A stretch of 64,000 nt of DNA, taken from Dehalococcoidia bacterium (lineage in GTDB: Bacteria; Chloroflexota; Dehalococcoidia; Bin125). The DNA lies in the NCBI GenBank assembly GCA_022826965.1, contig JAJDTU010000001.1, positions 1-64,000 of the forward strand. Reading direction: 5' to 3'. The notes under the pieces are model-generated. The model saw nothing but the letters and a program-made list of their open reading frames with translations, was not told where the DNA came from and made no database searches. Shown piece by piece: positions 1 to 64,000 of this stretch. The position numbers and the translations under genes were made by a program. Positions within the stretch are counted from its first letter, which is position 1. Every line of letters begins with the position of its first letter.

Positions 1-804
1 CGCGGGAGCCGCGGCCGGTCGCGGCGGCGGAGCCGCGCCCTCAGGGCGTGGACCGCCGGCCGGCGGCGCGCCGGCCAGACGCTCGGCCCGGCGCACGGCA
101 GCCAGTTCACGAGCTCGCGCGACGCGCTCGGCCTGTTCGGCGCGGCGTTCCTCCCGCTCCTCCTCCGTCATGTCCTCGACGCGCTTGCGCTCCGGCGCAG
201 CCGCGGCCTCGGCTTCCGGAGCCGCCTCCGCCTCCTCATCCGGCTCCGGCGGCGGGTACTCCTTGGTGAAGAACTCGACGTCGACGCCCTGCTCCATCTC
301 GATCGGAGCCAGCGGATGGCTCTTGCGCAACGGATGAATGTCGAGGTCTTCGTCGAGCAGCAGGTTGCGCGGATCGGGATGTCCGATGAACTCGATCCCG
401 AACATCTCCCGGCATTCACGCTCGGCCCAGTTCGCCATCTCGTAGATATCGGTCACCGACTCGACGATCGCGCCCTCGGCCGGCAGCCACGATTTGATCG
501 TCACCGCTTGCCGCAGCGGAATCGAGTACAGGTGGTAGACGATCTCCAGCCCCCGCTCTTCCCAGTCCACCGCCGTCTGGTTGCGCAGCAGGTTCATCTG
601 CAGACGTTCGTCCTCGCGGCCCCGTTCGAGCACTTCGTGAATCGAGTCCGAGGGAATCGTCAGCGCGACGTCGTCGCCCTTGGTCAGCGCCGCATCGAAG
701 TTCACCAGCGGCATCACCTCGCGGTAGGTATCTGCGATTGAACCGGGCGGCGGCTCGTTGCTGGGCGGTTCCTCGGGCGCGGCGGGCGTGCGGCGGGATG
801 TCAT
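1..804 (-). CDS. nuoC: NADH-quinone oxidoreductase subunit C (3' end beyond window)
   Basis: This is a peripheral-arm subunit of respiratory Complex I, which passes electrons from NADH to quinone at the cytoplasmic membrane. The frame is open from an ATG at 804 to the window edge (268 codons without a stop). The family signature AERECREMFGIEF is present, as is the HPLRK motif near residue 157 where most NuoC proteins end. Here the chain continues for at least another 90 residues: a short linker, then a highly charged, Ala/Pro-rich tail (for example EEREERRAEQAERVARAR) that runs off the window. It starts 6 bp after nuoB, so it belongs to the same operon. The core assignment is secure; the end of the tail cannot be seen. 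Confidence 0.9.
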   Translation of the reverse strand, partial: MTSRRTPAAPEEPPSNEPPPGSIADTYREVMPLVNFDAALTKGDDVALTIPSDSIHEVLERGREDERLQMNLLRNQTAVDWEERGLEIVYHLYSIPLRQAVTIKSWLPAEGAIVESVTDIYEMANWAERECREMFGIEFIGHPDPRNLLLDEDLDIHPLRKSHPLAPIEMEQGVDVEFFTKEYPPPEPDEEAEAAPEAEAAAAPERKRVEDMTEEEREERRAEQAERVARARELAAVRRAERLAGAPPAGGPRPEGAAPPPRPAAAPA

Positions 805-810
805 GGTGGT

Positions 811-1383
<573 letters not shown>

Positions 1384-1408
1384 ACGCCGCGTCTCGCTGT
1401 CTGTTCCA

Positions 1409-1795
1409 TCAGTTTCGTTGCCAGTCGAACACGCCTTTGCGCCACGCGTAGGCCAGCGCGATCAACAGCGTGCCGATGAAGAGGACCATCTGCCAGAGAA
1501 TCACCTTGCCGGCGTCGGCCTCGATCAGTCCGAGGAAGGACACAGCCCACGGCACGAGGAAGACGACCTCAACGTCGAAGACCAGGAAGAGCAGCGCATA
1601 GGTGTAGTAGCGCACATGCACCTGGGCCCAGTTACGGCCGATCGGCAGCATCCCGCACTCGTATACCTGCCCCTTCAGCGCCGTGCGTCGCTGCGGCGCG
1701 AGCAGTTTGGTCGCCAGCAGCGCGGTCAGGACCAGCATGATCCCCACCGGGACCGCGATCAGCACCGCGCCATAGTTCTCAAACAGCTCAGACAC
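1409..1795 (-). CDS. nuoA: NADH-quinone oxidoreductase subunit A
   Basis: NuoA is a small membrane subunit at the junction of the quinone channel and the membrane arm of Complex I. The 128-residue protein shows three hydrophobic segments (about residues 8-30, 65-87 and 98-115), the conserved YECG motif after the first segment and [12 protein letters not shown] in the second. It is the first gene of the nuo operon seen here. A good promoter-like sequence lies about 60 bp upstream. Confidence 0.95.
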
Positions 1796-1852
1796 GTCTA
1801 CCTGCCGTCACCCGCTCTGAACGCAAGCACCAGATTCCCCGATGCCGAACAG

Positions 1853-1882
1853 ATCGTACCCGCGCGGCATAATCAGGGTCAA
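1853..1882 (-). promoter_or_regulatory. Candidate sigma-A-type promoter of the nuo operon
   Basis: On the minus strand TTGACC (1877-1882) and TACGAT (1853-1858) are separated by 18 bp. This would start transcription about 50 nt before nuoA. The same TACGAT -10 hexamer occurs in front of groES and folC in this window, which supports the reading. Confidence 0.55.
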
Positions 1883-1929
1883 TGTTTGCCGCCTCGCGGA
1901 TCCACGTTCCCTTCCCCGCCCCGTTCCAT

Positions 1930-1974
1930 TCTCCCCCCGCTTCGCGGGGGGAGATGCCGAAGGCAGAGGGGGGC
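1930..1974. repeat. Double-hairpin palindromic repeat, family A
   Basis: A GC stem (CTCCCCCCGC/GCGGGGGGAG) is followed by a small stem (TGCC/GGCA) and a GAGGGGGG tail. Near-identical copies lie at 3741, 18073, 56445 and 58723; a shorter variant is at 17501. It sits between the GNAT stop codon and the nuo promoter. Confidence 0.8.
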
Positions 1975-2004
1975 ACCGTACATGCCCCAAAACAGACGCC
2001 CAAC

Positions 2005-2496
2005 TCAGGGCTCTAGCCCAACCTCCCGCTCGTACTTGTATTCGACCGTCTCATTGACATCCTCAAGCCTCCGCGAGTCCGTCTTCACGTACCCCAGACG
2101 CTCGTACAACCGATGCGCATCCTCAAACCGCGTATCCGACCACAGCTCAATCCGCCACGCACCATGCTCGCGAGCCCAGTCGACCCCCGTCTCAAACAAC
2201 CGCCGGCCCAGACCCCGCCCGCGCAGATCCGCGTCCAGATACAGCCGATGCAGCTCCACCGTCGGACCATCAACCCGCTCCGCCGCGATTGACCCGACCA
2301 CCACGCCCTCCTCGTCGCGCATCACCCACATCCCGCCGATCGGCGAGCGATACGGGAACGCCTGCTCGTCCGCCAACAGGTCCCAGAACTCGTCCTCCGG
2401 ATCCCAGATGAAGCCGTACTCGTCGAAGACTCGGTGGATCAGCTCGATCACCTCGGCCGCCGCCTCAAACCCCACACGTTCAATCTCGAAGCTCAT
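2005..2496 (-). CDS. GNAT-family N-acetyltransferase
   Basis: A 163-residue acetyl-CoA-dependent acetyltransferase. The acetyl-CoA pyrophosphate loop is visible as DLRGRGLGRRLF (about residues 88-99), following the beta-4 strand VELHRLYLDA. The C-terminal LYERLGYVKTDS is the usual GNAT motif B region. The substrate cannot be told from sequence. It is divergent from the CoA-transferase gene at 2556 and stands alone on its strand, separated from nuoA by a repeat and a promoter. Confidence 0.85.
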   Translation of the reverse strand: MSFEIERVGFEAAAEVIELIHRVFDEYGFIWDPEDEFWDLLADEQAFPYRSPIGGMWVMRDEEGVVVGSIAAERVDGPTVELHRLYLDADLRGRGLGRRLFETGVDWAREHGAWRIELWSDTRFEDAHRLYERLGYVKTDSRRLEDVNETVEYKYEREVGLEP

Positions 2497-2555
2497 GGCG
2501 CGTTACTCTGCTGCTAGAAACGAACACATCGCGTCAGGCACGTGAGGAGCACGAT

Positions 2556-3698
2556 ATGGGACCGCTCAGCGGCATTCGCATAATTGAATTCCAGGGCATC
2601 GGACCGGGCCCCTTCTGCGGCATGATCCTGTCCGACATGGGCGCCGACATCGTCCGCATCGACCGCGCCTCCAACGCCCCCTCCGAAGCGCCCGCCAACC
2701 CGCCCGGCGACCTGCTGGCCCGTGGACGCCGCTCAATCGCGCTCGACCTCAAGAACCCCGAGGGCGTCGAGGTCGCGCTCAAGCTGATCGAAGGCGCAGA
2801 TGCCCTCTTCGAGGGCTTCCGCCCCGGCGTCATGGAGCGCCTCGGCCTCGGCCCGGACGTCTGCCTCGAGCGCAATCCCAGGATCGTCTACGGACGCATG
2901 ACCGGCTGGGGTCAGGAAGGCCCCTACGCCCAGATGGCCGGCCACGACATCAACTACATCTCCCTCGCCGGCGCGCTCGCGCCGATCGCCCGCAAGGGAC
3001 AGGTCCCCGTGCCGCCGCTCAACCTGGTCGGCGACTTCGGCGGCGGCGGCATGTACCTCGCCGTCGGCATGCTGGGCGCGTTAATCGAAGCCCAGCGCTC
3101 CGGCAAGGGACAGGTCGTCGACGCCGCCATGGTCGACGGCGCGTCCTCCCTGATTACCTCGGTCCACGCCGGCCTCGCCACGGGTAGTTGGCGACGCGGT
3201 CGCGCCGCCAACGTGCTCGACACCGGCGCGCACTTCTACGACGCCTACGAGACGCTCGACGGCAAGTTCGTCTCGATCGGCTCTATTGAGCCACAGTTCT
3301 ACGCCGAACTCCTGCACCTGCTCGGCCTCGAGAACGAGGAACTGCCCCACCAGATGGACAACACTCGTTGGCCCGAGCTCAAGGACCGCGTGACCGCCAT
3401 CTTCCGCACCAAGACCCGCGCCGAGTGGGAAGCCATCTTCGAGGGCTCCGATGTCTGCTTCGGCCCCGTCCTCGAACCTTGGGAGGCCCCCAACCACCCC
3501 CACGCCAAGGCCCGCGGAGCATTCGAAGAGGTCGCCGGCGTCGTCCAACCCGCCCCGGCCCCCCGCTTCAGCCGCACCGAGTCGAAGATCCAGGGCCCGC
3601 CCGCCTACCCGGGCGAGCACACCGACGAGATCCTCGCCGAGATCGGCCTCAACGGCTCCCAGGGAGAAGACCTCAAAACCGCCGGCGCCGTCGCCTGA
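2556..3698 (+). CDS. Family III CoA-transferase / alpha-methylacyl-CoA racemase-like (CaiB/BaiF)
   Basis: A 380-residue CaiB/BaiF protein. The N-terminal PLSGIRIIEF...GADIVRIDR is typical. Residues matching the racemase active site are His130 (AGHDINY) and Asp160 (VGDFGGGGMYLA), with Glu in FYDAYETLDGKF. The racemase branch usually has this His/Asp pair, whereas classical transferases use one Asp, so an AMACR-type 2-methylacyl-CoA epimerase is the best guess. Strong RBS (GAGGAG) before the ATG. Such enzymes take part in branched-chain fatty acid or sterol side-chain breakdown; the actual substrate is unknown. Confidence 0.88.
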   Translation: MGPLSGIRIIEFQGIGPGPFCGMILSDMGADIVRIDRASNAPSEAPANPPGDLLARGRRSIALDLKNPEGVEVALKLIEGADALFEGFRPGVMERLGLGPDVCLERNPRIVYGRMTGWGQEGPYAQMAGHDINYISLAGALAPIARKGQVPVPPLNLVGDFGGGGMYLAVGMLGALIEAQRSGKGQVVDAAMVDGASSLITSVHAGLATGSWRRGRAANVLDTGAHFYDAYETLDGKFVSIGSIEPQFYAELLHLLGLENEELPHQMDNTRWPELKDRVTAIFRTKTRAEWEAIFEGSDVCFGPVLEPWEAPNHPHAKARGAFEEVAGVVQPAPAPRFSRTESKIQGPPAYPGEHTDEILAEIGLNGSQGEDLKTAGAVA

Positions 3699-3740
3699 CC
3701 AACAATCGACCACAGACAACAAGGACTTCGCAGCTCCCTT

Positions 3741-3784
3741 TCTCCCCCCGCTCCGCGGGGGGAGATGCCGAAGGCAGAGGGGGG
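3741..3784. repeat. Double-hairpin palindromic repeat, family A
   Basis: Almost identical to the copy at 1930 in the same orientation (stem CTCCCCCCGC/GCGGGGGGAG, then GCCGAAGGC, then GAGGGGGG). It lies just after the CoA-transferase stop codon. Confidence 0.8.
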
Positions 3785-3819
3785 CACCGCCCAGACAGCC
3801 AGCCCTAAGTTCCCTCCTT

Positions 3820-3900
3820 CCCGCTCTCGGGGCCGCCGTCCCCGGGAGAGAATCCGACTCTCCCTCTCCCGCTGGAAGAGAGCCGGGGTGAGGGCTCTGG
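3820..3900. repeat. Palindromic repeats, family B
   Basis: A run of imperfect hairpins built on CTCCCTCTCCC...GGGTGAGGGC. Related copies are at about 17690-17730 and 57301-57337. Together with the family A copy it fills the gap between the CoA-transferase and SIS genes. Confidence 0.65.
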
Positions 3901-3913
3901 AAAGCAACGCCCC

Positions 3914-4969
3914 ATGCTCTCCGTCACCGACTACCGCCTCTACCCCGCCATCCAGGCCCAACCCTCCGAGTGCGCCAAGCTCCTCAGCAGCGTCCAACCG
4001 TTCGACCGCGCAGCCCAAACCCTCTCAGAAGCAACCCGCGTCTGGACCGTCGGCATCGGCACCTCGTACAACGCCGCCAACGCCGCCAGTTGGATGCTCC
4101 GCGCCGCCGGACTCGAAGCGCGCCCCCTCACCAGCTTCGAATTCGCCACCTGGCCAACCGTCTCGGACGGCGACGCCGTCCTCCTCTTCGCCCACACCGG
4201 CCGCAAGACCTACAGCGGCAACTCGCTCGATCTGTGCATCGAGCGCGGCATCCCAACCGTGCTCATCACCAAGATCGACACCGCCTTCGATCTCGCCTCC
4301 TTCCCCGACAGCGTGACCGTCCTGCACACGATCACGCAGGACCCGTCCTCGATGTACACGATCTCCCACACCACGGCGATGATCGCAGCCGCGAAGATCG
4401 CCGACCTCGTCGCGCCCGGCTCATTGGGCGACATCGCCGAGATTCCCTCGGCCCTGGCGTCGGCCCTCAAGCTGGAAGACGACATCGCTGAGTTGTCGGC
4501 GCAATGGTCCGACGGAGCCCTGATCGCACTCGGCGCAGGCCCGATGCTGACCGCCGCCGAGGAGGCCCACATCAAGATCGCCGAGGCCTCACGCCGAGCC
4601 GTCCGCCACCAGGAACCCGAGTCCTTCCTCCACGGCCCTGCCGTTCAACTCACCGCCTCAGACCGCGTACTCGCCTTCGCCGCAAACGACACCACTAACG
4701 ACGCGGCCGACCGCACCCGAGCCATCACCCAGCTCACGATGGACAACGGCTGCGCCGCCGCCTGGGTCGCGCCGCAGAGCGCCCCCGCCCCCGAGTCGGC
4801 AACGCATCTCGCCCTGCCCGAACTCTCGCCCGAGCTGCTGACCATCCCCGCCGTCGTCCCCGCCCAACTCCTCGCCGCCCACCTCGCCGCCAACGACGGC
4901 GTCAACGCCGACGACTTCCGCACCGATGTGCCCGAATTCCGCGAGGCGCTCTCAAAGCTCAGTCTCTGA
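3914..4969 (+). CDS. Double-SIS-domain sugar-phosphate isomerase (GlmS C-terminal-like)
   Basis: A 351-residue protein with two SIS (phosphosugar isomerase) domains and no glutaminase domain. The first has WTVGIGTSYNAANAASW (about residues 43-59). The second starts near ALGAGPMLTAAEEAHIK and contains ESFLHGPAV, the counterpart of the GlmS/AgaS E-x-x-HGP sugar-binding turn. It probably isomerises or deaminates an amino-sugar phosphate, or binds one as a regulator. No amino-sugar genes lie beside it, so the substrate is open. The VanZ-like gene follows after 28 bp. Confidence 0.8.
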   Translation: MLSVTDYRLYPAIQAQPSECAKLLSSVQPFDRAAQTLSEATRVWTVGIGTSYNAANAASWMLRAAGLEARPLTSFEFATWPTVSDGDAVLLFAHTGRKTYSGNSLDLCIERGIPTVLITKIDTAFDLASFPDSVTVLHTITQDPSSMYTISHTTAMIAAAKIADLVAPGSLGDIAEIPSALASALKLEDDIAELSAQWSDGALIALGAGPMLTAAEEAHIKIAEASRRAVRHQEPESFLHGPAVQLTASDRVLAFAANDTTNDAADRTRAITQLTMDNGCAAAWVAPQSAPAPESATHLALPELSPELLTIPAVVPAQLLAAHLAANDGVNADDFRTDVPEFREALSKLSL

Positions 4970-4997
4970 CAGGTTGGGTGCGGCAGGCCGGGTCCAG

Positions 4998-5546
4998 ATG
5001 GACCTCTTCAGCTCACAGCGTGAACAGCGGCTCTGGCTCTGCGCCCTCGCCGTCGTCGCGCTGATCTTCGCCTCGCTCGGATTCAGCGGGACGCTGGTCG
5101 ACCTGCTCAGCAACGACAACGTCGCCGCGGGCGCGTTCGGTCTGGCCCTGCTGCTCGTCGCCGCGACGATCTTGACCGACGGCTTGCAATCGAAACCCAC
5201 GCGAACAGAGATGGCCGTCGCATTCGGCATCGCCGCCGTCATCCTGATGGCCGTACTTCGCCTGACGCTGGCAGAGCGCTCCCACCTGATCGAGTACGGA
5301 GTACTGGCGGTCTTCGTCCACGCCGCGCTGACCGAACGCGCAAACCAGGGCCGTCAAGTGCGCCTGCCGGGAGTCGTCGCCATCCTCGTCGTGGCTGTGA
5401 TCGGAGTCGTTGACGAACTCATCCAGCTCGCGCTGCCGGACCGAGTGTTCGATTCGGTCGACATGCTCTTCAACACACTGGCCGCAGTCTGCGCAGTCGT
5501 TGCCAGCCTCGTGCTCGCCAGAATCCGGCGCAGCGTCCGCGTCTAG
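4998..5546 (+). CDS. VanZ-like membrane protein
   Basis: A 182-residue membrane protein with about five hydrophobic segments. It has the VanZ-family pattern: HLIEYGVLA in one helix and VDELIQLALPDRVFDSVDM (acidic Glu plus a D-x-x-D pair) before the last helix. I chose the ATG at 4998 because upstream in-frame starts overlap the SIS gene. VanZ relatives are linked to lipid II/teicoplanin phenotypes in Gram-positives, but no vancomycin genes are here and the role is unknown. It converges on valS with only 4 bp between stop codons. Confidence 0.75.
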   Translation: MDLFSSQREQRLWLCALAVVALIFASLGFSGTLVDLLSNDNVAAGAFGLALLLVAATILTDGLQSKPTRTEMAVAFGIAAVILMAVLRLTLAERSHLIEYGVLAVFVHAALTERANQGRQVRLPGVVAILVVAVIGVVDELIQLALPDRVFDSVDMLFNTLAAVCAVVASLVLARIRRSVRV

Positions 5547-5550
5547 TCGC

Positions 5551-8364
5551 TCAATCCAGCGCCCCAATCCGCGATTCCAGGTCCGCCCGCTGCCGCTGCA
5601 AGTCCGCGGCCAGCTCCTCCGCCTGCTTGACCACTTCTGCCGGAGCCTTCGAGCGGAAGCCCTCGTTGGCCAGCTTCGCCTCCGCGCCGCGCAGGCGCTT
5701 GACAATCCCCTCGAGGTCCTTGTTCAGCCGAGCCCTTTCCTGCTCCAGGTCCACCAGCCCGCCCAGCGGCAGAATCACCTCGGCCGCCGGCAGCACGGCC
5801 GAGGCAATCTGATCGGTGGGCGCCTCCCCCCGTTCGGCGACGATCGTCAGCGGCCGCGCCCGCGACAGCACTTCAACGATTGGAGCCGACGCACTCACGG
5901 CCTGAGCCACGTCCGCCTGCGGCAGCACATACGCCTCGGCCCACTGACCCGCCTGCACCCGGTAGTCCGCCCGAACCTGTCGCACGGCGGTCACAATCTC
6001 TTGCACCGCCGTGAATGCTTCCTCCGCTTCCAGGTCTCGCTCAGCGTCGCCGGGTTGCGGATAGCGCGCGCCGATCAGCGCCGTCGAGTCGGCGGCCTCT
6101 CCAAGATGCGGCCGAAGCTGCTGCCAGATCGCCTCGGTCACGAACGGCATCCACGGATGCAACAGCCGCAACCCGCCGTCCAGCACTTTGGTCAACACCG
6201 GCAATGGCGACAGATCCCCGCTGCGCAGACGAACCTTGCTCGCCTCGACATACCAGTCAAAGAACTCGCCCCACAGAAAGTCCTGGATCTGCCGGCCCGC
6301 CTCTCCAAGCTGAAACTGCCGCAGCAACTCGTCAACCGACTCCGTCACACCCTGCAACCGCGACAAAATCCACCGGTCCTCCAGCGGCAAAAGCTCCCCC
6401 TCTGGGGGGGCTGTCACGGAGCCGCCTGCCCCCGGCTCGAACGGGGGACTGAGGGGGCCCGCCGAGGCTTGCGACGCGCCCTCAATCTCGCCCAGCACGA
6501 ACTTCGCCCCGTTCCACAGCTTGTTCGCAAAGTTCCGCGACCCCTCCAGCCGCTCATCCGTCAGACGCATGTCATTGCCCGGCGTCGACCCCGTCGCCAG
6601 CGTGAAGCGCAACGCGTCCATCCCGTACTGATCCGCCTTCTCCAACGGATCGATCACGTTGTCCAGAGACTTCGACATCTTGCGACCCTGCGCATCCCGC
6701 ACCAGGCCGTGCAGATACACCGTGTCGAATGGCGCCGAGCCTATGTTGTAGCAACCCAGCATGATCATCCGAGCCACCCAGAAGAATAGAATGTCGTAGC
6801 CCGTCTCCATCACCGAGGACGGGTAGAAGCGCGCCAGGTCGTCCGAGTCGGCGTCTGGCCAGCCCAGCGTGGAGTGCGTCCACAGGCCCGACGAGAACCA
6901 CGTGTCCAGCACGTCGGGGTCCTGCACGAGATCCGCGTCGTCGCACCAGGGACACCCGGTTGGGTCGGTCATCGCGACAATCGGGCGCGCGCCTTCGTCG
7001 ATCGTGATCTCGCCGTCGTCGGCCGTGATGATCGCGTCGCCGTCGCAGCAGCGGCAGTACCAGGCCGGAATCCGGTGACCCCACCAGAGTTGGCGCGAGA
7101 TGCACCAGGGCCGGATGTTGTCCATCCACTGCAGGTAGACCGAGGTCGAGCGCTCCGGCACGATCTTGACTTCGCCATCTCGCACCACCCGCGCCGCCTC
7201 TGCCGCGATCTCGTCGGTGTCGACGAACCACTGGTTCGAGACCAGCGGCTCCACCACCACGCCCGAGCGCTGCGAGTGCCCCACGTTGTGGACGTGCGCT
7301 TCGGTCTCGACCAGGTAACCGTCCTCTTCGAGGTGCTGCGCCACCAGCGTGCGCGCCTCGTCCCGGTCCATGCCCGCATACAGTCCGGCCTCGACCGTCA
7401 ACGTCCCATCCCAGTCCACCACGCGGATCGGCTCCAGCCCATGCCGATCGCCAATCTCGAAGTCAAGCTGGTCGTGACCCGGCGTAATCTTCAGCGCCCC
7501 CGTGCCGAACTCCAGGTCGACGCCGGAATCTGCGATCAACGGAATCAGCCGGTCAAATCCCCGCAGCGGCAGCCGAACCTGACGCCCCAGGTGCGGCTGC
7601 CAGCGCTCGTCGTCCGGATGCACTGCGATCGCCACATCCGCCGGGATGGTCTCCGGCCGCGTCGTCGCGATCACGACACCGTCCTCAAGCTCGTTGCCGC
7701 GCTCATCGACGAACGGGTAGTGAACATGCCAGAGGTGGCCCTCTTCCTCCTCGTACTCAACCTCGACATCCGACAGCGCCGTCAGCATCTGCGGATCCCA
7801 GTTGATAATCCGCGCGCCCCGATAGATCTTGCCGTCCGTGAACAGGTCCACGAACGTCCTGCGCACCGCCTCGCGCGGCGTCGGATCAAGCGTGAATGCC
7901 GTGCGCTCCCAGTCGCAGGACGCCCCCATCCGCCGCGCCTGCGAGGTAATTCGAGGCCGCGTCACCCAGACCCAGTCCCAGACACGCTCCTCGAACGCCT
8001 CGCGGCCGAGATCGTGACGAGTCATTCCCTCGCGCGCGAGCTGTTGTTCGACCACGCTCTGCGTCGCGATCCCGGCATGGTCGAGCCCCGGCAACCACAG
8101 CGTCGGCTCCCCCAGCATTCGGTGCCAGCGGATCAGCGCATCCTCGATCGTCAGCGTCACCGCGTGACCCAGGTGCAGCACACCCGTCACATTGGGCGGC
8201 GGCATGATCACTGTGAATGGTTCTGCGTCGTTCTGCGACTCCTCGGCCGGACGAAACCAGCCGTTGTCCTCCCAGAAGGCGTAGATCGGATCTTCCACCA
8301 GCGACGCGTCATACGCGCCGGTCAGATCACTCAGGATCGACAGGTCGAATTCAGTAGTGGTCAC
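5551..8364 (-). CDS. valS: Valyl-tRNA synthetase with repeat-encoded insertion
   Basis: Charges tRNA-Val with valine. The 937-residue class I synthetase has the HIGH motif as HLGH (64-67, in PPPNVTGVLHLGHA), the editing domain between, KMSKS at 562-566 and the DRWILSRL helix that opens the anticodon-binding domain. The C-terminal coiled coil (about 875-935, LEQERARLNKDLEGI) is the tRNA-binding arm. About 23 residues at roughly 635-657 are encoded by a GC-rich palindromic repeat and are Pro/Gly-rich. They fall in a loop just before DRWIL, where an insert is likely to be tolerated. No T-box leader is visible in the 92 bp upstream. Confidence 0.97.
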   Translation of the reverse strand: MTTTEFDLSILSDLTGAYDASLVEDPIYAFWEDNGWFRPAEESQNDAEPFTVIMPPPNVTGVLHLGHAVTLTIEDALIRWHRMLGEPTLWLPGLDHAGIATQSVVEQQLAREGMTRHDLGREAFEERVWDWVWVTRPRITSQARRMGASCDWERTAFTLDPTPREAVRRTFVDLFTDGKIYRGARIINWDPQMLTALSDVEVEYEEEEGHLWHVHYPFVDERGNELEDGVVIATTRPETIPADVAIAVHPDDERWQPHLGRQVRLPLRGFDRLIPLIADSGVDLEFGTGALKITPGHDQLDFEIGDRHGLEPIRVVDWDGTLTVEAGLYAGMDRDEARTLVAQHLEEDGYLVETEAHVHNVGHSQRSGVVVEPLVSNQWFVDTDEIAAEAARVVRDGEVKIVPERSTSVYLQWMDNIRPWCISRQLWWGHRIPAWYCRCCDGDAIITADDGEITIDEGARPIVAMTDPTGCPWCDDADLVQDPDVLDTWFSSGLWTHSTLGWPDADSDDLARFYPSSVMETGYDILFFWVARMIMLGCYNIGSAPFDTVYLHGLVRDAQGRKMSKSLDNVIDPLEKADQYGMDALRFTLATGSTPGNDMRLTDERLEGSRNFANKLWNGAKFVLGEIEGASQASAGPLSPPFEPGAGGSVTAPPEGELLPLEDRWILSRLQGVTESVDELLRQFQLGEAGRQIQDFLWGEFFDWYVEASKVRLRSGDLSPLPVLTKVLDGGLRLLHPWMPFVTEAIWQQLRPHLGEAADSTALIGARYPQPGDAERDLEAEEAFTAVQEIVTAVRQVRADYRVQAGQWAEAYVLPQADVAQAVSASAPIVEVLSRARPLTIVAERGEAPTDQIASAVLPAAEVILPLGGLVDLEQERARLNKDLEGIVKRLRGAEAKLANEGFRSKAPAEVVKQAEELAADLQRQRADLESRIGALD
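6391..6459. repeat. Palindromic repeat inserted in the valS coding frame
   Basis: Two GC hairpins (AGCTCCCCCTCTGGGGGGGC and GCCCCCGGCTCGAACGGGGG) end in ACTGAGGGGGC. The outer parts match the repeats at 17603 and 39711, which begin with GCTCCCC/GGGGAGC and end in TGAGGGG. It keeps the valS reading frame. Confidence 0.75.
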
Positions 8365-8456
8365 GGCTGAACTCCGCTTGATGCTCTATCAGGTCATCTG
8401 GCTGAGTGGGGAGAGGTTTCGGGTCCGGCGCGTTCGCTCCGCGGCGCGCGCCGAAC

Positions 8457-9371
8457 CTAACCTACAGCGACCAGCACGCCGTCAATCACTTCTGCATCGT
8501 CGGTCTGCCGCTCCGACGCCGCGCCGAGCCGGCGCAGCCGGCGCTGCTTGGCCGCTTCCAGTTCGTACAGCATCTCCAGCCCTTGACGCGTATCCGACGC
8601 CACCCGAGCCGGATCCTGCCGCTCCAGCCGACGCCGGAACAGCCAGTACGTAAACGCCTGCCACTCGGAATGCTCGATCCGCTCCGGATCAGCCTCCTGA
8701 CGCTGTGCAGTCGTCCGAAACTCCCGCAACAGATCGGACTGACGCGCGCCGTAGATCCGGCCGAACACGTCGCCGTCCAGTTCGTCGCGAGCGTGCGAGA
8801 ACGACAGCCCGCTGCGCTCCTTCTGCAGGATCCGCTCCATCGCCAGGTGCAATGCCTGTTCCACCCGCACCCCGTAGAGGAAGTTCAGATGCGCCCAGTA
8901 CTTCGCCGTCCCCAACCGCTCCTGGAACTCCGCCTCGCTCAACACCACCGGCGGCAACTCGTCGACCAACAGCGCCTCGACCTCCCGCAGCGGCAGCAGC
9001 CCCGGTGGAGCCGAGTCGCAGATCCGCTCCGCCAGCAGCAGCCAGTCGAACGCCTCATGCTCGATCAGATAGACGTACTCGCGCCCGTCGATCGTCTCGC
9101 GCGGCGACTCCCAGTCGCGAATGCAGTCGAGCAACGCATCGAACCACGGCGTCCCCGCATGCAATCGGGCATGGAACGCCGCCAGCAACAACTCAGGACC
9201 GAACTCCATCAGCTCCCCGTCGACGATCGCTTCGTCGGGTCCGTGGTCCGGAGCGAACCCGGTCTCGACCCGGCCGTCGCCGTTGGCCCCGTTGCGACCG
9301 GTCAAATGGGGAAAGGGATTGTCGCCTGCCTGCCCAGCCCCCTCAGCCGCCTCCTGCTTCGCCTCCGCCAT
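8457..9371 (-). CDS. Hypothetical protein downstream of secA
   Basis: A 304-residue soluble protein that I do not recognise. I chose the ATG at 9371, 2 bp after the secA stop; an earlier start at 9428 would overlap secA by about 55 bp. It is helical, acidic and Trp/Leu-rich, with YVYLIEHEAFDWLLLAERI and KYWAHLNFLYGVRVEQAL. No signal peptide or membrane segment is seen. Tight spacing to secA suggests co-transcription and perhaps a link to secretion, but that rests on position alone. Confidence 0.75.
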   Translation of the reverse strand: MAEAKQEAAEGAGQAGDNPFPHLTGRNGANGDGRVETGFAPDHGPDEAIVDGELMEFGPELLLAAFHARLHAGTPWFDALLDCIRDWESPRETIDGREYVYLIEHEAFDWLLLAERICDSAPPGLLPLREVEALLVDELPPVVLSEAEFQERLGTAKYWAHLNFLYGVRVEQALHLAMERILQKERSGLSFSHARDELDGDVFGRIYGARQSDLLREFRTTAQRQEADPERIEHSEWQAFTYWLFRRRLERQDPARVASDTRQGLEMLYELEAAKQRRLRRLGAASERQTDDAEVIDGVLVAVG

Positions 9372-9373
9372 GC

Positions 9374-12100
9374 TCAGGCCGCCTTCCCGCAACAGCGCTT
9401 GTACTTCTTCCCGCTCCCGCACGGACACGGCGCGTTCCGTCCAACCTTCTGCCCGCCCGGCGCCGTCGGCCGCGACGCCACCGCAACGCTGCCCGTCGAA
9501 GCGTCCGAGCTGCCGCCCGACTCGCGCACGTTGCTCACCCGCACCGGCGCCCCCTGCGTCGGCGGAGCGACGCCTCGCGCCCGCCGCTGCGGCGGAACCG
9601 GCGCGCCCGGCTCGTCCACCCGCAGCGTCGCATGCATCACCGAAGCCGATACCTCCCGCCGCAGCGCCGCCACGAGCTGATCGAACATGTCGAACGCCTC
9701 GCGCTTGTACGTCACCAGCGGATCCTGTTGTCCGTACGCCTGCAAGCCCACGCCCTGACGCAGGCCGTCAATCTCCGTCAGATGCCGGATCCAGAGCCGG
9801 TCCATCGTCCGTAACACCAGCCCCCGCAGCAACTCCACCGACGCGCCGTCCACCGTCCTCGTGTCGATCTTCTCCGCCAGCGTCCGCAGTTCTCCGCCGG
9901 CATGGTCCCGCAACGCCTCGACGCATTCGTCCAGTTCGGCGCCGTACAGCTCGTCACGATCCAGACCGGTCAGCGGCAGCACCTGCGCCGCCTCCTGCCA
10001 GAACTCGTCCGCCGTCGTTTCGTCCCACAGCTCATTGGCGAACGAACCCTCAAGATCCTCGATCGTATGCATCAGCATGTCTTCGACGATCTCGACCAGC
10101 TCCCCCTGCGCCGTCAACACCTTGTCGCGCTCGGTGTAGATGACCTCGCGCTGCCGGTTGATCACGTCGTCGTAGTCGACCAGGTGCTTGCGGATGTCGA
10201 AGTGATACGTCTCGACCTTCTGCTGCGCCTGCTCCAGCGCCTTGCCCACCATCCCCGACTCCAGCGGCGCGCCGTCCTCAAGCCCCGCCTTCTCCAGCAT
10301 CCCCGGCAGCCAGTCCGGCGTGAACCGCTTCATGATCCCGTCCTCGAACGAGACGTAGAAGCGCGACGACCCCGGGTCGCCCTGACGGCCCGAGCGCCCC
10401 CGCAACTGGTTGTCGATTCGACGCGATTCGTGCCGCTCCGTGCCGATCACCGCCAGACCGCCGCGCCTGGCCACGTCCTCACCCAGCTTGATGTCCGTCC
10501 CCCGGCCGGCCATGTTCGTCGCAATCGTGACGGCGCCCGGTTCCCCGGCGGCCGCGATAATGTGCGCCTCGCGCTCGTGCTGCTTCGCGTTCAACACTTC
10601 GTGACCAATCCGCCGCCGCTTCAGCATCGACGACAACCGCTCCGACGTCTCCACCGACGCCGTGCCCACCAACACCGGCCGACCATCCTGTGTCAGTTCA
10701 TCGATCTCGTCGATCGCCGCCTCAAACTTCGCCTGCTCCGTGCGGAACACCAGATCCGCCTGGTCATCCCTGACCATGTCCCGGTGCGTCGGCACCACGA
10801 TCACATCGAGCCCGTAGATCTTGTGCAACTCCTCCGCCTCGGTCGCGGCCGTTCCGGTCATCCCCGCCAGCTTCGAGTACATCCGGAAGTAATTCTGGTA
10901 CGTGATCGTCGCCAGCGTCACCGTCTCCCGCTCGACCGATACGCCTTCCTTGGCCTCGATCGCCTGGTGCAGACCCTCCGAGTAGCGCCGACCGTCCATC
11001 ATCCGCCCGGTGAACTCATCGACGATCACCACCTTGCCCCCGCGCACCACGTAATCGCGGTCCCGCTGGTACATGTAGTTCGCCTTCAGCGCCGAGTCCA
11101 GGAAGCGCGTCAACCGAGCGTTCTCACCCTCGAACAGGTTGTCGATCCCGAGGTTGTCCTCGACCCGCGCGATACCTTCCTCCGTCAGCGCCACCGTCCG
11201 CGACTTCGGGTCCGGTGTGAAGTGAGACTCCGGCTGCAGACCGCGCACCAGATTCGCGAACACGCGGTACGTATCCAGCGACTCCTCCGCCTGACCGGAA
11301 ATGATCAGCGGCGTCCGAGCCTCATCAATCAAAATGTTGTCGACCTCGTCCACGATCGCGTAGGCCAGCGGCCGCTGCACCTTCTCCCTCGCGTCCATCA
11401 CCATGTTGTCGCGCAGGTAGTCGAAGCCAAACTCGTTGTTCGTCCCGTACGTGATGTCCGCCCGGTACGCCTCCTGGCGCGGCACTGGCCGCAGCATCTT
11501 CAGGTCGCCCAGTTCGCGTCGACGCCGCAGCTCTTCTTCGTCGAGCGACTCCGGATTCTCGATATCCACCGTCGAGTCCGCCTCCGGATCGAACATGAAC
11601 GCCGCCCGATGCTGCAACACCCCAACCGACAGCCCGAGCGAGTGATAGATCGGCGCCATCCACTGCGCGTCCCGCTTGGCCAGGTAGTCGTTCACCGTGA
11701 TCAGGTGCGCCCCGTCGCCTTCCAGCGCATTCAGGTAGAGCGCCAGCGTCGCCACCAGCGTCTTGCCCTCGCCCGTCCGCATCTCCGAGATCTTGCCCTG
11801 GTGCAGCACGATCCCGCCCACGATCTGCACGTCGTAGTGCCGCATCTGCACCTGCCGCCGCGCCGCCTCACGCACGACCGCGAACGCCTCCGGCAGGATG
11901 TCGTCCAGCGACGCCCCGTCCTCAAGCCGCTCGATGAACTCGCTCGTCTTGGCCGCCAGTTCGTCGTTCCGCAGACGAGCAAACTCCGGCTCCCACTCCG
12001 CCACCGCCGCAACCGCCCCCTGCAGCCGGTTCACCTCGCGGGCGTTCGCATCCCCCAACAGAGACCCCGCCCGCTGCTTCGCCCGATCAAACAAACCCAT
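9374..12100 (-). CDS. secA: Preprotein translocase ATPase SecA
   Basis: Motor ATPase that pushes unfolded secretory proteins through SecYEG. It has the Walker A-like MRTGEGKT, Walker B-type DEVDNILIDEAR, the helicase motif TNMAGRGTDIKL and a C-terminal zinc-binding SEC-C motif (CPCGSGKKYKRCC) for SecB or phospholipid contact. I start it at the ATG at 12100 (MGLFDRAKQ, 908 residues) because GGGGA lies 7 bp upstream; an in-frame ATG at 12118 is possible. The first 11 codons and the upstream sequence are duplicated at about 14377-14468. Confidence 0.97.
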   Translation of the reverse strand: MGLFDRAKQRAGSLLGDANAREVNRLQGAVAAVAEWEPEFARLRNDELAAKTSEFIERLEDGASLDDILPEAFAVVREAARRQVQMRHYDVQIVGGIVLHQGKISEMRTGEGKTLVATLALYLNALEGDGAHLITVNDYLAKRDAQWMAPIYHSLGLSVGVLQHRAAFMFDPEADSTVDIENPESLDEEELRRRRELGDLKMLRPVPRQEAYRADITYGTNNEFGFDYLRDNMVMDAREKVQRPLAYAIVDEVDNILIDEARTPLIISGQAEESLDTYRVFANLVRGLQPESHFTPDPKSRTVALTEEGIARVEDNLGIDNLFEGENARLTRFLDSALKANYMYQRDRDYVVRGGKVVIVDEFTGRMMDGRRYSEGLHQAIEAKEGVSVERETVTLATITYQNYFRMYSKLAGMTGTAATEAEELHKIYGLDVIVVPTHRDMVRDDQADLVFRTEQAKFEAAIDEIDELTQDGRPVLVGTASVETSERLSSMLKRRRIGHEVLNAKQHEREAHIIAAAGEPGAVTIATNMAGRGTDIKLGEDVARRGGLAVIGTERHESRRIDNQLRGRSGRQGDPGSSRFYVSFEDGIMKRFTPDWLPGMLEKAGLEDGAPLESGMVGKALEQAQQKVETYHFDIRKHLVDYDDVINRQREVIYTERDKVLTAQGELVEIVEDMLMHTIEDLEGSFANELWDETTADEFWQEAAQVLPLTGLDRDELYGAELDECVEALRDHAGGELRTLAEKIDTRTVDGASVELLRGLVLRTMDRLWIRHLTEIDGLRQGVGLQAYGQQDPLVTYKREAFDMFDQLVAALRREVSASVMHATLRVDEPGAPVPPQRRARGVAPPTQGAPVRVSNVRESGGSSDASTGSVAVASRPTAPGGQKVGRNAPCPCGSGKKYKRCCGKAA

Positions 12101-12170
12101 CCAACCATCCCCAATCAATCAGCCCCCCAGCAGGGCACACAAATCCAGTGTAACGGGCGAAGAGCGACCC

Positions 12171-13661
12171 TCAGGCGCAGTAGTGACCCAGTTCTTGGTG
12201 TCCGCCAATCGCCAACCAGCCTCCATCCGCAGACCAACCGGCAATATGAGTCGGTTCCTCTAACTTCAGGTGCGCGATCGCTCGCGTCAATGCCAGAGTC
12301 TCGCCTGCCGAGTTCACGACCTGCCTTTGGGCGATCGCGCCGTCAGGGGCGGCAGTTCCATCTATCCAGAGCTCTTCGACACGTCCAGAAGTGGAGAAGG
12401 TCTTGAACTCGATCTGGAAAGCCGTTTCGTTGGGACTCCATCCACCGTTCGGAAAGCAGGGCCACGTCCTGATCGATCCAATCTCGAGCGGAAGCGAGTC
12501 GGCTGTGGCCAGATCGACCAACAGGCCGGCGACCACATAGGTAATGTGTGTTCGCGCAATGATGACAACGTGGTGATCAGCCCAATACAGATCCCATTGT
12601 CCAAGACTCGGTCCACGCACGAGCACTCTCCAGAACCACTCGGGAAATCCCTTCGATACATTGGTGACAGGCGGAAGCTCACGTTCTGCCTTGTCGTGGA
12701 TGAACAACTGGCGTGATTCTGGCGCGACGATAATCGAATGTCTCGCAGCGCCGCCGCGAACTTCGAATGCGTCTTCGCTGAGCTCACCAAACATGGCCGA
12801 GAGCGACAACTCCTCCGCCGAGGTTCGCTGACCGACTTCGAGAGCAGGTCCGACCGTAATGGAATGGCCAGTGGCGTCATACGACGCCAGATGCAAGTTC
12901 GGCTCATCACCGTCGTTCTCACAGCCAACGAGGAACGCGACCAGGTCATCGGAGCCCAGTCTCCATCCGTACCCTCGAGGAGTCCTTTGCGGAACGCAGT
13001 GTTCGGGCAAGCTGGAATCAGGAGATTCCGGGTTGGCTATGGCCAGCCCCCTGTCTGCGTGCAACAGCGCCGCGGCGGAAGCAAACACAGCGGCCTCTGG
13101 TACCAGCGGAATCAGCAATCCCCGTCCGTCGCTCGTCCAGATGAAGTCTTCGCACCACCCGTCGTTGCACCACAGAATGCTGATTGCTTTCAACTTGCCC
13201 AGACTCTGGTTGACTTCGGCATGGTCCATAAGCCTGACCATTGGAACACCGTCGAGAGGCAGGATCGTGACATCCAGATAAGGAAAGCAAGACTCCTGCC
13301 CGCCGCAGGTCAAAATCGCCAGGCTCTCGCCCCCAGGCGAGAAACCTGCATACCCCGGCGGTCGCCGAATGAACTCCAACTCGTCCGTCTCCGGACGCCA
13401 CTGCCAGATGAACTCCTCGTTGTGCGCCAAGAGCCAGCCCCAGGGCAGCCACATCCACTCGTCCGCCCTCGGCAGAATCTTCCCCTGGCCCGCCCGAAAG
13501 TCGTCACCGGGAAAGACGACCGTCTCATCGCCGATCAACACCGGCAAGTCGTCCAGCGTGATGTCCTCCGCCAGCAACGTCACTTCGCCCTTCGGCGCGC
13601 TCACAATCTCCCCAGACTCGCCCAACAACCGAACCTCGGCCGCGTCCGCCGACTGTCCCAT
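12171..13661 (-). CDS. Beta-propeller protein 1 (TolB/WD40-like)
   Basis: A 496-residue protein with repeated propeller blades, such as GYAGFSPGGESLAIL, ILWCNDGWCEDFIWTSDGR and the last blade WSADGGWLAIGG. The start at 13661 shares one base with the preceding stop (TGATG), suggesting coupling; an ATG at 13685 is also in frame. The N-terminus (EDITLDDLPVLIGDETVVF) matches EDLPIALTGETEVF in propeller protein 2, so the two are paralogues, but overall similarity looks low. Composition changes inside the gene: 13441-13500 is 41/60 GC by hand count, 12541-12600 only 28/60, so the C-terminal two thirds may be foreign. It carries no signal peptide of its own. Function unknown. Confidence 0.75.
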   Translation of the reverse strand: MGQSADAAEVRLLGESGEIVSAPKGEVTLLAEDITLDDLPVLIGDETVVFPGDDFRAGQGKILPRADEWMWLPWGWLLAHNEEFIWQWRPETDELEFIRRPPGYAGFSPGGESLAILTCGGQESCFPYLDVTILPLDGVPMVRLMDHAEVNQSLGKLKAISILWCNDGWCEDFIWTSDGRGLLIPLVPEAAVFASAAALLHADRGLAIANPESPDSSLPEHCVPQRTPRGYGWRLGSDDLVAFLVGCENDGDEPNLHLASYDATGHSITVGPALEVGQRTSAEELSLSAMFGELSEDAFEVRGGAARHSIIVAPESRQLFIHDKAERELPPVTNVSKGFPEWFWRVLVRGPSLGQWDLYWADHHVVIIARTHITYVVAGLLVDLATADSLPLEIGSIRTWPCFPNGGWSPNETAFQIEFKTFSTSGRVEELWIDGTAAPDGAIAQRQVVNSAGETLALTRAIAHLKLEEPTHIAGWSADGGWLAIGGHQELGHYCA

Positions 13662-14272
13662 CACCCGTATTCGACCCCTTGCCATTCAGCGATGATCGGC
13701 GCCGCTGCTTCCACAAGAATCTCGGCCTCGTCGACCTCGCCCAGGTCCAGCGCAGCCGACCGGACCCAACCCTCGCAGACGTCGACACGGATTTGCAGCC
13801 AACCACCGATCCGGCTCAAGACCAGCACCTCGTCGCCCGCCGCCAGCCGCCGGCTCACTCCCCAGGCCAGACCAGGCCGCACGCGCATATCCGCATCGAC
13901 CGCGACCACCGCCGGCACATCGGTCAACTCCTTGAGCGCGTCCGCCCGCGCCGATGCCGGGATATCGGCAGCACCGTCTTCATCGCCCGCGTCGGCTCCT
14001 TCCTGCACGGACCGTTCGATCGGCTCCGCCTCCTGCACAGGCTGCGCGGCCGCCAGCTGCTCCTGCACACTCGTCTGGATTACCGTCGTGCGCGTCTCCG
14101 GCCGCGGCTGAGTCGTTGAAGTCGTCGCGCTTGACCTCTGAAGGGTCTCCAACCGCTGGCGCTGAGCGATGGTCTCAGGCTGTTGAGGCTGTGCCGGCGT
14201 GGGCGGATCGTCGCCGCACGCAGCGAGACACACCGCCACCAACAGGCCGCTCGCGATCCAAAGCGTCCTCAT
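13661..14272 (-). CDS. SH3-domain lipoprotein
   Basis: A 203-residue predicted lipoprotein. The signal peptide ends in the lipobox LAAC with Cys19 as the lipidation site. A Gln/Thr/Pro-rich linker follows, then a bacterial SH3 domain with MRVRPGLAWGVSRRLAAGDE and GGWLQIRVDVCEGWV. I use the ATG at 14272 because the signal peptide begins there. It overlaps propeller gene 1 by one base. In propeller protein 2 a signal sequence, SH3-like stretch and propeller lie in one chain, so this gene and propeller 1 may be one ancestral protein split by a frameshift, or two coupled genes. Probably anchored at the cell surface. Confidence 0.75.
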   Translation of the reverse strand: MRTLWIASGLLVAVCLAACGDDPPTPAQPQQPETIAQRQRLETLQRSSATTSTTQPRPETRTTVIQTSVQEQLAAAQPVQEAEPIERSVQEGADAGDEDGAADIPASARADALKELTDVPAVVAVDADMRVRPGLAWGVSRRLAAGDEVLVLSRIGGWLQIRVDVCEGWVRSAALDLGEVDEAEILVEAAAPIIAEWQGVEYG

Positions 14273-14295
14273 GGCATAGAGACGCAACCGAGCCC

Positions 14296-14358
14296 CGCCA
14301 GGTTCCCCTACCGGAACAGCGCCCCCACCGAATCCCCCTCATGAATCCGCCGGATTGC
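14296..14358 (-). pseudogene. Duplicated 3' end of prs
   Basis: About 63 bp nearly identical (about two mismatches) to the prs 3' end and downstream sequence at 16238-16300. It encodes IRRIHEGDSVGALFR and the same TAG stop as prs. It joins in frame to the duplicated secA start. The rest of prs is absent. Confidence 0.9.
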
Positions 14359-14409
14359 CACGACCCGCCGACACACCGCCCGCTGCTTCGCCGGATCAAA
14401 CAAACCCAT
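14308..14409 (-). CDS. 33-codon chimeric ORF: SecA N-terminus fused to Prs C-terminus
   Basis: An intact small frame starts with MGLFDPAKQRA (the SecA N-terminus with one change), passes through a seven-residue junction (VCRRVVA) and ends with IRRIHEGDSVGALFR (the exact Prs C-terminus). The GGGGA ribosome-binding site of secA is kept upstream. It probably has no function; it records a recombination junction. The odd fact is that both reading frames have survived. Confidence 0.6.
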   Translation of the reverse strand: MGLFDPAKQRAVCRRVVAIRRIHEGDSVGALFR

Positions 14410-14468
14410 CCAACAGTCCCCAATCAGGCAGCCCCGCACCAGGGGCACACAAAACCAGTGCAACGGCG
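14377..14468 (-). pseudogene. Duplicated secA 5' end and upstream region
   Basis: About 90 bp match secA codons 1-11 and the leader at about 12068-12157, with scattered mismatches and one small gap. It lies between the propeller 2 stop codon and the prs fragment, in the place secA occupies after propeller 1. Confidence 0.85.
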
Positions 14469-14485
14469 CGCCACCAACTTGCGGA

Positions 14486-16216
14486 TCACTCGCCCAGCAT
14501 GCATGCGCGCTCTTCTCCCGAGAAGGCGATCAAGCCGCCGTCCGGAGACCAGGCGGCTGTGTACCGCAGACTGCAATCGTCGTAGCGCGAGCGGAGCACA
14601 TCCAGAGTGCGGCCGTCTGCGACGTTGATCACCCTGAACTCAACTGTCCACCAGCTAAACGTGTACCCGAAGATGGAAGCTAGCCCGCGGCTGTCCACGG
14701 TTCCAATAGTGCGGCCTACCTCCTTGATCAGCAGTCGTCGGCCATCCGGCGACCAAGCCACAGGCACGATCTCGTTGCCTTGCATCGTCGTGGAAATCGT
14801 CGACAACTGGAGCGTATCCACATCGACGATGAGCAGGTGCTCGCTGTTCCAGTCCCACAAGGCCACCTGTTGCAGGTCATCCGACCACACCGTTTGGGGA
14901 TGGGACCAGCCAGACGACCTGTTGACGAACACTGGCAGATCGATCGGTCTGATGCGGTTCTCAAGCAGATCGTAGAGATACAGCGCTGCGCCCTCAGTCG
15001 ATGTACGTTCAGCAACGGGACGAGAAAAGAAGACGGCGTAGCGATTGAAACTTCCAACGGCTTCCCAACTGACTCGGCCATCCGCCAGCCAATGCCGGAT
15101 TGGAGAAGGCAATAGGGTTCGTGAGCCGTCGATCAGATCAACGCGCACCCATTCATGCTCTTCGCTCTCCTCGCCTGCCTGTACGGCGAGCATCAGCATC
15201 TCCGTTCTTGATGTCGTTTCGCAACAGTGGGCAGGTGGCCGCAGAGCGAACTCCAGTCCGGAGACGTCGATCTGCCGCAGAACTTCACCGCGTGTCGAAT
15301 AGATCTCACCCGTGGCGGTCAGCACTGTCGAGTCTGGCAGCCAAAATCCATGCTGCGGCAGTTGCACGCTGAACCCGTCCGGGTGTAGCAGCCAAACACC
15401 ATCGTCTTCGACGTAGTCAAGCGGATGCAGCCAACTCAACAAGGTGGTGGAATCCGGGGACCAGTACAGGGCCGCGTTCCAGTAGTTTGGGTGTTCCGGG
15501 TGGTCGATGAGCTCCGCGACCCCTTTGAATGAAACCGCCCGTCCGTTTGCCAACGATGTGATGGTGACCAGCGACGTGCCCCATGTGGACTTGTCCAAGT
15601 CAGTCACGTTGCCTGTCGCGACGTAGCGGGCGTCGGGCGAGTGAACCACCCAAGATGCCCGGGGCACCTGGACGAGCTCCTCCCACTCTCCTGTTTGCGG
15701 CGAGAAGATTCCTGTGTCGTAGCTCCCTCCGAAGATGCTGGCGTCTGCCTGCCATTGCCATCGTCGCAGCAGGCGCGTCGCAGCAACTCGCTCTGCGATG
15801 CTTCCCTCCGGGCTAAGTCGGAAGACCTCAGTTTCGCCAGTGAGCGCGATCGGCAAGTCTTCGAACTCGACGTGCGAGGGAGAGACAGTGATCTCACTTG
15901 CGTCGATCCATTGGAAATGCGGCCTGATGGCGCCGACCCGCACCACGATCCAAAGCCCATCGGCCGAACGCCCAAACACCGGCTGCGGATAGTTCAACAG
16001 GTCAAGTCGCAGGCCGCGCTCTTCTCCGTGAGGGTCGTGCGCCTCCCGCCAGGCCCTGCAGCACGGAGCATGCGCCAGTACCGGCTCGATCGCATGAGTC
16101 GGATGGGGAGCCAGCACGGTGTTGGTGTGTTCGACGTTCGCGCCGTTCCAGGCTGCTGCGCCCAGCACGGCCAACACGAACGTGGCAGCAAGACTTAGGA
16201 CAACAATCGGACCCAT
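14486..16216 (-). CDS. Beta-propeller protein 2 with N-terminal export signal
   Basis: A 576-residue protein. Residues about 3-25 form a hydrophobic export signal or anchor (VVLSLAATFVLAVLGAAAW), without a lipobox. An SH3-like stretch (VFGRSADGLWIVVRVGA) and EDLPIALTGETEVF follow, then propeller blades such as ALYWSPDSTTLLSWL, VAWSPDGRRLLIKE and AAWSPDGGLIAFSG. Blade motifs are of the TolB/WD40 kind. It is probably outside the membrane. The hand-counted GC of 14761-14820 is 33/60, lower than the neighbours. No clear Shine-Dalgarno is seen. It starts 34 bp after the prs stop. Its paralogue lies at 12171. Confidence 0.8.
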   Translation of the reverse strand: MGPIVVLSLAATFVLAVLGAAAWNGANVEHTNTVLAPHPTHAIEPVLAHAPCCRAWREAHDPHGEERGLRLDLLNYPQPVFGRSADGLWIVVRVGAIRPHFQWIDASEITVSPSHVEFEDLPIALTGETEVFRLSPEGSIAERVAATRLLRRWQWQADASIFGGSYDTGIFSPQTGEWEELVQVPRASWVVHSPDARYVATGNVTDLDKSTWGTSLVTITSLANGRAVSFKGVAELIDHPEHPNYWNAALYWSPDSTTLLSWLHPLDYVEDDGVWLLHPDGFSVQLPQHGFWLPDSTVLTATGEIYSTRGEVLRQIDVSGLEFALRPPAHCCETTSRTEMLMLAVQAGEESEEHEWVRVDLIDGSRTLLPSPIRHWLADGRVSWEAVGSFNRYAVFFSRPVAERTSTEGAALYLYDLLENRIRPIDLPVFVNRSSGWSHPQTVWSDDLQQVALWDWNSEHLLIVDVDTLQLSTISTTMQGNEIVPVAWSPDGRRLLIKEVGRTIGTVDSRGLASIFGYTFSWWTVEFRVINVADGRTLDVLRSRYDDCSLRYTAAWSPDGGLIAFSGEERACMLGE

Positions 16217-16250
16217 ACCAGGGGAACGCTACTGTCTCCGCCAGGTTCCC

Positions 16251-17198
16251 CTACCGAAACAGCGCCCCCACCGAATCCCCCTCATGAATCCGCCGGATCG
16301 CCTCACCGAGCAGCGGCGCGACCGACACCACCTCCAGCCCGCAGCCCGACCCGTTCGACTTCGGCGGCAGCGTATCCGTCACCACCACCTGGCCGATTGG
16401 GCTCGCGTCCAGACGCTCCAGCGCTGGATCCGACAGCACTCCGTGCGTCGCCGCCCCGTAGATCCGCTGCGCGCCCTCCGACCTCAGCAGCTCCGCCACC
16501 TGCACCAGCGTCCCCGCGGTGTCGATCTCATCGTCGATGATCAGCACGTCGCGACCGGCCACTTCCCCGATCAACTGCATCACCTCCGACTGGTCCTCGT
16601 TCCCGCTGCGCCGCTTCTCCGTGATCGCCAGGGGCATGTGCAACCGGTCCGCCGCCGCCCGCGCCCGCTTGGCCGAGCCCAGGTCCGGCGAGACCACCAC
16701 GCCGTTGAACTCCTGCTCGGCGAAGTGGTCGATCAGCAGCATCTGACCCGTCAACTCGTCCGTCGGAATGTGGAAAAACCCCTGAATCTGCCCCGCGTGC
16801 AGGTCCATCGTCAGCATCCGGTCCGCGCCCGCCGTCTGGATCAGGTCGGCGAACAACCGCGCGGTAATCGGCACCCGAGGCTGGTCCTTCTTGTCCGACC
16901 GACCGTAGGCGAAGTACGGCACCACCGCCGTGATCCGCCCGGCCGACGCCCGTCGCGCGGCGTCGATCATGATCAGCAGCTCAACCAGGTGGTGGTTGAC
17001 CGGCTTCGCCCCCGGTTGGATCAGGAACACGTCCCGCTCACGGATGTTCTCCAGGAACTGCACGAACGTGTTGCCGTTGGCGAAGTCGAACACGTTCGCG
17101 CAGCCCAGCTCCACATCCAGCGCCGAGCACACATCCTGCGCCAACTGAGGATGCGCATTCCCTGTGAACACCGCCGGATCGCCCACATACCGACTCAT
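16251..17198 (-). CDS. prs: Ribose-phosphate pyrophosphokinase
   Basis: Makes PRPP from ribose 5-phosphate and ATP for nucleotide, His and Trp synthesis. The 315-residue protein has the usual length, the catalytic loop segment VVPYFAYGRSDKKDQ, and the PRPP-binding motif DVLIIDDEIDTAGTL. The last 15 codons are duplicated at 14308-14358. A 630-bp repeat-rich gap lies upstream. Confidence 0.96.
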   Translation of the reverse strand: MSRYVGDPAVFTGNAHPQLAQDVCSALDVELGCANVFDFANGNTFVQFLENIRERDVFLIQPGAKPVNHHLVELLIMIDAARRASAGRITAVVPYFAYGRSDKKDQPRVPITARLFADLIQTAGADRMLTMDLHAGQIQGFFHIPTDELTGQMLLIDHFAEQEFNGVVVSPDLGSAKRARAAADRLHMPLAITEKRRSGNEDQSEVMQLIGEVAGRDVLIIDDEIDTAGTLVQVAELLRSEGAQRIYGAATHGVLSDPALERLDASPIGQVVVTDTLPPKSNGSGCGLEVVSVAPLLGEAIRRIHEGDSVGALFR

Positions 17199-17342
17199 CG
17201 CATCACACCCCCAAGGCGCAATCTGGCCAATGACGCAACCCGCGCCACGCCGTCAAGCTATCTCACGCCCGAAAAACAAACAGGTCCCCACATCGGTTGT
17301 CAAGGCTATACACCAACCCCCGGTGGACACACCATCCCCCCG

Positions 17343-17482
17343 CTCGCCGAGGAGACCTGCGCGTAATCCCAGATTCCGTCATTCCCGCGCAGACGGGAAT
17401 CCATCCGGCTATCTGTTCAGCAAGCATCGAAACCGATCGAGTCCCACCGATCAGTGAATTGCGCGCAGGTCTCCTGAGCGAG
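17343..17482. mobile_element. Candidate MITE-like element with 21-bp inverted ends
   Basis: The ends CTCGCCGAGGAGACCTGCGCG (left, here split for length: CTCGCCG then AGGAGACCTGCGCG) and its complement at 17462-17482 differ at about two positions. The 140-bp interior has no gene but holds ATTCCC-N8-GGGAAT at 17381-17400. That core equals the dRS3-type repeat known from Neisseria and other genomes. No transposase is present and I could not define target-site duplications. Confidence 0.5.
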
Positions 17483-17500
17483 AGGACTCGCCTGCGAGGG

Positions 17501-17730
17501 AACCCCCTCTGTCGCTACGCGACATCTCCCCCTTGGAACGGGGGAGAAATTTGGGAGGAGACCTCTCGATAGGTCGCAGCGCCAGACGCGATCCGAATTT
17601 GCTCCCCTTCCCAAGGGGAGCTCCCGCGAAGCGGGTGAGGGGTTCCCCCGGCGACCCCCTCTGTCACCACGTTCCCCTCTCCTCTCCTACCCCCTCTCCC
17701 TCTGGGAGAGGGCCTGGGTGAGGGTCCCAA
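17501..17730. repeat. Cluster of palindromic repeats of several families
   Basis: The 632-bp gap from prs to 17831 has no convincing gene apart from these elements. A short family A copy in reverse orientation is at about 17501-17549. A third-family copy is at about 17603-17668 (GCTCCCC...GGGGAGC, GCGAAGCGGGTGAGGGG). A family B hairpin is at about 17690-17730 (CCCTCTCCCTCTGGGAGAGGG then TGGGTGAGGGT, the first split here as two arms of one stem). The remaining bases from 17731 to 17830 are C/A-rich and show nothing else. Confidence 0.7.
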
Positions 17731-17830
17731 ACGTCACCCGGCAACACAACCACACCCCCAACCCCAACCCCAACTAATCCCCACTACAATCAGAACATAC
17801 GTACACCTACGAGACGAGGAGCCCCCAACC

Positions 17831-18172
17831 ATGCCCAACCCCTACCACTTCCGAGCGCGCATCGACCGTCTCTGGCGCCGAGCCAACAGCTCCCTCCCTG
17901 GCTACATCCGGCTCAAGGCCCTCGACACCGTCGCCCGGGAACTCTACCGCCCCACCGACAAAGCCCGCCAAAACCTCAAGATGTACCTCGCCACCGACCC
18001 CTACGAAGTCGCCCGCCACAAACTCCGCCACCTCCACGACCAACCCGGAGCCGAAGTCGCCCCCGAGTTCCCTTCTCCCCCCGCCTGCGGCGGGGGGAGA
18101 TGTCTCGTAGAGACAGAGGGGGGCCTCCCACAGGACGAGCAACCACCCGACGAGGACGACGACCCCCTATAA
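17831..18172 (+). CDS. Small hypothetical protein with repeat-derived C-terminal segment
   Basis: A 113-residue frame beginning MPNPYHFRARIDRLWRRA, with GAGGAG about 8 bp before the ATG. The first 75 residues are basic, look helical and have a coding-like composition (for example YIRLKALDTVARELYRP). Residues about 80-100 are encoded by a family A palindromic repeat, and the end is acidic. I know no family for it. It stands alone between the prs and groESL loci. It may be a real small gene whose 3' end was replaced by the repeat, or a chance frame. Confidence 0.45.
   Translation: MPNPYHFRARIDRLWRRANSSLPGYIRLKALDTVARELYRPTDKARQNLKMYLATDPYEVARHKLRHLHDQPGAEVAPEFPSPPACGGGRCLVETEGGLPQDEQPPDEDDDPL
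18073..18124. repeat. Double-hairpin palindromic repeat, family A, inside a small ORF
   Basis: Stem CTCCCCCCGCC/GGCGGGGGGAG, second stem TGTCTC/GAGACA, tail GAGGGGGG. The second stem differs from the GCC/GGC of other copies but still pairs, a compensating change that argues for selected structure. Confidence 0.75.
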
Positions 18173-18348
18173 CCCCCAACCTCATCTCTTTTTTTCCCGC
18201 GCGTTTTTTTCTCGCAGGCCGTAACCCGGCCCCCTGGCCCCGCCGTGCCCCCAACCTGATAGAGCCGCCGCTCAGTTCAGTGGATTACGCAACGACCCCA
18301 TCCCAGCCGCATCGCGACGTAATGACCGCTTCGGTTACTCGCCCTTGC
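18173..18348. other. Non-coding stretch with two T7 tracts upstream of groESL
   Basis: Two runs of seven T (18189-18195 and 18204-18210) are separated by eight GC bases, which is unusual in this GC-rich sequence. No stable hairpin directly precedes either run, so I do not call an intrinsic terminator. The rest up to the groESL promoter shows no feature. Confidence 0.4.
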
Positions 18349-18377
18349 TTGCGACACGCGAGATCGTTGCTTACGAT
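18349..18377 (+). promoter_or_regulatory. groESL promoter
   Basis: TTGCGA (18349-18354) and TACGAT (18372-18377) are 17 bp apart. Transcription would start about base 18384, at the edge of the CIRCE operator, which is the usual layout for HrcA-repressed promoters. Confidence 0.7.
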
Positions 18378-18385
18378 GCAAGTCG

Positions 18386-18412
18386 TTAGCACTCGCAGGC
18401 TGTGAGTGCCAA
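18386..18412 (+). promoter_or_regulatory. CIRCE operator (HrcA binding site)
   Basis: TTAGCACTC, a 9-base spacer and GAGTGCCAA match the CIRCE consensus (TTAGCACTC-N9-GAGTGCTAA) at 17 of 18 arm positions. CIRCE binds the heat-labile repressor HrcA, so groESL is expected to be heat-inducible. hrcA is not in the window. Confidence 0.95.
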
Positions 18413-18470
18413 CATTCGCCTGCGAGCAACCAGCAAGACAGCGTCACAGCAGAGATTGGAACTCAGCACT

Positions 18471-18767
18471 ATGGCTACCGAGCTCAAGCCGCTCAACGAC
18501 CGCATCGTGATCAAGCCGCTCCAGCAGGAGCAGGTGCTCTCCTCCGGCATCGTCATCCCCGACTCGGCCAAGGAAAAGCCGCAGCAGGGTGAAGTCATCG
18601 CCATCGGCCCGGGCAAGCGCGATGACGACGGCAACCGCGTCCCCCTCGACATCGAAATGGGCGACCGCATCCTCTACAAGAAGTACACCGGCCAGGAAAT
18701 CCAGATCGACAACGAGGACCTGATCGTGCTCGAGGAGCGCGAGGTCCTGGCCAAACTGATCGTCTAG
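18471..18767 (+). CDS. groES: Co-chaperonin GroES
   Basis: Lid of the GroEL chamber. The 98-residue protein has LNDRIVIKPLQQEQ at the start, the mobile loop region SSGIVIPDSAKEKPQQG, and the GDRILYKKYTGQEI strand of the GroES fold. I chose the ATG at 18471 because an earlier in-frame start (18402) falls inside the CIRCE operator. groEL follows after 52 bp. Confidence 0.96.
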   Translation: MATELKPLNDRIVIKPLQQEQVLSSGIVIPDSAKEKPQQGEVIAIGPGKRDDDGNRVPLDIEMGDRILYKKYTGQEIQIDNEDLIVLEEREVLAKLIV

Positions 18768-18771
18768 CTGA

Positions 18772-20448
<1,677 letters not shown>

Positions 20449-20474
20449 GTCCAACCGCTCGCCAGAGCAACAAC

Positions 20475-20507
20475 AACGCCCCCCGACGCTGAGCGTCGGG
20501 GGGCGTT
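20475..20507. terminator. Intrinsic terminator-like hairpin between groEL and rpoC
   Basis: A perfect 15-bp stem (AACGCCCCCCGACGC with its complement) closes on a 3-base loop (TGA). An outer CAGAGC/GCTCTG pairing extends it. The groEL and rpoC transcripts converge here. There is no T-run on either side, so the hairpin may act bidirectionally or mainly protect 3' ends. Confidence 0.7.
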
Positions 20508-20544
20508 CTGGCTCTGCTCAAACGAGCGAGTACGACTCGCCGGG

Positions 20545-28972
<8,428 letters not shown>

Positions 28973-29232
28973 CTGCCAGCCTCCTCAGTTGATCCGTTGT
29001 GCTCCGCTGCGGGCGGAGCGATGCTGAACGACACGGCGACCCATGCGGCATCGGCGGCGGGCGCGAGCCGGACTGTCGAGTCGGCGGCCAGCGCCGCCCG
29101 CAGTCAGGCGCACCAGGCCGCTCGAGCGCGCCCACGGTTCAGACCTGCACGGTCGCTGAGCAACCGCCCATGGCCGACCAGCGCATAACTTGCGGGTGCA
29201 GTGACGATCTGGGGCATAGGTTGAACCCCCAG

Positions 29233-29259
29233 AGTATGCCGAACGACGCGCAGCGTCAA
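29233..29259 (-). promoter_or_regulatory. Candidate rpoBC promoter
   Basis: On the minus strand TTGACG (29254-29259) and CATACT (29233-29238) are separated by 15 bp, slightly short. This is the best match I find upstream of rpoB. Confidence 0.35.
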
Positions 29260-29328
29260 CGGGATCGACCGAACCCAAGCCGGATTCCTCAGGCTTTGGA
29301 CCTGATCCTGGTTGATCCGACGCCAATA

Positions 29329-29344
29329 TACACGGAACCGTGTA
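29329..29344. promoter_or_regulatory. Palindromic operator upstream of XRE regulator
   Basis: TACACGGAACCGTGTA has perfect 7-bp arms around AA. It lies 24 bp before the regulator start codon, where an autoregulating XRE dimer would be expected to bind. Confidence 0.5.
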
Positions 29345-29367
29345 AGCTGAAGTGGGAGATATGTCGG

Positions 29368-29709
29368 ATGGGTATCACTGACGATCGGCGCAGACGGGAC
29401 GACAGCTGGGACGCCGAGGCGATCCGCAGCTTGCGCCGGCACGCGAAGCTGAGCCAGCGTGAACTGGCCGAGGAGTTGAACGCGCGGCAACAGACCATCT
29501 CCGAGTGGGAGCGCGGCGAATACGCCCCGCGCGGAACGGCGGCCCGGTTGCTGACGCGCGTGGCCGAGGATGTGCAGTTCCCCTTCGAAGCCGGTCCATC
29601 CCCGGTACACGACAGCGCGGAGGACATGGTGCAGGACATCGTGCACGATGTCCCGCTGGGCGACGACGCGGACGCATCCGAATCGGGCAGGGCTGCCGGC
29701 GATGACTGA
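29368..29709 (+). CDS. XRE-family helix-turn-helix regulator
   Basis: A 113-residue DNA-binding protein with one Cro/C1-type HTH domain: IRSLRRHAKLSQRELAEELN then RQQTISEWERGEYAPRG (about residues 19-57). The C-terminal 40 residues are acidic and probably disordered. GGGAG lies 9 bp before the ATG. It overlaps the DUF2851 gene by 8 bp, so the two form a coupled pair. The palindrome just upstream may be its own operator. Target genes unknown. Confidence 0.85.
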   Translation: MGITDDRRRRDDSWDAEAIRSLRRHAKLSQRELAEELNARQQTISEWERGEYAPRGTAARLLTRVAEDVQFPFEAGPSPVHDSAEDMVQDIVHDVPLGDDADASESGRAAGDD

Positions 29710-30805
29710 GGCGGAGCGAAGCGAAGCGGATCTGCAGCGGCGCTGGGCGGAGTCGCGCTGGCCGACACCGTTCCTCTCGACCGGCGACGGCCAGCGCGTG
29801 CGGGTGATCGCGCCGGGACGCTGGAACCATGGGCCCGGCCCGGACTTCCTCGGCACGCAGATCCTGGACGGCGAGGGGCGCGCCAGGCGCGGGAACGTCG
29901 AGCTGCATCTCGATCCGCGCGCCTGGCTGCAGCACGGGCACGACGGCGACGCTGCCTACGACGGCCTGCTGCTGCACGTGGTCGAACGCCGGCCCGGTCA
30001 TGCACGAGCCGGCGATCCGCGCATCCCGGCGGCGACGGGCCTGCCCTCCGCGCTCGACGGCCCGGCCGCCCGACCCGCTTGCCGGCTGCCTTGCGAGGAC
30101 ATCGTCGAACGGGCCGGTGCGGCTGCGGTCGACGCACAGTTGCTGCAGATCGCGCGGCGCCGTTTCGAGCGCAAGGTGCGTGAACTGCAATCGATCGCCA
30201 GCGCAGATGGACCCGGCGGACAGGGCGACCGGCGCTGCCTGATCGCGGCGGCGCGCGCGCTCGGCCAGCCGCACAACGCCGAACTGAGTGAACGCGCCAT
30301 ACGCCGAGCCATCGCCGCGGCGGTGGACTGGAACACGATCGAGCCGGCCATCGACGCTGACGAGCGAAGCGAGTGGCGTCGAGGGCGGGGCGCGGTCGGA
30401 ACACCCCGGGGATGGGAACACATCCTGCGGACCCTGCTGCGCCGTTGGACCGAGGATGCCTCGACGCCGTCAGTGGCATTTGCGCGGTTGGCATCCGTCG
30501 AGGTTGGCCGAGCGGTTGTCGCGCTGAGAATCAGCGGGCAGTTGGGGCGCGGGCGGGCGCTGCAGCTGTTGGCCGACGCCGTCTACCCGCTGACGCATGC
30601 CTGGACGCAGTGGATCGAGCTGCCGGCCGCGCGCTACCGACGGACGGATGAACTTCGGGCGCGACTCAGCAGCGACGTCCGAACATCCGACCGGGCGCTT
30701 CACTGGCGTCACCCGCAGAGTCAGGCGCTGCTGGAACTGGAGCGCGTGCGCTGCCGGCAGTGGGCTTGCCGAATCTGTCCGCTGGCAGCGCTGGCAGCGC
30801 ACTGA
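29702..30805 (+). CDS. DUF2851 family protein
   Basis: A 367-residue protein of the DUF2851 family. The N-terminal part shows the family pattern VIAPGRWNHGPGPDFLGTQI, then GNVELHLDPRAW and AYDGLLLHVV. The C-terminus ends in a Cys-rich LERVRCRQWACRICPLA, which could bind metal. The nuclease-like arrangement GPDF...VELH resembles PD-(D/E)XK active sites, but that is my inference. It overlaps the XRE gene and runs to within 22 bp of the convergent tsaD stop. Confidence 0.75.
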   Translation: MTEAERSEADLQRRWAESRWPTPFLSTGDGQRVRVIAPGRWNHGPGPDFLGTQILDGEGRARRGNVELHLDPRAWLQHGHDGDAAYDGLLLHVVERRPGHARAGDPRIPAATGLPSALDGPAARPACRLPCEDIVERAGAAAVDAQLLQIARRRFERKVRELQSIASADGPGGQGDRRCLIAAARALGQPHNAELSERAIRRAIAAAVDWNTIEPAIDADERSEWRRGRGAVGTPRGWEHILRTLLRRWTEDASTPSVAFARLASVEVGRAVVALRISGQLGRGRALQLLADAVYPLTHAWTQWIELPAARYRRTDELRARLSSDVRTSDRALHWRHPQSQALLELERVRCRQWACRICPLAALAAH

Positions 30806-30827
30806 GAGGGGGGGGTTGAGGGGCGCC

Positions 30828-31868
30828 TTAGGCGCCCGCCGAGAAGACCGCCGGTCCGGACGTGGAGAAGACGTCGATGTCGAGCTCCGCGTGTGCCCGC
30901 CTGTAGCAGGCAGCCGCGCCGATCATGGCGGCGTTGTCCGTGCAGAGTCGGGGCGGTGGCACGCGCACCGGTACGGGAGAACGGTCGCGCAAGGCCACGC
31001 GCAGGGCGCCGTTGGCGGCGACGCCGCCGGCCACGATGACGCAACTCGCGCCCAGATCCTCGGCAGCGCGGGACGTCTTTTCGGCCAGCACGTGGCAGAC
31101 CGACTCCTGGAAGCGGGCCGCCATCGCCGCGACGTCAACGGGCTCGCCTGCGGCCTCGGTCTTACGCACGCGGTTGAGCACCGCCGTCTTGAGGCCCGAG
31201 AATGAGAAGTCGTGCGTGCCCGGCAACCAGGCGCGGGGCAGCGGCTCGAGCGCGGCGATCCGTTCGGGCGAGGCCTGACTGGCGGCGCGTTCGATCTCCG
31301 GTCCGCCGGGGAAAGGCAGGCCGAGCAGCCGGCCAACCTTATCGAAGGCTTCGCCGGCCGCATCGTCGCGCGTCTGGCCGATCCGCTCCACGCGCTCGTG
31401 GCCTTCCATCCAGAACAGCTCCGTGTGGCCGCCGGAGACGACCAACGCGATCAGCGGGAACGGCGGCGGCTCGTCGTCCCATTCGTCGCGAGCGGGTTGC
31501 AGCCAGTTGGCGTACAGGTGGCCGGCGATGTGGTGCACCGGGATCAGTGGCAGGTCGCGCGCCCAGGCGGCAGCCTTGGCTGCGTTAACGCCGACCAACA
31601 GGGATCCACCCAGGCCCGGTCCCTGGGTGACCGCGATCGCGTCGAGATCCTCCCAGCCCATGCCCGCCGAATCGAGTGTGGCCTGCAACACCGGCGCGAG
31701 GTTGCGCAGGTGTTCGCGACCGGCGACCTCGGGCACCACGCCGCCGTAGCGTGCGTGAATGCCCGCTTGCGACGCGACGACCGAGGCGAGCACCTCGATC
31801 CCGTCCTCGATCACCGCGCCGGCGAACTCGTCGCAGGACGATTCCAGGGCCAGCACTCGAAACGTCAT
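30828..31868 (-). CDS. tsaD: tRNA threonylcarbamoyladenosine synthase TsaD
   Basis: Transfers the threonylcarbamoyl group to A37 of ANN-decoding tRNAs. It starts with the family signature LALESSCDEFAGAV. Metal ligands are His113 and His117 in VHHIAGHLYANW, with the ASKHA loop VSGGHTELF and a C-terminal DNAAMIGAAA. The ATG at 31868 (346 residues) fits the family; an upstream in-frame ATG at 31910 adds an unconserved 14 residues. The stop codon sits in the loop of a small GGGCGCC/GGCGCCC palindrome. Confidence 0.95.
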   Translation of the reverse strand: MTFRVLALESSCDEFAGAVIEDGIEVLASVVASQAGIHARYGGVVPEVAGREHLRNLAPVLQATLDSAGMGWEDLDAIAVTQGPGLGGSLLVGVNAAKAAAWARDLPLIPVHHIAGHLYANWLQPARDEWDDEPPPFPLIALVVSGGHTELFWMEGHERVERIGQTRDDAAGEAFDKVGRLLGLPFPGGPEIERAASQASPERIAALEPLPRAWLPGTHDFSFSGLKTAVLNRVRKTEAAGEPVDVAAMAARFQESVCHVLAEKTSRAAEDLGASCVIVAGGVAANGALRVALRDRSPVPVRVPPPRLCTDNAAMIGAAACYRRAHAELDIDVFSTSGPAVFSAGA

Positions 31869-31952
31869 CGAACACCCCGATACCTGGGCCGATTCGCAGA
31901 TCCAGCCCAACCCGTGCCTGCGACCAGCGTATTGCCCCGGTTCGCCAACGGG

Positions 31953-34277
31953 CTACTCCTGTGCGTCGGGCAGACGACCGACGTACACCGACGACGGCAG
32001 GGCATAGACAATCTGACCGGTCTGCTCGTTCACCCAGGCGCCGCGCAGCTCGGCCAGTTCGCTCGACTGAATCTGGCTGACGACGCCGCTATCGGGGTTG
32101 ACAGCGACGATCCGGCCCTGACCGCGGTCGACCACGTAGATCAACCCGGACTCGGCTCCCAATGAGAGCGAAGCGGGGGCGAGCAGGCCCCGTTGCAGAT
32201 CGATGGCGAGCGGTAGCTCCTCGTCGCCGCTGAAGCGTCGTAGTCGACCGTCGCTCGATGCCACCACGAACTCGACTTGTCCACGCTCATTGACCACGGC
32301 TGTGAACTCCGTGGCGCCGTGCAGATCGGTTCGTCCCACGGCCCGAGTGGGCTCGCTCAGCTCCGAGCGATCGACGGCGAACCGCCAGACCGCCCCGCCC
32401 GATCGATCGAGCAGGTAGATGCTGCCCGAGGTCGCGGCGATCGCGTCGACGGAGCCGAGCCGAACCAGATCAGGGATCGGCACCAGGAGCACGCCCGTCG
32501 GCGTCCAGCGGAAGAGCCGGGCGTGGGAGTCGAGGATCCACAGCGCATCCTCGGCCGGTAGATCGCTCGCATCGTCAGCCGCGGGCGCAGCCGCGCCTGG
32601 CTGCCACGCGATGGAGATCGGGCGGCCGGCGCGCAGCTGGCTGCCGAGGCCCAGCAGCTCATCCTCAAGGAACAGCACGCTGGTCTGGCCGTCCGCCGCG
32701 ATCGAGAACACGCGCCCGCCCGCATCGTCGAGTACGAAGGCGAGGCCGGCGCCGAAGCGAACCACGCCCAGGGCGATCGCCGGACCAAAGCGTGCCAGAT
32801 CGGCGACGGGACTGAGCTCGCCCGGCGGCTGTACCAGGTTGAGTTCGGCCAGCACCGCCTCGATCTCGCCGCGCAACTGGCGCGCGTCGGCGTCCAGCGG
32901 GTTGATCGCCAGCGCGGCTTCGACATCCAACAGCGCATCCTGCAGCGTGAGCCGCGCCCCTTCGGTGGTCGCCGCGAGCTCCGACGCGGCCAATCCGTTG
33001 CGAGCCCGCTCTACCTGAGAGCGAAACTGGTCGTCTTCCGACTGCAGCAGCGACGGACCAAGTAGGGCGGCGGCAACGCCGGCCAAAACGACGAGCATGG
33101 CCGCCAACACGATGCCCACCCGGCGCGCCGAGGCGGCGCGGGCCCGGCGGTCGCTCAGGGGGATCCTCGGCCGCTCGACGGCCGGTTCGCCGCGGTTCTC
33201 GAGCAGCGAAGGCATCGCCCGCGCCAAGTCAAGGATCGGCGCGCCGACCGGACCGGAGGGGATCGAGAGTGCCGGAGTCAGGGTTTCCAGCCGGCGGGCG
33301 TAGCCGGCCGCGAACGGATTCGTGGGCCAACCGATGGTCTCCATCGCCGAAACCGGGACAGGCTCGAAGCGCAACGCGTGCGCGAGATCGGCCTGCACGT
33401 GCGGCTCGCTCGATGAAGCCCGAATCGCCTCGCCCTGGGTCCGCCGGCCCGCGTCCGACAGGCTGTGCCCGTCTTCGGAAGGCAGCGCGGCTCGATCCGT
33501 GGGCCCCGGCTCAGAGTGGTCGTCGCTCTCTGGCTCGAGCGATGCTTCTTCCTCGCCCCGGCTGTCGGATGCAGCGTCTGGAGCCGGACCGCCGGAGACT
33601 CCGACGACCAGCGCCGCTGCATCGCGCAGCTGAACCATCGCCGGGTAGAGGTGCGGCAGCGTCTGCTCGACCGGCAGCCGGCTCAGTTGTACCCGCAGCT
33701 CCGCATCCAGGAGGGCGGCAGCGTTGGAGCTGACCAGCATGGCCCAGCCGTCCCGGGTTGCCGTTGCCGAGGCGAATTCGAGACTCAACGGCTCCGAACT
33801 CCCGACTGGGGCGGCGACGGGATCGTCGCGCCGGCGTAGGTGGGCGTAGAAGTCAACCGCGCGCAGTGAGGCCAGCCCGGCGTCGCCGGCGAGGATCGCC
33901 GCGGACGGTCCAGCCTGGGCCAGCACGGCCGGCTGCCCCGGTCGTTGGATCAGGCAGGACAGCCCGTACATTGCGTGCTCGGCCGGCAAGCGCTGCTCAT
34001 TCCAGACGCGGAGTTCCTCATGCGCAGTCTCCACGGCCGCCTTCACGGCGCCGGTGAGCGAGCGGGCGGCTGGATTGAACAGCTCGCCGATCCGGCGTAC
34101 GAACTGGTCCATGAAGGCGTCGGCGCCGTCAGAGACCGGCTCGGCCAGGATCGAGAGTCGGACCAGCCGTCCGAGCTGATCAACCTGTTCGGCGAAACCA
34201 ACCTGGGGCGCCTCTTCGACCGCCCGGCCGGCGGCGATGCGCAGCTGTGAGCTCCAGATCTCGTAGGGGGTTGTCAT
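31953..34277 (-). CDS. Membrane protein: PP2C-like domain, transmembrane helix, beta-propeller
   Basis: 774 residues in three parts. The N-terminal 240 residues resemble the PP2C phosphatase fold (AAVETAHEELRVWNEQ, AQAGPSAAILAGDAG, DGWAMLVSSNAA). I do not see the first metal-binding Asp-Gly motif, so it may be inactive. An acidic linker and one transmembrane helix at about 388-410 (VLAAMLVVLAGVAAALLG) follow. The outside part from about 450 carries propeller-like repeats (ALWILDSHARLFRWTPTG, GLIYVVDRGQGRIVAVN). This looks like a sensor with a cytoplasmic phosphatase-like end and an external propeller. The partner kinase is not here. Confidence 0.65.
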   Translation of the reverse strand: MTTPYEIWSSQLRIAAGRAVEEAPQVGFAEQVDQLGRLVRLSILAEPVSDGADAFMDQFVRRIGELFNPAARSLTGAVKAAVETAHEELRVWNEQRLPAEHAMYGLSCLIQRPGQPAVLAQAGPSAAILAGDAGLASLRAVDFYAHLRRRDDPVAAPVGSSEPLSLEFASATATRDGWAMLVSSNAAALLDAELRVQLSRLPVEQTLPHLYPAMVQLRDAAALVVGVSGGPAPDAASDSRGEEEASLEPESDDHSEPGPTDRAALPSEDGHSLSDAGRRTQGEAIRASSSEPHVQADLAHALRFEPVPVSAMETIGWPTNPFAAGYARRLETLTPALSIPSGPVGAPILDLARAMPSLLENRGEPAVERPRIPLSDRRARAASARRVGIVLAAMLVVLAGVAAALLGPSLLQSEDDQFRSQVERARNGLAASELAATTEGARLTLQDALLDVEAALAINPLDADARQLRGEIEAVLAELNLVQPPGELSPVADLARFGPAIALGVVRFGAGLAFVLDDAGGRVFSIAADGQTSVLFLEDELLGLGSQLRAGRPISIAWQPGAAAPAADDASDLPAEDALWILDSHARLFRWTPTGVLLVPIPDLVRLGSVDAIAATSGSIYLLDRSGGAVWRFAVDRSELSEPTRAVGRTDLHGATEFTAVVNERGQVEFVVASSDGRLRRFSGDEELPLAIDLQRGLLAPASLSLGAESGLIYVVDRGQGRIVAVNPDSGVVSQIQSSELAELRGAWVNEQTGQIVYALPSSVYVGRLPDAQE

Positions 34278-34423
34278 GCACTCGTCTCGTGCGTCATCCC
34301 GACCGATTCTCGCGCGCCGGATCTATCGTACCCATTCCCCGGACACATCCAACGCTTCGTGCAGCCGCCGCAGGACTGCTCGCCTCCGTCGTTTGGGCAG
34401 CGGTTCAAATCCCGACTGCTGCG

Positions 34424-34452
34424 TATACTCATAGTTCAGCCGCCTGAACTAT
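34424..34452 (+). promoter_or_regulatory. -10 hexamer with overlapping palindromic operator
   Basis: TATACT (34424-34429) is followed at once by ATAGTTCAG-CCGC-CTGAACTAT (34431-34452), an inverted repeat with perfect 9-bp arms. No good -35 is seen 16-18 bp upstream. Position at the expected start site suggests a repressor site or an activator-dependent promoter for the gene at 34513. Confidence 0.5.
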
Positions 34453-34453
34453 C

Positions 34454-34495
34454 TCGATCCAGCCGGCTCGACCCAACCGGTTCGACCCAGTCGGT
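34454..34495 (+). repeat. Three tandem 14-bp repeats in a 5' leader
   Basis: TCGATCCAGCCGGC, TCGACCCAACCGGT and TCGACCCAGTCGGT follow each other without gaps. They fill most of the leader between the palindrome and the ORF at 34513. They may be binding sites or replication slippage products. Confidence 0.6.
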
Positions 34496-34512
34496 CCGCA
34501 CGAGCGAAGACG

Positions 34513-34944
34513 ATGTCCGACACCGATCCCACCGCCGCGACGCAGCGCGCCGTTCGCACCGAACTGCGGCGGCGGATGGCGGACGAAGCCCTCAATGCGG
34601 CGTCCGAACGGGTTGAGGCGTTGTTGCGTGAAGCGGCGCTGGAGCTGCGGCCGTTTCCACCCTTTCCCGGCGCGTTCTTCACGATGGGTGTGGAGGTCGA
34701 GCCGGACGGTGTGCGCGACCGCAACATCGGCTGCGTGATCGTGACCGAAGAGGGCGCGCTGCGCGAGCTGCAACTGTCGTTCGACGACGAGGGCCCGGCG
34801 GCCATCCTGGGTGCCAATGACCCGGTCTCGATGCGCGATGAGACGCTGGTTGAGCTTGAGCAACTGTCATCCCACGACCGGCTGACGCTGGCGATCAACG
34901 GGCTTGATGCGGTCAGCGACTTGCTCGATCAACAAAGCGCCTGA
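34513..34944 (+). CDS. Conserved-looking hypothetical protein
   Basis: A 143-residue soluble protein of unknown function. The N-terminal helix (RRRMADEALNAASERVEALLREA) precedes a compact alpha/beta-looking region (FFTMGVEVEPDG, NIGCVIVTEEGALRELQLSFD). The C-terminus is helical (VSMRDETLVELEQL). No signal, membrane segment or known motif is seen. An operator-like palindrome and tandem repeats lie in its leader, so it may be regulated. The TPR gene follows after 50 bp on the same strand. Confidence 0.65.
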   Translation: MSDTDPTAATQRAVRTELRRRMADEALNAASERVEALLREAALELRPFPPFPGAFFTMGVEVEPDGVRDRNIGCVIVTEEGALRELQLSFDDEGPAAILGANDPVSMRDETLVELEQLSSHDRLTLAINGLDAVSDLLDQQSA

Positions 34945-34994
34945 GGCACGCAGCCGCGCAGTCCACAACGCCCGCGAAGTAGAGGAGCACCCCC

Positions 34995-36161
34995 TTGCAA
35001 TTCATCGCCCTTGTCCTGCGCGTCCTCCTGCCCTGGGCCGCGATCATCTGGATCTACCGCGCCCTGCAGTCGCAGCAGCGCCTCGAGCGGGAGCTAACCG
35101 AGGAGCGAATCGATCACCTCGAGCTGCAACTTCGCAATGAACGCGCGCGGCGCGAACAGGCCGAGCTGATGGCGCGACAGATCGCGCAGGCCGGCGGCAG
35201 CGACATGGCAGGAGGCGCCATGGCTGCGCCTCTGCCCAGTGCGGCCCCGAGCCGGCCCGCTGCGCCGCCGCCCGCACCCGCGCGAGCGCCGGAACGGCCA
35301 CCCGCGCCGCTCCAGCCCGCCGCCGCTCCTCCTCCGCCACCTCCACCACCCCCGGAGCCCACTGCTCCGGTTGCTGCCCAACCGGCTGCACCGCCACCGG
35401 CGGCCGCGCTGGCGCCCGCCCCGTCAGCGGCGCCTCCAACAGCTCCCCCGGCCGCGCCCGAGCCGCCACCTGCGCCGCCAGCGCCGCCGGCACCCCCGGC
35501 ACAAGGCACACCAGCTTCGCCGCCGTCCGCCTCTGACGCCGCTCCGACGATCCCGGCCGACCGCAGCGCCGCCTCGCACCTCGACGAGGGCAACGCCTAC
35601 TTCGGCGCCGGCAACTATGACGCCGCCGTCAATCAGTACGCCCGCGCGATCGAACTCGACGCCAACTCGGCCGCCGCCTACTACAACCGCGCCAACGCGC
35701 TCGTCCGCCTCGACCGCACCGAGGAAGCGGCCAACGACTACGAGCGGGCGATCGAACTGGCGCCCGACGACCCGGACATCTACGTCAACCGCGGTCTGCT
35801 GCGGCTGTTCGGTCGCGACTTCGACACTGCCGAAGGCGACTTCCGCCACGCGCTGCGGCTGCGGCCGGACGACGGCGCGGCGCACACCAACCTCGGTCTG
35901 ACGCTGCTCTACGAGGACCGCGCGCAGGAAGCGTTGGACTCGTTCCAGGCTGCCGTTCGGCTCGAGCCGGACCAGCCGGGCGCGCATTACGGCCTGGCCT
36001 CTGCCGCAGCCAAGCTGGGCCAGGCCGACAACGCCGTCGCCGCGCTGCGCCAGGCGACCTCGCTCAACCCGCGTTACGCCGAAGCGGCGCGAACCGACGA
36101 CCACTTCGACAGCCTGCGCGGCAACCAGGCCTTCGAGTCGCTCGTCAACCCCGGCGGCTAA
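34995..36161 (+). CDS. Membrane-anchored TPR protein with proline-rich linker
   Basis: 388 residues starting at a TTG, chosen because AGAGGAG lies 7 bp upstream and no ATG serves as well. Residues 3-22 form a transmembrane anchor (FIALVLRVLLPWAAIIWIY). A charged coiled coil covers about 24-65. About 110 residues of Ala/Pro-rich linker follow, including a run of nine prolines. From about 190 to 340 there are four or five tetratricopeptide repeats (AYYNRANALVRLDRTEEA, AHTNLGLTLLYEDRAQEA). It is probably a scaffold for a membrane complex; partners unknown. Confidence 0.8.
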   Translation: MQFIALVLRVLLPWAAIIWIYRALQSQQRLERELTEERIDHLELQLRNERARREQAELMARQIAQAGGSDMAGGAMAAPLPSAAPSRPAAPPPAPARAPERPPAPLQPAAAPPPPPPPPPEPTAPVAAQPAAPPPAAALAPAPSAAPPTAPPAAPEPPPAPPAPPAPPAQGTPASPPSASDAAPTIPADRSAASHLDEGNAYFGAGNYDAAVNQYARAIELDANSAAAYYNRANALVRLDRTEEAANDYERAIELAPDDPDIYVNRGLLRLFGRDFDTAEGDFRHALRLRPDDGAAHTNLGLTLLYEDRAQEALDSFQAAVRLEPDQPGAHYGLASAAAKLGQADNAVAALRQATSLNPRYAEAARTDDHFDSLRGNQAFESLVNPGG

Positions 36162-36191
36162 CCGCGAGCCTCCGACCGGCGCGCGCCGAAA

Positions 36192-36247
36192 TCTCTACCC
36201 TCGATTTGCAGAACCGAGCCGCAGTCGGCTGCGGCTCGCGGTAGAGA
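36192..36247 (+). promoter_or_regulatory. Nested two-helix RNA structure before the amidohydrolase gene
   Basis: Outer helix TCTCTACC (36192-36199) pairs with GGTAGAGA (36240-36247). The inner hairpin GAGCCGCAG-TCGG-CTGCGGCTC (36216-36237) is perfect. The outer 3' strand covers part of the purine-rich AGAGAAAG before the ATG at 36260, so the fold could affect translation. There is no T-run, which argues against a simple terminator. Confidence 0.45.
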
Positions 36248-36259
36248 AAGCGCCCCATC

Positions 36260-37483
36260 ATGACCTCCGGCATTACCGATCGCATCAAGGTGATCGATGT
36301 CGACACGCACATTTCCGAGCCCGAGGACCTCTGGACCTCACGGGTCTCCGCCAAGTGGGGCGATCGCATCCCGCACGTCGTCAACGCCGGCGACGCCGGC
36401 GCTTCGGGTAACGCCTCCATCGTGGCAAGCGTTTCGATCGACCGCGGCACTACCGACGATATCTGGATCGTCGACGGCAAGCCCGGCATGCCCACGGCGC
36501 TGCTGGCTTGGTCTGGACACGACGAGCACTGGCCCGCGCACCCGCACACCCTGCAGCAAGCTCACCCGGCGGCGACGAACGCCGAGGCGCGGCTCCAGCT
36601 CATGGACCAGGTTGGCGTTCACGCCAACCTGCTGTTCCCCAATGTTGGCGGCAGCCGGCAGTACCTGAACATCGCCCGATCCGAGCCGGAACTGGCGCTC
36701 GAATGCTGCCGCGCCTACAACGACTTCATGACCGATTGGTGCAGCGTCGACCCCGACCGCCTACTGGCCCAGGTCAGCCTGCCGCTCTGGGACGTCTCCG
36801 CCTGCGTCGAGGAAATCGAGCGTAATGCGGCGGCCGGGCATAAGTCGGTGATGATGACCTACCAGCCCGACGGCTACGACCTGCCCTACCTGGCCGACGA
36901 GCACTGGGATCCGATCTGGCACGCGACGCAGGACGCGGGGCTGCCGATCACCTTCCACGTCGACGCCGGACGCGACATGCACGTCTGGCCCGGCTACGAC
37001 CCGGCGACCTACCTGGTCAAAGTCACGATCATGAGCTTCATCGGCAACACCGACGCGATATCAGAGGTGATCTTTTCGGGCCTCTGCCACCGCTTCCCGC
37101 AACTCGACTTCGTCTCCGTTGAGAGTGGGATCGGATACATCCCCTACCTGCTCGAGTCGATGGACTGGCAGTGGATCAACCTCGGCCTGGATAAGGCGCA
37201 TCCCGAGCGGGACCTGCTGCCCAGCGAGTACTTCTACCGTCAGGTTTACGGCAGCTTCTGGTTCGAGCAGGACTCGGCGCTGCGCATCATCGATCTAGTC
37301 CAGGACAACGTGATGTACGAGACAGACTTCCCGCATCCGACCAGCATCACGCCGGGCGCGTTCGAGTTTTCGGAGACGGCCAGCGAAAATCTGGATCGCA
37401 AGTTTGACGACAGCGGCATCTCCGAGGAGATCCTGGAAAAGGTCCTGCACGCCAACGCGGCGCGCGTCTACAACCTCGACTGA
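36260..37483 (+). CDS. Amidohydrolase family 2 metal-dependent hydrolase/decarboxylase
   Basis: A 407-residue TIM-barrel protein of the Amidohydro_2 (ACMSD-like) group. The N-terminal VIDVDTHISEPEDLW resembles the D-x-H metal site. A mid-chain ITFHVDAG holds a likely metal His, and the C-terminal MYETDFPHPTS holds the catalytic Asp seen in the family. Relatives hydrolyse or decarboxylate aromatic and hydroxylated acids. It is alone on its strand and converges on moaC with 7 bp between. The substrate is unknown. Confidence 0.82.
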   Translation: MTSGITDRIKVIDVDTHISEPEDLWTSRVSAKWGDRIPHVVNAGDAGASGNASIVASVSIDRGTTDDIWIVDGKPGMPTALLAWSGHDEHWPAHPHTLQQAHPAATNAEARLQLMDQVGVHANLLFPNVGGSRQYLNIARSEPELALECCRAYNDFMTDWCSVDPDRLLAQVSLPLWDVSACVEEIERNAAAGHKSVMMTYQPDGYDLPYLADEHWDPIWHATQDAGLPITFHVDAGRDMHVWPGYDPATYLVKVTIMSFIGNTDAISEVIFSGLCHRFPQLDFVSVESGIGYIPYLLESMDWQWINLGLDKAHPERDLLPSEYFYRQVYGSFWFEQDSALRIIDLVQDNVMYETDFPHPTSITPGAFEFSETASENLDRKFDDSGISEEILEKVLHANAARVYNLD

Positions 37484-37490
37484 TTGTGGC

Positions 37491-37991
37491 CTACTCCAGC
37501 CGCACCGAGCCCGAGCGGCCGCCGTCCTTCTCGCGCAACCTCACCGCGTCGATCCGCATCCCGCGATCGACCGCCTTGGCCATGTCGTACACCGTGAGTC
37601 CGGCGACCGAGACGGCGGTCAACGCCTCCATCTCGACGCCGGTCTTGCCTGAACAGCCCACTTCGGCCCGGATTTCGACGGAGGGCGGCTCGTCGACCAG
37701 GCGCAGCTCGACCATCACCTGGTTCAGCATCAACGGGTGACAGAGCGGTATCAGCTCGTGGGTACGCTTGGCCGCCATCACGCCGGCGATCTCGGCCGTT
37801 GCGAGTACGTCGCCCTTCTTCAGCGCCGAGTTGCGGATCAGTTCCAGCGTTCCGGCCTGCATCAGGACGCGCCCTTCCGCGACGGCGCGACGCTCGCTGA
37901 TCTCCTTGTCGCCGACGTCAACCATCCGCGCGCGGCCCTGCGCGTCGATGTGACTCAGTTCCGGCTGCGTTTCCGCTCGTTGCTCAGCCAC
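37491..37991 (-). CDS. moaC: Cyclic pyranopterin monophosphate synthase MoaC
   Basis: Second half of the first step of molybdenum cofactor synthesis: converts the MoaA product to cyclic pyranopterin monophosphate. It has [47 protein letters not shown] and [22 protein letters not shown]-like ending (here DMAKAVDR). I chose the GTG at 37991 (166 residues), overlapping the moaA stop by 8 bp; the longer frame lies mostly inside moaA. Confidence 0.93.
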   Translation of the reverse strand: [166 protein letters not shown]

Positions 37992-39069
37992 CAATGTGCG
38001 ACATCTCCACCCGGTCGAGGACCGGCAGGTCATCGGTCATCGCGGCGCGCAACTCCGAGTAGCGGTCCTCACGCGCCACCCAGATGCCTGCAATGCGGTC
38101 GTGTAGCTCGTCATCCGAGGCGCCCGAACGGAGTTGCGCTCGCAGGTCATGGCCGACCGAGGCGAACAGGCAGGTGTAAAGCGAACCCTCAGCCGAAAGC
38201 CGCGCCCGGGTGCAGTCGCCGCAGAACGGTTCGGTCACCGAGGTGATCACGCCGATTTCGCCGCTGCCGTCCGTCCAGCGCCAGCGCTTGGCCACTTCGC
38301 CCTCGTACGCCGCCTCAACCGGTTCCAGTCCTTCGACCTGCGCCAACCGCTCGATGATCTCCCGCGCCGGGACGACTTCATCCAGCCTCCAGCCGTTGGT
38401 TGTGCCCACGTCCATGTACTCAATGAAGCGCACGATGTGCCCCGTGCCGCGAAAGTGGCGGGCCATGTCGACGATGCCCACGTCGTTCACGCCGCGCTTG
38501 ACCACGGCGTTGATCTTCACCGGCCCGAGCCCGGCCGCCGCCGCCGCGTCGATGCCCTCGAGCACGCGCTCATGCGGGAAGTCGACACCGTTCATCTCGC
38601 GGCAGATCTCCGGGTCGATCGAGTCCAGACTGACCGTGACCCGATCGAGGCCGGCTGCGTTCAGGTCTTCCGCCATCGCCGCCAGGCGCGAGCCGTTGGT
38701 CGTCAAGGCGATATCGATCTCGGGCAGCGTCTCGCGCAGCATCCGGACCAGCGTCGGCAACTCGGCGCGGACGGTTGGCTCGCCGCCGGTCAGGCGCAGT
38801 TTGCGCAGACCGAGCCGGCCGAAGATCGAGACGACACGGACGATCTCCTCGAAGCTCAGGATCGCCGAGCGCGGCAGGAACTCGTAGCCCGGCCCGAAGA
38901 TCTCCTTGGGCATGCAGTACGGGCAGCGGAAGTTGCAGCGGTCGGTGACCGAAACCCGCAGATCGGCGAAGCGGCGGCCCAAGCGATCAACGGGCGCGTC
39001 CATCATCGCGCGATCAACCGGAGCCTCAATCACGTTGCCATCGACCGGAACATCACGGGCGCGACTCAT
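37984..39069 (-). CDS. moaA: GTP 3',8-cyclase MoaA
   Basis: Radical-SAM enzyme that begins molybdenum cofactor synthesis from GTP. The SAM-cluster cysteines are Cys45, Cys49 and Cys52 (CNFRCPYC). The second cluster motif FCGDCTRARLSAEG is near the C-terminus. The protein ends in Gly-Gly, as catalytically competent MoaA proteins do. The ATG at 39069 overlaps the rdgB stop (ATGA). A molybdoenzyme is expected elsewhere in the genome. Confidence 0.96.
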   Translation of the reverse strand: MSRARDVPVDGNVIEAPVDRAMMDAPVDRLGRRFADLRVSVTDRCNFRCPYCMPKEIFGPGYEFLPRSAILSFEEIVRVVSIFGRLGLRKLRLTGGEPTVRAELPTLVRMLRETLPEIDIALTTNGSRLAAMAEDLNAAGLDRVTVSLDSIDPEICREMNGVDFPHERVLEGIDAAAAAGLGPVKINAVVKRGVNDVGIVDMARHFRGTGHIVRFIEYMDVGTTNGWRLDEVVPAREIIERLAQVEGLEPVEAAYEGEVAKRWRWTDGSGEIGVITSVTEPFCGDCTRARLSAEGSLYTCLFASVGHDLRAQLRSGASDDELHDRIAGIWVAREDRYSELRAAMTDDLPVLDRVEMSHIGG

Positions 39070-39695
39070 GAGCTCTGGTCCAGCGTCTGGGCCATCACGT
39101 TGAGCGCCCACGCCGCATTGGCAAGCGCTCGGGCGCGATGCGAGATGGCGTTCTTCTCCGACATATCCAACTCAGCCATCCTCCGACCGTCGGACAGCGC
39201 GAAGACGGGGTCGTAGCCAAAACCCAGGTCGCCACGCTCGTCCATTGCGATCGATCCTTCTACCACGCCCTCGCCCAACCGCACGTTGGTTGTGTAGGGA
39301 AAGGCGAGCGCGATCACGCAGCGGAATCGGGCCGCTCGCCGCTCGGTTGGGATGCTCGCCAATGCCTGGAGCAACTTGGTCCGATTGGCGGCGTCCTCCG
39401 CTGCATCCCCAGCATATCGAGCGCTATACAGGCCGGGCGCGCCGTCGAGCGCATCGACCTCCAGCCCCGAATCATCAGCCAGGGCCGGCAGTCCGCATGC
39501 GTTGGAATAGGAGCGCGCCTTGCGCCCGGCATTCTCGGCATAGGTATCGCCGTCCTCGACGACGGTGAAGTCCTGGAGTCCAACATCGGCCGGCGTGACG
39601 AGTTCCCACTGTGATTCGACGTGCGCGTCAAACAGCGCGCCAAACTCGCGCAGTTTGCCGGGGTTGCCGGTCGCGATCAGAAGTCGATGCGGCAC
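39066..39695 (-). CDS. rdgB: XTP/dITP diphosphatase (RdgB/HAM1)
   Basis: Removes deaminated purine nucleotides from the pool. The 209-residue protein begins RLLIATGNPGKLREF and has VVEDGDTYAENAGRKAR, ADDSGLEVDAL and FGYDPVF, all typical. I start it at the GTG at 39695. The longer frame from 39785 would read through a palindromic repeat and add about 30 unconserved residues. It lies first in an rdgB-moaA-moaC overlap chain. Confidence 0.9.
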   Translation of the reverse strand: MPHRLLIATGNPGKLREFGALFDAHVESQWELVTPADVGLQDFTVVEDGDTYAENAGRKARSYSNACGLPALADDSGLEVDALDGAPGLYSARYAGDAAEDAANRTKLLQALASIPTERRAARFRCVIALAFPYTTNVRLGEGVVEGSIAMDERGDLGFGYDPVFALSDGRRMAELDMSEKNAISHRARALANAAWALNVMAQTLDQSS

Positions 39696-39710
39696 TGGTG
39701 CTCTTCTCAA

Positions 39711-39814
39711 GAGCTCCCCATCCTGGGGAGCTGGCGCGGAGCGCCTGAGGGGGCGCACGCCAACGTTGAGGCCCCCATCCGTCACTTCGTGACACCTCCC
39801 CCTGTAAGGGAGGT
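39711..39814. repeat. Two palindromic repeats between rdgB and the aldolase gene
   Basis: A third-family copy (GAGCTCCCC...GGGGAGCTGGCGCGGAGCGCC split arms, then TGAGGGGG) at 39711-39753 is followed by a shortened family A copy (GTCACTTCGTGAC, then CCTCCCC/GGGAGG) at about 39772-39814. They fill almost the entire 126-bp gap. Confidence 0.7.
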
Positions 39815-39821
39815 CTTGTCC

Positions 39822-40832
39822 CTAGCCCGCGTACTCGCCCTTGCGCGCGGCCGATGTCAGCCGGGCTCGCTCCTGGAAGGCCGCCTGCGCAGCGGCGACG
39901 TTGTCCGGCTTGCCGCCCCAGACGGAGAGCGGCGTCGCCTGCAGTCCTCGACCGTATGAGAAGCTCAGCTCCCACGGCGCGGACGACGAACCGGCGGCCG
40001 CCACGTTAATCGCGTTGAGGTTGACGGTCGCCTCCTCGTCCGACTGCCCGCCGGAGAGGAAGACGCAGCCCGGCACCGCGGAGGGAATCGACGTGGCGAA
40101 TACGCGAAGCGTCTCCGATGCGACTACTTCTGCCGGAGCGCGATTCTCCGCGCTCTTGCCCGAGAGCACCATGTTCGGCTTGAGCAGCGTGCCTTCCAGG
40201 TCGACCTGCTGCGTAGCCAGCGCGGCGTAGGTGGCCCGCAGCGCCGCTTCTGTGGCGGCGGCGCAGGCGCCGATGTCGTGGTCGCCGTCCATCAGCACCT
40301 CCGGCTCGACGATCGGCACCAGTCCAGCTTCCTGCGAGAGCGCGGCAAACCGAGCCAGCGCGTGCGCGTTGACGTCGAGGCAGTAGGCCGTTGGGCGGTC
40401 CTCGGCGATATCGATCACGGCGCGCCACTTGGTGAAGCGGGCGCCCTGCTCACGGTATGTCTCGAGCCGTTCGCGCATCCCGTCGAGCCCCTCGGTCACT
40501 TTCTCGTTCGGCGACCCGGCGAGGTCCTTCGCCCCCTTGTCCACCTTGACCCCGGGAATCACGCCGTTCGAGGTCAGTACCTCGACCAGCGGCGTACCGT
40601 CGGACGAATCTTGGGCCAACGTTTCCTCGAACAGGATCACGCCGGAGATCCAGTCGCCGATGCCCTCGGAGGTGAACAGCAGTTGGCGCCAGTCACGACG
40701 GTTGTTCTCGGTCGATTCGAGCCCGATCGTGTCGAAGCGGCGCTTAATCGTCGGGGCGGATTCGTCGGCGGCGAGAATGCCGCGACCCGGCGCGACCAGG
40801 GCCCGCGCGGTCTCGTGCAGTGGGTTGCTCAT
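39822..40832 (-). CDS. Fructose-bisphosphate aldolase, class I
   Basis: Cleaves fructose 1,6-bisphosphate through a Schiff base. In the 336-residue chain Lys218 (LLKPNM) is the Schiff-base lysine; Asp23 (AADES), Lys135 (FTKWR) and Glu176 (VEPEV) complete the known site. This is the animal/plant-like class I type and needs no metal. FBPase lies 61 bp upstream on the same strand, so the pair can run gluconeogenesis or the Calvin-like part of sugar metabolism. Confidence 0.95.
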   Translation of the reverse strand: MSNPLHETARALVAPGRGILAADESAPTIKRRFDTIGLESTENNRRDWRQLLFTSEGIGDWISGVILFEETLAQDSSDGTPLVEVLTSNGVIPGVKVDKGAKDLAGSPNEKVTEGLDGMRERLETYREQGARFTKWRAVIDIAEDRPTAYCLDVNAHALARFAALSQEAGLVPIVEPEVLMDGDHDIGACAAATEAALRATYAALATQQVDLEGTLLKPNMVLSGKSAENRAPAEVVASETLRVFATSIPSAVPGCVFLSGGQSDEEATVNLNAINVAAAGSSSAPWELSFSYGRGLQATPLSVWGGKPDNVAAAQAAFQERARLTSAARKGEYAG

Positions 40833-40893
40833 CGATTGCTGCCTCTCGGGATCTCAGTCTGTCGGATGGAGCCTGTCTAGGAGCCTATTGGTG

Positions 40894-41871
40894 CTACTCA
40901 GCCAGCTTGGCGACGACGCGCTCAACCACATCGGCGTTGCCCACGATCAGGGGCGTGCGCTGGTGCAGCAGTTCGGGTTGCACATCCAGGATTCGCTCGG
41001 TTCCGGTCGAGCCGGCGCCTCCCGCCTGTTCGGCGACGTAGCAGAGCGGGTTCGCCTCATAGCCCAGGCGCAGCTTCCCGGCCGGGGACTTGACGTCACC
41101 CGGATAGAGGAAAATGCCGCCCTTGAGCAGGTCGCGATGGAAGTCCGCAACCAGCGAGCCGACGTAGCGCAACCCGAAGTCGGCGCGCAGCTCGGCAACC
41201 GCCGCCTGCATTTCGGGATGCCAATTGCCCTGGTTGCCCTCATTGACTGAGTACGCCGCGCACTTGGCCGGAATCTGAATCCGGTCGTGCGAATGCAGGA
41301 ACTCACCCGACCCCGGGTCCAGCGTGAAGCCATCGACGCGACCCTCGGTCGCGACGACCAGTACGGTCGACGAGCCGTAGACAACGTAGACGGCGCCGCA
41401 TTGCTCGCGGCCCGGCCGAAGCAACGTCGCTTCGCTGAAGGCTGAATCGTCGCTGCGCCGGTAGATCGCGAAGATCGAACCGATCGTCACGGCCACATCA
41501 ATGTTCGACGAGCCGTCGACCGGATCGAACATAACCAGATAGGGATGATCAACGGCATCGGAGACGAAGACGGCGTCCTCAAGCTCCTCGCAGGCCAGCG
41601 CTGCAACGACCCCGCAGTCACGTAACGAAGAGACGAACGCGTCGGTGCCGGCGGCATCGAGCACCTGCACGATCTCGCCCTGCACGTTCACCTCGCCGGT
41701 GTCGCCCAGCACGCCGGCGAGGGCCGCACGCCGCGTCAGGCCGTCAACCTGTCTGGCGCCGTTCGCGATCGCGGCCACGACCGTCAGAAAGCCGTCGGCG
41801 ACCAGGTCCGCGGGAGCCGTTTCGGCAACGACATCTGCCAATGTCTTCAATGAGTCGCCCACGTCACCCAT
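40894..41871 (-). CDS. fbp: Fructose-1,6-bisphosphatase, class I
   Basis: Removes the 1-phosphate of fructose 1,6-bisphosphate in gluconeogenesis. The 325-residue protein has the metal-binding FDPVDGSSNID and IFLYPGDVKSPAGKLRL, with the YEANPLCYVAEQAGG tail of the family. It is the first gene of a likely fbp-aldolase transcription unit, divergent from folC. Confidence 0.96.
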   Translation of the reverse strand: MGDVGDSLKTLADVVAETAPADLVADGFLTVVAAIANGARQVDGLTRRAALAGVLGDTGEVNVQGEIVQVLDAAGTDAFVSSLRDCGVVAALACEELEDAVFVSDAVDHPYLVMFDPVDGSSNIDVAVTIGSIFAIYRRSDDSAFSEATLLRPGREQCGAVYVVYGSSTVLVVATEGRVDGFTLDPGSGEFLHSHDRIQIPAKCAAYSVNEGNQGNWHPEMQAAVAELRADFGLRYVGSLVADFHRDLLKGGIFLYPGDVKSPAGKLRLGYEANPLCYVAEQAGGAGSTGTERILDVQPELLHQRTPLIVGNADVVERVVAKLAE

Positions 41872-41933
41872 GGAACTCCCGCTCGCTCCGCGCCATAGCG
41901 GCGCAGTCGTACCGTTGGGCGGATCGTCGCAGC

Positions 41934-41963
41934 CTGAAACCCCCTGATCAAGTGGCGTACGAT
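41934..41963 (+). promoter_or_regulatory. Candidate folC-fabF promoter
   Basis: CTGAAA (41934-41939), an 18-bp spacer and TACGAT (41958-41963). The same -10 hexamer is used at groES and nuoA. The leader would be about 70 nt. Confidence 0.4.
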
Positions 41964-42040
41964 GAAACGGTCGCCTGAACGGGCCAGCTTGGGTCGAGGC
42001 ACACCAGCTCGACGCGAAGTGTGGATTGACAGGGGAACAA

Positions 42041-43498
42041 ATGTCGACAACCGCCGCCGGAGAGCCGATCAGCGACTACCCACAGGCCGTCGATTGGCTG
42101 ATGTCGTTCGCCGACTTCGAGCGCGGCTCCGGTCCGAGACGTTCGAAGGGCGACTTCGCGCTGGACCGGATCCGCTCGATCCTCCGCCGCCTCGCCGATC
42201 CGCAGCACGGCCGCGCCACGATCCACATTGCCGGCAGCAAAGGCAAAGGGTCGACGGCCGCGATCATCGAATCGATCCTGCGCGCCGCCGGGTTCCGCAC
42301 CGGACTCTTTACCAGCCCCCACCTTCAAGAATTCACCGAGCGCATCCGTATCCTCGGACCGCCGCTGCCCGAGGTGGAGTTCGCCCGTCTCTGCGAGCAG
42401 CTCCGTCACGTGATCGAGGCGGACCAGGAAGAGGAGCCCGGGCACGTCAGCACGTTCGAGATTCTCACGGCGCTCGGCTTCCACGCCTTCCATGCACACG
42501 ATGTGGACGTGCAGATCGTCGAGGTCGGGCTCGGCGGACGGCTGGACAGCACCAACGTGTTCTCGCGCACAGACGCCGCCGTGATCACCTCGCTCTCGCA
42601 CGAGCACACCGACATCCTGGGCGACAGGATCACGCAAATCGCGTCGGAAAAGGCAGGCATCATCAGCGCCGGCTGCCGCACGGCAGTGCTCGCGCCTCAA
42701 CGGTTCGCTGAAGCCGCAGCTGTGGTTCGAAACGCAGCCGACGATGTCCCGGTCCCGCTGGTTGACGTCGGCGCCGACTACGTCACCGAGCCCGCCGGTG
42801 TCGAAACATGGGGCCAGTGGTTCCGGGTGGCGAGGCGCAAGCCTCGCCCTGGCGAAGAGCCTTCGGCCATGCACCTGTTGCCCCTGTTGGGCAGCCACCA
42901 GGTAGACAACGCGCTCACCGCCATCGCAACGATCGATGCGCTCAATGCTGCCGGTGTCGTCTCCGTCCCGTCCGAGGCGCTGCATCGAGGCCTGGCCACG
43001 GTCCGCTGGCCGGCCCGGCTTGAGCCGTTTGAGCTGCCGGAGTCGTTCGTCGCCAACGATCCGGGCGGCCCGCCCAAGGTCGTGATCGACGGAGCCCACA
43101 ACGCCGAGTCGGTGCAACGCGCGCTCGACGCATGCCGCGATTACTTCCCCCACGAGCAACTGCACGTGATCTTCGGGGTGCTCGGCGACAAGGCGCTGTC
43201 CGACATGGCCAACATCATTCAGACACGCAGCTCCCACGTCTACGCCACCACCTCCGACCATCCGCGCGCCCGTCCGCCGCAGCAGGTCGCCGACGCGTTC
43301 GTCGACCCTGAGTGGGGCGGCGGCGTCACTGTCCATGCCGATCCCGAGTCGGCGCTGAGCGCGGCCGGCCACCAGGCTCACGCCGGCGATCTGATCGTGG
43401 TGCTGGGTTCTCTCTCGGTCGCCGCCGACGCGCGCCGCATTCTGAGCGCCCCGCCAGAGTCGCAGGTGCTCCGTCGAGCGGAGGATCCGACTGTATGA
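42041..43498 (+). CDS. folC: Folylpolyglutamate / dihydrofolate synthase
   Basis: Adds glutamate to (dihydro)pteroate or folate. Key motifs are the P-loop GSKGKGS at 65-71, the HLQEFTERI region, and the Mg-binding SLSHEHTDILG. The C-terminal domain has VVIDGAHNAESVQRAL. I chose the ATG at 42041, with AGGGGA upstream. Residues about 263-270 (in FRVARRKPRPGEEP) are encoded by a perfect GC hairpin that looks inserted. The gene overlaps fabF by ATGA. Confidence 0.93.
   Translation: MSTTAAGEPISDYPQAVDWLMSFADFERGSGPRRSKGDFALDRIRSILRRLADPQHGRATIHIAGSKGKGSTAAIIESILRAAGFRTGLFTSPHLQEFTERIRILGPPLPEVEFARLCEQLRHVIEADQEEEPGHVSTFEILTALGFHAFHAHDVDVQIVEVGLGGRLDSTNVFSRTDAAVITSLSHEHTDILGDRITQIASEKAGIISAGCRTAVLAPQRFAEAAAVVRNAADDVPVPLVDVGADYVTEPAGVETWGQWFRVARRKPRPGEEPSAMHLLPLLGSHQVDNALTAIATIDALNAAGVVSVPSEALHRGLATVRWPARLEPFELPESFVANDPGGPPKVVIDGAHNAESVQRALDACRDYFPHEQLHVIFGVLGDKALSDMANIIQTRSSHVYATTSDHPRARPPQQVADAFVDPEWGGGVTVHADPESALSAAGHQAHAGDLIVVLGSLSVAADARRILSAPPESQVLRRAEDPTV
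42829..42848. repeat. Perfect GC hairpin inside folC
   Basis: GGCGAGGC-GCAA-GCCTCGCC: an 8-bp stem with a GCAA loop. It lies in a loop-coding part of folC. Similar short hairpins are common mobile palindromes in GC-rich genomes. Confidence 0.5.
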
Positions 43499-44766
43499 CT
43501 GGCTCAGAGTCTGGGACGGATCGAGCCGGACGACCACGAGTCGTGGTCACTGGAATGGGGGTGATTTCGCCCTACGGTGCCGGCGTTCCTCTGCTCTGGG
43601 ACAAACTGCTCGCTGGCGAGAGCGCGATCAAGCCGATCGAGAACTTCGACATCTCCGGTTTTAGTTGCACGATCGGCGGCGAGATCCGCGGATTCGACGC
43701 CCGCGACTTCATGGATCGCAAGTCCGCGCGCCGCATGGCGCGTTTCACTCAGTTCGCGGTCGCTGCGGCGCGCGAGGCGATCGAGGACGCCCAGCTCGAC
43801 CTCGACACGACCGATCGCAGCCGGGTCGGCGTCGTGCTCGGTAACGGTGCCGGCGGCTATCCGGAGATCCAGGACACCGCCGCGAAGCTCTTTGAGCGCG
43901 GTGGCATGCGGCTCGATCCGCTCTTCCTGCCCAAGGTGCTGCCCAACATGGCGGCCGCCAACATCGCGATGCAGTTCGGTCTGCTCGGTTACAACACGAC
44001 CGTCGTCACCGCCTGCGCCGCCGGCACCCAGGCATTGGGCGATGCCGCCAACGTGATCCGCAACGGCCAGGCCGACATTGTGATCTCCGGCGGCACTGAG
44101 GCCGGGTTCTGCCAGCTCGGACTGGGCGGCTTCGCTGTGATGCGTGCGCTGACCACCCAGAACGAGGATCCCACCGCCGCCTCTCGTCCCTTCGACGCCG
44201 ACCGCGACGGCTTTGTCCCCGGCGAAGGCGCTGGCATCATCGTGCTCGAGTCGGAGGAATCGGCCCGCAGACGCGGCGTCGATTACCAGGTCGAGGTCGC
44301 CGGGTTCGGCTCCTCGGCCGACGCTCATCACCTGGTCATGCCCGACGCAGACGGCGCCGGTCCGATCCGGGCGATCAACTGGGCGATGCAGGATGCGCAC
44401 ATAGAGCCCGAAGAAATCGATTACGTCAACGCCCACGGCACGTCGACGCCGCTTAACGACGCGTCGGAGACGCAGGCATTGAAGATCGCACTTGGGGAGG
44501 CGGCGCGCAACGTCCCCATCTCGTCGACCAAGTCGATGATCGGTCACATCTTCGGCGGAGCCGGCGGTCTGGAGTCGATCGCGGCAATCAAGGCGATCAC
44601 GGACGGCAAGATTCACCCGACGATCAACTACACCACGCCCGATCCCGACTGCGATCTCGATTACGTGCCCAACGAGGCGCGCAGAGCCGACGTCAACGCC
44701 GTCCTCAAGAACTCATTCGGCTTCGGCGGGCAAAATGCCTGCCTCGTCTTCCGCCGGACGCCGTAA
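43495..44766 (+). CDS. fabF: Beta-ketoacyl-ACP synthase II
   Basis: Condenses malonyl-ACP with a growing acyl-ACP in fatty acid elongation. The catalytic triad is Cys174 (TACAAGT), His314 ([11 protein letters not shown]) and His351 ([11 protein letters not shown]). The 423-residue length and closing [10 protein letters not shown] are normal. It starts within the folC stop (ATGA) and is not next to acpP or fabG, so it may be one of several KAS enzymes in the genome. Confidence 0.95.
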
Positions 44767-44786
44767 CGACGCTCCAAGCGCGACTG

Positions 44787-45047
44787 CTACTTGACGCTCG
44801 TGAAGGCCGGCCGATATCGCTCGGGGAGCATGCGGTCGAGGATGCGCTCGAGCGCCATCGTATGCGAGCAGGTCTTCGCGTCCTGGAAGAAATAACAGTC
44901 GCAATCCCAGCCGTCCGGGCCGAGCTCGGCTGTATGCGTCGTCGAATCGCCGCGTACATCGCAGCGCAACGACAACACCTGGAAACGCTCCAGTTCTTCC
45001 GCGTAGATTCGCGCCTTCTCAATCTTCGAGATGAGGCTGCTCTGCAT
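44787..45047 (-). CDS. Small SWIM-type zinc-finger protein
   Basis: An 86-residue protein with a likely SWIM motif (C-x-C-x(n)-C-x-H): [21 protein letters not shown]. An N-terminal helix ([18 protein letters not shown]) precedes a strand-rich part. SWIM fingers bind DNA or protein and usually lie in larger proteins; a free-standing one is less common. It converges on fabF and lies 54 bp before thpR on the same strand. Role unknown. Confidence 0.7.
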
Positions 45048-45101
45048 CGCTCAACTCCCTCGAATTCGCTCCGCCGGGACGGGCAATGGTACACCCGAAT
45101 G

Positions 45102-45674
45102 TTACAGCTCCGTAATCGCGAGCCGGCGATATTGAGGTCCACCCCTCAACAGTCTCGACTCGACCAACGCCACCCGATCGACGCCCGACGCGATGTCCAG
45201 TGGCGGAGCGTTCGCGATTGCTGTTCGAATCGCCGCGCGATCGCTGCTGGTCGCCTGTCGGCGCACTCGCCCCAACGTGACGTGCGGCCGAAACGCGTCT
45301 CCCGCTGCTTCAAAGCCGACGCCCGAGAGAGCCTCATCAAGACGCTGCCGCAGCGTTTGCAGGCGGTCGAATCCATCGTCTCGAGCGAAGCCAACCCACG
45401 CCACGTGCGGCCGGCGTCCGCCGAACGATCCCACCTCAACGACGCGCACTGCGAACCGACCGCTGTTTCGCAGCTCTGACAGCGCGTCGGCGACGTCCGG
45501 CGCTCGCGCCGGTTCCAGCTCGCCGAGGAATCTCAGCGTGATGTGCATCGCCTCTCGCTTGACCCAGCGCACCCCGTTGACCGGGAATGTCGGTTGTCTT
45601 CGCAGCCGCTCCCCCACGGACCACACGTCGTCAAGCGCTCGGGGCTCCAGCGCCGCCTCGATGAACAATCTCAT
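45102..45674 (-). CDS. thpR: RNA 2',3'-cyclic phosphodiesterase (2H family, ThpR/LigT)
   Basis: Opens 2',3'-cyclic phosphates on RNA ends; the family also ligates tRNA halves in vitro. The two H-x-T-x motifs are HITL at 44-47 and HVTL at 131-134 of a 190-residue protein, standard for the family. The ATG at 45674 has GAGGAGG upstream; the longer frame intrudes on the transketolase gene. It is divergent from the transketolase pair. Confidence 0.9.
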
Positions 45675-45781
45675 CCGCGCCTCCTCAACATTATCCAATC
45701 TTCCTATCTGCAATCGCCATCCGCCACTAGCATGAACTTGCGCTTCAGCCGCGTCACAATGCCAGCGAAATCCAGAGCCAT

Positions 45782-46642
45782 ATGACCACATCCGCCGCGC
45801 CCGCAGCCGACGCCGAAGCTCTGCTCGATGTCTGCAAGCGGATTCGACGACACATCGTGGAGATGACACACGCCGCGCAATCCGGCCATCCTGGCGGATC
45901 CCTCTCGGCCACCGAGATCTTCGCCGCGCTCTATTTCGGCGGCGTCGCACGCCACGACCCGGCCGACCCGCAATGGGAGCGCCGCGACCGCGTCATCCTG
46001 AGCAAGGGCCACGCCACGCCGGTCGTCTACGCGACCCTCGCCGAGGCCGGCTACTTCAGCACCGATCTCATCCCAACTTTTCGCTCCCTGGGCACAGAGT
46101 TACAAGGGCATGTCGTCCGCAACAAGCCTCCCGGCGTCGAGATGTCCGGCGGCGCGTTGGGCATGGGACTCTCCTTCGCCGTCGGCGTCGCACTCGGGCA
46201 CCAGCTCAGCGGATTCGCTGAGGACGAAGGCCAAATCTTCGTCGTCGTCGGCGACGGCGAACTGAATGAGGGCCAGAACTGGGAGGCAATCATGTCAGCC
46301 TCGCACTTCGGCCTGCACAGGATCACCGCCATCCTCGACCGCAACCACTTCCAGAACGACGGCGCGGGCGACGAGATTATGCGTATCGACCCGGTCGGGG
46401 ACAAATGGGCCGCCTTCGGCTGGGGCGTCCAGCACGTCGACGGCCACGATGTCGCAGCCGTCCGCGACGCGCTGCTTACCGCACGAGCCCGCGCTGACGC
46501 TCCCCAGGTGGTGATCTGCAAGACGGTCAAAGGGCGCGGTGTCTCGTTCATGGCCGAAAATCCGGCTGGCTGGCACGGCAAAGGACCCTCCGACGACCAA
46601 CTCGCCCAGGCACTGGACGAGATTGAAGCGGGACTCTCATGA
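45782..46642 (+). CDS. Transketolase, N-terminal (TPP-binding) subunit
   Basis: A 286-residue half-transketolase holding the thiamine pyrophosphate domain: SGHPGGSLSATEIFAAL, SKGHATPVVYA and GDGELNEGQNWEA (TPP/Mg motif GDG...N). Together with the next gene it forms the two-chain enzyme that moves two-carbon units between sugar phosphates. The start codon of the partner overlaps the stop (ATGA), which supports equal synthesis. Confidence 0.94.
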   Translation: MTTSAAPAADAEALLDVCKRIRRHIVEMTHAAQSGHPGGSLSATEIFAALYFGGVARHDPADPQWERRDRVILSKGHATPVVYATLAEAGYFSTDLIPTFRSLGTELQGHVVRNKPPGVEMSGGALGMGLSFAVGVALGHQLSGFAEDEGQIFVVVGDGELNEGQNWEAIMSASHFGLHRITAILDRNHFQNDGAGDEIMRIDPVGDKWAAFGWGVQHVDGHDVAAVRDALLTARARADAPQVVICKTVKGRGVSFMAENPAGWHGKGPSDDQLAQALDEIEAGLS

Positions 46643-47607
46643 CCACGGCCAGAGCTGCCGCCTTCCCGCAACCGCCACCCGCCGCCACCCGCGAGGCCTA
46701 CGGCCCCGCCCTCGTCAAGCTGGCCGAGGCGGGCCACGACATCGTCGCGCTCGACGCCGACCTCTCCGCCTCTACCGGCGGCAACAAGCTCGCCGGGTCG
46801 TTCCCCGATCGCTGGTTTACGGTCGGCGCCGCCGAAGCCAACATGATCAGCATCGCAGCCGGTCTCGCCTCGACGGGCAAGACGGTCTACGCAGCATCCT
46901 TCGCCGTCTTCATGCCCGGCCACTGTTTCGACCAGATCCGCGTCCACATCGCCCAGCAGCGCATGAACGTCAAGCTGATCGCCTCGCACGGCGGCATCTC
47001 CGTCGGCGAGGATGGCGCCTCCGCGCAGGCGATCGAGGACCTCGCCCTGATGACCTCGCTCCCCGGTATGAACGTGGTCGTCCCCTGTGACTCGGTCGAG
47101 GCCGACGCCATGATCTGTCGTGCAGCAGAGGACGTCGAGCCGTGGTACATCCGCCTCGGACGCCCCAAGCTGCCGGTCGTCTACACCGAGGGCCGACATT
47201 TCGAGTTGGGTGCAGCCGACCAGCTCCGGGACGGCAACGACGTCACCCTGATCGCCTGCGGCCTGATGGTCGAGCCAACGATTCGCGCCGCCGATGTGCT
47301 CGCCCAGGAAGGCATCGGCGCGCGCGTCCTCAACATGGCCACGATCAAGCCGCTCGACGAGCAAGCAGTGATTCAGGCCGCGCATGAGACCGGCGCCATC
47401 GTCTGCGCCGAGGAGCACAACGTCATCGGCGGCCTCGGTTCGGCCGTCGCCCGCACGCTGGCGAGACACTGTCCGGCGCCGATGGAGCAGGTCGGGATCG
47501 AAGACCGCTTCGGTCAGTCCGGGCCGTGGACGGCGCTACTGCAGGAATACGGGCTGACTGCCGAGTCGGTCGTGGCCGCCGCCAAACGCGCCATCGCGCG
47601 GAAGTAG
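46639..47607 (+). CDS. Transketolase, C-terminal subunit
   Basis: 322 residues carrying the pyrimidine-binding and C-terminal domains. It has RWFTVGAAEANMISIAAGLA, SFAVFMPGHCFDQIR and SHGGISVGEDGASAQAIEDL, as in transketolase/DXPS-type partners. It ends with the usual domain including GAIVCAEEHNVIGGLG. Split transketolases are common in Archaea, Firmicutes and Chloroflexota. Confidence 0.94.
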   Translation: MTTARAAAFPQPPPAATREAYGPALVKLAEAGHDIVALDADLSASTGGNKLAGSFPDRWFTVGAAEANMISIAAGLASTGKTVYAASFAVFMPGHCFDQIRVHIAQQRMNVKLIASHGGISVGEDGASAQAIEDLALMTSLPGMNVVVPCDSVEADAMICRAAEDVEPWYIRLGRPKLPVVYTEGRHFELGAADQLRDGNDVTLIACGLMVEPTIRAADVLAQEGIGARVLNMATIKPLDEQAVIQAAHETGAIVCAEEHNVIGGLGSAVARTLARHCPAPMEQVGIEDRFGQSGPWTALLQEYGLTAESVVAAAKRAIARK

Positions 47608-47625
47608 CTGATCCGCTCGCGAGAC

Positions 47626-47937
47626 CTAATCCGCCGCCGCGACAGAGTCCGACTCACCCCGCTCGGCCAACACCGCCTGCGCTCGTCCCATCAGCGCGTC
47701 GTGCATGATCTCGAACATCTCCACAGACGTGCCGAACGCCTTGGTGAGGGTCTTGATCTCTTCACCGCTGAACTCGACTGTCAACCCCATCCCCGACCCA
47801 GCAGGCGGCGTCCAATCGTCGTCGATGTCAACTGACTCTTCGACATCTGCATTGTCATACATGGCGATCTCGGCCTCGGCCTCGGCTTTCACATCGGGTG
47901 GAAGCGACTCAAGCCAGATCTGTTGCGCGTCCTTCAC
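47626..47937 (-). CDS. Putative antitoxin-like protein of a BrnT-like pair
   Basis: A 103-residue acidic protein. The C-terminal half (LTVEFSGEEIKTLTKAFGTS) looks like a short beta-strand plus helices, as in some ribbon-helix-helix antitoxins, but I cannot assign a family. It begins at a GTG overlapping the upstream stop (GTGA), with GAGGAGA 5 bp before it. The order, toxin-like gene first, resembles BrnT-BrnA. It could equally be an unrelated operon member. Confidence 0.5.
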   Translation of the reverse strand: MKDAQQIWLESLPPDVKAEAEAEIAMYDNADVEESVDIDDDWTPPAGSGMGLTVEFSGEEIKTLTKAFGTSVEMFEIMHDALMGRAQAVLAERGESDSVAAAD

Positions 47938-48329
47938 GACGTTCTCCTCACCCAGCCATGGTACTTACTTTGCTGCCTGGCCGACGCCTGAAAGACCGTC
48001 ACCACTTCAGACTGACCGGTCACGCCGGGAAGGTCGATGACCACGGTCAGAATCTGACCTCCAGGTCCGCGGCCCACCAACACCCATCGGTCAGGCACTC
48101 GACGGAGACGTCCACGCTCGTCCACGTGCTCCGAAGCTGGTTGCCAGATCCAAAGCGGATCACGGTCGTACACCGCCTGAGCGTCGTCCAAGTCATAGCC
48201 TCGCCGGCCAATCTTGGACAGACCGCTCGGAGTGATGGTCAGCCTTTCTGTTGGTCGCGGGCGATCCCTAGCCACCGCGCAGCCACGCAGCCACTCCAAG
48301 CAAGTCCTCGCACCAGGCCGCGTCTCCAT
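47934..48329 (-). CDS. Putative BrnT-like toxin
   Basis: The conserved part begins at GLSKIGRRGYDLDDAQAVYD and continues with RWVLVGRGPGGQILTVVID and ends in FQASARQQSKYHGW. This matches the outline of BrnT ribonuclease toxins (A-x-x-V-F-D, G-R-x-x-x-G-x-L-x-x-V, S-A-R). The start is uncertain: the ATG at 48329 overlaps the HAD gene by 62 bp, and no ATG, GTG or TTG with a good RBS lies between 48268 and the conserved part. Most toxin-antitoxin loci stand alone, whereas this is buried in an operon. Confidence 0.5.
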   Translation of the reverse strand: METRPGARTCLEWLRGCAVARDRPRPTERLTITPSGLSKIGRRGYDLDDAQAVYDRDPLWIWQPASEHVDERGRLRRVPDRWVLVGRGPGGQILTVVIDLPGVTGQSEVVTVFQASARQQSKYHGWVRRTS

Positions 48330-48996
48330 TGAGACCCGCTGGCCGCGGACGATCTTCTTCCTCGACCAGTACTGCGCTCATCCCCGCCGCCAACGCCCCT
48401 TCGACATCCGACTGGATGTTGTTGCCGATATGCACGCAATCGCGCGGATCGACGCCCAGATCCCTTGCGGCGTGCTCGAAGATGCCCGGTTCCGGCTTCC
48501 AAATGCCGACCTCGCCCGAGATGTAGACGCCGTCGAACTCACCCTCGAGGCCGGCGCCGCGAATCTTCTCGCGCTGCATTGGACCGTCGTTGTAGTTCGT
48601 GATCAGCCCGATTGGGCCGTGTGTTCGCGCCGCAGCGAGGGCTTCCGGCCAACCTTGGATCGCCTCGGCCCGATCGCTCCGCTCGTCGCGATAGACCTGG
48701 TTCAGCTCGCGGAACTCATCCTCGCTGACCGTCACCTCGGCGACCGCCAGCGTGCGTCTCACCCACTCCTCGGAGTGCAACCACAGGGGCCACTGCCAGT
48801 CGTTGTCCTCCAGGATCCCGCCGATCACCATCTCAACCGTGTCGGCAAAGGCCGATGCCGGTTTGTGATACAGGCCGAGTTCATTCAGGCGTGTACCGAT
48901 CGCAGCGCGCGCTTCGCGGACGCCCGTGCGCTCGCTGACCAGCGTGCCGTCCAGGTCGAAGAAGACGGCAGCGAATCGTCCGTTCGGCCCGCTCAC
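48268..48996 (-). CDS. HAD-superfamily hydrolase
   Basis: A 242-residue phosphatase-like protein. Motif I is FFDLDGTLV (Asp nucleophile near residue 14), motif II is GLITNYNDG and motif III/IV is KPEPGIF plus HIGNNIQSDVEGA. A helical cap between motifs I and II puts it in subclass I. The substrate is likely a small phosphorylated metabolite. It starts within the stop of the next gene upstream (ATGA). Confidence 0.87.
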   Translation of the reverse strand: MSGPNGRFAAVFFDLDGTLVSERTGVREARAAIGTRLNELGLYHKPASAFADTVEMVIGGILEDNDWQWPLWLHSEEWVRRTLAVAEVTVSEDEFRELNQVYRDERSDRAEAIQGWPEALAAARTHGPIGLITNYNDGPMQREKIRGAGLEGEFDGVYISGEVGIWKPEPGIFEHAARDLGVDPRDCVHIGNNIQSDVEGALAAGMSAVLVEEEDRPRPAGLNGDAAWCEDLLGVAAWLRGG

Positions 48997-49412
48997 TCCT
49001 CGTCCTCTTCTTCTTCCTCTTCGAGTTCGTCCTGGTAGATCTCCAGCGGCCAGATCGGCCAGTCGAGGAACTGCTCCGGCGGATCTTCGGTCGCGCCCTC
49101 GGGATGCTCAACATCCGGTTCGTGGTCGGGAACGTAGGTTTGCATTGGGTTTGCCTTGAACTCGATCCCGTCCTCGTGCGTGACGATGTTGGCCAGGGAG
49201 TAGCCGATCCAGGCGAGGCAGCGGCATTCGAGCCGGAACGAGACCGCGAAGCGTCGTCGCATCAGCGCCTCTTCGCGGATGAAATCGTGGAACTCCTCGA
49301 TCTCTTCCGGCGGCAGCATCACATCGACATGTCCGTCGAACAGCATCTGCAGCGCGTCGGCCGCTTCCGCCTCGCCCTGCTGACCCTCAACCATGACGTC
49401 TTCGTCAGTCAT
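48993..49412 (-). CDS. Hypothetical acidic-tailed protein
   Basis: A 139-residue protein I do not recognise. The middle has FAVSFRLECRCLAWIGYSLANIVTHEDG, written here in two parts: FAVSFRLECRCLAWIGY and SLANIVTHEDG; a Cys-x-Cys lies in the first. The C-terminus ends in a nearly pure Glu/Asp tail. It overlaps the HAD gene by 4 bp and the upstream small gene by 8 bp. Confidence 0.65.
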   Translation of the reverse strand: MTDEDVMVEGQQGEAEAADALQMLFDGHVDVMLPPEEIEEFHDFIREEALMRRRFAVSFRLECRCLAWIGYSLANIVTHEDGIEFKANPMQTYVPDHEPDVEHPEGATEDPPEQFLDWPIWPLEIYQDELEEEEEEDEE

Positions 49413-49695
49413 CGGCCGCTCCGTCTTCCTGTGAATACACGCCCACTTCCTGGCCTCGCCAGACGGTGACGATCAGGTCATCGCGCAAGGGATCCGCCGT
49501 CTGCGCCCAGCGGTCATCGACATCGGCTATCACGTCCTGGATGTCCTCTTCGGCCCACGACTCCGGCACGCAGAGGGTTGCGTAGACCAGCGGAGCGGCG
49601 AAGTGCAGATCGACGCGGCCGCGCGAGCCCGCCTCGTTCTCCACGATGTAGCACTCGGACTGCGCCGTACGGCTCTCGCGTTCGTAGTGAAACAT
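49405..49695 (-). CDS. Hypothetical protein, first gene of an overlapping chain
   Basis: A 96-residue protein of unknown function, beginning MFHYERESRTAQSECYIVEN. It has a strand-rich centre (RVDLHFAAPLVYATLCVP) and an acidic end. It heads a series of five genes on the minus strand that all overlap each other, down to 47626. Confidence 0.6.
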   Translation of the reverse strand: MFHYERESRTAQSECYIVENEAGSRGRVDLHFAAPLVYATLCVPESWAEEDIQDVIADVDDRWAQTADPLRDDLIVTVWRGQEVGVYSQEDGAADD

Positions 49696-49719
49696 CCGGT
49701 TATGCGCCTCGGTGATTCC

Positions 49720-50709
49720 TTAGAGCACGTGATAGAGGATCAAATGGTCGCCCAGGACATCGTTGGCGAAGTCATTCTCGACATCGCGCCAAACGGAGTG
49801 AATGTGATTGGCACCGTTCTGGCGATTGTCGAACTCGACGAGGAAGTTCCCGCCGTGGATCCGATAGTAATGCGGCTGCCCCGGTTGGAGCGGGCCCGCC
49901 CAGGCGAAGTGCATCCCTTCCCGGCCCGCAGCCGCGATCCGCGCGCGGCGGTCATCGGCCAGGTCGGCCGGCGCCTGGTCGACATAGATGTTGATCAGCC
50001 GGTCGAGCATGGCCCACTGATCGTCGTCCATTTCCGACGCGGCCAGTCCCTCGTAGGCGGGCATGACTGCTCTTGAAGCATTGAACGTCAGGATGTCCCA
50101 CGGCGCTTCCGGATAGATCACCGTTCGTTCAGCTTGCTCGCCGTCCAGAGACGCCATCAGGTCGAACGCCAGGTCCTCTCGCTTGTCGAGGATGCGTAGA
50201 CCTGCCTGCGGACCCTTCCGCACTTCGGCCGGGTTGGTGCCGAAGAAAAACGGCGTCAGCGAGAGCAGACCGTCCGCCCAGAGCGAGAAGTTGAGGGAGA
50301 TGTGGTGGCCCTCGACGCGCCAGCCCCAGGGCAGCTCGTCGCTGGTCGGGTCGCCGAAGATCGTCCAGTAGTAGAGCTCGGTGTCACGCTTGAACGTCTT
50401 GATTCCGGCGCCGACCTCGATCTCGCCAAGAATCAGCTCAAGATCGATGATCCCGACGGCCTGCTCGTACGCGCGCGCGCTCAGGCCCGCCTCCATCAAT
50501 TTCATCGCGAGACCACGCTGGGACTCGTTCATGTCGCGCAACGGCAGTCCATGACGATTGGTCGGCGGGTAATACCAGAAGATGCGCTCGCCATCCATGT
50601 AGTCGTACACCGCGGTCGCCCGCTGGCTCGCATCGAGGCTGTTGGCGAAGTCGGTCGCGGCCGCGCGCATGGCTGCTCCGGCGACGGTCGGGGTTGGTCT
50701 CTCGGACAT
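49720..50709 (-). CDS. DUF3500 family protein
   Basis: A 329-residue protein of the DUF3500 family. It shows the family pattern: WYYPPTNRHGLPLRDMN, then DTELYYWTIFGDP, WGWRVEGHHISLNFS and a C-terminal HYYRIHGGNFLVEFDN. The function of the family is not established; the conserved His/Asp residues suggest an enzyme. It has no signal peptide. It lies 24 bp before the small-gene chain and 25 bp after proA on the same strand. Confidence 0.8.
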   Translation of the reverse strand: MSERPTPTVAGAAMRAAATDFANSLDASQRATAVYDYMDGERIFWYYPPTNRHGLPLRDMNESQRGLAMKLMEAGLSARAYEQAVGIIDLELILGEIEVGAGIKTFKRDTELYYWTIFGDPTSDELPWGWRVEGHHISLNFSLWADGLLSLTPFFFGTNPAEVRKGPQAGLRILDKREDLAFDLMASLDGEQAERTVIYPEAPWDILTFNASRAVMPAYEGLAASEMDDDQWAMLDRLINIYVDQAPADLADDRRARIAAAGREGMHFAWAGPLQPGQPHYYRIHGGNFLVEFDNRQNGANHIHSVWRDVENDFANDVLGDHLILYHVL

Positions 50710-50734
50710 CGTTCGTTCTCTCTATCGCCGCGGC

Positions 50735-52042
50735 TCAAACGGGTCGAATGTGCCCGTCGCCGCGAATCACCCATTTGTAAGAAGTCAGCTCGCGCAGGCC
50801 CATCGGCCCGCGCGCGTGCAGTTTCCCTGTCGAAATCCCGACCTCCGCTCCGAGGCCAAACTGTCCACCATCGGTGAACTGCGTCGAGGCGTTCACATAG
50901 ACCGCCGCCGCATCGACCTCCCGCAGAAAGCGTTGGCCGAGCGCCTCGTCGGCCGTGATCACCGCTTCCGAGTGACCGCTGCCGTGCTCGGCGATGTGCG
51001 CCAGTGCGGCGTCGGCGTCGTCGACCACCCCCACGGCGGCAGTCAAGGAGAGGAACTCGGTGTCGAAGTCGTCTGGACCGGCCGGATGCACGTTCGCCGA
51101 GGTCTCAGACAACAATTCGCGAGCCCGATCGTCGGCCCGCAACTCAACCGGAGTCGGACCATCTCCGGCCCAACGCCGACCCAGCTCAGCGAGAAACTCC
51201 GGAGCAACCGCTTCGTGAACCAGCATCACGTCAAGCGCGTTGCAGATGCTCACCCGGCGTCGCTTGGCGTTGTCCACGACCGTGAGCGCCATCTCGAGGT
51301 CGGCGGCAGCGTCGATGTACGTGTGGCAAATGCCGACACCTCCGGCGACCACCGCCATCGACGCCTCGTTTCGCACCCGGTTGATCAACGCCTGACCGCC
51401 ACGCGGGACCATCAGGTCGACCAGATCGTTCATCGCCAGCAACTCGCCGACCAGCGCCCGATCGGTACTACGAACGAGCTGGATCGCGTCGGCGGGTAGC
51501 TCGTTGTCGGCCAACGCGTCACGCAGGACGTCTGCCAGGATGCGATTGGATCGCAGCGCCTCGCGACCACCGCGCAACACTGAAGCATTGCCCGACTTGA
51601 GGCAGATTGCCCCAATGTCGATCGTCACGTTCGGACGCGACTCATACACCGAGGCAATCACGCCGAGGGGCACCCGGACGCGCTCAATCTCCAACCCCGA
51701 ATCGGTCGTCGTCCGGTCAATCGTCTCGCCGACCGGGTCTTCGAGTTCGACGAGATCTTCGAGTGACGCAGCCAGTGCTTCGACCCGCTCAGGAGTCAGC
51801 ATCAGCCGGTCGACCATCGCCTCGCTCAGGTGCCCGCTGGCCTCGGCGACATCCTCGTCGTTCGCCGCCACGATCTGCGCAGAACGTGCCCGCAACAGCG
51901 ATGCGCCTGAGTGAAGGACGGCGTTCTTCTGCTCCGTCGTCGCCCAACCCAACGCCGACGACGCCGCCTTCGCCGCCTCGACCTGCTTCCGCAACTCCAC
52001 CGACGCATCCACTGCCTGACCCACCGCCGACTCTGTCGTCAT
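50735..52042 (-). CDS. proA: Glutamate-5-semialdehyde dehydrogenase (gamma-glutamyl phosphate reductase)
   Basis: Reduces gamma-glutamyl phosphate to glutamate semialdehyde in proline synthesis. The 435-residue protein has VPLGVIASVYESRPNVT, the catalytic Cys in RVSICNALDVMLVH, MVPRGGQALINRV and a closing GPMGLRELTSYKWVIRGDG. proB is not next to it in this window. Confidence 0.96.
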   Translation of the reverse strand: MTTESAVGQAVDASVELRKQVEAAKAASSALGWATTEQKNAVLHSGASLLRARSAQIVAANDEDVAEASGHLSEAMVDRLMLTPERVEALAASLEDLVELEDPVGETIDRTTTDSGLEIERVRVPLGVIASVYESRPNVTIDIGAICLKSGNASVLRGGREALRSNRILADVLRDALADNELPADAIQLVRSTDRALVGELLAMNDLVDLMVPRGGQALINRVRNEASMAVVAGGVGICHTYIDAAADLEMALTVVDNAKRRRVSICNALDVMLVHEAVAPEFLAELGRRWAGDGPTPVELRADDRARELLSETSANVHPAGPDDFDTEFLSLTAAVGVVDDADAALAHIAEHGSGHSEAVITADEALGQRFLREVDAAAVYVNASTQFTDGGQFGLGAEVGISTGKLHARGPMGLRELTSYKWVIRGDGHIRPV

Positions 52043-52096
52043 CTCGTCCGTCCGTTCGCTCGCGTGATTCCCAATGATCGTAGTCGGGCTGTCGGC

Positions 52097-52435
52097 TCAA
52101 CGCCGTCGCTTTCGACGCTCCGGCGCCCTCGGCGGGTCGCCGCTGCCGACAAAACTGTACTCATCCGATGTCACGCCCAGACGCTCCTCGAAGCCGTCGA
52201 TGACTTCGATCCGGGCGCCCTCACCCTCTACGCCGCGAGCCCGAAGCCGATACGCCCCGCCGAGCGAGTACTCGGGATTCGACAGCGATGAAATCTTCCC
52301 GCGCCAGGAGCGCTCCCGAACGTCGCCCGAGCGGACCGTCTCGATGTCCACGATGGCGAAGCACTCGGTCAACATCGTGCCACGAGTCGTCCAGACCTCG
52401 GCCTTGAACTGCTGCCGTCGCCGCATCGTCGTCAT
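52097..52435 (-). CDS. Hypothetical protein upstream of proA
   Basis: A 112-residue protein, mostly strands by appearance (AEVWTTRGTMLTECFAIVDIE, GAYRLRARGVEGEGARIEV), with a basic tail ERRKRRR. I do not recognise a family. It lies 54 bp before proA and 39 bp after the MFS gene on the same strand. Confidence 0.55.
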   Translation of the reverse strand: MTTMRRRQQFKAEVWTTRGTMLTECFAIVDIETVRSGDVRERSWRGKISSLSNPEYSLGGAYRLRARGVEGEGARIEVIDGFEERLGVTSDEYSFVGSGDPPRAPERRKRRR

Positions 52436-52474
52436 CGGAGCGCTCCAATGGTTCGCAGCGTAGTCAACGCGCGC

Positions 52475-53788
52475 TCACTGTGATCGTTGGGGCGCAAACG
52501 TTGCCGCCGTTCGTGGATCCGACCCAGCCAGCTTTCGGACCACGACCGGCCAGAAGAAGATCACCACCAGCATCAACGCAAACGCTTCGATCACGACCGA
52601 GATCACCCCCCCCTGGATCCCGAACCACTCGAACATGAAGAAGACCTGCAGGCCGGTCACCGGACCCATCCCGATCACCATCGAGAGCACCCCCATCACC
52701 CGACCGCGCATTTCGGCCGGCGTGCGCGTGACCAGCAAGGCCGTCTGCATGATCGCGAACGCGGAGAAGCCGAAGCCCATGCAGAACGAAATCAGCATCG
52801 ACAAGGGGTACCACGGAGAGAGCACCATGCCCAGTACACAGAGGATGAACCACGCCGTGCCGGCGTAGTAGATGCGGCCCGACTGTCCCCAGCTGCTCCA
52901 GCCCGCGATCGCCAGCGCGCTGACGAACGAACCCGCCCCGACCAACGCCTCAAGCACACCGATCCGCAGTTTGTCGACGCCAAGCAGCTCTTGACCGATG
53001 TCCGGCAGCGCGGCCGCGTACGCGGGGAAGAGCAGATTGAACGCGAGCGTCACCCCCAGGGTGCCGAGCAGCAACTCGCTTCTGCGGATGTAGCTGAATC
53101 CGTCCCGGATGTCGCGCCAGGTCTGCCTGGCGACCTCTCCGAACCCGCTGGCCGACCCGCGGCGAAGCGGCGGACGGTAGCTCAGCGTCGTGGCGATCAT
53201 TGCCGAAACGATGAACGCGCAGGCGGTGAATAGGTAGGCCCACTCGGCGCCCAGTTCCTGCAGCAATCCCGCGCCGATCAGCGGCCCCGGAATGCGTACG
53301 ATCGAGTCGGTCGACCAGTCCAGACCGACGGCGCGACCGACCTGGTGCGGCGCGACGACGTCTGCGATCATCGCCCGGCGGGTGGGAAACTCGACCGACC
53401 AGACCGTCCCGGCGATGAAGACGAACCCCAGCAGCAGCCAGAAATCGATTCCCTCCAGCATCACGTAGGCCGTCAGGGCGAAGTACATGACGGACAGGAT
53501 CAACAGCGAGGCGATCCAGATTTTCTTGCGGTTGAAGCGATCGGCCAGTGCGCCGACGAACATCCCGAACAGCAGCCTCGGTGCCATGCGGACAAGGAAC
53601 GCGAGCGCCACAAAGGCGGCAGCCTCCGCCAGGTCCCTGGCAAACAGTGTGAGCACCAGCATGTCGAGCCAGCGCACCATGCCGGTCACGGCGCCGGCCG
53701 CCCAGACCCGGCGAAAGTCGGGATTGGCTACTAACGCACCAACACCCTGGCCCCGTCGACTTGCAGGTGGCCCGACCCGCAGGCTCAC
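52475..53788 (-). CDS. Major facilitator superfamily transporter
   Basis: 437 residues with about twelve hydrophobic helices. The loop motif GALADRFNRKKIW after helix 2 is the MFS signature, and a weaker one lies at TRTPAEMRGRVMGV. The layout resembles the EntS/MFS_3 exporter group, so export of a small molecule is the best guess. It begins with a GTG that overlaps the stop of the first PPOX gene (GTGA), tying the exporter to that set. Confidence 0.88.
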   Translation of the reverse strand: MSLRVGPPASRRGQGVGALVANPDFRRVWAAGAVTGMVRWLDMLVLTLFARDLAEAAAFVALAFLVRMAPRLLFGMFVGALADRFNRKKIWIASLLILSVMYFALTAYVMLEGIDFWLLLGFVFIAGTVWSVEFPTRRAMIADVVAPHQVGRAVGLDWSTDSIVRIPGPLIGAGLLQELGAEWAYLFTACAFIVSAMIATTLSYRPPLRRGSASGFGEVARQTWRDIRDGFSYIRRSELLLGTLGVTLAFNLLFPAYAAALPDIGQELLGVDKLRIGVLEALVGAGSFVSALAIAGWSSWGQSGRIYYAGTAWFILCVLGMVLSPWYPLSMLISFCMGFGFSAFAIMQTALLVTRTPAEMRGRVMGVLSMVIGMGPVTGLQVFFMFEWFGIQGGVISVVIEAFALMLVVIFFWPVVVRKLAGSDPRTAATFAPQRSQ

Positions 53789-54339
53789 CTCACCGCCTGA
53801 GCCTCCTGTGCGGCCTGATGTGCTGTCTGGTGCTCGCGGTCGCTGCGCTTGCCCCGATACACGCTCAGATCGATCGCGCGCCAGACCTCAGGCGTGACCT
53901 TGAACAGCATGCGCGGCTCGGTCTGCATGTTGGCGAAGAAGGCGTCGACGGCGGCGGCGTTGTCCGGATCGCCCTGACCGACGTACTTCTCGGCCAGCCG
54001 GCGCGATACCGGCCAGATATCGAAGTCGGGCAGCGTCAACGCCTCGGCCGTGCCGTCGATCTCTACGTGCTGAGACGGAGGACCGGATGTCTCGATGCAA
54101 AACGACATCCGAGGATCATTCATCAACTGCTTGCACCACACACGCCCCAGCGTGCCGGTCAGCCAGAGATGTCCCGTCGGCGGATTGCGCAGCGGGTGGG
54201 CGTCCTCGGAGATATCGCCCTCCCAGAGGAACCAGAGCGGCACCGTGTACGGCCGCCCGTCCTGCCGCAGCGTCGCCAGCACGCCCATGTAGGGCTGCTC
54301 CATGAACTCCCGCCAGGCGTCCGGTCGCATTCGAGCCAT
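53785..54339 (-). CDS. PPOX-class (split beta-barrel) flavin/F420-binding protein, copy 1
   Basis: 184 residues. The fold of pyridoxamine-phosphate-oxidase-like proteins is shown by GVLATLRQDGRPYTVPLWFLW and MSFCIETSGPPSQHVEIDGTAE. Members bind FMN, F420 or haem. I chose the ATG at 54339, with AAAGGAG 6 bp upstream. It is one of three neighbours sharing EKYVG-GDP and a conserved LFKVTP motif near the end. It has an extra basic C-terminus not seen in the other two. Confidence 0.85.
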   Translation of the reverse strand: MARMRPDAWREFMEQPYMGVLATLRQDGRPYTVPLWFLWEGDISEDAHPLRNPPTGHLWLTGTLGRVWCKQLMNDPRMSFCIETSGPPSQHVEIDGTAEALTLPDFDIWPVSRRLAEKYVGQGDPDNAAAVDAFFANMQTEPRMLFKVTPEVWRAIDLSVYRGKRSDREHQTAHQAAQEAQAVR

Positions 54340-54419
54340 GTCACTCTCCTTTGAGGGCCAGTGTTTCAACGCATCAGGATTGGATCGAGGGTAAGTCAAC
54401 GGTCCGTATGCGGGTGCCG

Positions 54420-54923
54420 CTACCCTTCCCGCCCCGCGCCCAACTCAGACAGGTCAACCGCCCGCCAGCGATGCGGCGTGACCTTGAACAACATCCGAAC
54501 TTCTGACTGCATCATCTCGAGGTATCCGTCCACCGCCTCGGCGTTCGCCGGATCGCCGCGACCGACGTACTTCTCAATGATCCGCCTCATGATCGGCCAG
54601 ATATCGAACTCATCGGGCATGTGCGGTTCGACGGTTCCGTCGACACCCACGTGCTGGCTCGGCGGTCCGGCCGTGTCGATGCAAAACGACATCGCGCTGG
54701 TGTTGAGCAGGTGCTTGCACCAGATCCGTGTCGGCGATCCGGTCAGCCAGATGTGTCCCCGCGGCGGATTGCTCGACGGATGCATCTCGTCGGGCACCTC
54801 GCCCTCCCACAGATACCAGAGCGGGATCGTGTACGGGGTGCCATCTCGGCGCAGTGTCGCCAACACGCCGGAATAGGGCTGCTCGAAGAAGTCACGCAGG
54901 ACCTCGGGCCTCATCTCGAACAT
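54420..54923 (-). CDS. PPOX-class flavin/F420-binding protein, copy 2
   Basis: 167 residues, colinear with the copies on both sides. It has GVLATLRRDGTPYTIPLWYLW, IWCKHLLNTSAMSFCIDTAG, YVGRGDPANAEAVDGYLE and MLFKVTPHRWRAVDLSE. It keeps the strands expected for flavin binding. An in-tandem duplicate of copies 1 and 3. Confidence 0.85.
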   Translation of the reverse strand: MFEMRPEVLRDFFEQPYSGVLATLRRDGTPYTIPLWYLWEGEVPDEMHPSSNPPRGHIWLTGSPTRIWCKHLLNTSAMSFCIDTAGPPSQHVGVDGTVEPHMPDEFDIWPIMRRIIEKYVGRGDPANAEAVDGYLEMMQSEVRMLFKVTPHRWRAVDLSELGAGREG

Positions 54924-54944
54924 CGACTGCTCCTCGCCAATGCC

Positions 54945-55448
54945 TCACAGATCTTGACCTGCCTCAAACTCGGACAGATCAATCGTGCGCCACTGCTTCG
55001 GCGTCACCTTGAACAGAATGGGCGACATCGAACGCGTCGTCTCCATGTACTGATCGACTTCCTGATCATTGGCCGGGTCGCCTCTACCGACGTACTTCTC
55101 CACCAGGCGACGCATGATCGGCCACGGATCTGTGTCCGCCGCCGACAAGACCTCGACCGTCCCGTCGATCCCTACGTGCATGGCCGGCGGGCCCTCGACA
55201 TCGATGCAGAGCGACATCCGCGGATCGTGTTGCAGGTGCCGGACCCAGGTGCTCGTCGCCCCACCCAGGAACCAGGCGTGGCCGCTGGGCGGATTCTGGG
55301 TGGGATGAACGTCGGCCGGCACCGCGCCTTCCCACAGGTACCAGAGCGGAATCGTGTACGGGCTGCCGTCGCGCCGCAGCGTCGACAGGACGGCGGGCAA
55401 GGGTCGATCAAGGAACTCGCGCAGAACCTCGGCTCGCATTTCAAACAT
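54945..55448 (-). CDS. PPOX-class flavin/F420-binding protein, copy 3
   Basis: 167 residues, the same length as copy 2 with 21 bp between them. It has AVLSTLRRDGSPYTIPLWYLW, RMSLCIDVEGPPAMHVGIDG and ILFKVTPKQWRTIDLSEFE. Differences lie mainly in the loop after the barrel (FLGGATSTWVRHLQH), which could alter substrate choice. The BKACE gene lies 14 bp upstream, so the four and the MFS gene read as one operon. Confidence 0.85.
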   Translation of the reverse strand: MFEMRAEVLREFLDRPLPAVLSTLRRDGSPYTIPLWYLWEGAVPADVHPTQNPPSGHAWFLGGATSTWVRHLQHDPRMSLCIDVEGPPAMHVGIDGTVEVLSAADTDPWPIMRRLVEKYVGRGDPANDQEVDQYMETTRSMSPILFKVTPKQWRTIDLSEFEAGQDL

Positions 55449-55462
55449 GGCTCGCTCCTTTC

Positions 55463-56377
55463 TCAGGGCGTCGAGGGCAGGCCGAGCAATTCGCGCGCCT
55501 CCGCCGGCGACGCGACCGGACGCCCGACCTCGTCACAGAGGGAGACCAGCTCTTCCAGCAGCTCGGTGTTCGACGGCGTCCGGTCGCCGTCCCAGAAGTC
55601 CTCGAGTCCGACCCTGACATGGCCGCCCTTCTCCAACGCCAACCTGGCGAATCCGCTGCCGACGACATCGCCGCCGAGCACCGCGACCGACCATTCGAGG
55701 CCGGTGCCCTCGAGCATCGACAGGTAGGCGTCGAGACACGGCTCGTTGGGCAGCATGCCGAAGCCCAGCGGGCCTCGGCCGGTGCCGGCGAAATAGAGCT
55801 TGACCAGCGATCCGCTCGGCACCAACCCCTTCGCCGCATAGGCGAGCACGACGCGCAGGAAACCGGGCTCGAAGATCGAGATGCTCGCGCCCCGGCCCAT
55901 ACGGTTGGCCAGGGCAAACATCTGGCGGGCGTCGCGATAGGTGTTGATGTAGACCGCATCGACATCATTGGGCAGGCCGTCGGCGTCAGCGCCGCCCAAC
56001 GCGACGCTTCCGCAGTCGATCAGGCCCTGGCCCAACACGCCCGCCGCGTCCAGCGCCGCGAGGTGGCTCAGCCGCACATGGATGTCGGTTCCCGGACCGC
56101 CGCTCGCCTGCGTGGGATAGAAGATCGTGTCCGGGCGCTGGCTGAGGGCTGCGCTCCAGGCGTCGATGTAGGGCTGAGGATCATGCCAACCGGCCCGCGT
56201 GCGCGACGGCTCGCCGATCACCTCGTCGTCGTTGTGGTTGTGGACGATCGCCGCGCCGGCGTCGACGGCGCGAACCGCATCGGCCGCGATCTCCTCAACC
56301 GTGCGCGGAGAGTTCGGATTGCGCGATTGCGGCGTGCCCCCGTTGATCGCCGCTTCAATCACCACGGGTTTGGACAT
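55463..56377 (-). CDS. BKACE family beta-keto acid cleavage enzyme (DUF849)
   Basis: 304 residues of the BKACE family, which split a beta-keto acid with acetyl-CoA. The zinc ligands appear as VHNHNDDE (two His near 46-48) and the late HVRVGLEDFW with a Glu. The TIM-barrel N-terminus VVIEAAINGGTPQSRNPNSP, split as VVIEAAINGG and TPQSRNPN, is characteristic. BKACE members act in lysine fermentation, carnitine and other routes; this one is not assigned. It probably heads the operon with the PPOX trio and the exporter. Confidence 0.87.
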   Translation of the reverse strand: MSKPVVIEAAINGGTPQSRNPNSPRTVEEIAADAVRAVDAGAAIVHNHNDDEVIGEPSRTRAGWHDPQPYIDAWSAALSQRPDTIFYPTQASGGPGTDIHVRLSHLAALDAAGVLGQGLIDCGSVALGGADADGLPNDVDAVYINTYRDARQMFALANRMGRGASISIFEPGFLRVVLAYAAKGLVPSGSLVKLYFAGTGRGPLGFGMLPNEPCLDAYLSMLEGTGLEWSVAVLGGDVVGSGFARLALEKGGHVRVGLEDFWDGDRTPSNTELLEELVSLCDEVGRPVASPAEARELLGLPSTP

Positions 56378-56420
56378 GTCAACACCTCCAACTCGGCAAG
56401 CAGTCTAGGTGGCGCAAACA

Positions 56421-56497
56421 GCCCTCTCCCTCTGGGAGCGGGGAGGCCCCCCTCTGTCCCTACGGGACATCTCCCCCCGCCTGACGGCGGGGGGAGA
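56421..56497. repeat. Palindromic repeats, family B then family A (reverse orientation)
   Basis: A partial family B hairpin (CCCTCTCCCTCTGGGAGCGGGG) is followed by a full family A copy, GGCCCCCCTCTG...GACATCTCCCCCCGCC/GGCGGGGGGAGA. In this copy the second stem is TGTCCC/GGGACA, again a paired variant. Confidence 0.75.
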
Positions 56498-56508
56498 GGG
56501 GAATGGGG

Positions 56509-57207
56509 TCAGGCGGCGGCTTGGGCGGGGGGGATGGGGTCTGGTTCGTGGGTTGGGTCGGTGAGTTGGTCGAGGAAGGTGAGGATCTGGTCGGGGGATT
56601 GGCCGCGGAGCTGGGGGAAGTGTTCGACCGCTTCGGCGATCAGGGCTTCGAGTTCGGGCGGATCGGGGTCTTGGACGGGTTCCTCGATGGTTTTTTCTTG
56701 CGCGGCCTGGGATTCGACGATCTCCCGCTCTGGACTGGAGATCGTGGGATCGGGGGGTGCAATTTGTGATGATTTCGGGGTGGTTTTCTCAGGTTCCTGG
56801 AGATCGTCTTCTGCGAGAACGGTCTGATCGGTGCGTTGCTCGGCGCGGCGGTGGACCTGCTCGACGGTGCGGCGGATCTCGCGGGCGAGGTTGTCGAGCC
56901 GTTGTTGGTGGGCGTCCTGGGCGCGCAGCAGCTCGACCGGGGTGAGATTCACAGCGATCCTGGCGAGCAGGTCGTCGCCGAGGGCGAGGTTGAGTCGGGA
57001 CTGCAAGAGGTGGAGCGATTCGAGCAGCAGGTCGTCGGCGGCAGCGGCGGCGATGGCGCTCCAGTTGTTCTCGACGAGCTTGAGGTCGGCGCGGACGGTG
57101 GCGACGGAGAGGTCGAGTTGTTCAGCGATCTGTTTGAGCGATGTTCCGCGCTGTCGGAGGTAGTGGACTCGGAGGCAACGTCGGCGTTGCTTGGGCGGGA
57201 CGTACAT
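56509..57207 (-). CDS. HTH-containing protein with coiled coil and disordered tail
   Basis: 232 residues. The N-terminus carries a helix-turn-helix (LRQRGTSLKQIAEQLDLSVA, TVRADLKLVE), similar to sigma-factor region 4 or small terminase-like domains. A helical middle (about 55-120) follows, then an acidic, Pro/Gln-rich tail. I do not recognise a family; it may be a transcriptional regulator or a phage-derived protein. GAGG lies 8 bp before the ATG. It is flanked by palindromic repeats on both sides and has no co-directional partner. Confidence 0.65.
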   Translation of the reverse strand: MYVPPKQRRRCLRVHYLRQRGTSLKQIAEQLDLSVATVRADLKLVENNWSAIAAAAADDLLLESLHLLQSRLNLALGDDLLARIAVNLTPVELLRAQDAHQQRLDNLAREIRRTVEQVHRRAEQRTDQTVLAEDDLQEPEKTTPKSSQIAPPDPTISSPEREIVESQAAQEKTIEEPVQDPDPPELEALIAEAVEHFPQLRGQSPDQILTFLDQLTDPTHEPDPIPPAQAAA

Positions 57208-57300
57208 GGTTGGGCCTCGCAGGAGATGGCACGTGTGTTCTGGAGACTATAAAGAATATGTGTTCGTTGTTGTGTCCTGGTTGACGGAGGGGGGAGGCGG

Positions 57301-57337
57301 GCCCTCACCCTAGCCCTCTCCCTCGGGGAGAGGGGAG
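57301..57337. repeat. Palindromic repeat, family B
   Basis: GCCCTCACCCTAGCCCTCTC followed by CCTCGGGGAGAGGGGAGC: the inverse form of the copies near 3880 and 17690. Confidence 0.65.
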
Positions 57338-57419
57338 CAGAAGGGGAGGGAGAGGAACGGGGGTGTGGCAATGCTGATCAGAATTTCCGATACTGGCTAT
57401 GAAAGCGAAGGACTGCACC

Positions 57420-58721
57420 ATGCTGATTGGCTACTTCACCGAGCGCCCGTACCAGGACCCTCAGACCGGATTCTTCGGCGCCACCGGACTCGACCTGACC
57501 GACCTCGACGCTTCGAACTCGGCCTATGACCCGCGCGTCGGCTCGGAGCTCTATCACCGCTACCTCGACGAGAAGATCTACGCCGAGGAGATGGGCTTCG
57601 ACGCGCTGATGCTCAACGAGCATCACTCGACGCCCTTCTGCATGGGCTCGGTGATGAACGTCGAGGCCGCGATCCTCGCGCGGATCACGCAGAAGGCCAA
57701 GATCGTCCTGCTCGGCAACATCTTGCCGATCTGGGAGGACCCGCTCTGGTTGGCCGAGACGCTGGCCCAGATCGACATGATCTCCGAGGGCCGCCTCGTC
57801 ACCGGTTGGGTCCGCGGCGGCGGACGCGAGTCGGTCTCGCACAACGCCCAGGCGCCCTTCAACTGGGAACGCTTCCAGGAGGCGCACGACTTCGTCGTCA
57901 AGGCCTGGTCGACCCCGGGCCCCTTCCGCTGGGAGGGCGAGCACTACAACTTCCGCTACGTCAACCCGTGGTCGCGTCCGATCCAGGACCCGCACCCGCA
58001 GATCTGGATTCCCGGGATTATGAGCCGCAACACGGTCAAATGGACGGCCGAGCACCGCTACCCGTACATCATGCTGGCCACCGACCTCGAACCGACCAAG
58101 CAGTCATTCGCCTACTACGACGAGGTGGCGCAGGAGAACGGTTACGAGGCCGGCTCGGAGCATCACGGCTATCTGTTCAAGGTCCACGTCGACGAGACGG
58201 AGGAGTTGGCCGAGGAAGCAGGCAAGCGCTACCTGCAGGGTCCCTCGAACCCCTTCCTTGAGGGCAACCAGGGCGTGGTCAAGGCCAACCTGCAGAACCT
58301 GCCCGGCCTGACCTCGCGGACCAACGTCCTGCCGACCATCCAGAACTTCGCCGCCGCGGCCTCGCGCGGCCGCACCGCCGCCGCCGAGGCCGCCCTCGCC
58401 GCGCGCGAGGAGCAGCAGCCCGAGGCATCGGACATCTTCGGCTCCTACGAGGACCAGAAGGCGCGGATGACGATCATCACCGGCACGCCCAAGACCGTGA
58501 TCCCCAAGATCCGCCACGTGCTCGAATACCTCCGACCGGGCCAGATCTTCTTCTGGGACGGCGACGGAGCGATGACCCACCAGGACTCGATGCGTTCGCT
58601 GCGGCTCTTCGGCGAAGAAGTGATTCCGGCGACGCGGGAGATCGCGAAGGAGCTGGATTTGAAGTCGGCGTTCGAGGTCGACACGAGGACGGGTGAGGAT
58701 TTGACGGTGGCGGCGGATTAG
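57420..58721 (+). CDS. LLM-class flavin-dependent oxidoreductase 1
   Basis: 433 residues of the luciferase-like monooxygenase fold. MLIGYFTERP at the start, MGFDALMLNEHHSTPF and LPIWEDPLWLAETLAQIDMIS match FMN-dependent alkane-type LLM enzymes. GRLVTGWVRGGGRE is the phosphate-binding loop. I chose the ATG at 57420 because GAAGGA lies 7 bp upstream. It is longer than the two other LLM genes in the window, and probably a monooxygenase needing a separate flavin reductase. Confidence 0.85.
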   Translation: MLIGYFTERPYQDPQTGFFGATGLDLTDLDASNSAYDPRVGSELYHRYLDEKIYAEEMGFDALMLNEHHSTPFCMGSVMNVEAAILARITQKAKIVLLGNILPIWEDPLWLAETLAQIDMISEGRLVTGWVRGGGRESVSHNAQAPFNWERFQEAHDFVVKAWSTPGPFRWEGEHYNFRYVNPWSRPIQDPHPQIWIPGIMSRNTVKWTAEHRYPYIMLATDLEPTKQSFAYYDEVAQENGYEAGSEHHGYLFKVHVDETEELAEEAGKRYLQGPSNPFLEGNQGVVKANLQNLPGLTSRTNVLPTIQNFAAAASRGRTAAAEAALAAREEQQPEASDIFGSYEDQKARMTIITGTPKTVIPKIRHVLEYLRPGQIFFWDGDGAMTHQDSMRSLRLFGEEVIPATREIAKELDLKSAFEVDTRTGEDLTVAAD

Positions 58722-58722
58722 A

Positions 58723-58769
58723 GGCCCCCCTCTGCCTTCGGCATCTCCCCCCGCTCCGCGGGGGGAGAG
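58723..58769. repeat. Double-hairpin palindromic repeat, family A (reverse orientation)
   Basis: Starts one base after the stop codon of the LLM gene and is the exact inverse form of the copy at 3741. The rest of the gap to 58871 shows nothing else. Confidence 0.8.
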
Positions 58770-58871
58770 GGAACGGGAGTGCGGGTTCTCGCGCGGCGGT
58801 GCGTGGGAGAGACGATTGAGACTCCCCCTGAGGGGACTTGTGATGTCGGGCCTGTAAGGAGCTTCCGCCGA

Positions 58872-59849
58872 TTACCGAAGCTCCTCGACGATCTCCGCCA
58901 GTTCGGCCATGGCCTGCATTTGCTGATCGGGTGGGACGTCCCAATTGGGCGTCCGATAGGCGGGGATGGTGAGGGCGTGTTCGAGGCCGGCTTCCTCGTA
59001 TTGACCGAGCGTGTCGACGATTTCGTCTCTTGAGCCGCCGACCACTGCGGGGAATCCTCGGACCGCGTCCGCGTCGCCGTCGAGCATGACCAGCGGACCG
59101 AGCATCGAGATCTCCAGCTCCGACATATCCCGCCCGGCGCGCTCCATCTCTTCCTCGACAATCGCCAGCTCCTCGCGAATCTGGTCGGGCTCTGAGGTGA
59201 TGGTGTGATAGCCAGTCCCGTAGCGCGCCACGCGGCGAGCGGCGATCCGCCCCTTGCCGCCGATCCAGATAGGCACGTGCGGCTGCTGGTAGCAGCCGCT
59301 CAGTCCGCCCAGGTTCTCGAACTGGCGAAAGTGGCCCTCGTGCGAGATCGGGTCGCGCTTAACGCCGTTGGTCCAGGCGCTGATCGCGATCGACATCCAC
59401 TCGTCCGTCAACGCGCCGCGCCGCTCAAACGGCTCGCCGCCAACGCCGAGCGCCTCGAACTCCTCCTCCATCCAGCCGACGCCGATACCCAGGAGCACAC
59501 GGCCCTCAGAGAGCTGATCGATGGTCGCAATTGCCTGCGCCTGGTAGAGCGGATCGCGGTAGGGAATGATCAGGACCGAAGTGCCGATCTGGATCTCGGA
59601 GGTGCGCACGGCCACCGCCGACATCACCGCCAGCGGGTCCATGATGTCCTGGTGGTAGGCGAAACCGGCCACCCCGGAGTCGTTGTATGGGTAACGCGAT
59701 TTGATCGTCGCCGGCATGAAGATGTGGTCATGCACCCAGACCGAGTCGAAGCCGAGTAGTTCTGCGCGCTCGGCCACGTCGACCACGTCGTTGATGTCGC
59801 CGAACTTGCCGGCCGTGCCAAAGTTGCCAATCGGGATTCCGAATTTCAT
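58872..59849 (-). CDS. LLM-class (probably F420-dependent) oxidoreductase 2
   Basis: 325 residues. LGFDSVWVHDHIFMP, EIQIGTSVLIIPYRDPLYQA, LSEGRVLLGIGVGWMEEEFEALG and PIWIGGKGRIAARRVARYG are typical of the F420-type LLM group. GAGGAG precedes the ATG. It is 15 bp from the next LLM gene, so the two form an operon of close paralogues. Confidence 0.88.
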   Translation of the reverse strand: MKFGIPIGNFGTAGKFGDINDVVDVAERAELLGFDSVWVHDHIFMPATIKSRYPYNDSGVAGFAYHQDIMDPLAVMSAVAVRTSEIQIGTSVLIIPYRDPLYQAQAIATIDQLSEGRVLLGIGVGWMEEEFEALGVGGEPFERRGALTDEWMSIAISAWTNGVKRDPISHEGHFRQFENLGGLSGCYQQPHVPIWIGGKGRIAARRVARYGTGYHTITSEPDQIREELAIVEEEMERAGRDMSELEISMLGPLVMLDGDADAVRGFPAVVGGSRDEIVDTLGQYEEAGLEHALTIPAYRTPNWDVPPDQQMQAMAELAEIVEELR

Positions 59850-59864
59850 CGTCTGACTCCTCGA

Positions 59865-60839
59865 CTAGGCGAATGCGGGAAGAATCTCGTCCGAAACGAA
59901 CTGCATGCTGTTCAGCACCCGCTCAACGGTGGTATCGCCCTCCGGCTCGATCATCATCGGCGTCGCGATCAGGTGCTCCACACCGACTCGACCGAAGGCA
60001 AGCAGATCGGAGGCGATCTGATCGGGCGAGCCGTGCAGCAGCGCTCGATCGTCCTCGTCGAGCGTCGTTGTTGAGGGCATCAGGTTCTGTAGGAGCTGGA
60101 TCTCCAGTTCGTCGGGGTCGCGGCGGTCGCGCTCACAGGCGTTGCGCACGCCTTCGACCTCGACGGCCATGTTGTCGACCGTCTGGAAGGCGGCGTGGAA
60201 TCCGTCGCCGTAGCGCGAGGCACGGCGCCAGGCATTGATGCCGTTCCCGCCCATCACGATCGGAATGGTGCCGCCGTCCTCGCGCTTGACCGGCTTCGGG
60301 TAGGCGCCGACGTTGTGAAACTCAACGAACTGGCCGTGGAACGAGGAAGGGCCGGGATTGGTCCAGATCTCACGCATGGCGCGCAAGTACTCGTTGGTCA
60401 CGGCCCCGCGGCGACGGTAGTGAACTTCGGTCAGTCCAAGCGCCTCGAACTCCTCGCGCATCCAGCCGACCCCGGCGCCCAGCACGATCCGACCACCCGA
60501 AATCTGGTCGGCGGCGGCCAGCATTTTGGCCACCACTGCCGGATGGCGGTACGGAATCACGAGCACCGAACAGCCGATTTCGACGGACTGGGTCGCCTCG
60601 GCGAGCGCGCACATCACAACCAGCGGGTCAAAACACTGGATCGTCGACGGCGCGGGGAACTCACCCAGGTCGTTGTAGGGATAGCGCGACTCGATCTGGG
60701 TCGGGACGACGATGTGATCGTTGGTCCAGACCGAATCGAAGCCGAGGTCCTCCGCCGCCTGCGCCACATCGATGCAGGCATTGGGACCGGACTCGTCGTT
60801 GAATCCGTTCATGTTGCCGACGCCGACACCAAATCGCAT
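59865..60839 (-). CDS. LLM-class (probably F420-dependent) oxidoreductase 3
   Basis: 324 residues, paralogous to the gene just downstream: LGFDSVWTNDHIVVP, EIGCSVLVIPYRHPAVVAK, SGGRIVLGAGVGWMREEFEALG and IVMGGNGINAWRRASRYG. I start it at the ATG at 60839 (MRFGVGVGN); the longer frame would reach past the start of the divergent MoxR gene. Substrate unknown. Confidence 0.88.
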   Translation of the reverse strand: MRFGVGVGNMNGFNDESGPNACIDVAQAAEDLGFDSVWTNDHIVVPTQIESRYPYNDLGEFPAPSTIQCFDPLVVMCALAEATQSVEIGCSVLVIPYRHPAVVAKMLAAADQISGGRIVLGAGVGWMREEFEALGLTEVHYRRRGAVTNEYLRAMREIWTNPGPSSFHGQFVEFHNVGAYPKPVKREDGGTIPIVMGGNGINAWRRASRYGDGFHAAFQTVDNMAVEVEGVRNACERDRRDPDELEIQLLQNLMPSTTTLDEDDRALLHGSPDQIASDLLAFGRVGVEHLIATPMMIEPEGDTTVERVLNSMQFVSDEILPAFA

Positions 60840-60948
60840 GATGACCACCCGCGCTCTCGTCTCAGGCCCGTGTTGTCCGTGAATGGTACGCCTTCGTGGA
60901 TACACTGAGCATCGGGCCGAACGGTCGGGCAGGAAGGTCGGGGGCACC

Positions 60949-62001
60949 GTGTCTGAGTGGGCCAGAGGCGATCGACCATCGGCGACCGAAGCGGCTCCTG
61001 CGCCAACGCGCGAAGCAGCTGTCGAACCTGAAGGGTTGCCGACTCCGGTTGTGCCCGATGACTCGCCCATGGCCGCGCTGCGCGCCGAGATCGGGCGCGT
61101 CATCGTCGGTCAAGAGGGACTGGTCACGCGGCTGCTAGTTGCCTTGCTGTGCGACGGGCATTGTCTCGTCGAGGGAGTGCCCGGACTGGCCAAGTCGCTC
61201 ACCGTGTCCACTCTGGCCGGCTGTCTCGACGCCGAGTACACGCGCCTACAGTTCACACCCGACCTGCTGCCGGCCGACCTGACCGGTTCGGAGATTTACC
61301 ACGCGGCCGAATCGAAGTTCGTCGTGCGCAGGGGTCCGATATTCACCAACGTCCTGCTCGCCGACGAGATCAACCGCGCGCCGGCCAAGGTGCAATCGGC
61401 GCTGCTCGAGGCGATGCAGGAACGCCAGGTCTCAATCGGCGGCCAGACCTTCCCGCTTCCGTCGCCGTTCCTCGTCCTGGCCACGCAGAATCCGATCGAG
61501 CAGGAAGGTACGTATCCGCTGCCCGAAGCGCAGCTCGACCGCTTCCTGCTCAACGTCAGGGTCGACTATCCCGGCGAGCTGGACGAGCGCGAAGTACTGG
61601 ATCGAACCCTGTTGGGCGACATGGGCTCGGTTGACCCCGTGCTGCGGGTCGACGACGTACTGGCGGCTCGTGCGCGCGTTGCCGATGTGCGGATGGAGCC
61701 GGGGCTGCGTGACTACGTTGTCCAACTCGTGCGCGCGACGCGGACGCCGGGTCGGCTGGTGCGTGAGCTGTCGGCCTACGTTGAGTTTGGCGCGTCGCCC
61801 CGGGCAACGACCGCGCTGGCGATGAGCGCGCGCGCCCTGGCCTGGCTGATGGGTCGCGACTACGCCACGCCCGACGACGTCAAGGCAATGGCGCTCGATG
61901 CGCTGCGCCATCGGATCGTGCTGACCTATGAGGCCGAGGCGGACGAAGTCAGCGCCGACGACGTGATTGCGCAACTGCTCACGTCGCTGCCTATCCCCTG
62001 A
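60949..62001 (+). CDS. MoxR-family AAA+ ATPase
   Basis: 350 residues from a GTG at 60949. The Walker A motif is GVPGLAKS and Walker B is LLADEINRAP, with TQNPIEQEGTYPLPEAQLDRF as sensor 1 and arginine-finger region (split: TQNPIEQEGTY, PLPEAQLDRF). MoxR ATPases act as chaperones that insert or switch metal cofactors and VWA-domain partners. DUF58 follows 22 bp downstream, the usual pairing. Confidence 0.93.
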   Translation: MSEWARGDRPSATEAAPAPTREAAVEPEGLPTPVVPDDSPMAALRAEIGRVIVGQEGLVTRLLVALLCDGHCLVEGVPGLAKSLTVSTLAGCLDAEYTRLQFTPDLLPADLTGSEIYHAAESKFVVRRGPIFTNVLLADEINRAPAKVQSALLEAMQERQVSIGGQTFPLPSPFLVLATQNPIEQEGTYPLPEAQLDRFLLNVRVDYPGELDEREVLDRTLLGDMGSVDPVLRVDDVLAARARVADVRMEPGLRDYVVQLVRATRTPGRLVRELSAYVEFGASPRATTALAMSARALAWLMGRDYATPDDVKAMALDALRHRIVLTYEAEADEVSADDVIAQLLTSLPIP

Positions 62002-62023
62002 GACCGGCAGGGGAGGTCCGACG

Positions 62024-62986
62024 ATGCCTCGAACCAGGTCGCGTCTGCAGCGCTTCCGCGATTGGGCCGTTCCGCCCGTGCCGGATGCAGAGAACTCCGC
62101 GCCGACGCTCGAGGACGTGCGTCGGCAGGTTCGGCACATCGAAATCCGTGCCCGACGCGCCCTGCGCGACGTCATGGCCGGCGAGTACCGCACCGCGTTT
62201 CGCGGCCGCGGACTCGAGTTTGCTGAGCTCCAGCCTTACAACGCGGGCGACGATGTCCGCTCGATCGACTGGAAGGCAACCGCCCGCCTGCGCTCGCCCG
62301 TCGTACGGCGCTATGTGGAGGAGCGCGAGCAGACGATTCTGATTCTCGTCGATGTCTCCGGCTCGATGGGCTACGCCGCCTCGGGTCCGTCGGTGCGCGA
62401 TCGTGCGGTCGAGATTGCCGGCGTGCTGGGCTTGGCCGCCGCCTCGGCCAACGACCTCGTCGGCGTTGCCGCATTCGCCACCGATGTGCTGCTCGCCGTG
62501 CCGCCGGCCAAGGGATCGACCCACGTCCTCCGGATCCTGCGCGACCTGCTGACGCTCGAAGCCGCCGGCCGTACCGAGCTTGGCCGCGCGTTGCGTTACG
62601 CGGGTCGCGTGATGCGCAAGCGCGGAGTCGTGATCGTCGTGTCCGACTTCGTCATGACTCACCCGGATCACGTCTGGGAACCGGCGTTGGCCCAGCTCTC
62701 GCGGCGGCACGATGTCGTGGCCGTCTGCCTGCGCGACGCCCGCGAGACGTCGATCGTGACCTCTACGCAATCCGCGATCGTGCAATGGGGCGGTTCCGAA
62801 CGCGGCGACGTACTGCTCGCGGACGAGCGCATCTCCAGGATTCAGCAAGACGAACTTGATGCGGAACGACAGCAGATGCTGACCCGTCTACGCCAGTGCG
62901 GCTGCGACGCGGTGATGATCACGACCGACGACGACTGGGCGCCAACCCTGGTGGGGCTGTTCCGGCAGCGTCGGAGACGGCAATGA
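62024..62986 (+). CDS. DUF58 protein with VWA-like domain
   Basis: 320 residues. The DUF58 core is FRGRGLEFAELQPYNAGDDV then SIDWKATARLRSPVVRRYVE. A MIDAS-type VWA motif, ILVDVSGSMGYA, follows. DUF58 proteins are the usual partner of MoxR ATPases. GGGGAGG lies 7 bp before the ATG at 62024. Overlaps the next gene by ATGA. Confidence 0.92.
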   Translation: MPRTRSRLQRFRDWAVPPVPDAENSAPTLEDVRRQVRHIEIRARRALRDVMAGEYRTAFRGRGLEFAELQPYNAGDDVRSIDWKATARLRSPVVRRYVEEREQTILILVDVSGSMGYAASGPSVRDRAVEIAGVLGLAAASANDLVGVAAFATDVLLAVPPAKGSTHVLRILRDLLTLEAAGRTELGRALRYAGRVMRKRGVVIVVSDFVMTHPDHVWEPALAQLSRRHDVVAVCLRDARETSIVTSTQSAIVQWGGSERGDVLLADERISRIQQDELDAERQQMLTRLRQCGCDAVMITTDDDWAPTLVGLFRQRRRRQ

Positions 62987-63879
62987 TCCGCGCGCCACTT
63001 GCGCTGGTGCTGGCGATTGCGGTCGGTGTCCTTGCCCTGAACACAGCACTCGCGGAAGAACCGACCGCGACGGTGCAGATCGTTCCGGACAGTGAATTGA
63101 CCGTCGGTGATCCGGTGGAAGTCCGGATCACATTGACGCACGAAGCCGGCGACCGCGTGCTGACTGAGGGCGCGGTGGTGCAGATGGGCGGCATGGAGCC
63201 GTCGGCGCCGCTGATCACAGAGATCAGCCCCACGGAGACGCTGATCGTGTTCCAGACCCGGTCGTTCGCGACGGGCACATTCGAGGTGGAGTTGCCGAGC
63301 ATTGCGCTGCAACTCGCCGATCAGTCGTTGACGGAGGTGTCGCTGCGACCGCTGAGCATCAGCGTGACTTCCGTGCTGACGGACGAATCCGAACCGCGCC
63401 CGCTCACCGGCCCCGACCTGCTGGAAGGTCAGGAGCGCACGTTCACGCCCTGGATCGTGGCGATCATCGGGATCGCGGCGGGGTTCATCCTGGCTCGCGT
63501 CATCCGTCAGCGGCGACGAGCGGCGGTGGCGGTCGGCCCGACCGCCGAGCCCGCAGCGCCGACGTCCGTCCGTCCCGCCCTCGAGATGGACGGCGCGCTC
63601 GAGGCGGCGGAGCAGTGCCGACAACTGGCGACCGCCGTCCGGGTGCGCCTGGCAGCCGAGTGGTCGCTGCCGGCTTCGGCGCTCACGTCGTCCGAGATAG
63701 GTCCGGCCCTGGCTGCAGCCGGAGCACCAGGCGTCGTTGCGCTGCGCACCACCCGGCTGCTTGAAGCCTGCGACCGTGTGCAGTTCGGGGGGGAACAGCC
63801 GACCCAGGAGCGGCTGCGCGGCTACCTGCAACTGGCCGAGGCGATCTGGTCCGATGGCAGCAACGGAGTTGGATCGTGA
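62983..63879 (+). CDS. BatD-like membrane protein
   Basis: 298 residues. An export signal (APLALVLAIAVGVLALN) precedes a beta-sandwich region (TVQIVPDSELTVGDPVEVRI) that resembles BatD/aerotolerance proteins. One transmembrane helix lies at about 151-167 (TPWIVAIIGIAAGFILA), then a cytoplasmic helical tail. Its place after MoxR-DUF58 and before a BatA-like gene fits the Bat operon. Weak overall similarity to named BatD proteins, so moderate confidence. Confidence 0.7.
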   Translation: MIRAPLALVLAIAVGVLALNTALAEEPTATVQIVPDSELTVGDPVEVRITLTHEAGDRVLTEGAVVQMGGMEPSAPLITEISPTETLIVFQTRSFATGTFEVELPSIALQLADQSLTEVSLRPLSISVTSVLTDESEPRPLTGPDLLEGQERTFTPWIVAIIGIAAGFILARVIRQRRRAAVAVGPTAEPAAPTSVRPALEMDGALEAAEQCRQLATAVRVRLAAEWSLPASALTSSEIGPALAAAGAPGVVALRTTRLLEACDRVQFGGEQPTQERLRGYLQLAEAIWSDGSNGVGS

Positions 63880-64000
63880 GGATCGACGACCCGGCCCTGT
63901 TCGCTCTGTTCGCAGCGATCATCCCCTATCTCTGGCTGCTTCGACGTGAAGCACGCCTGGCGCGTCCCCGATATCTGCTCCCACAACTGTTCGGCGCGCC
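63876..64000 (+). CDS. BatA-like protein, N-terminal part (cut by window edge)
   Basis: The frame starts at a GTG overlapping the BatD-like stop (GTGA) and stays open to the end (about 41 codons). MRIDDPALFALFAAIIPYLW has a membrane helix after a short acidic start, as in the N-terminal domain of BatA/aerotolerance regulators, and LLRREARLARPRYLLPQ follows. The family call rests on position and the short visible part. Confidence 0.55.
   Translation, partial: MRIDDPALFALFAAIIPYLWLLRREARLARPRYLLPQLFGA

Follow-up and report, generated by a model that had tools for sequence, protein, structure and literature searches.

The valyl-tRNA synthetase (ValRS) gene in the window, the whole 64,000-nucleotide stretch of a Dehalococcoidia bacterium contig that was analyzed, contains a palindromic repeat inserted in frame. 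The repeat belongs to a multi-copy family, and its host gene encodes an essential enzyme. Probably, the inserted DNA represents one copy of a palindromic repeat that is lineage-specific and non-autonomous. Comparison of sequences across the phylum suggests that repeats from unrelated families have entered the same ValRS linker on several occasions, a pattern that was missed in the first-pass annotation of this DNA.

The open reading frame matches Pfam domains tRNA-synt_1, Anticodon_1 (at 663-811) and Val_tRNA-synt_C, and the best match to a solved structure is Thermus thermophilus ValRS (1gax, E 1.5e-207). The insert (∼67 nt, ∼23 codons) is read in frame as the 23 amino acids GPLSPPFEPGAGGSVTAPPEGEL. 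Anticodon_1 starts directly after it, which agrees in both size and place with the initial description of about 23 added residues just before the anticodon-binding domain. Between NFANKLWN (final helix of the catalytic portion) and DRWILSR (the anticodon-binding domain) there are 44 residues in the window ValRS, and 26-29 in most relatives outside the genus and in three species of the same genus, a net gain of ∼15-18 residues. When aligned with 1gax, the gap at the insert is 21 residues. In the AlphaFold model, residues 635-656 form a loop with pLDDT <50 between helices 603-633 and 661-682; this is consistent with a flexible linker, although low pLDDT is no proof of disorder.

Evidence that the insert is repeat DNA was obtained from sequence identity. 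The insert combines two hairpin units, and over its whole length it matches a composite intergenic repeat of a genome of the same genus (G008) with a score of 65.5; the best score among 300 dinucleotide shuffles was 37. The core pattern of the family, CCCTCWGYC..GRCAKCTCCCC, was found in at least 128 exact copies in the window genome, and the reversed control pattern gave 0. Similarity to intergenic repeats of the window, also part of the first description, was borne out by the copies listed in Table 1. The folding energy of the window ValRS copy was not beyond that of codon-shuffled sequence (z ∼0). Since this value is ordinary, the hairpin alone proves nothing, whereas repeat identity does, and folding energy was dropped as evidence for the insert.

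Table 1. Features of the ValRS gene and copies of the palindromic repeat in the window.
Feature	Position	Strand	Basis or details
ValRS gene	5551..8364	-	937 aa, GTG start; ORF, Pfam, 1gax match
Palindromic element in ValRS, type A orientation	6393..6459	-	Sister-ValRS alignment, composite-copy match, predicted loop
Hairpin 2 of ValRS element	6393..6411	-	Coding-strand sequence GCCCCCCCAGAGGGGGAGC
Nested 24-nt palindrome within hairpin 1	6423..6446	-	24-column gap in sisters
Intergenic copy	1931..1973	-	nhmmer E 3.2e-11
Intergenic copy	3742..3784	-	nhmmer E 3.2e-11
Intergenic copy	17503..17545	+	nhmmer E 3.2e-6
In-frame copy inside small ORF 17831-18172 (+)	18076..18123	-	nhmmer E 1.8e-8
Two degenerate adjacent intergenic copies, opposite orientation	39715..39806	.	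Sequence; weak nhmmer match for one
Intergenic copy	56447..56497	+	nhmmer E 2.6e-8
Intergenic copy	58725..58767	+	nhmmer E 5.1e-10

The consensus order of the repeat is CCCCCCTC, hairpin 1, TCTCCCCCCGC..GCGGGGGGAGA, GGGGA, with a core of 42-50 nt. The two hairpins of the core sit between CCCCCCTC and GAGAGGGG ends (also written CCCCCCTCTG...GAGAGGGG), and these consensus ends form terminal inverted repeats that are short and consist partly of G/C runs. Exact copies numbered from 9 to 246 in 14 of the 15 genomes of the genus that were searched (own included), the fifteenth being G007 with none. Outside the genus, the core pattern was found 0 times in other genera save for one match in G018. The short GC-rich form of the element contains no stop codon in any of the six frames, so orientation hardly matters for its insertion; longer forms are open in most frames. 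Among the loci read in G008, three hold head-to-head pairs of elements around a similar spacer of ∼45 nt (L149:1437-1636, L149:5304-5500 and L150:3012-3211), an arrangement that appears REPIN-like.

No offset or length gave clearly more identity between element flanks than between shuffled flanks, as would be expected of a target-site duplication, and no target motif was found. Of 100 copies, at most 4 had GTAG close to one end, and ∼4 had CGTC there. The search for a mobilizing enzyme covered the Y1 transposase family (PF01797, RAYT) alone; it gave no match in the own genome and one marginal match within the genus, in G008. No Rfam model matched the window at gathering score. A second repeat, CCCTCACCC..CCCTCTCCC..GGGAGAGGG, is present in the window at 17692-17724 and 57302-57334; it has 45 copies in the window genome and is shared with distant Chloroflexota. 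The window also contains three consecutive genes of ∼170-180 amino acids (53785-55448) whose DNA is 67-71% identical, a tandem triplication, and two pairs of near-identical DNA segments (12061-12135 with 14370-14444, 88%; 14295-14359 with 16238-16302, 97%).

Placement of the repeat was determined for 118 distinct exact copies from contig C14 and from stretches around listed copies, with genes predicted by a codon-based caller that had been trained on C14 (90% coding). Chance placement would put most copies inside genes; 103 were intergenic, 5 were at gene edges and 10 were in called frames. Of 100 intergenic copies, 25 lay between convergent genes, an arrangement seen in 18 of 204 gaps (p 0.0003), and the copies show a preference for 3′ ends and convergent pairs. 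Between tandem genes, one orientation was favored (42 vs 19, p 0.004). The genome-wide count of copies inside genes, which the first reading had proposed as a check, thus gave about 10 of 118 in open frames, with more than one frame and both orientations used.

The in-frame copies include those in the interdomain linker of three tandem CoA_transf_3 fusion proteins, in a loop within one domain of methylenetetrahydrofolate reductase (MTHFR), in a pair of HTH/SEC-C proteins and in a small-protein family. The MTHFR loop is 27 residues long in G000 and G010 versus 14 in G001, G005, G008, G009, G011 and G012 (+13 amino acids). Small ORFs carrying the element are less certain as genes. One of them, the 113-amino acid ORF listed in Table 1, has its C-terminal part encoded by the element (SPPACGGGRCLVETEGG..EDDDP), and the element occupies a matching place in two further ORFs of the window genome (L080/L081, which overlap as one ORF, and L113). 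Whereas this ORF and its paralogues may encode a genuine family of small proteins, they may equally be spurious. In other genomes of the genus, in-frame elements were found in long open frames with weak HemN_C/VWA_2 matches (L203 and L206, from G002 and G010) and in a DUF255 (Thioredox_DsbH) protein of G005 (L207). All genomes compared are draft assemblies, and some break at or near the repeat (contigs C143/C103 of G006 in ValRS, contigs C18/C26 of G003 in MTHFR); intragenic copies are therefore probably undercounted.

The ValRS loop could be read in 14 genomes of the genus. Five loops are of type A, in which hairpin 1 comes first (G000, G005, G009, G011 and a remnant in G001), five are of type B, with the opposite orientation (G002, G003, G004, G010 and G014), one (G008) holds both types and three (G007, G012 and G013) are empty, as are those of three other genera of the family. 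Some relatives lack the insert, as had been predicted, and the case in which all relatives share the loop and have no repeat-like DNA is excluded by these same loops. The empty loops contain no remnant and have the length seen in other genera. All type A copies have TCGGAGGGCCCCCTCAG, or a close variant, as their 5′ junction, whereas the type B copies resemble one another at the 3′ junction, where GAGGGGGG precedes SPLE codons. A length of 34 residues is seen in several loops of each type. In G014, what looks like an older degenerate element lies ahead of the type B copy. The nested 24-nt unit is in frame and, among the type A loops aligned, is present in the window species alone; G005, G009 and G011 have an exact 24-column gap at this position. 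The same nested unit is found within intergenic copies of G008.

A loop-masked ValRS tree required at least seven state changes, a count that comes from ValRS alone, on a tree poorly resolved inside the genus, and that cannot separate gain from loss. Only some branches are well supported, among them two sister pairs that differ in loop state: the empty G013 groups with G010, of type B (support 100/100), and G005, of type A, groups with the type B species G014 (95/100). The suggestion that the repeats moved recently is borne out only between species, by the nested 24-nt event and the differing sister pairs.

Palindromes of other families were found in the same linker elsewhere in the phylum. 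In G026, from another family of the class, CCCTCACCCCGGCCCTCTCCCAGAGGGAGAGGG is present in the linker and belongs to a repeat with 43 copies in its genome. That of G143 holds GTAGGGGCGATTCGTGAATCGCCC, a shortened GTAGGGGCG palindrome whose complete form occurs at 11 sites of the G143 genome. The linker of G257 has perfect 22-nt arms (z -8.7), and that of G419 has 17-nt arms (z -7.5), with a shorter relative (13-nt arm) in its congener G462; no such palindrome was present in the part of the loop read in G215 and G225, of the same genus. A strong hairpin (z -5.8) is also present in G214. The palindrome of G214 was rejected as a repeat, since a search of its genome allowing 2 mismatches gave a single copy. 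That of G257 was rejected as an exact repeat: the pattern used gave mostly scattered imperfect matches, with three related tandem copies GGGGCGGGCACAAGGCCCGCCC. In a sample of 400 genomes of the phylum, the long-loop pattern was found in 12, and most of the others among these 12 look ordinary. Because ValRS was chosen where the window pointed and was the sole linker scanned, this rate cannot yet be called exceptional.

These observations could be accounted for if copies were spread by a trans-acting enzyme or a replication-linked process and insertions into genes were mostly purged. Survivors would be frame-keeping copies in disordered linkers, such as the one that joins the catalytic core of ValRS to its anticodon-binding domain, and the stop-free short form would ease insertion in either orientation. 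A resident element could then receive further insertions, giving the nested unit of the window species and the double elements of G008 and G014, or could decay by in-frame deletion, as in G001. We propose that the linker is a recurrent acceptor because it is tolerant, rather than because of its target sequence. The insert is presumably translated as part of ValRS; the earlier statement that the repeats tolerate translation agrees with open frames in an essential gene, translation itself being deduced from the reading frame. A broader reading, which we regard as unlikely, is that of a phylum-wide acceptor linker entered, stacked upon and left repeatedly by independent palindrome families, each supplying new protein sequence, possibly with a site preference set by a shared mechanism beyond mere tolerance.

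Other histories were weighed against insertion of a mobile repeat. The insert might have entered once, in the ancestor of the genus, and then descended vertically with three losses; ectopic recombination or template switching with the many genomic copies would have replaced its type and orientation, and new insertions would have been few or absent. The junctions common to each type, the 34-residue loops of both types and a pattern of presence and absence on the ValRS tree that fits one gain and three losses all agree with such a history. We nonetheless consider it unlikely, since the nested unit and the double elements need later insertions, the empty loops have no remnant and the length of those in other genera, and unrelated families in the linker of other families and classes cannot be explained in this way. 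It is quite improbable that the hairpin itself is under selection, as an mRNA structure that slows ribosomes at a domain boundary and thereby helps ValRS to fold, with different lineages recruiting any palindrome available. Different palindromes do occur at one ValRS boundary, and the three CoA-transferase copies are at a domain boundary as well. Against this, most relatives have no hairpin there, the fold energy of the window copy is ordinary, the G001 copy decays and the MTHFR copy is in a loop within one domain.

Artificial joining of repeats inside the gene during assembly is very improbable: the assemblies are draft metagenomes, and those of G006 and G003 do break at the repeat, yet more than 10 species, each assembled separately, keep an open frame, and in these the sequence is specific to the species and the flanks are intact. 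It is scarcely credible that this is just an ordinary, variable linker rich in Pro and Gly, with GC-rich DNA that looks like a repeat by chance. The length of the linker does vary across the phylum, and several long loops have no strong palindrome, but the match to a composite genomic repeat far exceeds that of shuffles, and the nested difference from sisters is exactly 24 nt. Insertion of a repeat copy remains our preferred reading. It extends to Chloroflexota the Rickettsia observation of selfish palindromes in essential proteins, and a single ValRS site offers, among close relatives, empty and filled alleles as well as inverted, nested and decayed ones. With these, tolerance versus targeting, and repeats as a source of protein sequence, can be tested by comparison and in the laboratory.

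Rickettsia palindromic elements (RPEs; Ogata et al. 2000, reviewed in PMC2229807) are short multi-copy palindromes of 105-146 bp, found in frame in conserved protein genes and between genes, and have no known enzyme; a CGTC end is reported for those of R. conorii (PMC3733652). The RPE likeness drawn in the first-pass annotation holds for function: the Chloroflexota repeat is also short, palindromic, multi-copy and intergenic, and is found in frame in conserved protein genes (ValRS, MTHFR and the CoA-transferase fusions). It does not hold for membership, as judged by length (core of 42-50 nt, ValRS copy of ∼67 nt) and end tag. By description the repeat is set apart from RPEs, being from another lineage, mostly intergenic and without the CGTC end. 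GTAG/CGTC REPs (Di Nocera et al. 2013, PMC3733652) are hairpins located mostly between genes near 3′ ends or convergent genes; they form dimers in opposite orientation, and some are inside genes, including tRNA synthetase genes (in Xanthomonas oryzae, Erythrobacter litoralis and Sphingopyxis alaskensis) and approximately the same recB site in two Xanthomonas species. The Chloroflexota family resembles them in its hairpins, its placement, its dimers in opposite orientation and the presence of some copies inside genes, but has neither tag, and the window genome has no RAYT (PF01797), so a RAYT-driven REP was rejected. Recurrence in Chloroflexota, moreover, spans several repeat families at one ValRS linker. 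The head-to-head pairs resemble REPINs of Pseudomonas (PMC3116915), but are known from G008 and not from the window genome, and the family has no associated RAYT. MITEs share terminal inverted repeats with the family, which differs in having no detectable target-site duplication. With tags, RAYT and target-site duplications absent, the repeat is RPE-like in its working and not a member of any such family. No paper on ValRS with palindromic inserts was found in the literature, the supplementary lists of PMC3733652 being outside the coverage. Relative to these systems, three things appear new: the occurrence in Chloroflexota, a series of alleles at a single site, and unrelated palindromes converging on the same linker of ValRS.
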